21,438 nucleotides of DNA from a virus. The notes below the pieces were generated by a model, which was given only the letters and a program-made list of their open reading frames with translations, had not been told where the DNA came from and searched no databases. The stretch is from IMG/VR virus record IMGVR_UViG_3300033388_005609, positions 1-21,438 of that record; one strand, written 5' to 3'. The translations under genes and the position numbers were made by a program. Shown piece after piece: positions 1 through 21,438 of this stretch; position 1 is the first letter of the stretch; every line of letters begins with the position of its first letter.

Positions 1-781
1 CACCATCCTGAATGAGCGAACTTTCAACAACGGCAAAGAAGTTATTGAAACTCCGATTCAGTCTGTTGTTGCAGCAACTAACTCTTTCCCAAACGAGGAG
101 AGTCTGCAAGCTTTCCTCGATCGTTTCTTGTTTCGACCGACAGTCAATCTCCTACAGAAACCAGTCAGCAAACGAATGCTTGACCATTGGTCATTGGGAC
201 TAGAGCCACGCCCGTTGATCGAATCAAAACTAACTGCAGATGATTTGTTGACCCTGCAAAAAGCTGCAGCACGAACGGGTCCCAGCAAAAAATTCGCTGA
301 AGTGTTTGGCGAAGTGATGAACCGATTGGATTCTGCAGGAGTGGAGGTATCTGATCGTCGTCGCGTGGTGAAAGGGTCTGACGAGATCACTCCCAGCATG
401 CTTCTCGATACTCTTCCTCACATCCTGTACCAAACAGAAGACGACAAGGATGCCATTCTCGAATGCTTACACGCATCTATTGTCACAGCCGAGAAGATTC
501 AAAAAGATATTTCTAACGCTGCTAACTCTGTTATGCACACCTTCTACGAATGGAACAGTAAGAAAGCAACCGACATCAGTGCTCTCAACGAGTGTGCTCG
601 GCAAGTGCGCAAGTGTCACAACGATATGAATCTGATCATTTCTAAACTGCGCGATACTTTAGATGATGAAGATCTAGAGGTTACAGAGCAAGCCAGACTC
701 AAACTAATGAAGCTCTACACACAAAGCGAAGCCGATCTCAATCGTATTACTAAAGCTCTTGAACGTTTCACTACTAACTAA
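1..781 (+). CDS. MoxR/RavA-type AAA+ ATPase, C-terminal part (5' end outside window)
   Basis: The frame is open from base 2 to the TAA at 779-781 and enters from outside the window, so only about 259 C-terminal residues are visible. The first residues read TILNERTFNNG, followed by VVAATNSFP and FLDRFLFRP. This order (LNER-F-NG, sensor-1 Asn in AATN, then LDRFLFR) is the signature of the second half of MoxR-family AAA+ modules, and is closest to RavA. The Walker A and B motifs must lie upstream of the window. The rest is alpha-helical and charged, as expected for the AAA lid and a C-terminal helical domain. MoxR ATPases act as chaperone-like remodellers, usually with a VWA-domain partner. That partner gene starts 2 nt downstream, which implies translational coupling. 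An ATG at 128 lies inside the AAA motif region and is not the true start. Confidence 0.85.
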   Translation, partial: TILNERTFNNGKEVIETPIQSVVAATNSFPNEESLQAFLDRFLFRPTVNLLQKPVSKRMLDHWSLGLEPRPLIESKLTADDLLTLQKAAARTGPSKKFAEVFGEVMNRLDSAGVEVSDRRRVVKGSDEITPSMLLDTLPHILYQTEDDKDAILECLHASIVTAEKIQKDISNAANSVMHTFYEWNSKKATDISALNECARQVRKCHNDMNLIISKLRDTLDDEDLEVTEQARLKLMKLYTQSEADLNRITKALERFTTN

Positions 782-783
782 TC

Positions 784-2346
784 ATGAAAAAGCACAAAGC
801 AAAATCACCTCAGATCAAAACAGAGTTCGTCAAAGTTTCCAACAACGACCCTCTGGTTCTACTCGTTTCACCTTTAACAGATTTTTTATGGGAAGACTTT
901 GTTCGCGACTCTGCTCCACGGGTTAAGTATCTGGCGAATCACTACGACATCAGTAAACTTTCTCGGTTCGGCAAAGAACTCTTCGAGGCTTTGTACCAGG
1001 GCGAAGATGTCACTCCTGTAATTTCACTTCAAGACGCAGAGGATTACTTCCGCGCAATACAAGATGAAGAACAAGCAGCGCCTCCAAAAAACTACAAACC
1101 AGAAAATGCTTTTTGGATTGGTCTCATGCAAGACGTGGTGAACTCAACCGCGTGGCTTAGCGTGTCTCCCGTGTGTTATGGCAACCAATGGAACTCAGGT
1201 AATAACTCTATTTGTATTCTTAATCGACTCAGTGAAGTTCTGACCCAGCAAATTGATCAAGCTTTGCTCGATGCCACGGCGTTGAGCGAGGCTGCTCAAG
1301 AGTTAGAAGACTTACGTCAACGGTATGTACAAGCAAAGAAGGACGGTGATTTGAAGAAAGCAAAGGAGATTCGCGAAATGGGTAAACAGCTGGGAAGCAG
1401 CATCGAAAAGTATCAGAACCAGATGCGCGAGGAGATGCGCCCTCAGGTACAAGAGGCTGTTAATAAAGCAATGCAAGAAGCCAAGGACATAAACCAAGCC
1501 ATGTCTAATCTCGCAGGAACAAATGAGGGGAAAGAAAATCGCAGAGACTTAAGTGAGCAACGTGATTTAGCCAACAAACTAAGAAACAATAAGGAGCTAC
1601 TTCGTTTAGCCAATCGACTTGGTGCATTGCGCCGAGCATGGACCAAGCGCAAGAGAGCACGTATGAACCGATCTACTTACAGCGATATAGTCGGAGTCAA
1701 GTTCTCAGACTCAATACATCAAGCGCTTCCCATTGAGCTGGCATTGGCTGCCACGGAGGAAGGTCGAGCATTGTTTGCTCTCAAATACTCCCAGAAGAAT
1801 CTTCTCAGTAAGGACTACGAGGCTCCAACAAGGAACCTTGATCGAGGACCCATCCTTATGTACGTAGACGTAAGTGGATCCATGCACGGAGAGTCAGAGC
1901 TGTGGTCCAAAGCTATGGCTTTCGTTGTGGCAGAGGAAGCTTTAAAGCAAAAGCGTGAGGTACACATATGTTTGTTTGATGTCAGAGTGCGCCAGCGGTT
2001 GGTACTCAAACCTGAGACACCTAACAAAGAAGAGCTGTTAAATTTTTGCTTGAGCTGGGTATGTAACGGAGGCACCTGTTTCGACAAAGTGCTAACAGAT
2101 GCTATGGAGCACATGTGCTTCACAACACGAACTGACATCCTTATGATTACTGATGGTAATGATGGTGTTGATGCGGATCTGTTAGAGACCTTTGTGGAAG
2201 GAAAGAAAGATTTCGGTGTGGAAATGAACTGCTTCTGCATCGGAGAGATGAGTAATACCCTACGCTTATTTGCAGATGATGTTCGCGAAGTCAACATTGA
2301 AAACGACGCTGACTCCTCTGAATTGTTTCAAAATGTCCTGTTGTAA
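784..2346 (+). CDS. VWA-domain protein (ViaA/CoxE-like partner of the MoxR ATPase)
   Basis: This is a 520-aa protein. Its C-terminal third is a von Willebrand factor A domain with an intact metal site (MIDAS): DVSGS at D362/S364/S366, the Thr of NGGT at T431, and the Asp of MITDG at D457. Residues about 160-300 are Lys/Glu/Gln-rich and likely form long helices or a coiled coil. The N-terminal region has no motif I recognise. MoxR ATPases and VWA proteins occur as gene pairs in bacteria; in E. coli RavA and ViaA form a complex and influence metalloprotein maturation. The ATG at 784 sits 2 nt after the ATPase stop. Size and architecture match ViaA (about 480 aa). The pairing and intact MIDAS make a functional complex likely; the client is unknown. 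Confidence 0.85.
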   Translation: MKKHKAKSPQIKTEFVKVSNNDPLVLLVSPLTDFLWEDFVRDSAPRVKYLANHYDISKLSRFGKELFEALYQGEDVTPVISLQDAEDYFRAIQDEEQAAPPKNYKPENAFWIGLMQDVVNSTAWLSVSPVCYGNQWNSGNNSICILNRLSEVLTQQIDQALLDATALSEAAQELEDLRQRYVQAKKDGDLKKAKEIREMGKQLGSSIEKYQNQMREEMRPQVQEAVNKAMQEAKDINQAMSNLAGTNEGKENRRDLSEQRDLANKLRNNKELLRLANRLGALRRAWTKRKRARMNRSTYSDIVGVKFSDSIHQALPIELALAATEEGRALFALKYSQKNLLSKDYEAPTRNLDRGPILMYVDVSGSMHGESELWSKAMAFVVAEEALKQKREVHICLFDVRVRQRLVLKPETPNKEELLNFCLSWVCNGGTCFDKVLTDAMEHMCFTTRTDILMITDGNDGVDADLLETFVEGKKDFGVEMNCFCIGEMSNTLRLFADDVREVNIENDADSSELFQNVLL

Positions 2347-2354
2347 CCAACAGT

Positions 2355-2373
2355 GCATAGCATGTAACTATGC
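2355..2373 (+). promoter_or_regulatory. Intercistronic RNA hairpin without U-tract
   Basis: GCATAG at 2355-2360 and CTATGC at 2368-2373 are perfect complements around a 7-nt loop, in the 39-nt gap after the VWA gene and 12 nt before the GTG start of the next gene. A T.G pair can extend the stem by one. No T-run follows on either strand, so it is not a typical intrinsic terminator. It could be a processing site, a partial attenuator or a translation-control element. Confidence 0.35.
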
Positions 2374-2385
2374 GGGTAAAAAACA

Positions 2386-2811
2386 GTGAGCACAGTAACA
2401 CCGGAAATGTTAGAAGAGATAAGACGTATAACAACCAGACACACCAACATCACGAACAACAAAATGACCTTGATGGAGTGGCTCTCAGATATTTTTATTG
2501 CTGAACTTTTTGATCCAGACAAGGTAAGCGCTGAGGTTTACGAAGCAAAAGATGCAAAGCTGACTTACATACCTGGTCTACAAGTATTCAACATCCTCAT
2601 TTATGTGACCGAAAATGGTTGTTCAAAGGAAATTACTCTTCCATTAAGTATTGCTTTGGAGGACACTATTGGATGTACTGATATATCAGAGGCTAAAGAC
2701 AACCTTAAGTTTATGAAGAGCGACTGCACCTTTATCGCTAAAGAGATGCAGATGAGAATAAATGATGCGCTGTATCTCTATTCACGCAGTTGGCCTCTGT
2801 TTGACTGTTGA
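2386..2811 (+). CDS. Hypothetical protein, 141 aa
   Basis: This acidic protein has no motif I recognise. It opens with a helix-rich segment (about residues 5-45, including MTLMEWLSDIF) and continues as mixed alpha/beta to a C-terminus ending SWPLFDC. No signal peptide or membrane segment is visible. The longest frame starts at GTG 2386; ATG at 2407 (residue 8) is an equally possible start, and neither has a clear Shine-Dalgarno. It follows the MoxR-VWA pair by 39 nt on the same strand and may be part of that transcript, so it could be an accessory or client protein. That link rests on position only. Confidence 0.65.
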   Translation: MSTVTPEMLEEIRRITTRHTNITNNKMTLMEWLSDIFIAELFDPDKVSAEVYEAKDAKLTYIPGLQVFNILIYVTENGCSKEITLPLSIALEDTIGCTDISEAKDNLKFMKSDCTFIAKEMQMRINDALYLYSRSWPLFDC

Positions 2812-2820
2812 ATATTGACG

Positions 2821-2849
2821 TTGCAGCAATTAAATGAGCACCTTATAAC
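2821..2849 (+). promoter_or_regulatory. Candidate sigma70-type promoter upstream of the 257-aa gene
   Basis: TTGCAG at 2821-2826 and TATAAC at 2844-2849 are separated by exactly 17 nt, 20 nt before the ATG at 2870. The -10 box matches consensus at 5 of 6 positions, but the -35 box matches only at TTG. A very similar arrangement (TTGCAC, 17 nt, CATAAT) lies upstream of the primase-helicase gene, which supports both modestly. Confidence 0.35.
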
Positions 2850-2869
2850 TGCATCGTTGCACCAAAGAC

Positions 2870-3643
2870 ATGCTCATTTCATTCACACTTGGTTCCACCA
2901 AACTCGACAAGTCTGAATCCAACGCTCTTCTTTCGCTGTGCTCAGAGGGAAGCATCACTATCGATCTCCTGAAACACATGAAAGGAGTTACAAGTGAAAA
3001 GGTTTTTGCTAAAGCTGTTGAGGATAAAAACCCTAAGCTGGCAAGCCTGGCAGCAAAGCTTGCCATGGAAGGAGGAACGCGATTCAATCCCTCCCCAAAA
3101 AGAAAATATCAAAAGTCCGGTAAGACATCAGTAGCAGCTGTCGTCACAGTATCGAAGGATCCTTTCGACGCACTTCACGAGATCCTCGCCAACAACAAGC
3201 TTAAGAATGTGGGAGCTGCAATGATCTTGAACTCACTGTCTGATGGACACTCCAGGAACCTGAGAGAGATTGCAGAAGACTGTGTAAACCACCTTGCTAA
3301 CTTCAGTTATGTAAGTCCCGATGAAGCTCCACGGCTGTTTAGGGGTTTTGAAAAAACAAAGCGCGGTTACGTTGCCCTCATCAGTAAGACCACCGACCGC
3401 AACGCTTATCACTCATCACCGATCTACACAGCCATGCGTGAAGGATTGAAGTACCTCCAAAGCGTAGGCTTGGTCAACCTTCAGAAAGAGGTGAGCTTCG
3501 GTTCGATCGATAAAAGCGATGGGGACTTTGAGTCCCATCTGCAACGAAAGGTGTACATCGTGTCACTCAATAAGAAAGGTATGCAAATTATGCGCAACTG
3601 GAACGATTCAGAAGACTTCATTGCAAACTTCTGGAAACAGTGA
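2870..3643 (+). CDS. Hypothetical protein, 257 aa, possible winged-helix C-terminus
   Basis: The N-terminal 75 residues are helical. Residues about 80-105 form a basic, low-complexity linker (PSPKRKYQKSGKTS). The C-terminal half is a well-folded-looking alpha/beta region: helices at about 180-200 (SPIYTAMREGLKYLQSVGLV) are followed by two strands separated by an acidic loop (KVYIVSLNKKG). This helix-helix-hairpin pattern resembles a winged helix-turn-helix, but I cannot identify a family. ATG 2870 is the first start in the frame and has only a weak purine run upstream. It is the last gene before the strong terminator at 3669-3702, and a candidate promoter precedes it, so it may be transcribed alone as well as with the genes upstream. 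Its role is unknown; DNA binding is a guess. Confidence 0.7.
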   Translation: MLISFTLGSTKLDKSESNALLSLCSEGSITIDLLKHMKGVTSEKVFAKAVEDKNPKLASLAAKLAMEGGTRFNPSPKRKYQKSGKTSVAAVVTVSKDPFDALHEILANNKLKNVGAAMILNSLSDGHSRNLREIAEDCVNHLANFSYVSPDEAPRLFRGFEKTKRGYVALISKTTDRNAYHSSPIYTAMREGLKYLQSVGLVNLQKEVSFGSIDKSDGDFESHLQRKVYIVSLNKKGMQIMRNWNDSEDFIANFWKQ

Positions 3644-3668
3644 CACCATCGGATTGAGGGACTAGCTT

Positions 3669-3702
3669 GGAGGGCGCTTAGTGGGAGTGCCCTCCTTTTT
3701 TT
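3669..3702 (+). terminator. Strong rho-independent terminator
   Basis: GGAGGGCGC at 3669-3677 pairs with GTGCCCTCC at 3687-3695 (9 bp with one G.U) around a 9-nt loop, followed directly by seven T residues at 3696-3702. It ends the first plus-strand unit after the 257-aa gene and lies 35 nt before the polymerase start. It also argues against starting the polymerase at GTG 3681, which falls inside the loop. Confidence 0.9.
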
Positions 3703-3737
3703 GTCTAAGCGTCAACTCCAGCTCTGATCGAGATCAA

Positions 3738-5651
3738 ATGGACTTCACCTTCTCCTACATCACGGACGACGCCGAAGCTCTGGCAGCAATTGAGAAGCTT
3801 CACGGTTCCGAAAAACTTTGCCTTGACTTTGAGACCACTGGTCTGGATTGTCGCATAGCCAAGCCACGCCTTCTGCAGCTTTGTTCTTCCTCGACTGAGG
3901 TTGAAGAGCGGGAAGTAAGTGTCTTTGATTTCTTCAAGCTGTCTCATAAAACCATCTCGAAACTTCTATCGCTGGTAGAGACCCGTGAGATGCTGGTCGG
4001 ACAGAACCTTTACTTCGATGCTCAGTTCCTATTCGCTCTGGGTGTCGATTTCAGAGGCAAAGTTTTTGACACTATGATCGCAGAACGCGTACTGCGTGCA
4101 GGATACAAAGAAGTTAAGTTCAGCCCAAAAATAAATAAGAAGTACTATGCAGAGATTTCTAACTCACTTAAAGCTATAGCTGAGCGTAGACTTAACATCG
4201 AAGTCGAAAAAGAAGAACAGAGAAGTGATTGGTCTGTAGACGAACTTACTGACTCTCAAATTGAATACGCAGCTAAGGACGTAGCCATTCTCCCTGAGAT
4301 CGCAGCTGATCAACTAAAGGAGCTGACCGAGGAAAACCTTCTTCCTGTCTACGGTTTGGAATCTAAGATCATCTTCCCAGTGGCGAAGATGTCTTACACA
4401 GGCTTCAATGTTGATATCACTAAGTTGAAAGCTCTAGAAGCTGAGATTGAGCAGGAGCTTGACAGACTCACTACGATATTTTGTGAGTCATTAGACGAGC
4501 GACTTCCCGATGGACACAAACTCCCACGAGGATTGGATGGCTCTATTTCAGTCAGCAAGAACATCAAGAAAGGATTTAACCCAGGATCCAACGCTCAGTG
4601 CCTTAAACACTTCGAAGTTGTTGGCATCGATGTACCAACTAACTATGCAACAGGAAAACCGACGCTCAGCCAGATCGACTTAGCTGAGTTTGCCAGCGAC
4701 GACGAAACCCTTAACCATCTGCGTAGGAGAACGAAGTGTGAAACTCGCCTTGGTCATGTTAAAAGGTTGCTTAGTAACATTCATCCTCTTAGCCATCGTA
4801 TCCATAGTGGGTATAAGCAGTACGGAGCTAACTCTGGACGCTTTACTTCGGTGGGCAGCAAGCGGGTCGCAGCCTCAAAAGTTAAAACAGAATTCGCAAT
4901 AAACTGCCAGCAGATACCACGCGACAAGAAGTTCCGAGAGTGTTTCGTTGCGTCACCCGGATACAAACTGATTGTCTGTGACTTCTCTCAGATTGAACTG
5001 CGTTTGGGTGCGGAGTTAGTTCCAGTCCCGCAGATGATGCAAGCGTTCATGGAGGGCAAAGACCTTCATACTGTGACTGCAAGCCTGATCCACCAAATAC
5101 CATTCGAAGAGGTAACAAAAGAACAAAGACAACAGGGCAAGACTATGAACTTTGCGTTGCTTTATGGTATGGGTTATAAAAAGTATCGCACCTACTCAGC
5201 CCAGTCAGGGAACATATTGACCCTTTCAGAGGCAAAATTAAATCACGCAGCGTTTCACAGGGCGTACCCGCAATTAAAATCGTGGCATAAAGACTGCGCC
5301 AACCTTGTAGAAGACGGGTGGACTTACAGTCGCACAGCCACGGGTAGGAGGCGTCTCCTCTCTTACGATGACGCTTCTATGATGGTTTGTGCTAACAACA
5401 CTATTCAGGGAGCTGGAGCAGACATCCTGAAAATATCTCTCGCCAATTTAGTAGAGAAGATGGAAGGGGATGACGTAAGGTTAATTGCATGCGTGCATGA
5501 TGAGATTGTGATTGAAGCTGTAGAAGAAAAAGCTGAACACTACAAGAAGATACTGGAGCAGTGCATGAAGGAAGGAGGGGAAAAAATCCTCAAAGAAGTG
5601 CCCGTACTTGCAGACGCTGCTATCGGAGAAAACTGGGCGGAAGCCAAGTAA
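3738..5651 (+). CDS. polA: Family A DNA polymerase with 3'-5' exonuclease
   Basis: This replicative polymerase has 637 aa from ATG 3738. The N-terminal DnaQ-like proofreading domain has all three motifs: DFETTGLD (D30, E32), NLYFDAQF (D94) and YAAKD (Y177, D181). The polymerase domain has motif A CDFSQIELR (D415), motif B RQQGKTMNFALLYG (R464, K468, F472, Y476) and motif C VHDE (D588). The C-terminus GENWAEAK matches the usual end of the family. There is no 5'-3' exonuclease domain, as in T7-type phage enzymes. F472 aligns with E. coli Phe762. The frame is open back to a GTG at 3681, but that codon lies in the terminator hairpin, so I place the start at ATG 3738. It is the first gene after that terminator. 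Confidence 0.95.
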   Translation: MDFTFSYITDDAEALAAIEKLHGSEKLCLDFETTGLDCRIAKPRLLQLCSSSTEVEEREVSVFDFFKLSHKTISKLLSLVETREMLVGQNLYFDAQFLFALGVDFRGKVFDTMIAERVLRAGYKEVKFSPKINKKYYAEISNSLKAIAERRLNIEVEKEEQRSDWSVDELTDSQIEYAAKDVAILPEIAADQLKELTEENLLPVYGLESKIIFPVAKMSYTGFNVDITKLKALEAEIEQELDRLTTIFCESLDERLPDGHKLPRGLDGSISVSKNIKKGFNPGSNAQCLKHFEVVGIDVPTNYATGKPTLSQIDLAEFASDDETLNHLRRRTKCETRLGHVKRLLSNIHPLSHRIHSGYKQYGANSGRFTSVGSKRVAASKVKTEFAINCQQIPRDKKFRECFVASPGYKLIVCDFSQIELRLGAELVPVPQMMQAFMEGKDLHTVTASLIHQIPFEEVTKEQRQQGKTMNFALLYGMGYKKYRTYSAQSGNILTLSEAKLNHAAFHRAYPQLKSWHKDCANLVEDGWTYSRTATGRRRLLSYDDASMMVCANNTIQGAGADILKISLANLVEKMEGDDVRLIACVHDEIVIEAVEEKAEHYKKILEQCMKEGGEKILKEVPVLADAAIGENWAEAK

Positions 5652-5686
5652 CCGTACTAGTATCTTGGCAGCATAAAGACAGTCCC

Positions 5687-6247
5687 TTGGAGATTACAAA
5701 TATCCCGGCTGAGAAGGAGATCTTTACAGCAAAGACTGACCTAGGTTTTGTCGGATGCTGCAGGATCGATCAAGGGATTGTCTTCACTTCTGAAGTATTC
5801 CCTAAGGCACTTGTTGCTGCTAATGCTGCTAGACGATTAAAGAAAGAGCTGAATACTGGCACTAAACCAACACTCAAGGCAGTTTCTGAAGTTACGAAGA
5901 AGCCCACGGCTTCTAAAAAGAATCAGAAGAGTGTTAAGCCACTTAAACAAAAAGGTACAAAAAGATCTAAAAAGTCTCTAACCTACGCCTGCACGCTTTA
6001 TACAGCGGAAGAAATTGAAACCATGCCGCTGCTTAGTTTCCGCGAAGTTTGGGTAATAACAAGGTATGGCGATTACGTTTCCGATGCCTTAAACCATGAG
6101 AAGAAAAGACTGGTAGCTTACTGTGGCACAAAAGAATCAGCTAAGCCATACGGATGTCACGAAGAAGCCAAGCGAGTTATGAGAACTCTGAAAGGAGTTG
6201 TAGGACCAGGATTCAACCTACAAAGGTTCTTCGTCAGAACAGATTGA
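5687..6247 (+). CDS. Hypothetical basic protein following DNA polymerase; start uncertain
   Basis: The frame is open from GTG 5561, but residues encoded before about 5648 look like an out-of-frame reading of the polymerase C-terminus (Arg/Cys-rich). Protein-like sequence begins near VTVLVSWQHKDSP. There is no ATG or GTG in that zone; TTG 5687 is the first usable codon after the polymerase stop, giving 186 aa. The protein has an N-terminal beta-rich part, a central Lys/Ser/Thr-rich linker (about residues 65-105 from TTG 5687) and a C-terminal part including a Cys/His stretch (YGCHEEAKRVM) and the end NLQRFFVRTD. No family is recognised. It probably shares a transcript with the polymerase. Confidence 0.6.
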   Translation: MEITNIPAEKEIFTAKTDLGFVGCCRIDQGIVFTSEVFPKALVAANAARRLKKELNTGTKPTLKAVSEVTKKPTASKKNQKSVKPLKQKGTKRSKKSLTYACTLYTAEEIETMPLLSFREVWVITRYGDYVSDALNHEKKRLVAYCGTKESAKPYGCHEEAKRVMRTLKGVVGPGFNLQRFFVRTD

Positions 6248-6283
6248 GGCTGTTAAAATAAGTCCTAAAGCGTAATCGTAGAG

Positions 6284-7558
6284 ATGGTCAGCTCTGCAAA
6301 TACAAACCAACAATCTTCCCGACGTGGGCAACCTGGGAGTCGGTTGTTGAATCTTCTGGACAACGAAGATTTTATTTCTGGTATTGCGCAGCGGTTGAAC
6401 TCAGCACGGGACCTTGAGAACGCGCAGCGTTTAGACGGCACGGACGCACAGGCGACTAGAGAGAGTATCGAACGATATGCAGGCGATGCATTTAAAAACG
6501 CTGCAGCTGGAGGAACAACTGCCGTAGGCGGCGCAAAGCCGATTAACATCCAAGCTTCTTCTACAACAACTTCCCCAGTTGCAGCGGAAGATTCTGGAAC
6601 TGAGACGGTTCGAGGATTAGAGCAAGTCGACAGTCCAGCTACTGGTGGTCAAGGTTCATCAGGAAGACCTGGAAGTAGCTACGTCAAATCAACTGGAACT
6701 GATACTTACTATTCGAACCTTTTCCCACGGGAAGTAACTGAGACTCAGATCTTCGGTCGAGGAGCAAACACTCTGGGTTACCAAACTGGAGGTAAAAACC
6801 CTGCAGTCAAAACCACTTATGAGTATCTCGGTACTCCTTTGCCTCCCGTTGAAGCAGGCAGCGGAGGCGGTGACGGAGGGGGTGCCACTGCTACAGCTAA
6901 CGCCACTGTCAACTTCACCCCTCAGCAAAAAAAGGAGGACCAATTCTTAGAAAGAACTTTGCGGTCGTTCATCGGTGATCAATCCGGTGAACTGGATACC
7001 ATTGGTGCTCGCGGCATCGGTGAGTACATGGGATACTACGGTGACAAGTTTGGTGGCAACGAGGAGATCCTCGCGAAGGCACGCCAAGAAGGAATCAAGT
7101 TTGGTCCCACGGCAGCTCAGACGCTTGGCATTAACACTGATACCAGTTCTTACCGAGGTGATCAAGATTCAACTGAAGGTGCAATTGGTCTTGAGGCAGT
7201 CAAGCGTATGCGCAATCAAGGCTTAAGTGACACTGCAATCAAACAGTTTGCTCAACAACAGGGTATTAAGTACGGACCTAAAGCTTTAGAAGCTCTTGGT
7301 GCAGATCCCAGCCAAGCTTATCAAGCACCTGCCGCAGCTCCTGCAGCAGCACCGGCTCCATCACAAGCAGCTAGGGAAATTGCTGCGACTTACCAGACAG
7401 GTTCAAATGTGCCTCAGTCCAGCGGGGGTGGTCAAGCAATTGGTGAACAGGGTCTGATGAACATGGCTGCTGCCAGAGGTATTACTTTCGCACAAGCACG
7501 CGACCAAGCACGGTCAGCTGGCATGCAGATTGGAGCAAAGGCAGCCGCACGTCGTTGA
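6284..7558 (+). CDS. 424-aa Gly/Ala-rich protein with three copies of a helical module
   Basis: The first 60 residues are polar and helical. Residues 70-220 are low-complexity, rich in Gly, Ser, Thr and Pro. Three related modules follow at about 229-283, 291-339 and 383-422. Each has IG..G, a helix, a turn with Gly, a second helix ending in G(I/M)..G, and a short helix with K/A-A. Examples are QQQGIKYGPKALEALG in copy 2 and SAGMQIGAKAAA in copy 3. An Ala/Pro linker (346-362) separates copies 2 and 3. The next gene encodes a single free copy of the module. Composition suggests a virion or scaffold-like protein, but the surrounding replication genes leave other roles open. ATG 6284 has a weak GTAGAG upstream. 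No signal peptide or membrane segment is seen. Confidence 0.8.
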   Translation: MVSSANTNQQSSRRGQPGSRLLNLLDNEDFISGIAQRLNSARDLENAQRLDGTDAQATRESIERYAGDAFKNAAAGGTTAVGGAKPINIQASSTTTSPVAAEDSGTETVRGLEQVDSPATGGQGSSGRPGSSYVKSTGTDTYYSNLFPREVTETQIFGRGANTLGYQTGGKNPAVKTTYEYLGTPLPPVEAGSGGGDGGGATATANATVNFTPQQKKEDQFLERTLRSFIGDQSGELDTIGARGIGEYMGYYGDKFGGNEEILAKARQEGIKFGPTAAQTLGINTDTSSYRGDQDSTEGAIGLEAVKRMRNQGLSDTAIKQFAQQQGIKYGPKALEALGADPSQAYQAPAAAPAAAPAPSQAAREIAATYQTGSNVPQSSGGGQAIGEQGLMNMAAARGITFAQARDQARSAGMQIGAKAAARR

Positions 7559-7576
7559 CGATGTAATAGGCATCGT
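7558..7576 (+). promoter_or_regulatory. Intercistronic hairpin after the 424-aa gene
   Basis: ACGATG (7558-7563) and CATCGT (7571-7576) are perfect complements around a 7-nt loop and start at the last base of the 424-aa gene's stop codon. The following TAGATTATT is not a clean T-run, so this is at best a weak terminator or an mRNA-stabilising or processing hairpin in the 45-nt gap before the 65-aa gene. Confidence 0.3.
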
Positions 7577-7603
7577 TAGATTATTCCCATTGAATATTTA
7601 GCG

Positions 7604-7801
7604 ATGACTATTTCTCAATCCGCCTCTTTGTCAAGCTTCATTGGTGAGCAAGGCAAGCAAGGAACTATTGGCTTGGCTGCACTGAACCGTGCTCGCGAGT
7701 TTGGTTACAGCGATGCACAAATTAAAAATCAACTGGCAGAAGAGAAGTTAGGCTTGGGTTGGAAAGCAGCCGCAAGCCTGTTCGGTATCGAAGTTGAATG
7801 A
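7604..7801 (+). CDS. 65-aa protein: single copy of the repeated helical module
   Basis: Residues 12-61 (beginning FIGEQGKQGTIGL and ending KAAASLFG) line up with the three modules of the preceding 424-aa protein. They share the SFIG(D/E)Q opening, the IG.G.L.. helix, a Gly turn, a second helix, and G..(W/P)KA...LG. The first 11 residues are a short Ser/Gln leader. ATG 7604 is 45 nt after the upstream stop, and the 3' end overlaps the next gene by 8 nt. It probably arose by duplication of a module or is a regulatory or assembly partner that interacts with the larger protein. The function of the module is unknown to me. Confidence 0.75.
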   Translation: MTISQSASLSSFIGEQGKQGTIGLAALNRAREFGYSDAQIKNQLAEEKLGLGWKAAASLFGIEVE

Positions 7802-8342
7802 GCACTACACCCTAATCGGGTACAGAAACAACAAGACCAGATCAATCGGTGTTGTTGCTAACGACAGTTACCACGCTCAGGCTCAGGCTCTCGACATCAG
7901 TCGGGCGTTAGGGCTTGAGCGTTTTACTTTGGACTACAACCACAAGAGTGTCCAAGATCCTGTGAGCCAACTGTTCCAGGACCTCGCATACAATAACTTC
8001 AACCACTCAGTCTGTTATGAGTGGGAAGGATCTTTCTCCAACAACTCTCCAGTTCTTTACGCCTTTGGGACTAGGTTCTACCTCAGAAACCTCATCCTCG
8101 ACTACATGGATATCAGAAAAGACAGCGTGGTTAAAACCGAATGCAATAATAAAGAATGTGTTAACCCATACCACTTCTCATATAAGACAGACAAAGCATC
8201 TAAATTGACTGGCGGCGACAAGAAAATGCTGTTAGCTTTCCATGGCCAAGGCGCAAGCGTTTCGCAAATCGCCAAGGCGTTAAACGTACACCGCTCAACT
8301 GTTTACCGAAACCTCAATGAACATCTTCATGCTGGGCCTTAG
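7794..8342 (+). CDS. HNH-like protein with C-terminal resolvase-type helix-turn-helix
   Basis: This is a 182-aa protein. Residues 117-127 (CNNKECVNPYH) match the C..(x)C.NP.H core of the HNH_3 group of homing-type nucleases: C117, C122, N124, P125, H127. The His expected a few residues before the first Cys is absent (the sequence is VVKTEC), so nuclease activity is doubtful. Residues about 141-176 form a helix-turn-helix of the Hin/resolvase type (SQIAKALNVHRSTVYRNL). The N-terminal 90 residues are not recognised. It starts at TTG 7794, overlapping the 65-aa gene by 8 nt, and its end overlaps the SSB gene by 26 nt. It could be a degenerate homing endonuclease or a DNA-binding regulator. Confidence 0.75.
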   Translation: MNEHYTLIGYRNNKTRSIGVVANDSYHAQAQALDISRALGLERFTLDYNHKSVQDPVSQLFQDLAYNNFNHSVCYEWEGSFSNNSPVLYAFGTRFYLRNLILDYMDIRKDSVVKTECNNKECVNPYHFSYKTDKASKLTGGDKKMLLAFHGQGASVSQIAKALNVHRSTVYRNLNEHLHAGP

Positions 8343-8964
8343 GGTCACAGACACTGCTCTCGAGCAGGAAGGACTCATCAACCTAATTGCTGAAGCTTTA
8401 CCCGCAAGCGAAAAACGAACTCCAACCAAAGTTCAACTCATTGACAAACCTGGAAGCTACGTCGCCAATCAGCTGAAAAAATTCGGGGAGGGTGACCACT
8501 TCCTTGCAATCGGACCAACAAAACCATTAGCTGATGGCGAAGGTCTTAAGATGAAACCCATGTTGGTTGTCTCAAAGGATAGCTTTGATGACATCCTTGT
8601 CATGAATCTCTTCATGGCCACAGGTGGTCTTGGTCCCAAGAGTGACGAGGTGACGATGGGAGACACCACTGTCACCAATCGTTCTATTGCTTGGCAAGAC
8701 GAAGACAAAGAGACGCAGTGGTTCAAACTTTCTGCTTGGGGTGAAAAGAGCAAGCAACTCTCTGATCTACCCGCAGGAACTCCTACTATCGCTGTTGGCA
8801 AAGTCTCCAGCAGTTCTAAGGACGATAAGCAGTTCTTGAACTACAGCGCAGACAAAGTCCTGTATCTCCCACGCGGATCTAAACCTACTCCTAAGAAGGC
8901 TTCTGATCCAGACAAAGGCAAAGTTGCAGCCAATGCTCTTGGATCCGTTAACTTCGACTTCTGA
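8317..8964 (+). CDS. ssb: Single-stranded DNA-binding protein, probably with two OB folds
   Basis: This is a 215-aa protein. Residues about 96-187 read like a bacterial SSB: an MNLFMATGGLG opening, NRSIAWQDEDKETQWFKL, AWGEKSKQL, and a G(T/K).(T/I)(I/V).VG strand, which is the usual SSB order (N-S-A, TxW, aWG, KG..v.V.G). The first 90 residues follow the same plan (MNIFMLG opening, NLIAEAL, a strand before GSYVANQLKKF, FLAIG), so a second, diverged OB fold is likely. A Lys/Pro linker precedes a short C-terminus ending in NFDF, which resembles the acidic-aromatic SSB tail that recruits partner proteins. It would coat ssDNA during phage replication. The ATG at 8317 overlaps the upstream gene; ATG 8329 is an alternative. 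Confidence 0.8.
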   Translation: MNIFMLGLRVTDTALEQEGLINLIAEALPASEKRTPTKVQLIDKPGSYVANQLKKFGEGDHFLAIGPTKPLADGEGLKMKPMLVVSKDSFDDILVMNLFMATGGLGPKSDEVTMGDTTVTNRSIAWQDEDKETQWFKLSAWGEKSKQLSDLPAGTPTIAVGKVSSSSKDDKQFLNYSADKVLYLPRGSKPTPKKASDPDKGKVAANALGSVNFDF

Positions 8965-9000
8965 TTACGACCCTTTTTACTACCTACCAATTTCTTCCCA

Positions 9001-9819
9001 ATGCCATACATCGCTGGAAAATTCGACGCTGACGAAATTCTGTGTCAGGTCCCGCCGCACACGTTACGAGTCGATCTTCAGGCTCGTCGTTGGAAATCCG
9101 ATAACGATCCTGACGCCGCCATCACGGACCAGAACGATAACGGAATCCCTATCGATTTTGTTCTCTTGGGTTTCACGCCGTTCTTTGGGAACCTGGGCAT
9201 GCGTTCTCACGAGGAGTTCATTCGTATTGCTTACATTGGTGTTAGCCCTACCCATCGCTTGCTTCCTAAGCGTTGTGTTTCTACTACTATCCTCAGCGGC
9301 AAATCTTCCCAAAAGAGTTTCATCAGTTACTTCCAGACTCTTTACAACAACCGAATCAACGTTGCTGAAGTAATTACTTCAACGAAGTTCACAGCTCGTA
9401 GTTTCAGTGACACTGACCCCACGACGGGTGAAGACAAGGGTAAGATCAACTATAACTTTGTTGAGTTCAAGGACCGCCCTGCTAATGGAGAAGAGGAGGA
9501 GTCACTTATCAAAGACATTGAAAAGTGGCTTGATGGAGACGGAGGAAATCTGGTGGCTTCTGCACTTAAATCTAATATCTCCGGTTCGAATCTCATCGAG
9601 CTTCCTATGGGAGAGGACCATGCTGCGCTTAAGGAAGCTTTTATCGAAGCGAACCCTAAGCGTTTAGAAGGTGCTCCCGTTGGCGGACTTGCTTCTCTTC
9701 CACCAGGTGCTGGAGTTCCCGGAGCTAAGTCCGCACCTCCCACACCAAAAGCTTCAAGTAAAAAAGAACTCTCTGACGAGCAGCTCAAGGTGCTGAAGGA
9801 AGCAGGAATGGGGCTATAG
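9001..9819 (+). CDS. Hypothetical 272-aa protein next to SSB
   Basis: An N-terminal beta-rich domain (about 1-160) contains conserved-looking segments such as IDFVLLGFTPFFGNLGMR and YIGVSPTHRLLPKRC. It is followed by an acidic helix (residues about 160-180, EEEESLIKDIEKWL), a second helical part, and a Pro/Ala/Gly-rich tail (about 225-255) leading to a terminal helix. No catalytic motif or membrane segment is visible. It lies 36 nt after ssb on the same strand and is the last gene before the hairpins at 9854-9931. A replication-associated, possibly ssDNA- or SSB-interacting role is plausible from position only. I do not recognise the family with confidence. Confidence 0.7.
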   Translation: MPYIAGKFDADEILCQVPPHTLRVDLQARRWKSDNDPDAAITDQNDNGIPIDFVLLGFTPFFGNLGMRSHEEFIRIAYIGVSPTHRLLPKRCVSTTILSGKSSQKSFISYFQTLYNNRINVAEVITSTKFTARSFSDTDPTTGEDKGKINYNFVEFKDRPANGEEEESLIKDIEKWLDGDGGNLVASALKSNISGSNLIELPMGEDHAALKEAFIEANPKRLEGAPVGGLASLPPGAGVPGAKSAPPTPKASSKKELSDEQLKVLKEAGMGL

Positions 9820-9853
9820 TACGACTGCGTCACACGATACATGGCGTGTTGGC

Positions 9854-9870
9854 CCCCTTCCTCTAAGGGG
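9854..9870 (+). promoter_or_regulatory. Perfect 6-bp hairpin downstream of the 272-aa gene
   Basis: CCCCTT (9854-9859) and AAGGGG (9865-9870) flank a 5-nt loop, 35 nt after the stop of the 272-aa gene. No T-run follows directly. With the hairpin at 9901-9931 it may form a composite terminator region between converging transcription units. Confidence 0.35.
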
Positions 9871-9900
9871 TGTCGCTGTAAAAAGTAGAGGATGATTAAA

Positions 9901-9931
9901 GGCTCAGGTGCCCGCCGCATCTGGGCCTTTT
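9901..9931. terminator. Probable bidirectional terminator between convergent units
   Basis: GGCTCAG (9901-9907) pairs with CTGGGCC (9921-9927), 7 bp with one G.U, around a 13-nt GC-rich loop. On the plus strand TTTT follows (9928-9931); on the minus strand TTTAAT follows. It lies between the plus-strand gene ending at 9819 and the minus-strand gene ending at 9943, where a terminator for both would be expected. The T-tracts are short, so efficiency may be modest. Confidence 0.55.
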
Positions 9932-9942
9932 CCATGTCTCAA

Positions 9943-10287
9943 TCAGACACCCCTTATCGGGAAAAGCTGGATACTGGGTCGAGGAATTTCAGGTCGTTGA
10001 AACCCCCGTTCGATCCGCCCGTCCATGTAGGGGGAGTCGATATGCGGGGCCTTGATAAGGGCTCCTCTAGGAGAGAAACTACTACGAATGTACCTGGGTG
10101 CTCCAGCTAGAAGCTCTTCCTTGACTGCATCAATGACCAGTGCAGGGTCAGCTTTCACCACACCGTCATCAGGGTCAGCGTACCGTGGAAACACCTGCTG
10201 CATACGTCCTGCTACTTCATTATTAGGTTCAACACTTTCCGAACCACTAATAAACAAAGACAGTAACTGCTCAGGAGTAACGTTCAC
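9943..10287 (-). CDS. Hypothetical minus-strand protein, 114 aa
   Basis: The N-terminal part is helical and acidic (VTPEQLLSLFISGSES; an ALVIDAVKEELL helix). The C-terminal 40 residues are rich in Pro, Arg and aromatic or aliphatic residues (GRIERGFQRPEIPRPS) and look extended. No family is recognised. Plus-strand frames overlap the region (9892-10110 and 10052-10420), but their products are Ser/Arg-rich and less protein-like. Placement 33 nt after another minus-strand gene, with a terminator hairpin just beyond its stop, supports this strand. The start is GTG 10287; no clear Shine-Dalgarno is seen. The two minus-strand genes form a short island within a long plus-strand block. Confidence 0.6.
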   Translation of the reverse strand: MNVTPEQLLSLFISGSESVEPNNEVAGRMQQVFPRYADPDDGVVKADPALVIDAVKEELLAGAPRYIRSSFSPRGALIKAPHIDSPYMDGRIERGFQRPEIPRPSIQLFPIRGV

Positions 10288-10320
10288 GGCATTTTCTATT
10301 CACTTATTAAGTTTAACTTT

Positions 10321-10560
10321 TTATGGCTCGTTAAACAGATCAGACATTGGAGGCAACTTGTATCCGCGTCGAATGCAGTGCTCCACCAACCTTTTAAACA
10401 TCCCTGCTTTGACTAAGTAATTTGTGTGGACAATATCTATAATCTCCTCAAGTTCCTCCTTACCTAGCTTCTTACATCCGTTAGTAACTTTCTGGTGATG
10501 GAACTCCTGCTCCATCGTTAAGTATCCCTTTAGTCTTTCAAGTAATTTATCTGAGTCCAT
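10321..10560 (-). CDS. Hypothetical small helical protein, 79 aa
   Basis: This is a charged, mostly helical protein (KLLERLKGYL; EELEEIIDIVHTNYLVKAG; FKRLVEHCIRRG) ending in PPMSDLFNEP. No catalytic motif is visible. The ATG at 10560 lies in a CATG that also supplies the ATG of the divergent plus-strand gene at 10559, so any promoter for it must sit inside that gene. ATG 10515 (residue 16) is an alternative start that would remove the overlap. It is probably co-transcribed with the 114-aa gene. Function unknown. Confidence 0.65.
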   Translation of the reverse strand: MDSDKLLERLKGYLTMEQEFHHQKVTNGCKKLGKEELEEIIDIVHTNYLVKAGMFKRLVEHCIRRGYKLPPMSDLFNEP

Positions 10561-11083
10561 GTTTTACAAAATCCCTGATCGAGTCTACTCACCCCTGGCT
10601 AATAAGGACATTGTGAAGGGCACAGTACTTGTGGTGAATGACCAAGAGCATGTGCTGAAGACTCAGATCAAAAACGAAGGATGCACGGTTTACTCCTGCA
10701 CCTTAGACGATTTGGTCGAGGACCAATACTGGGCACACCTTCCAAAGATTGATTGGCTCATCTGCGTTACGCAGGGACTAGGTAAGAAGAGTGAGTTGGT
10801 TGTAGATGCAGGAATGACTATGACTAGCAAAGGATTCTGTTTACTAGATCGCATCAGTTTCTTAGAGCCCACACGAACCAGGGAAAGTCTTTTACTGTCT
10901 CATTCCCTAAGAAATCTGATTATTCTCTCACCACGTCCTGCGTTCCGTGCGGATAACAAACAAGCAAAAGATTCAGTGACATCTGCGTGGTTCGTCTTCA
11001 CTGCAGATCAGACAGATGAAATTACCACAAAAATAGATTTTGCACTAAACTGGCAACGACCTCAGTCGGTGTGTAGTGGCTAG
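10559..11083 (+). CDS. Methyltransferase-like protein lacking catalytic motifs
   Basis: This 174-aa protein seems to follow the plan of small phage N6-adenine-type DNA methyltransferases. A Y.P segment (VYSPLANKD) comes first, then a strand where motif I should be (GTVLVVNDQE, residues 21-30), then DWLIC (65-69), and finally a C-terminal LSPRPAFR...D..TSAWFVF (123-147) resembling the end of such enzymes. The SAM-binding Gly-rich motif and the NPP(Y/F) catalytic motif are both missing: the sequence after DWLIC is VTQGLG rather than NPPF. If homologous, it is a pseudoenzyme, perhaps a DNA-binding or decoy protein. The start shares a CATG with the divergent gene at 10560. The last 8 nt overlap the next gene. 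The family call is tentative. Confidence 0.55.
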   Translation: MFYKIPDRVYSPLANKDIVKGTVLVVNDQEHVLKTQIKNEGCTVYSCTLDDLVEDQYWAHLPKIDWLICVTQGLGKKSELVVDAGMTMTSKGFCLLDRISFLEPTRTRESLLLSHSLRNLIILSPRPAFRADNKQAKDSVTSAWFVFTADQTDEITTKIDFALNWQRPQSVCSG

Positions 11084-11384
11084 TGATATCAAGGCACTTC
11101 TAACTAAACTGGTTGAACTTCAGACTCAACAGAGTGCCAAACTCGACAAGATTGCTGCACTACTGCTAAGTAATCAGTTGCTTACGGAATGCATCGATCA
11201 AAACGGTAAGCCACGCGATGCCGATACAGCTGCTGAAATTGTTTCTGAATCCTTCTCAGCTGGTTTATGTTTGCTTGGTGAGCTTGAGCAAAGGAACAAA
11301 CAGTACCTCTACCAGATGCAAGAGTTTTTCATTGACAGCGACACCCCGTCTCTGGGCAACGAAGACTTAACTAATCCTTTTTGA
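11076..11384 (+). CDS. Small coiled-coil protein, 102 aa
   Basis: Residues about 4-36 form an amphipathic heptad-like helix (IKALLTKLVELQTQQS, KLDKIAALLLSNQLL), suggesting an oligomerising coiled coil. A second helical region follows (SAGLCLLGELEQRNKQ) and an acidic tail. No catalytic motif is seen. It starts at GTG 11076, overlapping the upstream gene by 8 nt, and its stop overlaps the nuclease start by 4 nt (TTGA), so the three genes look translationally coupled. It could be a subunit or regulator of the nuclease; this is inferred from position. Confidence 0.65.
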   Translation: MASDIKALLTKLVELQTQQSAKLDKIAALLLSNQLLTECIDQNGKPRDADTAAEIVSESFSAGLCLLGELEQRNKQYLYQMQEFFIDSDTPSLGNEDLTNPF

Positions 11385-12175
11385 GAAGTAAGGTGAGTGA
11401 CACCCGCGTAACGATTAACGGACTTAGACACTATGTATGCGGAGGAGTTCCTAAACCACTTCCCAGTGTCACTTCCATCCTGACTGCTACTCAATCAGAC
11501 GAGCAGCAAAGGAAGCTTGCATACTGGAACAAGATGAATCCAGGAGCATCAGATGCTGCGGCAACACGCGGCACGTGGATTCATAACGCGGTTGAGAACT
11601 ACATCAGCGGTTTGACTGTAGTGCCTCCCAATGACTACTACCCATACTGGGAGGGCATGCCTGAACGACTCGACACTCTGCTCGATGGAGGAAAAGTATT
11701 GTGGTCAGAGCGTCCCTTTCAGCAACCACGGTGGAACAAGTACGTAGGTGATGACGGGGTGGGTAGAATCTATTATTACGATGAGAAAAACGAACAGGGC
11801 TATGCAGGATGTTGTGACCTAATCTACGAAGACCAGAACGGTGAGATTATTCTGGCTGACTTCAAAACTTCAAACGGACCTTACGCAGCAAAGTTCCCTC
11901 CAAAGGACGCACCGATTGATTTGAAAACCCGAAAAGCTTTAATCTCAGGTGCGTTCAAAGCTAAGAAGACACGTCTGCAATTAGCAGCGTACAAGATGGC
12001 AGCAGAGGAGTGCCTTGATATAAAGATATCTAAGACGCAGATAATTGTTACAACTGCTGTGGAAAATTTTAGTACTCAGGTATTTACCTTTGGAGAAAAA
12101 ATGGTGGAGAAAGACGAAAAGAAATGGATGGAACTCGTGGGAAAATATTATGATATGCAGGCAACGAAAGCCTAG
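11381..12175 (+). CDS. PD-(D/E)XK nuclease (RecB/Cas4-like phage exonuclease)
   Basis: This is a 264-aa protein with the RecB-type nuclease core: a helix RGTWIHNAVENYI (residues about 62-74), GCCDLIY (D146), a strand IILADFKTS with D160 and K162, and the downstream helix RLQLAAYKMAAEE with the Q..AY motif typical of RecB/AddB/Cas4-like nucleases. The catalytic set therefore appears intact. Such proteins in phages process DNA ends or degrade host DNA, in recombination or replication. The longest frame starts at TTG 11381, overlapping the previous stop by 4 nt; GTG 11393 (residue 5) is an alternative. It lies 84 nt before the primase-helicase. Confidence 0.85.
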   Translation: MRSKVSDTRVTINGLRHYVCGGVPKPLPSVTSILTATQSDEQQRKLAYWNKMNPGASDAAATRGTWIHNAVENYISGLTVVPPNDYYPYWEGMPERLDTLLDGGKVLWSERPFQQPRWNKYVGDDGVGRIYYYDEKNEQGYAGCCDLIYEDQNGEIILADFKTSNGPYAAKFPPKDAPIDLKTRKALISGAFKAKKTRLQLAAYKMAAEECLDIKISKTQIIVTTAVENFSTQVFTFGEKMVEKDEKKWMELVGKYYDMQATKA

Positions 12176-12209
12176 GCTCCCGGCAAGTTAAGCCTCATCG
12201 TTGTAATCC

Positions 12210-12238
12210 TTGCACATTGTCTGCACAGGACTCATAAT
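12210..12238 (+). promoter_or_regulatory. Candidate sigma70-type promoter of the primase-helicase gene
   Basis: TTGCAC (12210-12215) and CATAAT (12233-12238) are 17 nt apart in the 84-nt gap before the ATG at 12260. The -10 box has 5 of 6 consensus bases; the -35 box matches at TTG only. The implied 5' leader is about 15 nt. The layout resembles the candidate at 2821-2849. Confidence 0.4.
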
Positions 12239-12259
12239 ACTAGACCAGGCTGTCTCTAC

Positions 12260-15025
12260 ATGAAATTTGCATGCTCCGTCAACACAACTGTCGCAAATTA
12301 TGTCGACAGTAAGACGGGTAAGATCCAGGCTGGTGGTGACTTCAGCAAGTTCAATCAACACTGGGAAGCCAAGAATATCGATGCGCTTGATTTATCTGAA
12401 TACATAGCATTAAAGTCTGGACTCTGTGCGTGGCAGTTACAGAATGGTAAAAGGGAAGCAAAGAACACAGGACTAATCCAAGCTGGCCTTATCATTGTTG
12501 ACATTGATAATCAAGCAGATAAAAAAGGACCTAATGGGGAAAAGGTACAACAACAAGAACTTACTTATGACGAGGCTCTTAATCTCGACGTATGTAAAAA
12601 GTATCTCAGCTTTGCTTATGATTCACCTTCTGGTTCCGAGAGCTGGCCAAGGTTTAGGTTAGTTTTTGGTTTAGAAAAACCAATCCTTGACCCTAAGTTC
12701 TACCAGTGGTTTTCCAAAACCATCGGTCAAAAAATTCCAGGCTCAGACTTCCGAGCCTTTTCAGTACCCCACCTTTTCTATGGAGCCCACGGTCCCCACG
12801 GAATCCTTACGGTCACTGATAAATTTATTCCTTCTCAGAAAATTGACGAAGCATATCAACATTACTGTGCAACAGTAGTTGACGACGATGAAGAAGAGAG
12901 TGATGGCCACGCAGCCCTATCTCGCAATACACCAGACCCTCAGGGGCTGAGCTTAGTCAAGCTCTGTTCTCGTTTAGTAAGAGACGTTCTCAATGGCGAG
13001 GACGTTGAAGATCGAAGTGCCACGATGGCCAACATCTTCAAAGAGCTAATCGGTTGGTCGAACTGGCTGTACCAGCATGGTTTGTCACCAAACGCCTGTG
13101 CATTGACCATTGCGCAGCAAGCGTTCTATAATGTCTACAGCTATCCATACGACCTCGAAGGCAAACACACCGGCAAGTTCGCCCGCATCCTCAACTCGAT
13201 TGGAGGGGCCAAGGACCTGCTTCCTGCCATTGCTCTCGCTTCCGAAAAAGGAGAAGCGGCATGCTGGAAGAAGGTTGCTACCCAAAGCCCTAAAGTCTAT
13301 GAGGACAAGGCTCCAGATGACGTTAAAAAGCTTCTGAGTCAGAGCAGGCCAAAGCCAAGCAACAACATTCTTTCTCTAGAGGACTTCTCTCCTGAGAACA
13401 CATCTACATCACAAGAACCCATGTCTAAGAAATCTTCAGAGCAAAACACTGACATCATCGACCTAGCTTCTGGCAAGGAAGGAGGCGCAGCTAGTGAACA
13501 GAAAGCTTTTGCTGAGAACAATATCGCTGATTCTCTCTACGATCACCTCGGCGAAAACTTCATCTACGACTCCAACCTTGATCGTTTCTACACCTACGAC
13601 ACAGATCTAGGAATCTGGTACAGCCAGGATGAGCAGCACATCAAGGCACACATAACCAAAGCATGCGATCTATTTGTAAAGGCAGGCATTCTTGCGAAGT
13701 ACACTGCCACCACAATTGAGTCGGTTTACAAAATCCTCAAGAGCAAGATGCTCCGGTCCTACGAAGGAGGTCGTAAATCCATCTGGTCTGCTGGGCGTTC
13801 GTTCATCCCGTTTCAGAACGGCGTGCTGGATAGCGACACGATGGATTTCAAACCCGGTCTGCATAAAGACAAGTATCTGAGGTCCAAACTTGCTTTCGAT
13901 TATGACGATCAAGCGGACTGTCCTGAATTCTTGCAGTGGTTGAAAACGTCACTGCGAGCTGGACAAGAGGTACTAATCCAAGCCTATGCTCGCGCCTTGT
14001 TGACTGGATACACCTCTGGTGAGCGCTTCCTTCACCTTGTGGGACCTGGTGGAACTGGTAAGTCAACGATGCAGCAATTGATGATTGCTCTTGCTGGCTT
14101 TGCTCAAACCCACACGTCCTCGCTAGAGATCATCGAGACCAACAAGTTCGAAACTTACAACCTCATGGGCAAGCGACTCTTGCTTTTGACGGATGAATCG
14201 AACTACAACAAGCGAATGGACGTGCTGAAAAAACTTACTTCAGCGTCTGACACACTGCGTGCTGAACGTAAGTACGGCAAAGAAATTATCTCATTCAAAC
14301 CTGAACTTCTGGTTTGTATTGCATCTAACGAGCACATCAGCTCTAACGACTCCAGCTCTGGACTCGAACGCCGTCGTTTGACGATTGTGATGGACAAAGT
14401 GGTGCCCCCTAGTAGCAGGCGTCAATTGTTGGACGTTCACGAGGACCGCATCGAAGGCGTCTTTGTTCCTGAAATGAGTGGCATTGTTACGTGGGCTTTG
14501 TCAATGAGTTTTGACAAGATGCGAGACGTGCTCTCTAATCCTGTAAAGCACGTTCCATCCATCTCCACTACCAACCTCGAAGCGCTGACTTTCAACAATC
14601 AGTTTGTTGCGTGGATGTCAGAGTGTTGCCTTTATGCACCTAACCACAAGACCCCAATTGGTCGCGGTGCCCTGAAACCCTCTGCTGATGAACAAGAGCG
14701 TGGATTGTTAGTCAAGGATGCATACAGCGAACTATATGCCAGCTACTCTCAGTACTGCCGAGCATGCGGCTTTAGAGCATGCACTAAACCTAACTTTACA
14801 GGGCGTGTAAAAGAAACTCTACAGAATATTCTTAAACTGCCTTACACCGACACTGTTATAAAAGACGGAAAGCTCTGTATCCAGGGTTTACGCCTCAAAA
14901 AATATGATCTACTATCCGACCGAGCATCCTCAGGGGATAATCGGTTACCCACACCGATCGAATTCGCTGAGGACCCCGACTTCACCAAATGGGAAAAAGC
15001 ATTCCAAAAGCATGATCAAATCTAG
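12260..15025 (+). CDS. Primase-helicase: AEP-like primase plus SF3 (D5-type) helicase
   Basis: This is a 921-aa replication protein. The N-terminal third resembles an archaeo-eukaryotic primase: IIVDIDN supplies the DxD (D81, D83), and SWPRFRLVFGLEKPI matches the R..v.L strand. The SxH motif before it is not evident (YDSPSGSES, residues 120-128), so primase activity is less sure. Residues 330-430 form a Ser/Lys-rich linker. Residues about 430-560 resemble the D5_N region (FIPFQNGVLD). The SF3 helicase has Walker A GPGGTGKS (595-602), Walker B LLLLTDES (D645, E646) and motif C IASNE (N690). It would unwind and prime DNA for the polymerase encoded upstream. ATG 12260 follows a candidate promoter; there is no clear Shine-Dalgarno. 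Confidence 0.88.
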   Translation: MKFACSVNTTVANYVDSKTGKIQAGGDFSKFNQHWEAKNIDALDLSEYIALKSGLCAWQLQNGKREAKNTGLIQAGLIIVDIDNQADKKGPNGEKVQQQELTYDEALNLDVCKKYLSFAYDSPSGSESWPRFRLVFGLEKPILDPKFYQWFSKTIGQKIPGSDFRAFSVPHLFYGAHGPHGILTVTDKFIPSQKIDEAYQHYCATVVDDDEEESDGHAALSRNTPDPQGLSLVKLCSRLVRDVLNGEDVEDRSATMANIFKELIGWSNWLYQHGLSPNACALTIAQQAFYNVYSYPYDLEGKHTGKFARILNSIGGAKDLLPAIALASEKGEAACWKKVATQSPKVYEDKAPDDVKKLLSQSRPKPSNNILSLEDFSPENTSTSQEPMSKKSSEQNTDIIDLASGKEGGAASEQKAFAENNIADSLYDHLGENFIYDSNLDRFYTYDTDLGIWYSQDEQHIKAHITKACDLFVKAGILAKYTATTIESVYKILKSKMLRSYEGGRKSIWSAGRSFIPFQNGVLDSDTMDFKPGLHKDKYLRSKLAFDYDDQADCPEFLQWLKTSLRAGQEVLIQAYARALLTGYTSGERFLHLVGPGGTGKSTMQQLMIALAGFAQTHTSSLEIIETNKFETYNLMGKRLLLLTDESNYNKRMDVLKKLTSASDTLRAERKYGKEIISFKPELLVCIASNEHISSNDSSSGLERRRLTIVMDKVVPPSSRRQLLDVHEDRIEGVFVPEMSGIVTWALSMSFDKMRDVLSNPVKHVPSISTTNLEALTFNNQFVAWMSECCLYAPNHKTPIGRGALKPSADEQERGLLVKDAYSELYASYSQYCRACGFRACTKPNFTGRVKETLQNILKLPYTDTVIKDGKLCIQGLRLKKYDLLSDRASSGDNRLPTPIEFAEDPDFTKWEKAFQKHDQI

Positions 15026-15581
15026 AGCCATCGAAGCAGCCCTCGTAATCGGAGGTGCGGTAGGAATTGCCACGACTGTGGTTAATCCTGTATACACCGG
15101 AGCATCGCTGGCTTTTATGGGAGGCATCCTTGGGGGTGCCTCTCTTTCTGCGCAACGTGCAATGAAAAACGAAAGCACTGAGCGTGAAGCAGAAAGGGTT
15201 GGTTCAACCTTTGCAACTCTGTACGACAGGAACAAAGGTTTGGTCGACCCTGTAGAGCTGGCTTTCCTGGCAAACTGCCCGATTACCCACGCTCATAACT
15301 TTTTGACTGCCGTTGCAGAGGAGTCTGACGGTCAGAAAATTTCAGTAAACACGGGAGCAGGAGTAGTTTTTAACTTCCCTCATACACAAAGTGCGCTGGA
15401 TAATCTTTCTAAAAATGCTTCTAACTGGGCACAAGCTCAAACACAGCAACTTCAAACTGAGTTGGAGCAACATAAACGAGCTATACAAATGATCCAAGCT
15501 CAACAAGCTGCGGCTAAGATGCAGACAAAGGCGAACACTCCCGCCGAGAAACCTGATCCTTGGGAGTCACTTAATGGGTGA
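15012..15581 (+). CDS. Membrane protein with C-terminal coiled coil, 189 aa
   Basis: From ATG 15012, two Gly/Ala-rich hydrophobic stretches lie at about residues 7-20 (IEAALVIGGAVGIAT) and 27-44 (YTGASLAFMGGILGGASL). A polar domain and a Gln/Ala-rich helix follow (about 130-175, QTELEQHKRAIQMIQAQQAA), likely a coiled coil, ending DPWESLNG. The frame is open further upstream to 14904 but that part is a shadow of the primase-helicase C-terminus. The gene overlaps the primase-helicase by 14 nt. Its role could be membrane anchoring of replication or another phage process; a holin role is less likely given the large cytoplasmic part and distance from the endolysin. Confidence 0.7.
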   Translation: MIKSRAIEAALVIGGAVGIATTVVNPVYTGASLAFMGGILGGASLSAQRAMKNESTEREAERVGSTFATLYDRNKGLVDPVELAFLANCPITHAHNFLTAVAEESDGQKISVNTGAGVVFNFPHTQSALDNLSKNASNWAQAQTQQLQTELEQHKRAIQMIQAQQAAAKMQTKANTPAEKPDPWESLNG

Positions 15582-15744
15582 GATGGTGTGTGATTACTTA
15601 GGTGAAGATTGTTATAAAGTCATGCTTACTAGAGACGGAATCAGCGCTCACTGCTATGTCTCCAGTATGCATTTAGTAGAAGACAAAAGAAGGCAGCTGA
15701 ACGATGAGATCAATCGAACAGCTGCTCTTTCTTATGTCACCTAA
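15574..15744 (+). CDS. Small hypothetical protein, 56 aa
   Basis: The short frame begins at ATG 15574 inside the end of the membrane-protein gene (8-nt overlap) and ends with TAA 15742-15744, overlapping the 3' end of thyX by 8 nt. The product begins MGEMVCDYLGEDCYK and has a mixed beta/helical look with three Cys. ATG 15583 (residue 4) is another possible start. Tight coupling to the upstream gene and full use of the space before thyX support it as real; no function is suggested. Confidence 0.55.
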   Translation: MGEMVCDYLGEDCYKVMLTRDGISAHCYVSSMHLVEDKRRQLNDEINRTAALSYVT

Positions 15745-16432
15745 GGAAGCGCCAGCCCTCTAAGGGAGACTCGTCGCTCGTAATCAAAAGATCGAGGATT
15801 GCTTCAACAACAGTGGGGACTTGGAGTTTGATCTGACGACCGATGCACAGAGCAATCTTTCTATGTTCCAACTGAGTATCACTCTGGCCACGAAGACCAA
15901 CGTAATGAATAAACGTGCGGAGTGGAGCAGCCATGTGAAGTCGGGTGGGAGTATATAACGGAAGAACATTTCTTGCGCACTCACGAGCAACACCTGCACC
16001 TAGCATATCCTCGTAGAGATGACGTGCTGTTTTATCAAACAATTCGATACGTCGTCTGAACTGACTTTGAATCTCATAAGGCAGCTCGCTCGAACTGCTT
16101 TGTCGATTTTTCTCAGCTTGGCGTCGAATAGAAAAGTCAGTAGCTGGCAGATCGATCTCTTCCAATACCTCCCACGGGTTTGAATATCGCTGCGAAAGTT
16201 CCTGGAAATTTGCAGTTCTATGGCGAAGGATCTGAGGCGAGATTGCCCTCGTTGTCAAAATCTCAAAGCTTGCACTGGCTTGCTCAAAGATCGACCAGTG
16301 TCCGTGCTTGATGCAGAACTTTAAAAGTCTTTTGTATTCCTCGCGATTAGGGTCTTTGGTAGAGACCCTGGCATGACGAGCTATGACGCTTTCTGCGTTT
16401 GGAGTGATCCAGTCAAGTTTTGCGGTATGCAC
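15737..16432 (-). CDS. thyX: Flavin-dependent thymidylate synthase ThyX
   Basis: This 231-aa enzyme converts dUMP to dTMP using FAD, NADPH and methylenetetrahydrofolate. The ThyX signature is at residues 70-83: RHRTANFQELSQRY, with the R-H-R and S80 of the RHRx7S motif. Other family segments are ARVSTKD (21-27), ECARNVLPL (151-159, the usual AR..LP) and LRTFIHYVGLR (171-181). Length fits the family. It starts at GTG 16432, with a TAA directly before it in the same frame, so no earlier start exists. Phage ThyX supplies thymidine for DNA synthesis and is common in phages of cyanobacteria. It is the first minus-strand gene of the late-side block and converges with the 56-aa gene. Confidence 0.95.
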   Translation of the reverse strand: MHTAKLDWITPNAESVIARHARVSTKDPNREEYKRLLKFCIKHGHWSIFEQASASFEILTTRAISPQILRHRTANFQELSQRYSNPWEVLEEIDLPATDFSIRRQAEKNRQSSSSELPYEIQSQFRRRIELFDKTARHLYEDMLGAGVARECARNVLPLYTPTRLHMAAPLRTFIHYVGLRGQSDTQLEHRKIALCIGRQIKLQVPTVVEAILDLLITSDESPLEGWRFLR

Positions 16433-16434
16433 TT

Positions 16435-16454
16435 AACGCCACGATGGTGGCACT
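16435..16454 (-). promoter_or_regulatory. Hairpin abutting the thyX start codon
   Basis: On the minus strand AGTGCCAC and GTGGCGTT pair over 8 bp (two G.U) around the tetraloop CATC. The stem ends 2 nt before the GTG start of thyX and would cover any ribosome binding site, so it may limit translation. No T-run follows, so it is not a terminator. Confidence 0.4.
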
Positions 16455-16461
16455 CAGCTTA

Positions 16462-16620
16462 TCAAGTCTGGGGGAAAGTTTCTTGATAACGAAGACGCTT
16501 AGTGATTTCGCTGGGGTTAGAAACCATCCGCTCTACTTCAGCGGGACCTAAGCCAATCTGCATACCAGCCATGCGAACACCTGCGCCTGGCATTTGCTCA
16601 CTGCGAAGACGATTATTCAC
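16462..16620 (-). CDS. Small hypothetical protein, 52 aa
   Basis: The frame starts at GTG 16620, which overlaps the TAA of the upstream 173-aa gene, and runs to TGA 16462-16464. The product begins MNNRLRSEQM and contains a Gly/Met-rich segment (GAGVRMAGMQIGLGPAEVE) and a basic helix (ITKRLRYQE). The overlap suggests translational coupling. It resembles the Met/Gly/Pro-rich style of its upstream neighbour, so both may be minor virion proteins. The function is not recognised. Confidence 0.55.
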   Translation of the reverse strand: MNNRLRSEQMPGAGVRMAGMQIGLGPAEVERMVSNPSEITKRLRYQETFPQT

Positions 16621-17134
16621 CACGCTTCTCCATCATCATAGGTGCCTGCATGTACAGACTGTCAGGCATATTGTAGTTGACAGGCATATAGTTCGTTGGG
16701 TTCTGCAGGTTGTAGAAGTTCTGCTGAGGGAACTGGGTCATTCTCTGCATATCTGCACGCAGAGCAGGATTCATAGTGTTCATCTCCTGCTGGATGAACT
16801 CAGCTTTATTAAGGTCAGCAGCTCTGCCGGGAAAAACCATCTTGCCTTGATGATTGTACCCAGCAGGTCCAGTCGGTTCCTGGCTCGGCATGATGTTGCC
16901 GATCTCGTAGTTAGTGGGACCCACGGGGAGTCGAGAAAACTCTCCCATGTCAACTTTGTACTGAGCTAGTACTCGATTGACATTGTCCAAAGCCAAAGCT
17001 CTTGCAGGAGAAGCACCTTCAGGAGCTGAGTTATATGCGGCTGGTCCGGCAGCAGGAACACTGGCCAATCCACCCAAAGGTTGGAGAGCTACCTTCGGAC
17101 CATTACCACCAGGACGCTGAAGAAAATTATCCAT
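16613..17134 (-). CDS. Pro/Asn/Met-rich hypothetical protein, 173 aa (possible virion protein)
   Basis: This is a low-complexity protein rich in Pro, Asn, Gln, Gly, Ala and Met, with an N-terminal PGGNGPKVALQPLGG, a helix near residues 45-60 (ARALALDNVNRVLAQY), and a C-terminus of repeated NP/NY/MP motifs (NPTNYMPVNYNMPDS). No enzyme motif is seen. ATG 17134 has GGAG about 11 nt upstream inside the end of the HNH-like gene. Composition and place in the minus-strand block suggest a structural or internal virion protein, but no homologue is recognised. A plus-strand frame at 16502-16969 is its antisense shadow. Confidence 0.65.
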   Translation of the reverse strand: MDNFLQRPGGNGPKVALQPLGGLASVPAAGPAAYNSAPEGASPARALALDNVNRVLAQYKVDMGEFSRLPVGPTNYEIGNIMPSQEPTGPAGYNHQGKMVFPGRAADLNKAEFIQQEMNTMNPALRADMQRMTQFPQQNFYNLQNPTNYMPVNYNMPDSLYMQAPMMMEKRGE

Positions 17135-17142
17135 GACTTAGT

Positions 17143-17385
17143 TTAACTCCGTTTAGGTTGTTTTTTGAGGTTAGTTTTTTTATCTACTACCCGAAGATTC
17201 TTAGAGCTGTTGTCTTCCGCGTTGTAGTTGATGTGGTCGATGTGTTTTCCGTCTCCCTTATGAACTCGACCGTTCTTTTCAAGATGTCGGCGAGCACGAT
17301 TACGCGCCGCACGGCGCTTACGTTGCTCAGGCGATCCATGATACTCATCGTATTCTTTCCTGTAATCACGAGGTGCTCTAGCCAA
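17143..17385 (-). CDS. Small basic HNH-like protein, 80 aa
   Basis: The N-terminal half is a very basic helix (MARAPRDYRKEYDEYHG; QRKRRAARNRARRHLEK). The C-terminal half holds an HNH/homing-nuclease-like core: KHIDHINYN (H48, D50, H51), then NSSKNLRVV (N59, N63) and a later N72, the H..H-N-N order of I-HmuI-type domains. I recall close relatives as small conserved proteins of cyanophages, so it may be a fixed phage gene rather than a homing element. The start TTG 17385 is forced: an in-frame TGA lies three codons upstream and there is no other Met. GAGAG upstream may serve as the ribosome binding site. Confidence 0.75.
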   Translation of the reverse strand: MARAPRDYRKEYDEYHGSPEQRKRRAARNRARRHLEKNGRVHKGDGKHIDHINYNAEDNSSKNLRVVDKKTNLKKQPKRS

Positions 17386-17406
17386 CGTCTCTCAGGAGCT
17401 TCTTTA

Positions 17407-17412
17407 ATTATA
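17407..17412 (-). promoter_or_regulatory. Candidate -10 element before the HNH-like gene
   Basis: The minus strand carries a perfect TATAAT in the 40-nt gap between the 65-aa gene and the 80-aa gene, about 22 nt before the TTG start. No convincing -35 box sits at 16-18 nt spacing, so it could be a phage-modified promoter or chance AT richness. Confidence 0.3.
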
Positions 17413-17425
17413 AACTCAGCGAAAA

Positions 17426-17623
17426 CTATTCATCTAAAAACACATGGCAGTAGTGCTCATCACGAGCCTCTTCTCCAAACCCCTCGTTTTCTTCCATCCA
17501 TTCAAGCCACAGTCCTGTGTAGGTCCCACAGGTACGACCGCTCCGCTCATACAGAAACTGCATAAAATCAGCTTTGCGGGTTTCGGCAGGGACACTCCAG
17601 TCCTTAAGGTAATCAGTATTCAA
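17426..17623 (-). CDS. Small acidic hypothetical protein, 65 aa
   Basis: This is an acidic, aromatic-rich protein (DYLKDWSVPAET; FMQFLYERSG; YTGLWLEWMEENEGFGE; YCHVFLDE). No family is recognised. It starts at TTG 17623, because the in-frame upstream codons reach the endolysin's TAG without another start and the next Met is residue 21. It lies 24 nt after the endolysin stop on the same strand. The tight spacing and non-random composition support a real gene. It might act in lysis, but this rests only on position. Confidence 0.6.
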   Translation of the reverse strand: MNTDYLKDWSVPAETRKADFMQFLYERSGRTCGTYTGLWLEWMEENEGFGEEARDEHYCHVFLDE

Positions 17624-17647
17624 AGCCGAACCATCGCTTGATGGATC

Positions 17648-18883
17648 CTAGCTCTGCTTAACCTTGATTGCCCAGCCGTCGTGATTGTTCTCTACCAACC
17701 AACGCTTCCCTAATTTTTCTTTGCTGTACACCTTGTTATATCCATCGGCAGAGAGGTAAATTCCTTTTTCGAGGTCCAGTTCACCAAAGGGATCGTTAAC
17801 GTATATCCCTTTACCATCGGGAGTGATTCCTTTTGCCAGTATCCAATGTCCCCCACCCGACGGGGCATCAAGAGGCCCTCGGTGAAGAATGCCGATGGGG
17901 CAAGGAATGTCACTACGCAGCAAGTCCTCAACATCGCCCCAGCTGAAGTCTTGGCGGAACTCGGCTTCAACCCCGAAACTACCGAGCGCTTGAAGTTGAA
18001 CCCACGCTTCTGTAGTGTCACCAATAGAGAAGACAACTTTGATGTATTCATCGTCATTTGCAATACTGTCAGGTTTTAAATAGTTAAGAAGCATGGCACA
18101 CGTTGAAGAGTAGCATGTGCGGTCTGCGTCTCTGTAGTTGTCCCGCTGGGAAAAATACTCTACATCGAGATTGGGAGCAGACGCTTTTTTGTATGTCGCT
18201 GCATTGTCTGGAACATCATTGATTATCTTCCAGTGAGGTTCCCAGATGTACCATTTCTTTTGGTCAGAACAAAGACGCACTTGCTGATGCGAACTACCAG
18301 CGAACATCGTCAGCTCGATCCACTCCCACGCTGCTCCTTTAGGGACAAAGACTTTTTCCTCCGGTTTGAGTTTGTTTGAGTCAGACATCCGCTTTTTCAG
18401 CCATGTGTCTTCTTTCGCAAGAATCGACTGACCAAGTCTTGGGTGTTTCGACTTCTCTAGAAATAATTCTTTCTCTGCGGCTCGACGATTCACTAGACCC
18501 TGCAGCGGTTTGCCATCAGAACCTTTTACCCAACGATCAAACTGATCAGCTACTTCTTTTCGAGAAGCTCCTTCGTTCAACAAACGAAGCAGAGTCGACT
18601 TGGAATACGCTCCACAACCAACATTGAAACTGAAACTTACCAGTGCGTCATACTCGTTTTGGTTGATCTGAACGTTGGTCCAGGTGCTAACGCACTGCTC
18701 AAAGCTTTCTAAGTCTTCACGCAAAAAAGCCTCAGCTTCTTCCTCGGTAATGGTCATACCAAGAGTCACTCCTTGCGTATGTCCGTATCCAATGGTGGGT
18801 ACGTTGCTGGGACACAGGTAGCTTTTTAACCGCATCCCCTCAAACTTCTTGATCAGGGATAAACCCTTGTCAGAAATTCTCAC
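17648..18883 (-). CDS. Bifunctional endolysin: GH24 muramidase plus C39-like peptidase
   Basis: This is a 411-aa protein with three parts. Residues 1-145 are a phage-type lysozyme: E15 in FEG, then LCPSNVPTIGYGH with T30; Cys24 stands where many relatives have Asp, a known variation in lambdoid/P21-like enzymes. Residues about 155-232 look like an SH3-type wall-binding module. Residues 238-411 form a C39_2-like cysteine peptidase: YFSQRDN (Q246), TCYSSTCAMLL (C257), GGGHWILA (H346) and VNDPFG (D364), a complete Cys-His-Asp set. It would cut both sugar and peptide bonds of peptidoglycan. No signal peptide is seen, so it needs a holin; the membrane protein 9 nt upstream in the operon is a candidate. 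GTG 18883 is forced by an in-frame TGA four codons upstream. Confidence 0.88.
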   Translation of the reverse strand: MRISDKGLSLIKKFEGMRLKSYLCPSNVPTIGYGHTQGVTLGMTITEEEAEAFLREDLESFEQCVSTWTNVQINQNEYDALVSFSFNVGCGAYSKSTLLRLLNEGASRKEVADQFDRWVKGSDGKPLQGLVNRRAAEKELFLEKSKHPRLGQSILAKEDTWLKKRMSDSNKLKPEEKVFVPKGAAWEWIELTMFAGSSHQQVRLCSDQKKWYIWEPHWKIINDVPDNAATYKKASAPNLDVEYFSQRDNYRDADRTCYSSTCAMLLNYLKPDSIANDDEYIKVVFSIGDTTEAWVQLQALGSFGVEAEFRQDFSWGDVEDLLRSDIPCPIGILHRGPLDAPSGGGHWILAKGITPDGKGIYVNDPFGELDLEKGIYLSADGYNKVYSKEKLGKRWLVENNHDGWAIKVKQS

Positions 18884-18892
18884 TTCACTTCG

Positions 18893-19261
18893 TCAGCGTG
18901 ATCTTATTTTGGCAATCAGTGCATCGAAAAGCAACGCAAATGCAGACGCTGCCATACCCATAAGTAACGGTTGAGCAGGATAAACTTGGTCTTGCAAGGT
19001 AAGACTAATAAGACTAGAGAAGGTGGTAAGAGCAAACAACAAAAATAGTGATGTTACAAGTGTCATCCTACTAACCAGGAGACAGCATAAAGCAAAAGCA
19101 CCCGCGGCCGGAGCGGCTACCAGATAACCAGCCTTTACCACGGAAGCTGAGAGATTAGCGAAGTTCCCTTTAGAAAGAACCAACAGGGAACCTAACCAAA
19201 CTTCAAAAAAAGTTCTAGGAAATATATTGATCGCCCGAACCATCCCGAAGGATCTAGACAC
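18893..19261 (-). CDS. Four-helix membrane protein, holin candidate
   Basis: This 122-aa protein has hydrophobic stretches at about residues 18-31 (FEVWLGSLLVL), 42-63 (AGYLVAAPAAGAFALCCLL), 67-86 (LVTSLFLLFALTTFSSLISL) and 98-116 (LMGMAASAFALLFDALIA), and ends in basic KIRSR. It lies 9 nt upstream of the endolysin gene, on the same strand, where phages usually place the holin. Size and topology are compatible with a holin, but no signature sequence identifies it. The longest frame starts at GTG 19261; ATG 19243 (residue 7) is equally possible. Confidence 0.65.
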   Translation of the reverse strand: MSRSFGMVRAINIFPRTFFEVWLGSLLVLSKGNFANLSASVVKAGYLVAAPAAGAFALCCLLVSRMTLVTSLFLLFALTTFSSLISLTLQDQVYPAQPLLMGMAASAFALLFDALIAKIRSR

Positions 19262-19311
19262 GGTTAGGAAGAAAAGCTGAACGTATATTAGCTGCGCTCA
19301 GTCTTCTAAAC

Positions 19312-19713
19312 CTATGCAGCTGTGTAAGTAACCCGATACACACAAGGAGAGCGATCCTTCTTCTCTACGTAAAGGTAGTTCTCAATGGTGGCACCCACTG
19401 AAAAAGTAAAAGAAACATCCTGACGGTTAGAGATTTTAGGAGCTTCAACTTCACCCATTACAGTGCCATCAGTGCCGCTACGGATATAGATTCGACCCAC
19501 GGCGTGAGAGCCAGCTTGAAGTGTGACGGTGCCAGTTCCCGTTGCCGAGGACGTGACAGCAAAGAGATCAGCTCTAGGCTCAGAGCCTTCAGTAGTGTCT
19601 TCTGTGATGTAGTTAACAGTAACGTTTCCGCCATCTTCGGTGCGGTACTGCCTAAAACGAGTAATTCCTGCGGGGTTGACGCCAAGCTCTCGATTAAAAG
19701 TGAATTGGGCCAC
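19312..19713 (-). CDS. Beta-rich hypothetical protein, 133 aa (likely virion-associated)
   Basis: The sequence alternates hydrophobic and polar residues with many Thr, Val and Gly (GNVTVNYITEDTTEG; SSATGTGTVTLQAGSHAVG; DVSFTFSVGATIENYLYVE), suggesting an all-beta fold of immunoglobulin or jelly-roll type such as decoration or tail proteins. No known signature is seen. GTG 19713 is the only possible start (in-frame TGA three codons upstream, next Met at residue 86). It is the first minus-strand gene of the lysis-side unit, separated from the divergent plus-strand gene by 98 nt that should hold promoters in both directions, although I find no convincing boxes there. Confidence 0.65.
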   Translation of the reverse strand: MAQFTFNRELGVNPAGITRFRQYRTEDGGNVTVNYITEDTTEGSEPRADLFAVTSSATGTGTVTLQAGSHAVGRIYIRSGTDGTVMGEVEAPKISNRQDVSFTFSVGATIENYLYVEKKDRSPCVYRVTYTAA

Positions 19714-19811
19714 GGCTGATCAATACTGCAATGCCTATAGTCTACCGCTTTTGGACTAACTTAATAACTAACAGCTTACTGATACTCTAAAATAAAACAG
19801 AGTACTTTCCC

Positions 19812-20141
19812 GTGCAGCTAATGTCTTATTCTCTCAGGAACGCTCTGATTTATCAGCTGACTGAGTTTATCGAAAGGTTCATGCCCGGTTTTATTCACAA
19901 AACTTGGGTCAAGAAGATGAGAGATTACTGCCACGAAGACTGGGCAGAATGGCGTACAGAATTAGTGATGAGAGACCTAGACAGGCGTATTGAAGATCTA
20001 CACGCTCTGTGGCAAATCGAGGAGGAAGAAAAAAATAAACCGATCTACAGCGAAAAAGCCCCAGACGGATCTGAAGCACAAGAACTTTTAGGTGGCGAAA
20101 TGCGCCTTACTTCGCCTTGGACTTCTGAGCGCGAGCCTTAG
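19812..20141 (+). CDS. Hypothetical charged protein, 109 aa
   Basis: It starts at GTG 19812, with CAGAG about 10 nt upstream, or at ATG 19821. The N-terminus has an amphipathic aromatic helix (RNALIYQLTEFIERFMPGFI), followed by a Trp-rich segment (DYCHEDWAEWRTEL), a long charged helix (RDLDRRIEDLHALWQIEEEEKN) and a disordered tail. The only plus-strand gene in this block, it converges with and overlaps the 48-aa minus-strand gene by 35 nt. The first helix could bind membranes. The family is not recognised. Confidence 0.6.
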   Translation: MQLMSYSLRNALIYQLTEFIERFMPGFIHKTWVKKMRDYCHEDWAEWRTELVMRDLDRRIEDLHALWQIEEEEKNKPIYSEKAPDGSEAQELLGGEMRLTSPWTSEREP

Positions 20142-20253
20142 TTTTGGCTGAGGCGGCTTTACCGGATTTGACACAATTGGGGACCATTCGGTCTCCTTTT
20201 TTCTTCATGCCTTCCTGAACGTAACCGTCCCAGCAGGGTCCTTGTTTAGCCAT
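20107..20253 (-). CDS. Small Lys-rich protein, 48 aa (CWDGYVQEGMKKKG type)
   Basis: The frame runs from ATG 20253 to TAA 20107-20109. The N-terminal half reads PCWDGYVQEGMKKKGDRMVP followed by NC; this CW.GY...G.K.K..+.VPNC pattern is one I recall from many small marine phage proteins. The C-terminal half is a Lys/Ala tail. Two Cys (residues 7 and 27) could form a disulfide or bind metal. It overlaps the 97-aa gene by 8 nt (ATG region) and the plus-strand gene by 35 nt. Role unknown; the basic charge suits DNA or virion association. Confidence 0.7.
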   Translation of the reverse strand: MAKQGPCWDGYVQEGMKKKGDRMVPNCVKSGKAASAKTKARAQKSKAK

Positions 20254-20539
20254 TGTTCCTAGATGCTTTGTACGCACGAGCTTTTTTGCCTGCCCGTTTG
20301 GCTTTTTCAGTGTTGGCTACGTGAGTGTTTACTGGTTTACCTCGTGTAGCCGCCTTCTTTTTTTTGCCTGCCCGTTTGGCTTTTTCAGTGTTGGCTACGT
20401 GAGTGTTTACTGGTTTACCTCGTGTAGCCGCCTTCTTCTTTTCATCAGTGGCTTTCCTTTCCTCAGCAGACATCGAAGCCCACGCTGACTTAGGAAGATA
20501 ACGCTCAGTGCGTCCTTTTTCTCTGGCTTTGTCTGTCAT
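20246..20539 (-). CDS. Basic repeat protein, 97 aa, with duplicated 26-aa unit
   Basis: The N-terminus reads RTERYLPKSAWASMSAEERK, then a 26-residue unit (KAATRGKPVNTHVANTEKAK plus RAGKK) occurs twice in tandem, followed by a basic tail. The repetition comes from an exact 78-bp tandem duplication in the DNA (20282-20437), so the single-copy ancestor would be 71 aa. Lys, Arg, Ala and Thr dominate; no folded domain is recognised. The ATG at 20539 overlaps the TGA of the 49-aa gene. It may be a nucleic-acid-binding or virion-internal protein, by composition only. Confidence 0.75.
   Translation of the reverse strand: MTDKAREKGRTERYLPKSAWASMSAEERKATDEKKKAATRGKPVNTHVANTEKAKRAGKKKKAATRGKPVNTHVANTEKAKRAGKKARAYKASRNNG
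20282..20437. repeat. Exact 78-bp tandem duplication
   Basis: Bases 20282-20359 and 20360-20437 are identical over 78 bp by direct comparison. The unit is 26 codons, so the frame of the 97-aa gene is kept. Lack of any difference, including at silent sites, indicates a recent event, probably replication slippage or unequal recombination. Confidence 0.95.
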
Positions 20540-20685
20540 TTTTTCTTCTTCTCGTACTCTTCACGAGTCTGCCAGTCCTCTTTACCCCATTTGGAGAGTT
20601 TGTTCTTACTTGACTTTTTACCTTCGTATTTTCCTAATTGACTCACAATTTCTGTAAGCTCGTTTTCAGTTTCTGTCTCAGGCAT
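20536..20685 (-). CDS. Small protein, 49 aa, SKWGKEDW type (short paralogue)
   Basis: The frame runs from ATG 20685 to TGA 20536-20538, with an ATGA overlap with the 97-aa gene. The first 18 residues are acidic (MPETETENELTEIVSQL). The rest, from GKYEGKKSSKNKLSKWGKED to the Lys tail, is nearly identical to the C-terminus of the 77-aa protein at 21034-21267. It seems to be a truncated duplicate of that gene with a different N-terminus. The shared domain resembles small KKS.K..L.KW..E.W proteins I recall in cyanophages; function unknown. Confidence 0.7.
   Translation of the reverse strand: MPETETENELTEIVSQLGKYEGKKSSKNKLSKWGKEDWQTREEYEKKKK
20545..20631. repeat. Dispersed direct repeat, copy A (3' end of 49-aa gene)
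   Basis: This 87-bp segment matches 21040-21126 with about five mismatches by eye; the two lie 495 bp apart in the same orientation. They encode the same Lys-rich C-terminal domain and flank the gene at 20694-21029, so recombination between them would delete that gene. Confidence 0.85.
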
Positions 20686-20693
20686 CGTTTCTT

Positions 20694-21029
20694 TTACCTG
20701 ATCACGAATAGGTCCTCCAAAGAGCCAACTTTGGTTTCGTTGATTCCTTTTTCAATACAGCCAAGAATGACATCGGATTGATCAAACGCAGCGCAATTAC
20801 CGCACCTAGCGGTTTTAACAGTGTCTAGATCAGTCTTCCACAGCTGCGCTTTTTTTTCCCAAAAACCTGGGTCAGGTACTGCAGGATTAAGAGGACCGTA
20901 TCCGTAATTTTCGATAGTCCAATCTCTGTTTTTAATGTTGTCCTCTATATCCACGGTGGCGAGAGGGCACGCACCGTTAACTTCAGTAATTTTTTTATCT
21001 AAAAATAGTTCGCTTTGGAGGTTACTCAT
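20694..21029 (-). CDS. Hypothetical protein with CxxC motif, 111 aa
   Basis: From ATG 21029 the product begins MSNLQSELFLDKK and contains GACPLATVDI, then RDWTIENYGYGPLNP, and a cysteine cluster ARCGNCAAFDQSD followed by GCIEKG. The CxxC plus later Cys (with the earlier ACPLA Cys) could bind zinc or an iron-sulfur cluster. I recall similar small proteins (CPLAT.D and CGNCAAF) in marine phages, without a known role. The frame is open to GTG 21059, but those residues overlap the 77-aa gene end; AGAAGAAG before ATG 21029 could be the ribosome binding site. Confidence 0.75.
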   Translation of the reverse strand: MSNLQSELFLDKKITEVNGACPLATVDIEDNIKNRDWTIENYGYGPLNPAVPDPGFWEKKAQLWKTDLDTVKTARCGNCAAFDQSDVILGCIEKGINETKVGSLEDLFVIR

Positions 21030-21033
21030 GATG

Positions 21034-21267
21034 TTACTTCTTCTTTTCGTACTCTTCACGGGTCTGCCAGTCCTCTTTACCCCACTTTGAAAGTTTGTTC
21101 TTACTTGACTTTTTACCTTCGTATTTGCCCCCCATATCTTTATAGTATTTTGTCGCTAATTGCATAGCGCGTGCAGAGTGACCACCCATTTTTTTGCGGG
21201 CTTTAGCTTTCGCACGAGCCCACTTTTCAGGGTGTTTCTTCTTCTTCTTCTTCGCCGTTTCAGCCAT
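21034..21267 (-). CDS. Small Lys-rich protein, 77 aa, SKWGKEDW type (full-length)
   Basis: The N-terminus is very basic (ETAKKKKKKHPEKWARAKAK). It is followed by GGHSARAMQLATKYYKDMGG and the C-terminal domain GKYEGKKSSKNKLSKWGKED with a Lys tail, which is duplicated in the 49-aa gene. The H/S-ARAMQLA...Y...GGKY.GKK pattern is one I recall from cyanophage and other large marine virus proteins of unknown function. ATG 21267 has an excellent Shine-Dalgarno (AAGGAGA), unlike most genes here, suggesting strong translation. High positive charge is compatible with DNA condensation or virion packing. Confidence 0.78.
   Translation of the reverse strand: MAETAKKKKKKHPEKWARAKAKARKKMGGHSARAMQLATKYYKDMGGKYEGKKSSKNKLSKWGKEDWQTREEYEKKK
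21040..21126. repeat. Dispersed direct repeat, copy B (3' end of 77-aa gene)
   Basis: This is the partner of 20545-20631, about 94 percent identical by eye. It encodes the C-terminal domain of the 77-aa protein, which is probably the donor because its N-terminal context is the complete one. Confidence 0.85.
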
Positions 21268-21276
21268 GGGACAATG

Positions 21277-21283
21277 TCTCCTT
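21277..21283 (-). promoter_or_regulatory. Strong Shine-Dalgarno of the 77-aa gene
   Basis: The minus strand reads AAGGAGA, 9 nt before the ATG at 21267, and overlaps the TAA stop (21282-21284) of the upstream gene. It is the clearest ribosome binding site in the window. Confidence 0.75.
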
Positions 21284-21438
21284 AGCGACTAGAGCGATTC
21301 TTTTTGTGTTTTCTCACCTTAGCTAGCGTCCTCGCCAGGACAGCTTGCTTTTCCGTTTTAGCTGGATAGTCCTCTTTATTTGAGAGAACGTGACTTGCAA
21401 ATTCCGAGGTGGACATGTCTGCCCGATCTGCTTTGGCA
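21282..21438 (-). CDS. Small basic protein, possibly cut by the window edge
   Basis: The frame is open from the window edge to TAA 21282-21284. An ATG at 21416 would give a complete 44-aa protein beginning MSTSEFASHVLSNKEDYPAK and ending with a very basic KVRKHKKNRSSR tail. The codons before it (AKADRAD) are also plausible, so a start outside the window cannot be excluded. The F(A/.)..VL.N...Y..K pattern followed by a Lys/Arg tail resembles other short marine phage proteins I recall. It continues the run of small basic genes; function unknown. Confidence 0.6.
   Translation of the reverse strand, partial: AKADRADMSTSEFASHVLSNKEDYPAKTEKQAVLARTLAKVRKHKKNRSSR

Follow-up and report, generated by a model that had tools for sequence, protein, structure and literature searches.

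MoxR and VWA genes at the start of the contig

The window, meaning the whole stretch of DNA analyzed here, is a complete IMG/VR record of 21,438 bases and is probably a fragment. Its first open reading frame (positions 2–781, + strand, open at the 5′ end, stop codon at 779–781) encodes the C-terminal 259 residues of a MoxR-family AAA+ ATPase and contains the motifs LNERTFNNG, AATNS, and LDRFLFR. Residues 1–86 of this translation match the Pfam family bpMoxR (PF20030) with 53.2 bits against a cut-off of 27, and a match (1.3e-19) was also obtained to phrog_19600, labeled “ATPase”. Because the record begins inside the gene, at the contig end, the Walker A motif and most of the N-terminal half of MoxR lie outside the window. 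The MoxR stop codon is followed after 2 nt by the start of a ViaA/CoxE-like VWA protein of 520 amino acids (784–2346, + strand), which scores 28.6 bits against VWA_CoxE (cut-off 26.4) and 58 bits against the ViaA model.

The VWA protein consists of a conserved N-terminal domain, a helical middle, and a C-terminal VWA domain with a complete MIDAS. The metal site is formed by D362, S364, and S366 of motif 1, D-V-S-G-S (residues 362–366; 1867–1881, + strand), together with Thr431 (GGT; 2074–2076, + strand) and Asp457 (ITDG; 2152–2154, + strand), all invariant in a 21-row alignment, and DxSGSMxG and the other MIDAS motifs were found in 105/105 members of the VWA family. In a predicted model, this domain matches VWA structures including the MIDAS of MDN1 (Foldseek, E down to 1e-7). 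The original prediction had read these first lines as an AAA+ C-terminal signature lying 2 nt from a VWA protein with a complete MIDAS, and as a MoxR/RavA-type ATPase with its VWA partner, and both readings are borne out by the open reading frames and by the profile scores above their cut-offs. The first open reading frame encodes a MoxR of the RavA-like (bpMoxR) branch and the second its ViaA/CoxE-like VWA partner, and both are phage-encoded.

Conservation of the gene pair and a deletion in one copy

Searching viral contigs with the VWA protein as query identified 27 loci (42–66% identity), and from an alignment-based scan the best 80 of 105 relatives were retained. The 105 loci counted throughout consist of 27, 77, and the window; as some contigs were fetched by both scans, this set includes repeats, and its distinct sequences number 70 for MoxR, 75 for VWA, and 67 for g4, a third gene described below. 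Intact MoxR proteins in the relatives are 391–397 amino acids long, with the Walker A motif GxPGTGKS at about residue 43 in 96/96 full-length copies, so the P-loop that had been expected upstream of the window, where the contig end cuts the gene, is present in the family. The other motifs recur as AATNS in 90, the DRFLFR type in 96, and SDRRR in 95 of these 96 copies. At 24/26 loci showing both genes, MoxR and VWA are separated by a gap of 1–2 nt or overlap by 4–10 nt, a spacing that suggests translational coupling and that we count in favor of the function preferred below. Median dN/dS values of 0.03–0.04 resemble that of the DNA polymerase and are rough, since dS is largely saturated; on this sequence measure, the module genes are under strong purifying selection.

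Phages were already known to carry MoxR–VWA pairs; one occurs in phage 0305phi8-36 (PMC2147016) and another is found in phage CL131. All isolates related through the MoxR or VWA gene are distant, and two scans of genome contigs with near-exact motifs, a setting that covers near relatives, found no close chromosomal relatives. A MoxR-like AAA protein with a VWA protein is also the architecture of metal chelatase subunits (CobS/CobT or magnesium-chelatase-like), the function suggested by the cyanophage label “cobS”, and there is a weak PHROG hit to “porphyrin biosynthesis” (E 8e-5). However, the full-length MoxR proteins of the relatives score 188–191 bits against bpMoxR, which places them in the bpMoxR/RavA branch, neither the MoxR nor the VWA proteins match the CobT/CobS families, and no catalytic chelatase subunit is adjacent. 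We consider a chelatase role very improbable.

The window copy of MoxR carries an in-frame deletion of 11 residues (33 nt) after the sensor-2 motif SDRRRV, with its junction placed by alignment at 367–368 (+ strand). The deletion is specific to this copy: the missing residues read QIIQFLRGYAV in relative L025, the columns are filled in every other copy covering the site, and the only other gaps there belong to four copies ended early by their contig ends. At the junction the sequence GTG GTG is found. The intact sensor-2/lid region is not present in the window’s own MoxR, and as the deleted segment is part of the small AAA+ subdomain, either this MoxR may be non-functional or the gap may be an assembly error. 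That the MoxR of this one contig is damaged or misassembled and its module not working, which would fit any reading at the level of the lineage, is a serious possibility that we nevertheless rate on the less probable side. It draws on the unique deletion and on the truncation of MoxR at the contig end, against which stand the preserved reading frame, an intact VWA gene with its full MIDAS, and the conservation of the lineage as a whole.

A third gene within a replication block

Directly upstream of MoxR, 95/105 loci encode a protein of about 402 amino acids, here termed g4, and some of the remaining loci are too short to show it. No g4 was found within the window, its expected position lying beyond the window’s 5′ end. 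The original prediction of a phage MoxR–VWA pair stands as to the names of the two families and falls short as to their number, the unit being more than a pair. The relatives have a fixed order on one strand: a 141-aa protein, g4, MoxR, VWA, a 142-aa protein, a 260-aa protein, and DNA polymerase A. Downstream of VWA in the window, all on the + strand, are a 141-aa protein of unassigned function (2386–2811; family g8, 96/105 loci; no Pfam match), a 257-aa protein of unassigned function between the module and the polymerase (2870–3643; family g2, 101/105 loci), and, as the last gene of the conserved block, a family A DNA polymerase with a 3′-5′ exonuclease (3681–5651; DNA_pol_A 1.7e-61, exonuclease 1.4e-21; 99/105 loci). 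These neighbors point to DNA replication, adjacency not being proof of function. They give no support to the roles in host enzymes, virion, defense, or metal handling that had been suggested from the pair, and none was found elsewhere.

Among contigs chosen by their terminase, MoxR and g4 were both present in 8/8 of at least 66 kb, and two shorter contigs were without both. The trio g4–MoxR–VWA belongs to the core genes of the lineage, and its presence in 8/8 speaks against an optional accessory gene. Its location also bears on a role in virion maturation or assembly, which has been proposed for the MoxR–VWA pair of archaeal tailed spindle viruses. In bicaudaviruses, MoxR proteins carry a structural annotation, and an archaeal virus tail-assembly system has been cited as a MoxR-vWA case (PMC7159879). 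Against a virion role here, the genes stand beside the DNA polymerase on one strand, tens of kb separate them from the terminase in the long contigs, and the archaeal viral MoxR proteins are distant (~33% identity over 41% of the query). We regard it as improbable.

All 67 distinct g4 proteins end in phenylalanine, which is preceded by aspartate in 66/67; position −4 is acidic in 81%, and the tail is otherwise variable. The Phe-ending acidic tail of g4 recalls the tails of SSB proteins. The window encodes an SSB-like protein (8317–8964, + strand; weak SSB match, E 0.008, below the cut-off) that ends in -VNFDF, where the tails of its family are mostly -[I/L/V][D/N]FSL. The family of the gene that follows (9001–9819) often ends in -GLDF or -GIDF, an echo of the -DF of g4, and proteins with a -DF end number only one or two per long contig. 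Positions 7794–8342 encode a protein that has a helix-turn-helix at its C-terminus and whose middle gives weak matches to HNH endonucleases. The predicted model of g4 has a pLDDT of 83 and, when compared with the PDB, showed no clear fold match and only generic helical ones. In the small body of open-access literature searched, no description of this third component and its distribution turned up. Adjacency to a sliding clamp was considered as a rule and dropped: a dnaN gene adjoins the pair in CL131 and in Alicyclobacillus, yet 17 contigs of the lineage yielded no dnaN domain.

Phage lineage and probable host

Long relatives of the window contig reach about 80–87 kb, and the lineage is common, with 327 terminase relatives in one scan. 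The terminase of one long relative is 54% identical to that of the Synechococcus cyanophage S-EIV1, which shares D5-type primase and ThyX families with the lineage. The trio is not detectable in S-EIV1 and the polymerase is only distant; in this single comparison, then, the trio and the polymerase vary together. Based on the S-EIV1 terminase kinship and the cyanobacterial plasmid relatives described below, the host of this uncultured lineage is probably a cyanobacterium. We did not find psbA in 13 long contigs, and there is thus little to indicate a set of photosynthesis genes. The terminase large subunit of S-EIV1 (846 aa; 54080–56620 of its record) holds an unannotated intein splicing domain (44.9 bits against a cut-off of 35.8), which explains its two-piece match.

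An N4-like identity was dropped. N4 gp24 and gp25 are Schitoviridae core genes, AAA-like followed by VWA-like (PMC4193335); gp24 scores just under AAA cut-offs and does not resemble the phage MoxR (E 0.34), whereas gp25 is of a different VWA type (DUF2201 metallopeptidase-like/VWA). No open reading frame above 1000 aa, as a giant virion RNA polymerase would have, was found in four long contigs, none of them proven complete.

Relatives on cyanobacterial plasmids and comparison with known MoxR–VWA systems

Within the named collections, cyanobacterial plasmids supplied the best full-length relatives of MoxR. Acaryochloris pREC1 and pREC4 and Chroococcidiopsis pCHRO.01 and pA each encode a hypothetical protein upstream of MoxR and VWA, and the plasmid hypothetical proteins tested are g4 homologs (69–84 bits by profile; hhalign profile–profile E 1.5e-22). 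In all, seven plasmids and no isolate phages yielded g4 relatives, and the names in the plasmid trio records are only hypothetical, AAA/MoxR, and VWA. The plasmid trio agrees with that of the phages in gene content and order and has a homologous third component and the nearest MoxR in the tree, but it is plasmid-borne (conjugative by typing) and has no adjacent DNA polymerase. The plasmid g4 tail is -GF as opposed to -DF in the phages, and on the Chroococcidiopsis plasmids MoxR and VWA are separated by toxin-antitoxin-type genes. At the level of the lineage, these sequence comparisons identify a conserved three-gene module in the replication block that is shared with cyanobacterial plasmids.

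In a MoxR tree whose sampling excludes chromosomal cyanobacterial RavA, and in which some branches are long, the phage proteins form one group (100/100) adjoining the cyanobacterial plasmids (97/92), and E. coli RavA falls outside. Of the two placements that the original prediction had offered, closer to cyanobacterial RavA-ViaA or in a clade of its own, this sampling speaks only to the latter, the phage proteins grouping together beside their plasmid relatives. In the same tree, a RavA encoded by Campylobacter phage A11a (MG065691, UNVERIFIED; open reading frame 5959–7479) cannot be told apart from E. coli RavA, with a branch length of 0. It is treated as contamination, probably from the host or the laboratory, since the two are indistinguishable; Campylobacter phage A18a has the same RavA match.

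RavA is the sole PDB sequence relative of the full-length MoxR (query 8–302, E 1.3e-38), and the E. coli RavA-ViaA system likewise has an AAA+ module with an AAA lid and a VWA partner with a MIDAS directly downstream. The differences are the separate place in the tree, the extra third gene, and the lack of a LARA domain, which is the module by which RavA binds LdcI. No Pfam match to LARA was obtained, and the match to E. coli RavA stops at RavA residue 330, with the phage proteins ending at ~395. Against the NCBIfam equivalog models, the window fragment of MoxR, a partial gene, reached 26 of 681 bits for RavA, and the complete VWA protein 58 of 500 bits for ViaA. Judged by these sequence features, the phage pair is not a RavA-ViaA ortholog. 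RavA is nevertheless the nearest characterized homolog, and RavA-ViaA (PMC10585395) and CbbQO (PMC4660213) act on enzymes, which would favor an auxiliary activator that remodels a host metabolic or respiratory complex in the manner of RavA-ViaA, CbbQO, or NorQD. The absent LARA domain counts against this, as do the position of a lineage core gene within a replication block, the lack of a consistently adjacent metabolic gene, and the psbA result, and we judge such an activator unlikely.

The combination of MoxR, vWA, and a third component is also the plan of the MoxR-vWA ternary conflict systems (PMC7159879), and the phage trio shares it. A conflict system related to these, acting in defense, anti-defense, or competition between phages, is suggested by the name of the best Pfam family, bpMoxR, which comes from such a system, and by a NACHT gene that follows the VWA gene on one Acaryochloris plasmid. 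However, the module proteins and neighbors tested gave no Pfam match to VMAP, iSTAND, FtsH, or beta-propeller domains, no effector domain was seen, and PADLOC hits were only weak and in helical stretches. The trio is moreover a core gene set under strong purifying selection, unlike fast-varying conflict modules, and membership in a conflict system appears improbable to us.

A third gene likewise lies upstream of the pair in the DUF6744-MoxR-VWA sets of Pseudanabaena, Alicyclobacillus, and Brevibacillus plasmids and of Moorella phage MTATph1, some of which are near dnaN or SSB genes. DUF6744 was rejected as a g4 homolog, as no relation was detectable (hhalign E 0.07 or worse). On Pseudanabaena galeata plasmids (L128:13146-14719 and L134:9733-11297), DUF6744-MoxR-VWA-SSB is followed by Mov34/MPN/PAD-1 and ThiF (E1-like) genes that resemble a ubiquitin-like processing pair.

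A possible link between g4 and DUF3150

The g4 model matched models of viral proteins, among them one named DUF3150 with Foldseek probability 1.00, E 1e-4, and TM 0.36/0.47. By sequence the relationship is weak: the Pfam family (PF11348) had no match in the g4-bearing long contigs G001 and G002 or in an hmmscan of g4 proteins, and hhalign scores against DUF3150 were 35 (E 0.0009) with the plasmid g4 alignment, 28.9 with all g4, and 21.5 with phage g4 alone, with controls at or below 24.7. Across the g4 alignments used, the hhalign E-value thus ranged from 0.0009 to 0.085, at a probability of at most 23%. We treat the g4–DUF3150 relationship, which comes mainly from the predicted folds, as suggestive only.

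DUF3150 is present on at least 1,119 plasmids, most of them typed conjugative, and AAA and VWA genes were found in its neighborhood on 7/7 plasmids inspected (IncC pAR060302 and six others). On five of these seven, bet/recT and lambda-type exonuclease genes lie within a few kb, accompanied in three by ssb; a toprim-domain gene follows the cassette on the Shewanella plasmid, and a 3′-5′ exonuclease and a helicase are nearby on that of P. shirazica. The C-termini of the DUF3150 proteins read DGDYFF, DQDCYF, NSFYF, GTFWF, DGIMLF, DVPFFY, and AAYFL, with phenylalanine last in 5/7. Like the phage trio, the DUF3150-AAA-VWA cassette of IncC/SXT-type conjugative elements has three components, its third protein having a similar predicted fold and an acidic/aromatic tail. 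Unlike the phage pair, the AAA protein tested from the IncC cassette is of the CbbQ/NorQ type and the VWA protein scores as CobT, and the AAA and VWA proteins of the cassettes are only remotely related to those of the phages (hhalign E 1e-6 and 3e-5, respectively). Gene order varies among the cassettes, mostly near bet/recT, exonuclease, and ssb genes; that of Shewanella has the phage order of third protein, AAA, and VWA. A search of viral contigs with IncC motifs found no DUF3150 relatives, and the literature searched offered no function for DUF3150 and nothing on DUF6744, Schitoviridae MoxR, or SXT cobS. Trio and IncC/SXT-type cassettes are possibly akin in plan.

Proposed function of the module

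The reading that we prefer, tentatively and at somewhat less than an even chance, is that the trio is a RavA/ViaA-like machine that remodels the phage’s own replication or recombination nucleoprotein complexes, with g4 as its substrate or adaptor. MoxR subunits would form a hexameric AAA+ ring, and the VWA protein, by analogy with CbbQO and NorQD, would bind to the ring and hold a target through an acidic side chain of that target on the MIDAS metal, after which the target would be twisted or pulled by the hydrolysis of ATP. For CbbQO and its rubisco, mutants support binding of an acidic residue of the partner by the MIDAS metal (PMC4660213), and binding of an acid by the MIDAS has been argued for NorQD (PMC13036017). 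Since the partner generally supplies an acidic residue as ligand of a MIDAS metal, the tail of g4 is a candidate handle. The helical, remotely DUF3150-like g4 would be the dedicated substrate or adaptor, its nearly invariant acidic -DF tail being presented to the MIDAS or to a replication protein, and the work done would most likely be the remodeling of phage replication or recombination complexes. The -DF tail could also serve something else.

As the trio’s like stands near replication or recombination genes on many plasmids, the module probably handles the element’s own DNA and is not a borrowed gene for tweaking the host. Counted against a function in replication are the cyanobacterial g4 plasmids, where no replication gene is directly beside the trio, S-EIV1, which lives without the trio, and the deletion in the sensor-2 region of the window’s MoxR. 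A wider proposal is that g4/DUF3150-MoxR-VWA modules make up a distinct class of mobile-element AAA+ machines, which cyanophages, cyanobacterial plasmids, and IncC/SXT-type elements would each carry in parallel and in which an SSB-like, acidic, Phe-ending tail of the third protein would be gripped by the VWA MIDAS or by a replication protein as replication or recombination complexes are remodeled; this we consider doubtful.

MoxR–VWA pairs are widespread and few have a known target. A core set next to a polymerase, with a small dedicated third protein, offers a compact system in which the question of the target can be put directly, and if the DUF3150 link is true, the same experiment bears on a gene present on more than 1,000 sequenced plasmids, most of them typed conjugative. 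Elsewhere in the window, the − strand at 17648–18883 encodes an endolysin that unites a phage lysozyme domain with a C39-like peptidase domain.
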